DNA of 6,009 bases from Candidatus Eiseniibacteriota bacterium (GTDB lineage: Bacteria; JAFGKV01), in assembly GCA_025453925.1 (NCBI GenBank), contig JALOPK010000209.1, forward strand, positions 1 to 6,009, given 5' to 3'. This document shows, piece after piece, positions 1-6,009 of the stretch. Position numbers and translations under genes: made by a program. Numbering within the stretch: the first letter of the stretch is position 1; the number at the start of each line of letters is the position of its first letter. The notes under the pieces were generated by a model. That model saw only the letters and a list, made by a program, of their open reading frames with translations, ran no database searches and was not told the DNA's origin.

Positions 1-100
1 ATGCATCTTCGTGCCGCGCTGTCCATTGTGCCCACCGCTCTTGGAGGTCGTTGTGCTGGGTCATCCTGCCCTCATCGGTCGACGCGAGCAGATGCCGCAT
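1..100 (-). CDS. Possible partial divergent ORF, N-terminus only
   Basis: On the - strand an open frame begins with ATG at 100-98, has a second in-frame ATG at 64-62, and runs off the left edge without a stop. A TAG closes the frame further upstream, so the start must lie here. The ATG at 64 is preceded by GAGGG (73-69) at a short 4-nt spacing, while the ATG at 100 has no visible ribosome binding site. The peptide is hydrophilic and rich in Q, R, E, H and W, as expected for the start of a soluble protein, but it matches no family I recognise. If real, it would be transcribed divergently from the methyltransferase. The exactly antisense + frame is also open (codons from 2, TGA at 155-157, overlapping the methyltransferase ATG as ATGA), so the end of an upstream + strand gene is an equally serious alternative. 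The evidence is weak because only about 30 codons are visible. Confidence 0.25.
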   Translation of the reverse strand, partial: MRHLLASTDEGRMTQHNDLQERWAQWTARHEDA

Positions 101-138
101 CCGGCCGCAGTGAACGACGAACCCTACCACCCTGCCGC

Positions 139-144
139 AAGGAG
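139..144 (+). promoter_or_regulatory. Shine-Dalgarno of the methyltransferase gene
   Basis: AAGGAG lies 9 nt upstream of the ATG at 154. It decides the start: the frame is open back to an ATG at position 1, but that ATG sits at the window edge and the 51 extra residues are Arg/Ser/Cys-rich and do not look like a methyltransferase N-terminus. I could not pick out a convincing -35/-10 pair in 1-138. Confidence 0.8.
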
Positions 145-153
145 AGACCCCCG

Positions 154-918
154 ATGACTCCAGAACTCGCAGGACGGCTGGCAGCGATCAATCGGGCTTT
201 CTATGAGAATCACGCCCTCGAATTCAGCGACACGCGCTCAGCATCGGGCGCTGAGATCAAATGGATAATACCGTGGATCCCCGCGGGTGCAAGCGTGCTC
301 GACTTGGGCTGTGGAAATGGCCGGACGGCCGCGCTATTGGCAACGCGAGGGTTTCGGGGGGTCTATGTCGGGATCGACGGGTCGCCCTCTCTTGTCCGTC
401 TCGCGCGGGAATCAGCCGCTCTGATCGGGCTGGAAACAGCTACGTTCCTGAAGGGGGACCTTCTCGACGATGAAATGCCGGCCCTTCTCGCCCGCGAGGG
501 CATCCCCCGACTCTTCGATGTGATCACGCTCCTGGCCGTCCTCCATCACCTGCCCGGAGGCGAGGCCCGCGGCCGAGCGGTGCGGCGTGCCGCGGCGGCG
601 TTGGCGCCCGATGGCAGGATGCTGCTCTCGACCTGGCAGTTCCAGGATCACGAACGGATGCGCCGCAAGATCGTGGCGTGGAGTGTGGCGGGCATTGACG
701 AGAACGAGGTGGATCCCGGAGACGCGCTGCTCGGATGGGGGGGCAGCGAGGGATACCGTTACTGCCATTTGATCGGCAAGGATGAGCTGGCCGAGCTGGC
801 CCGCGACGCGGGTCTGGAGGTCGTGTTCACTACTCGAACCGGAGGACGGGAAGGAACCCTCAGCCTATGTGCGGTGCTGCACAGGATGACGGGAAACGAG
901 GCGCCGGACCGCCTTTGA
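154..918 (+). CDS. Class I SAM-dependent methyltransferase, Trm9/ALKBH8-like
   Basis: A 254-residue cytoplasmic methyltransferase with a Rossmann fold. The SAM-binding motif I is VLDLGCGNGR at residues 48-57. The acidic end of strand beta2 is GID at 73-75, a GD pair follows at 101-102, FDVITLLAVLHHLP (121-134) is the motif IV/post-IV region, and LAPDGRMLLSTW (150-161) is the beta5 strand. The N-terminal block INRAFYENHALEFSDTR (12-28) and the C-terminal blocks DPGDALLGW (187-195) and YRYCHL (201-206) resemble the wobble-uridine tRNA methyltransferase Trm9 and the ALKBH8 methyltransferase domain. That resemblance is from memory. In eukaryotes those enzymes methylate the carboxymethyl group of cm5U34; the substrate of bacterial relatives is not established, so tRNA modification here is inference. 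The length suits a single-domain enzyme. The start is chosen from AAGGAG at 139-144. No partner gene such as a Trm112-like subunit is visible. It stands alone on the + strand and converges with the DUF4097 gene. Confidence 0.9.
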   Translation: MTPELAGRLAAINRAFYENHALEFSDTRSASGAEIKWIIPWIPAGASVLDLGCGNGRTAALLATRGFRGVYVGIDGSPSLVRLARESAALIGLETATFLKGDLLDDEMPALLAREGIPRLFDVITLLAVLHHLPGGEARGRAVRRAAAALAPDGRMLLSTWQFQDHERMRRKIVAWSVAGIDENEVDPGDALLGWGGSEGYRYCHLIGKDELAELARDAGLEVVFTTRTGGREGTLSLCAVLHRMTGNEAPDRL

Positions 919-971
919 ATACCAGTCCTGGAGGGCAACGGGGACGCCCGACGCCGTGAGTCGGCCAACTC

Positions 972-1010
972 GCACTGCCCGGGCCGGGTCGCTCCCGGCC
1001 CGGGCAGTGC
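972..1010. terminator. Perfect 17-bp hairpin between convergent genes
   Basis: GCACTGCCCGGGCCGGG (972-988), the loop TCGCT (989-993) and the exact reverse complement (994-1010) form a 17-bp stem without mismatch and almost entirely G:C. It lies 53 nt past the methyltransferase stop and 20 nt past the DUF4097 stop, so it can serve both convergent transcripts. Neither side has a T-run, so it is not a textbook intrinsic terminator. It could act as a U-tract-less terminator, a 3' end-protecting structure, or a block to read-through antisense RNA. Confidence 0.7.
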
Positions 1011-1030
1011 CTTGGACGAACCGACGGCCG

Positions 1031-1915
1031 CTACTTCGCCATGGGTTGGATGAGGGCGCTGCCGCTGAAGGTGTTGATCTCGAGATCCGCCCCGCCATCG
1101 CCAAGAGTGAGGGACGCCTCCTTGCCGGAGATCTTGGTCCCGGTCAGCTCGTTCACAACCTTCCCGCTGAACGTGGACATGCTGACGTCGGCGTCGGTAT
1201 CATCGGGAAGCTGGAGCGTGACGCTGCCGCTGAACGAGTCGAAGGAGTAGCGGCCTTCACGGCTGAGGCCGCCGGTGAAGCTGATACTACCCGATACCGA
1301 CTCGCATGATGCATTCGAGATCTCAGAGCCCGACACCTCGATGGAGCCGCTCACCGTCTCGGCGTCGACCTCCCCGGAGATGCCTTCCAAGCGTACGGCG
1401 CCGCTGACGGACTCGGCATCCACCCTCGCGAGTGCACCCTTGACAGTGACGTTTCCGCTTACCGATTCCACTTTCACATCCCGCGCGCGTCCCGTCAGGG
1501 TGATCGTGCCGCTGACGCTCTCGACATCCACCGAGCGCTCAACGGCGGCGACATCGATGTCGGCGCTGACCGTTTCGACACTCACGGTTACTCCGCGGGG
1601 GACACTGATCTGGAGATCGGCATCCCCATTGCGGTTCTTGAGGCCCTTCTTCAGCTTCACCTCAATCGTGGCCTTGTTGCCCGCGGCGGTGAAACCGAGA
1701 TCCTCAACGCCTTCACCAAGGGTGCCGACGATCTTGATCTCGTTCTTCTCCCACCCATTCACGCGGACGGAGCCCGCGACGTTCTCGATACTCACGGACC
1801 CGTCCGACCCAAAGGGCCTGGTGAGATTAACGGGCCGATCGGCAGCCCTGCTCGCCGTGGCGAGCAGGCTTGCGGTGAAGGCCATAGCTGCTACGAGGCT
1901 TAGACTGGGCCGCAT
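1031..1915 (-). CDS. Exported DUF4097 beta-strand-repeat protein
   Basis: A 294-residue protein with a signal peptide (residues 1-24 or 25: RPS, a hydrophobic core from about 5 to 20, cleavage near SRA/AD). The rest is mostly beta-strand, with the DUF4097 hallmark SVSG-type turns: ETVSA 114, ESVSG 132, 150 and 168, ETVSG 186, ESVSG 205, DSFSG 226, STFSG 247 and NTFSG 281. The spacing is exactly 18 residues for the first five and then 19, 21, 21 and 34, which predicts a regular right-handed beta-solenoid-like stack. No transmembrane segment, lipobox or catalytic motif is seen after the signal peptide, so it is probably periplasmic or surface-exposed. The biochemical role of the family is not established. 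Members often sit beside anti-sigma or PspC/LiaF-type envelope-stress genes, and here the gene begins 9 nt after an anti-sigma-like gene. The start is fixed by AGGAGG 5 nt upstream and by the signal peptide. Confidence 0.93.
   Translation of the reverse strand: MRPSLSLVAAMAFTASLLATASRAADRPVNLTRPFGSDGSVSIENVAGSVRVNGWEKNEIKIVGTLGEGVEDLGFTAAGNKATIEVKLKKGLKNRNGDADLQISVPRGVTVSVETVSADIDVAAVERSVDVESVSGTITLTGRARDVKVESVSGNVTVKGALARVDAESVSGAVRLEGISGEVDAETVSGSIEVSGSEISNASCESVSGSISFTGGLSREGRYSFDSFSGSVTLQLPDDTDADVSMSTFSGKVVNELTGTKISGKEASLTLGDGGADLEINTFSGSALIQPMAK
1061..1576 (-). repeat. Degenerate coding repeat, 18-residue (54-nt) unit
   Basis: Nine copies of the pentapeptide pattern [E/D/S/N]-[S/T]-[V/F]-S-[G/A] in the DUF4097 protein, the first five spaced exactly 54 nt apart. 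The last copies change V to F and lengthen the unit to 19-21 residues, then 34. At the DNA level the copies have diverged, so the period is held by the protein fold and not by recent tandem duplication. Confidence 0.85.
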
Positions 1916-1920
1916 TCCAT

Positions 1921-1926
1921 CCTCCT
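1921..1926 (-). promoter_or_regulatory. Shine-Dalgarno overlapping the upstream stop
   Basis: A consensus AGGAGG on the - strand, 5 nt before the ATG at 1915. The TAG stop of the anti-sigma-like gene (1927-1925) supplies its first AG, so ribosomes finishing that gene would sit on this site. This points to translational coupling of the two genes. Confidence 0.85.
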
Positions 1927-2560
1927 AACTGATGGGGTTGTTGGTGCCGGCGTCCAGTTCATTCAAGAGCCGCGCCGTTGTACGAACCAGAGATGCCTTT
2001 CGCTGATACTCCTGCCGGAGCAGGTGAACCAGCCGCAAATCAGAGGGATCTTCCCGGAGCGCCGCCAGAAGTTGATCGATGGCCGCATCGACAATCGCGA
2101 TATGCCGGGACATGGTGCCCCGAACTCCTGTGCGAGGGTCGAGGTTATCCTCCGTCACTGGGAAGACGTCGCTGGCAGGCGAGGATCCTTCACATGCGAT
2201 CTGTCTGACGGCCACGATGGGTGACTGGCTCCATGGAGCGACCAGCGTGAACAACACGCAGATCCCCACGCTGAATGCGCACGCCCATGCCGGGCGCAGT
2301 AGAACCCGCGTTGTCGGGCGAGATGTCACGCGGGGCCGTCGCTCCCCCGCCGCCATGCGTTGCTCAACTCGAGGCCATAGATCCCGCGCCGGCGCCACCG
2401 TTCGGGGCAGCGCCGATATCCGGTCTCGAAGCGCGCGCAGCCCCTCTGCTTCGCTTCGGCAAGCGGCGCAGTCCCGCAAATGGCGCGCAAGGCGGCGCCG
2501 CGTCTTCCGCGGGAGCGTGCCGTCGACGAAATCATCGAGCGGGTGGGGCTGGTGATGCAA
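1925..2560 (-). CDS. Zinc-finger (zf-HC2) anti-sigma-like membrane protein
   Basis: A 211-residue single-pass membrane protein. The N-terminal domain (about 1-50) has the zf-HC2/ZAS pattern: a DDFVDGTLP helix start at 9-17 and the zinc motif H27-x3-C31-x2-C34 (HLRDCAAC). In this family that domain binds and sequesters an ECF sigma factor in the cytoplasm. A basic stretch (71-90) precedes one hydrophobic segment (about 91-110), giving an N-in, C-out topology. The outer part (111-211) ends in a charged helical region (about 150-205). The start is TTG: the next in-frame ATG is residue 70 and would remove the zinc finger, and a ribosome binding site is placed correctly for the TTG. The gene overlaps the Shine-Dalgarno of the DUF4097 gene, so the pair is almost surely cotranscribed. 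No sigma-factor gene lies directly upstream; the CotH-type gene is there. The anti-sigma function is therefore inferred from the domain alone, and its partner must be encoded elsewhere. Confidence 0.85.
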   Translation of the reverse strand: MHHQPHPLDDFVDGTLPRKTRRRLARHLRDCAACRSEAEGLRALRDRISALPRTVAPARDLWPRVEQRMAAGERRPRVTSRPTTRVLLRPAWACAFSVGICVLFTLVAPWSQSPIVAVRQIACEGSSPASDVFPVTEDNLDPRTGVRGTMSRHIAIVDAAIDQLLAALREDPSDLRLVHLLRQEYQRKASLVRTTARLLNELDAGTNNPIS

Positions 2561-2569
2561 GGGAATCCG

Positions 2570-2577
2570 TCCTCTCC
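2570..2577 (-). promoter_or_regulatory. Shine-Dalgarno of the TTG-started anti-sigma-like gene
   Basis: GGAGAGGA on the - strand, 9 nt before the TTG at 2560. No ATG or GTG lies upstream in the frame within the spacer back to the end of the CotH-type gene, so this site supports initiation at TTG. Confidence 0.65.
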
Positions 2578-2581
2578 GTGG

Positions 2582-2604
2582 CGCGGGGCGGTATGATCCC
2601 CGCG
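2582..2604 (-). other. Small GC hairpin in the intergenic spacer
   Basis: CGCGGGG and CCCCGCG form a 7-bp all-G:C stem with a 9-nt loop, starting 5 nt after the stop codon of the CotH-type gene. There is no T-run. It could be a weak terminator or an RNA-processing element that lowers expression of the downstream pair, or it may be chance in GC-rich DNA. It ends 4 nt before the ribosome binding site of the next gene. Confidence 0.3.
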
Positions 2605-2609
2605 GGTTC

Positions 2610-5600
2610 TCACCGGATAGGACGGTCGAGAGGAACGAAAGGTTGGAACGAAACCCGTGGAGATATCACGGCCAAACGTGAAGCGCGCCCTTGGGGCGCG
2701 TCCAATACTGCCACGTAGACCCCGGCCGGGAGATCCAGCGTCACCTCCATTGTGTGCCAGCCCACGCCCAGGACACCGCTCCAGGCCCGCGATGCGACGC
2801 GTCCGGCCAGATCGTACAGCGAAACTCCGACCATGCCGGCGTCGGGAATGCCGATTCTGATCCCAAGCCGTGTCTGCGCGGGATTGGGCCAGAGCGACTC
2901 GATGGTCGGGTGCCGCGGAACCGCTGAACCAGGCAGTGGGGCGGCCCCCAGCGCGGCATTGGGGCAGCCGGGGGTCGGGCTGACCGTGGTCCCCCAGGGC
3001 CCGTTGGCGTCAGGGAAGCGCCCACAGGAAACGTCGGTGGTCTGTCCGCCGAAGGTGAGCGTGTCGATGGGGACGAAAATGCCCTGAATCGAAGTGTACA
3101 ACCCGAGCTGTTCTCCCGCGGCGTCCAACTTGAATGGCGCATGCCATGGCCCTTGCGCGGGCTGATCATCCGCCCACACAAGGAGGAACCTTCCCGGCGC
3201 GAGGGTCAGACCCGGCGGCAGCGGCCATCGATCGGGATCGGCAAAGTCATCGGTGAGAAACAGCCCCTGCGTGCCAACGGTGTCATCCCCGCCAACGATG
3301 ATCTCCACCCAGTCATCGAACTCGCCCCACTCATCCGCAATGGTTGCGTCGTTGCTGGCCATGAACTCGTTGAGACGCATCTCGGGCGGGTCGAATCCCA
3401 CCACCCAGCCACCCGGGGAGGAGGCGGGGGGGAACACCGTGATGGCGCCGCCGGAGTCTTCGGCCCGCACGACGTAGTGTACCGTTGCACCCATGTCGAA
3501 GCCCGGAATGATCGCGCCGTAGATGGAATCGTTGGCAGCGGTGTCGCCGTGGCTCCCATCATCGAACATGGCCATGGGGGAATAGCCGGGGCCGCGGTCC
3601 ACCAGAAGGTCCACCCTCGCCAGATCGGCATCGGGATCGGAGACCAAGGCAAAGACCGCAACCGGCTGCTGGGCAGCCGGGTGGGGAGGCGTGTGGGTCA
3701 CGTTGCTCACCGTGGGAGGCATGCCGGTCGGTGACGGGTTATTAGTTCCCGGCGTCGCCTCTCCCGTGCGCCAGGTCGAGCCGCCGTCGGGTGAACGATA
3801 ATACGCCTGGTCCGCGCCGCAGGCCGGCACCGCCGCCGCGTCGACCACCATGCCGCCCGGCCGGTTGAGAACAATCTGTCCCCCTGACGCATCGAGCCGC
3901 CAACTACAGTGCAGCGAACCCTGGAGGGTCTCGCCGTCAAGCCAGAGCAGGAGATGCCGTCCAGGTCCGATGGCGGTGTCGGGGATCGTCCACGATGCGC
4001 TGAGGGACTGGAGACTCCAGCCGGCGATGCTCGTGGAGTCGGGGCTCATGTTCCAGAGTTCGACCCACGGATCGAACTCGCCGGATTCGTCCGCCAGGGT
4101 CGAGCCGTTGTCAGGTTGGACCTCGTTGAGGTAGACGTAGAGCGACTCGGGGGGAGCGAACCATGCAAGTTGATCGAGAAGGAAGGACCGCCGCATGGCG
4201 ACGAAACTCTTCAGGTCGTCCACCGATCCCTCGAACAGCACGGGATTCTCCCGGCCCAGCTTGAGCACATCACGCACCGCATCCTGGGCGATAAGATCGT
4301 GCAGGGAGTCGATGCGCCCGGCCATGGATGACACGGCGAACTGATTCTCCAACAAGTGTTTCAGCCGGCGGCAGTAGGCGGCCCGAAAGGCGGGAACCGA
4401 CAGCACTCGGTCCACCAGCATGTTCGCGCCGCCGATGCATTGCGGGCTGCCGGTGGTGCCCACGTCGATGGGTGGGCTGCACGTGACGTCGAACTCGAAA
4501 GGGAAGCCCAGGCCGAAACTCAGGTCGAGGTCCCAGGGCAGGATTTCCCACACATCCCGAACGAGGTCGTGGATCAGGTAGTAGTTGCGCTCCGTGAAGT
4601 CGTTGTTGGCGGTAGCCACGATGACCGAGTAGTAGTTCAGATAGGCGGCGACATCAAGTGTGCGCAGGAGAAACGCCGGGAGCGCGTCGCGTCCGGTGAG
4701 ATTGATCCCTTCGACGAACGTGATCAGGTCATCGTGGCCAAGATCTTCGTTGGTCTCCTTGTCGTAGCACCGTTCGTAGTCGGCGGTGCCGGCGAGCAGG
4801 CCAAGATTGCCGTTGCACTTGTAGATGCTCGCGGTGGAATCCCTGCCGGTCCGGCGCAGTAAGCGGACGTCGGGCTGCTCGACCCGATAGTAGACGCCCG
4901 CGAACCGATCGTTGATCTCCAGGTGCGCGTGCGACGCCGCGGGGGGCCGCACGCCCATGTCCGCGAACAAATCAAAGCCGAGGCAGGCGTGCAGGAGCGA
5001 CCAGTCGGCGTAGTCCCCGTTCAGGTTGATCACGTCAGCGCCCTCGAAGAACGCGCCGTCCTCGAGCCGGATCTTGTATGACTTCTTCGTGAAGCGCCGT
5101 GCCACATTGCCCCGATACCGAAGTCCGACAGGGTCGTAGGTCACTCCCCCGGCAGTAAGACTGGCCGGCACATAGGTGTTTGTCCACGGGTTGTCCTGCA
5201 GGATGGCCAGATCCTCAGGCTCCACGTGAATCTCATACACCGGCAGCAACGATTCCTCCGGGGCCATGGGCTCGGCGACGGCCCAAGGCGTCGAGTCGCC
5301 GGCATTGCCGAAGACATCCACTGCACGCAACCCATAGGAGGACGCGGTCGAGATACCGTAGTCGAGGAGCAACGGAGTAGGAACCGGCCGTTGCGTGATG
5401 CAGGTCTGGGCGGTTCCGTCGTCCCGGTAGACCAGTATGCCCGCCGCGTCATTGTCGGTCGGCAGGTCCCAGGTGAGCATGGCCGAACGATAGCCGTCGC
5501 GCACCACGGGGTCGGCGGGTGTCGCCGGCGCGATCGTATCGAACACGGCCGAGACCAGCTCAATCGCGGACAGAATGGTGGGGCGGTAGAGGCTCTCCAG

Positions 5601-6009
5601 GTCAAGATTGAACTGGCCGTCCTCCACCGTGACGGCGCGTCGCAGCCTGACGGCATATGCATGATCCGCGATGGCGAACACATCTACCGTGTCGAGGACA
5701 GCTTCCTCGACCACGATGCGCATGACCCGCAGGGCCGGGCCGAACTTCTCCAGTTCACAGAAATGCAGGCTCAGGACATACGCCCCATCGGGAACATCCG
5801 CTGTAAACCCCTCGAGGTCGACGCGCCACGTGCGGTAGAGGTCGGGCAGGTCGGTGCCGCCGATGGGATCCCATGCGGGAGGGGGTGTCCCTCCTCCGAT
5901 GAACCCCGCGCCCCCTGGGGCGTATGTCGCATCCGCCATGAACTGCACCCCCTCCGGTGACAGAATGGCCGGGCCGCCCGCGTTCATATGAAGTTCGTAC
6001 GCGGCAGCG
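2610..6009 (-). CDS. Secreted CotH-kinase protein with malectin and lamin-tail domains, 5' partial
   Basis: Residues are numbered from the ATG at 5987, which gives 1125 residues. The frame stays open for 7 more codons (AAAYELH) to the window edge and these fit the first malectin strand, so the true start and signal peptide lie outside. Domains in order: malectin/CBM57-like carbohydrate-binding (1-146); Fn3-like (150-240); CotH kinase (about 250-610) with YRGN 291-294, KKSYKIRL 301-308, VEQPD 369-373, ERNYY 466-470 and PWDLDLSFG 484-492, whose D486 and D488 are the likely metal-binding pair; lamin-tail domain 1 (about 618-750); an Ig-like spacer with FDDGSHGDTAANDSIYGA (808-825); lamin-tail domain 2 (about 870-1010); and a FlgD-like/type IX sorting-like module (about 1028-1108; PNP 1034-1036, YDLAGR 1058-1063, PAGVYVAVL 1087-1095) followed by a 17-residue tail. 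CotH proteins are atypical protein kinases known from spore coats; activity and targets here are unknown. Twelve cysteines and the binding modules fit an extracellular protein acting on glycans or surface proteins. It is probably first in the - strand gene series. Confidence 0.92.
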   Translation of the reverse strand, partial: AAAYELHMNAGGPAILSPEGVQFMADATYAPGGAGFIGGGTPPPAWDPIGGTDLPDLYRTWRVDLEGFTADVPDGAYVLSLHFCELEKFGPALRVMRIVVEEAVLDTVDVFAIADHAYAVRLRRAVTVEDGQFNLDLESLYRPTILSAIELVSAVFDTIAPATPADPVVRDGYRSAMLTWDLPTDNDAAGILVYRDDGTAQTCITQRPVPTPLLLDYGISTASSYGLRAVDVFGNAGDSTPWAVAEPMAPEESLLPVYEIHVEPEDLAILQDNPWTNTYVPASLTAGGVTYDPVGLRYRGNVARRFTKKSYKIRLEDGAFFEGADVINLNGDYADWSLLHACLGFDLFADMGVRPPAASHAHLEINDRFAGVYYRVEQPDVRLLRRTGRDSTASIYKCNGNLGLLAGTADYERCYDKETNEDLGHDDLITFVEGINLTGRDALPAFLLRTLDVAAYLNYYSVIVATANNDFTERNYYLIHDLVRDVWEILPWDLDLSFGLGFPFEFDVTCSPPIDVGTTGSPQCIGGANMLVDRVLSVPAFRAAYCRRLKHLLENQFAVSSMAGRIDSLHDLIAQDAVRDVLKLGRENPVLFEGSVDDLKSFVAMRRSFLLDQLAWFAPPESLYVYLNEVQPDNGSTLADESGEFDPWVELWNMSPDSTSIAGWSLQSLSASWTIPDTAIGPGRHLLLWLDGETLQGSLHCSWRLDASGGQIVLNRPGGMVVDAAAVPACGADQAYYRSPDGGSTWRTGEATPGTNNPSPTGMPPTVSNVTHTPPHPAAQQPVAVFALVSDPDADLARVDLLVDRGPGYSPMAMFDDGSHGDTAANDSIYGAIIPGFDMGATVHYVVRAEDSGGAITVFPPASSPGGWVVGFDPPEMRLNEFMASNDATIADEWGEFDDWVEIIVGGDDTVGTQGLFLTDDFADPDRWPLPPGLTLAPGRFLLVWADDQPAQGPWHAPFKLDAAGEQLGLYTSIQGIFVPIDTLTFGGQTTDVSCGRFPDANGPWGTTVSPTPGCPNAALGAAPLPGSAVPRHPTIESLWPNPAQTRLGIRIGIPDAGMVGVSLYDLAGRVASRAWSGVLGVGWHTMEVTLDLPAGVYVAVLDAPQGRASRLAVISPRVSFQPFVPLDRPIR
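2632..2653. repeat. 9-bp direct repeat GGAACGAAA, two copies
   Basis: GGAACGAAA occurs at 2632-2640 and 2645-2653, 13 bp apart, inside the last codons of the CotH-type gene, where it encodes the VSFQPFVP part of the C-terminal tail on the - strand. The 13-bp step is not a multiple of three, so the two copies are read in different frames. This argues against a peptide repeat and leaves a DNA-level site or chance. GGAAC resembles the -35 of ECF-sigma promoters on the + strand, but I see no matching -10 and no gene it would serve. Confidence 0.4.

Follow-up and report, generated by a model that had tools for sequence, protein, structure and literature searches.

The window analyzed here, an entire contig of 6,009 bases (C229), encodes nearly all of a large protein in which an N-terminal malectin domain is fused to a CotH kinase domain and two lamin tail domains (LTDs). 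The malectin-CotH fusion recurs in two bacterial lineages. Judging from the domains, the orthologs, and the genomic setting, we give roughly even chances to the reading that the protein is a surface-associated CotH-family kinase exported by a type IX secretion system (T9SS) and localized by its malectin domain.

The gene lies in an open reading frame of 1,132 codons (2610 to 6008, minus strand) that stays open to the contig end and is therefore cut at its 5′ end. The probability of so long an open frame arising by chance from the base composition is about 7e-14. Residues are numbered from the first complete codon of the contig, and the features are as follows.

2610..6008, minus strand: malectin-CotH-LTD-LTD protein, truncated at its 5′ end by the contig boundary and missing about 17 signal-peptide residues (open reading frame, Pfam, orthologs P0002 and P0003)
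5580..5993, minus strand: malectin domain, residues 6 to 143 (Pfam PF11721, 44.5 bits; profile of ten domains)
5259..5555, minus strand: Fn3-like linker, residues 152 to 250 (without Pfam confirmation; a relative scores 18.3 bits for fn3)
4179..5123, minus strand: CotH kinase domain, residues 296 to 610 (Pfam PF08757, 186.9 bits; B. cereus CotH 5jd9, E 5e-40)
5082..5087, minus strand: K308-K309 of KKSYK (across 13 of 13 malectin-CotH domains, K308 is K and K309 is K or R)
4599..4601, minus strand: D470, equivalent of B. subtilis CotH D228 (alignment and spacing)
4530..4532, minus strand: D493 of the PWD motif, counterpart of D251 in B. subtilis CotH (D throughout the 54 CotH domains compared)
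3837..4136, minus strand: lamin tail domain 1, residues 625 to 724 (Pfam PF00932)
3504..3572, minus strand: choice_anch_X motif in an Ig-like spacer, residues 813 to 835 (NF041940, 29.2 bits, cut-off 25)
2955..3383, minus strand: lamin tail domain 2, residues about 876 to 1018 (second LTD stretch; 22.7 bits scanned alone)
2679..2891, minus strand: T9SS type A sorting-like C-terminal domain, residues 1040 to 1110 (TIGR04183, 18.5 bits; 25.2 in ortholog P0002; all-beta in AF2)

A scan of genome contigs matched only two orthologs and a Metabacillus CotH. Both orthologs are complete and share the layout of the window protein, at 61% identity in G001 (L032:9171-12617) and 49% identity in G002 (L033:2696-6106), and their named copies come from Candidatus Fermentibacteria MAGs. 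Each opens with a short basic, hydrophobic leader that ends just before the residues YELH, indicating that the window protein is without only about 17 residues. The leaders were judged signal-peptide-like by eye, and several further relatives carry similar ones. They support the description, given earlier from the sequence alone, of a secreted protein. An ATG at 5987 was ruled out as the start codon, as the complete orthologs place YELH directly after the leader.

The Pfam models for malectin, CotH, and LTD all match the window protein above their cut-offs. CotH (PF08757) reaches 186.9 bits against a cut-off of 23.8 and covers profile positions 1 to 322 of 322, and LTD (PF00932) reaches 50.5 bits over two stretches against a cut-off of 34.3. 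The Fn3-like segment (residues 152 to 250, approximately) found no Pfam match in either the window protein or the G002 ortholog; in a relative from genome G120, fn3 scored 18.3 bits, below its cut-off of 25. Por_Secre_tail matched the window protein weakly. The domain order proposed in the sequence-only reading thus stands for the malectin, CotH, spacer, and both LTD modules, but not for the Fn3-like part, and its sorting tail is weak.

The CotH domain aligns across its whole length with B. cereus CotH (5jd9; E 5e-40). The D228Q and D251A variants of B. subtilis CotH are reported to be inactive (PMC7821199). In the window protein, the aspartates of the NxD and PWD motifs, D470 and D493, lie 23 residues apart, exactly as D228 and D251 do; the proposed active-site equivalence rests on the statements about D228 and D251 in PMC7821199 together with the alignment and this spacing. 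D493 is an aspartate in all 54 CotH domains compared and D470 in 50 of them, and every one of the 13 malectin-CotH domains from the two lineages retains D470, D493, K308, and E377. The motifs KKSYKI, VEQPD, and PWDLDLSFG, earlier described as looking intact, are indeed present, and an intact catalytic core is supported. The acidic pair then suggested for mutagenesis (D486 and D488, corresponding to D493 and D495 here) was half well chosen: D493 is conserved, but D495 is variable, with aspartate in 24 and asparagine in 23 of the 54 domains. That pair also missed D470 (D463 in the earlier numbering), the D228 equivalent. An AF2 model of the full protein, built from four sequences only, has a mean pLDDT of 36.6 and is too poor for comparison with solved CotH structures; the sorting-domain block in this poor model is all-beta, with pLDDT values of about 57 to 80.

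The conserved residues suggest that the CotH domain is an active kinase. ATP should be scarce outside the cytoplasm, however, which counts against an extracellular kinase role and favors a different reading, in which the protein is a noncatalytic surface adhesin or scaffold whose modules bind and whose CotH domain is a pseudokinase or structural part. CotH proteins of other systems have been assigned comparable roles: speculation about the CotH-dockerin proteins of cellulosomes has turned to plant cell wall binding (PMC8665504) or to assembly (PMC12484212), and Mucorales CotH proteins are host-receptor ligands (PMC9973265). A purely structural role would nevertheless require none of the four residues retained in all 13 domains, and we regard an adhesin or scaffold as possible but doubtful.

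The N-terminal domain is firmly homologous to malectin by profile comparison. Malectin (PF11721/CBM57) scores 44.5 bits in the window protein, with a cut-off of 23, and 35.7 and 50.4 bits in the orthologs. The match spans residues 6 to 143. A profile built from ten malectin domains of malectin-CotH proteins retrieves Xenopus malectin (2jwp) at E 5e-15, along with other malectin entries, the C-terminal domains of bacterial GH2 enzymes at E 1e-15, and, lower down, FERONIA. An AF2 model of the domain (mean pLDDT of 33.8 from three sequences only) is too poor to test the fold. Xenopus malectin contacts diglucose through Y67, Y89, Y116, F117, and D186 (PMC7783096). With the contacts numbered by inference from the Y-F pair that stands together in the alignment, the window protein has V, E, and K where Xenopus malectin has Y89, Y116, and F117, so that these contacts are not conserved, while Y67 and D186 are unplaced; diglucose binding is thus not to be assumed. 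Poplar malectin domains keep only two of the five contact residues (PMC7783096), so nonconservation bears on the ligand rather than on the fold. The earlier proposal that the malectin module directs the kinase to glycans therefore does not find support in these contact positions.

The fusion of malectin to CotH could also mean that the target phosphorylated by the CotH domain is a glycan instead of a protein and that malectin binds this same target. The wider kinase group includes sugar kinases, and Fam20B and POMK are secreted examples. However, in the literature consulted, the biochemically shown substrates of CotH are proteins only (PMC7821199), and we consider a glycan kinase improbable.

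To map the distribution of the fusion, we sampled 290 genomes, of which 22 have malectin matches and 42 have CotH matches. By coordinates, the two domains share a protein only in the three Fermentibacterota genomes (G000, the source genome, with G001 and G002) and in G120 and G257, which make up a second lineage of two genomes; in a few genomes (e.g., G146 and G283) only some CotH candidates were scored, and the absence of the fusion there is not certain. The architecture search proposed in the sequence-only reading thus shows that the fusion recurs. The fused domain is the sole malectin match in each of the three Fermentibacterota. Pfam gives eight malectin matches in G120 at E ≤ 0.001, and each lies ahead of a CotH domain that shares its strand and contig, although one (C251) is below the Pfam cut-off and another pair (C223) is split over two frames. 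A ninth malectin-CotH protein of G120 (L107) was detected only with a custom profile. With at least nine malectin-CotH paralogs and further CotH proteins (L077-L083, L102-L109), G120 displays a large lineage-specific expansion. The second malectin of G257 (C832) sits at a contig end.

The G120 and G257 proteins share the layout SP-malectin-linker-CotH-LTD-spacer-LTD. Those read to their ends stop at or soon after the second LTD and have no recognized sorting tail. A single clade of the 13 malectin-CotH fusions was rejected on the CotH tree (AU p 1.1e-5), a tree with long branches and possible domain losses. The scattered fusions may reflect either repeated fusion (convergence) or loss. Our literature search found no paper describing a malectin-CotH protein; its single match was a cotton gene-family paper.

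We evaluated export from the sorting domain and from T9SS components. TIGR04183 scores 18.5 bits in the window protein, 25.2 in the G001 ortholog P0002, and 17.0 in the G002 ortholog, with a cut-off of 23. The source genome G000 contains 56 TIGR04183 matches and PorU-like C25 proteins, including a C25 peptidase with partial PorU matches of 217 and 77 bits, below the NF033707 cut-off of 420. Each of the three Fermentibacterota genomes has SprA homologs that score above the cut-off. A T9SS is thus probable in the phylum Fermentibacterota on the basis of these homologs, and our literature search returned no article that links Fermentibacter(ia) to a secretion system. For the Fermentibacterota proteins, export by a T9SS is the preferred reading; for the G120 and G257 proteins, it is not.

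The gene neighborhood is partly shared between the window and G001. In both, the CotH gene is followed, in the same relative orientation, by a gene for a zf-HC2 anti-sigma-type protein (1925-2560, minus strand, in the window) and one for a toastrack DUF4097/LiaG-like protein (1031-1915, minus strand). No sigma factor gene was noticed beside this pair. A methyltransferase gene comes next in the window; in G001 it follows one extra gene (L032:14246-16087), which encodes a GINT1_N-type glycosyltransferase-associated domain and has no counterpart in the window. Also in G001, the end of a lytic transglycosylase gene lies 29 bases ahead of the CotH gene. The source genome also encodes a second CotH-LTD-LTD protein without malectin (G000:C339; L034:687-3266 and following). 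The reading frame changes before its C-terminal sorting tail, whereas the 840-aa ortholog in G001 (L035) is unbroken, and the split could be an assembly frameshift or a decayed gene.

In the T9SS-exported kinase reading, a Sec signal peptide would carry the protein to the periplasm, where its C-terminal sorting domain would pass it to the type IX system for export and attachment. The malectin domain, and perhaps also the lamin tail domains, would then hold the kinase at a glycan or glycoprotein belonging either to the envelope of the cell itself or to a growth substrate. There, the CotH domain would phosphorylate a protein found at the same place, just as B. subtilis CotH phosphorylates proteins of the spore coat. 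The domain content, the conserved catalytic aspartates, the orthologs with leaders, and the T9SS-type components in the genome are observed; we infer the active kinase, the binding of a ligand by malectin, the substrate, and the phosphate donor. Counting against the proposal are the nonconserved malectin contacts and the scores of the PorU-like match and the window sorting domain, both below their cut-offs. No substrate candidate, such as a Ser-rich repeat protein, was seen among the genes adjacent to the CotH gene.

A broader version would posit a family of extracellular kinases, expanded in one lineage to nine paralogs or more, in which malectin brings CotH to an envelope or environmental glycan and the glycan or its attached protein is phosphorylated from an extracellular nucleotide or other donor; we hold this to be a long shot. 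Phosphorylation of co-exported partners in the cytoplasm before export, with only a structural role outside, would presumably solve the donor problem but is very improbable, because Sec threads unfolded protein, so that a folded, active cytoplasmic kinase is not expected, and the orthologs carry leaders.

Returning to the T9SS-exported kinase, we compared the window protein with known systems. It resembles B. subtilis and B. cereus CotH (5jd9, 5jda) in the full-length domain alignment and in the D228 and D251 equivalents with their spacing. However, Bacillus CotH is a single-domain protein that acts on CotB and CotG in spore coat assembly, whereas here CotH is combined with other modules in a secreted protein. 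To our knowledge, the lineage of the window is not known to sporulate. Clostridium thermocellum Cthe_0239 (LTD-LTD-Fn3-CotH with a dockerin) bears out the earlier statement that CotH and LTD are a known pairing. Together with CseP, it provides a secreted CotH with lamin tail domains that is associated with a glycan-degrading assembly (PMC6083626). These proteins are attached through dockerins and have no malectin listed, in contrast to the malectin domain and T9SS-type tail of the window protein. The dockerin-CotH proteins of anaerobic fungi are likewise extracellular, placed in a glycan-directed setting, and present as many paralogs, but they are eukaryotic and dockerin bearing, and the accessible parts of the articles mention no malectin-CotH fusion (PMC8665504, PMC10978972). 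Another article describes their role as unclear, structural, or regulatory (PMC12484212). The malectin domain itself is akin to malectin (2jwp, 2k46) and to the malectin-type C-terminal domains of GH2 enzymes (8dhl, 5uj6) in the profile matches given above. It differs in that the placed Xenopus diglucose contacts are not kept and in that its partner is a kinase fold, not a glycosidase. We read the window protein as a putative T9SS-type counterpart of the CotH-LTD and cellulosomal CotH proteins.

Secreted CotH-LTD proteins occur in many environmental bacteria, and we found no tested function for them. The presence of the malectin fusion in two lineages, with the catalytic aspartates in every copy examined, offers testable proteins with which to ask whether bacterial phosphorylation of proteins or glycans takes place extracellularly and what donor it uses.
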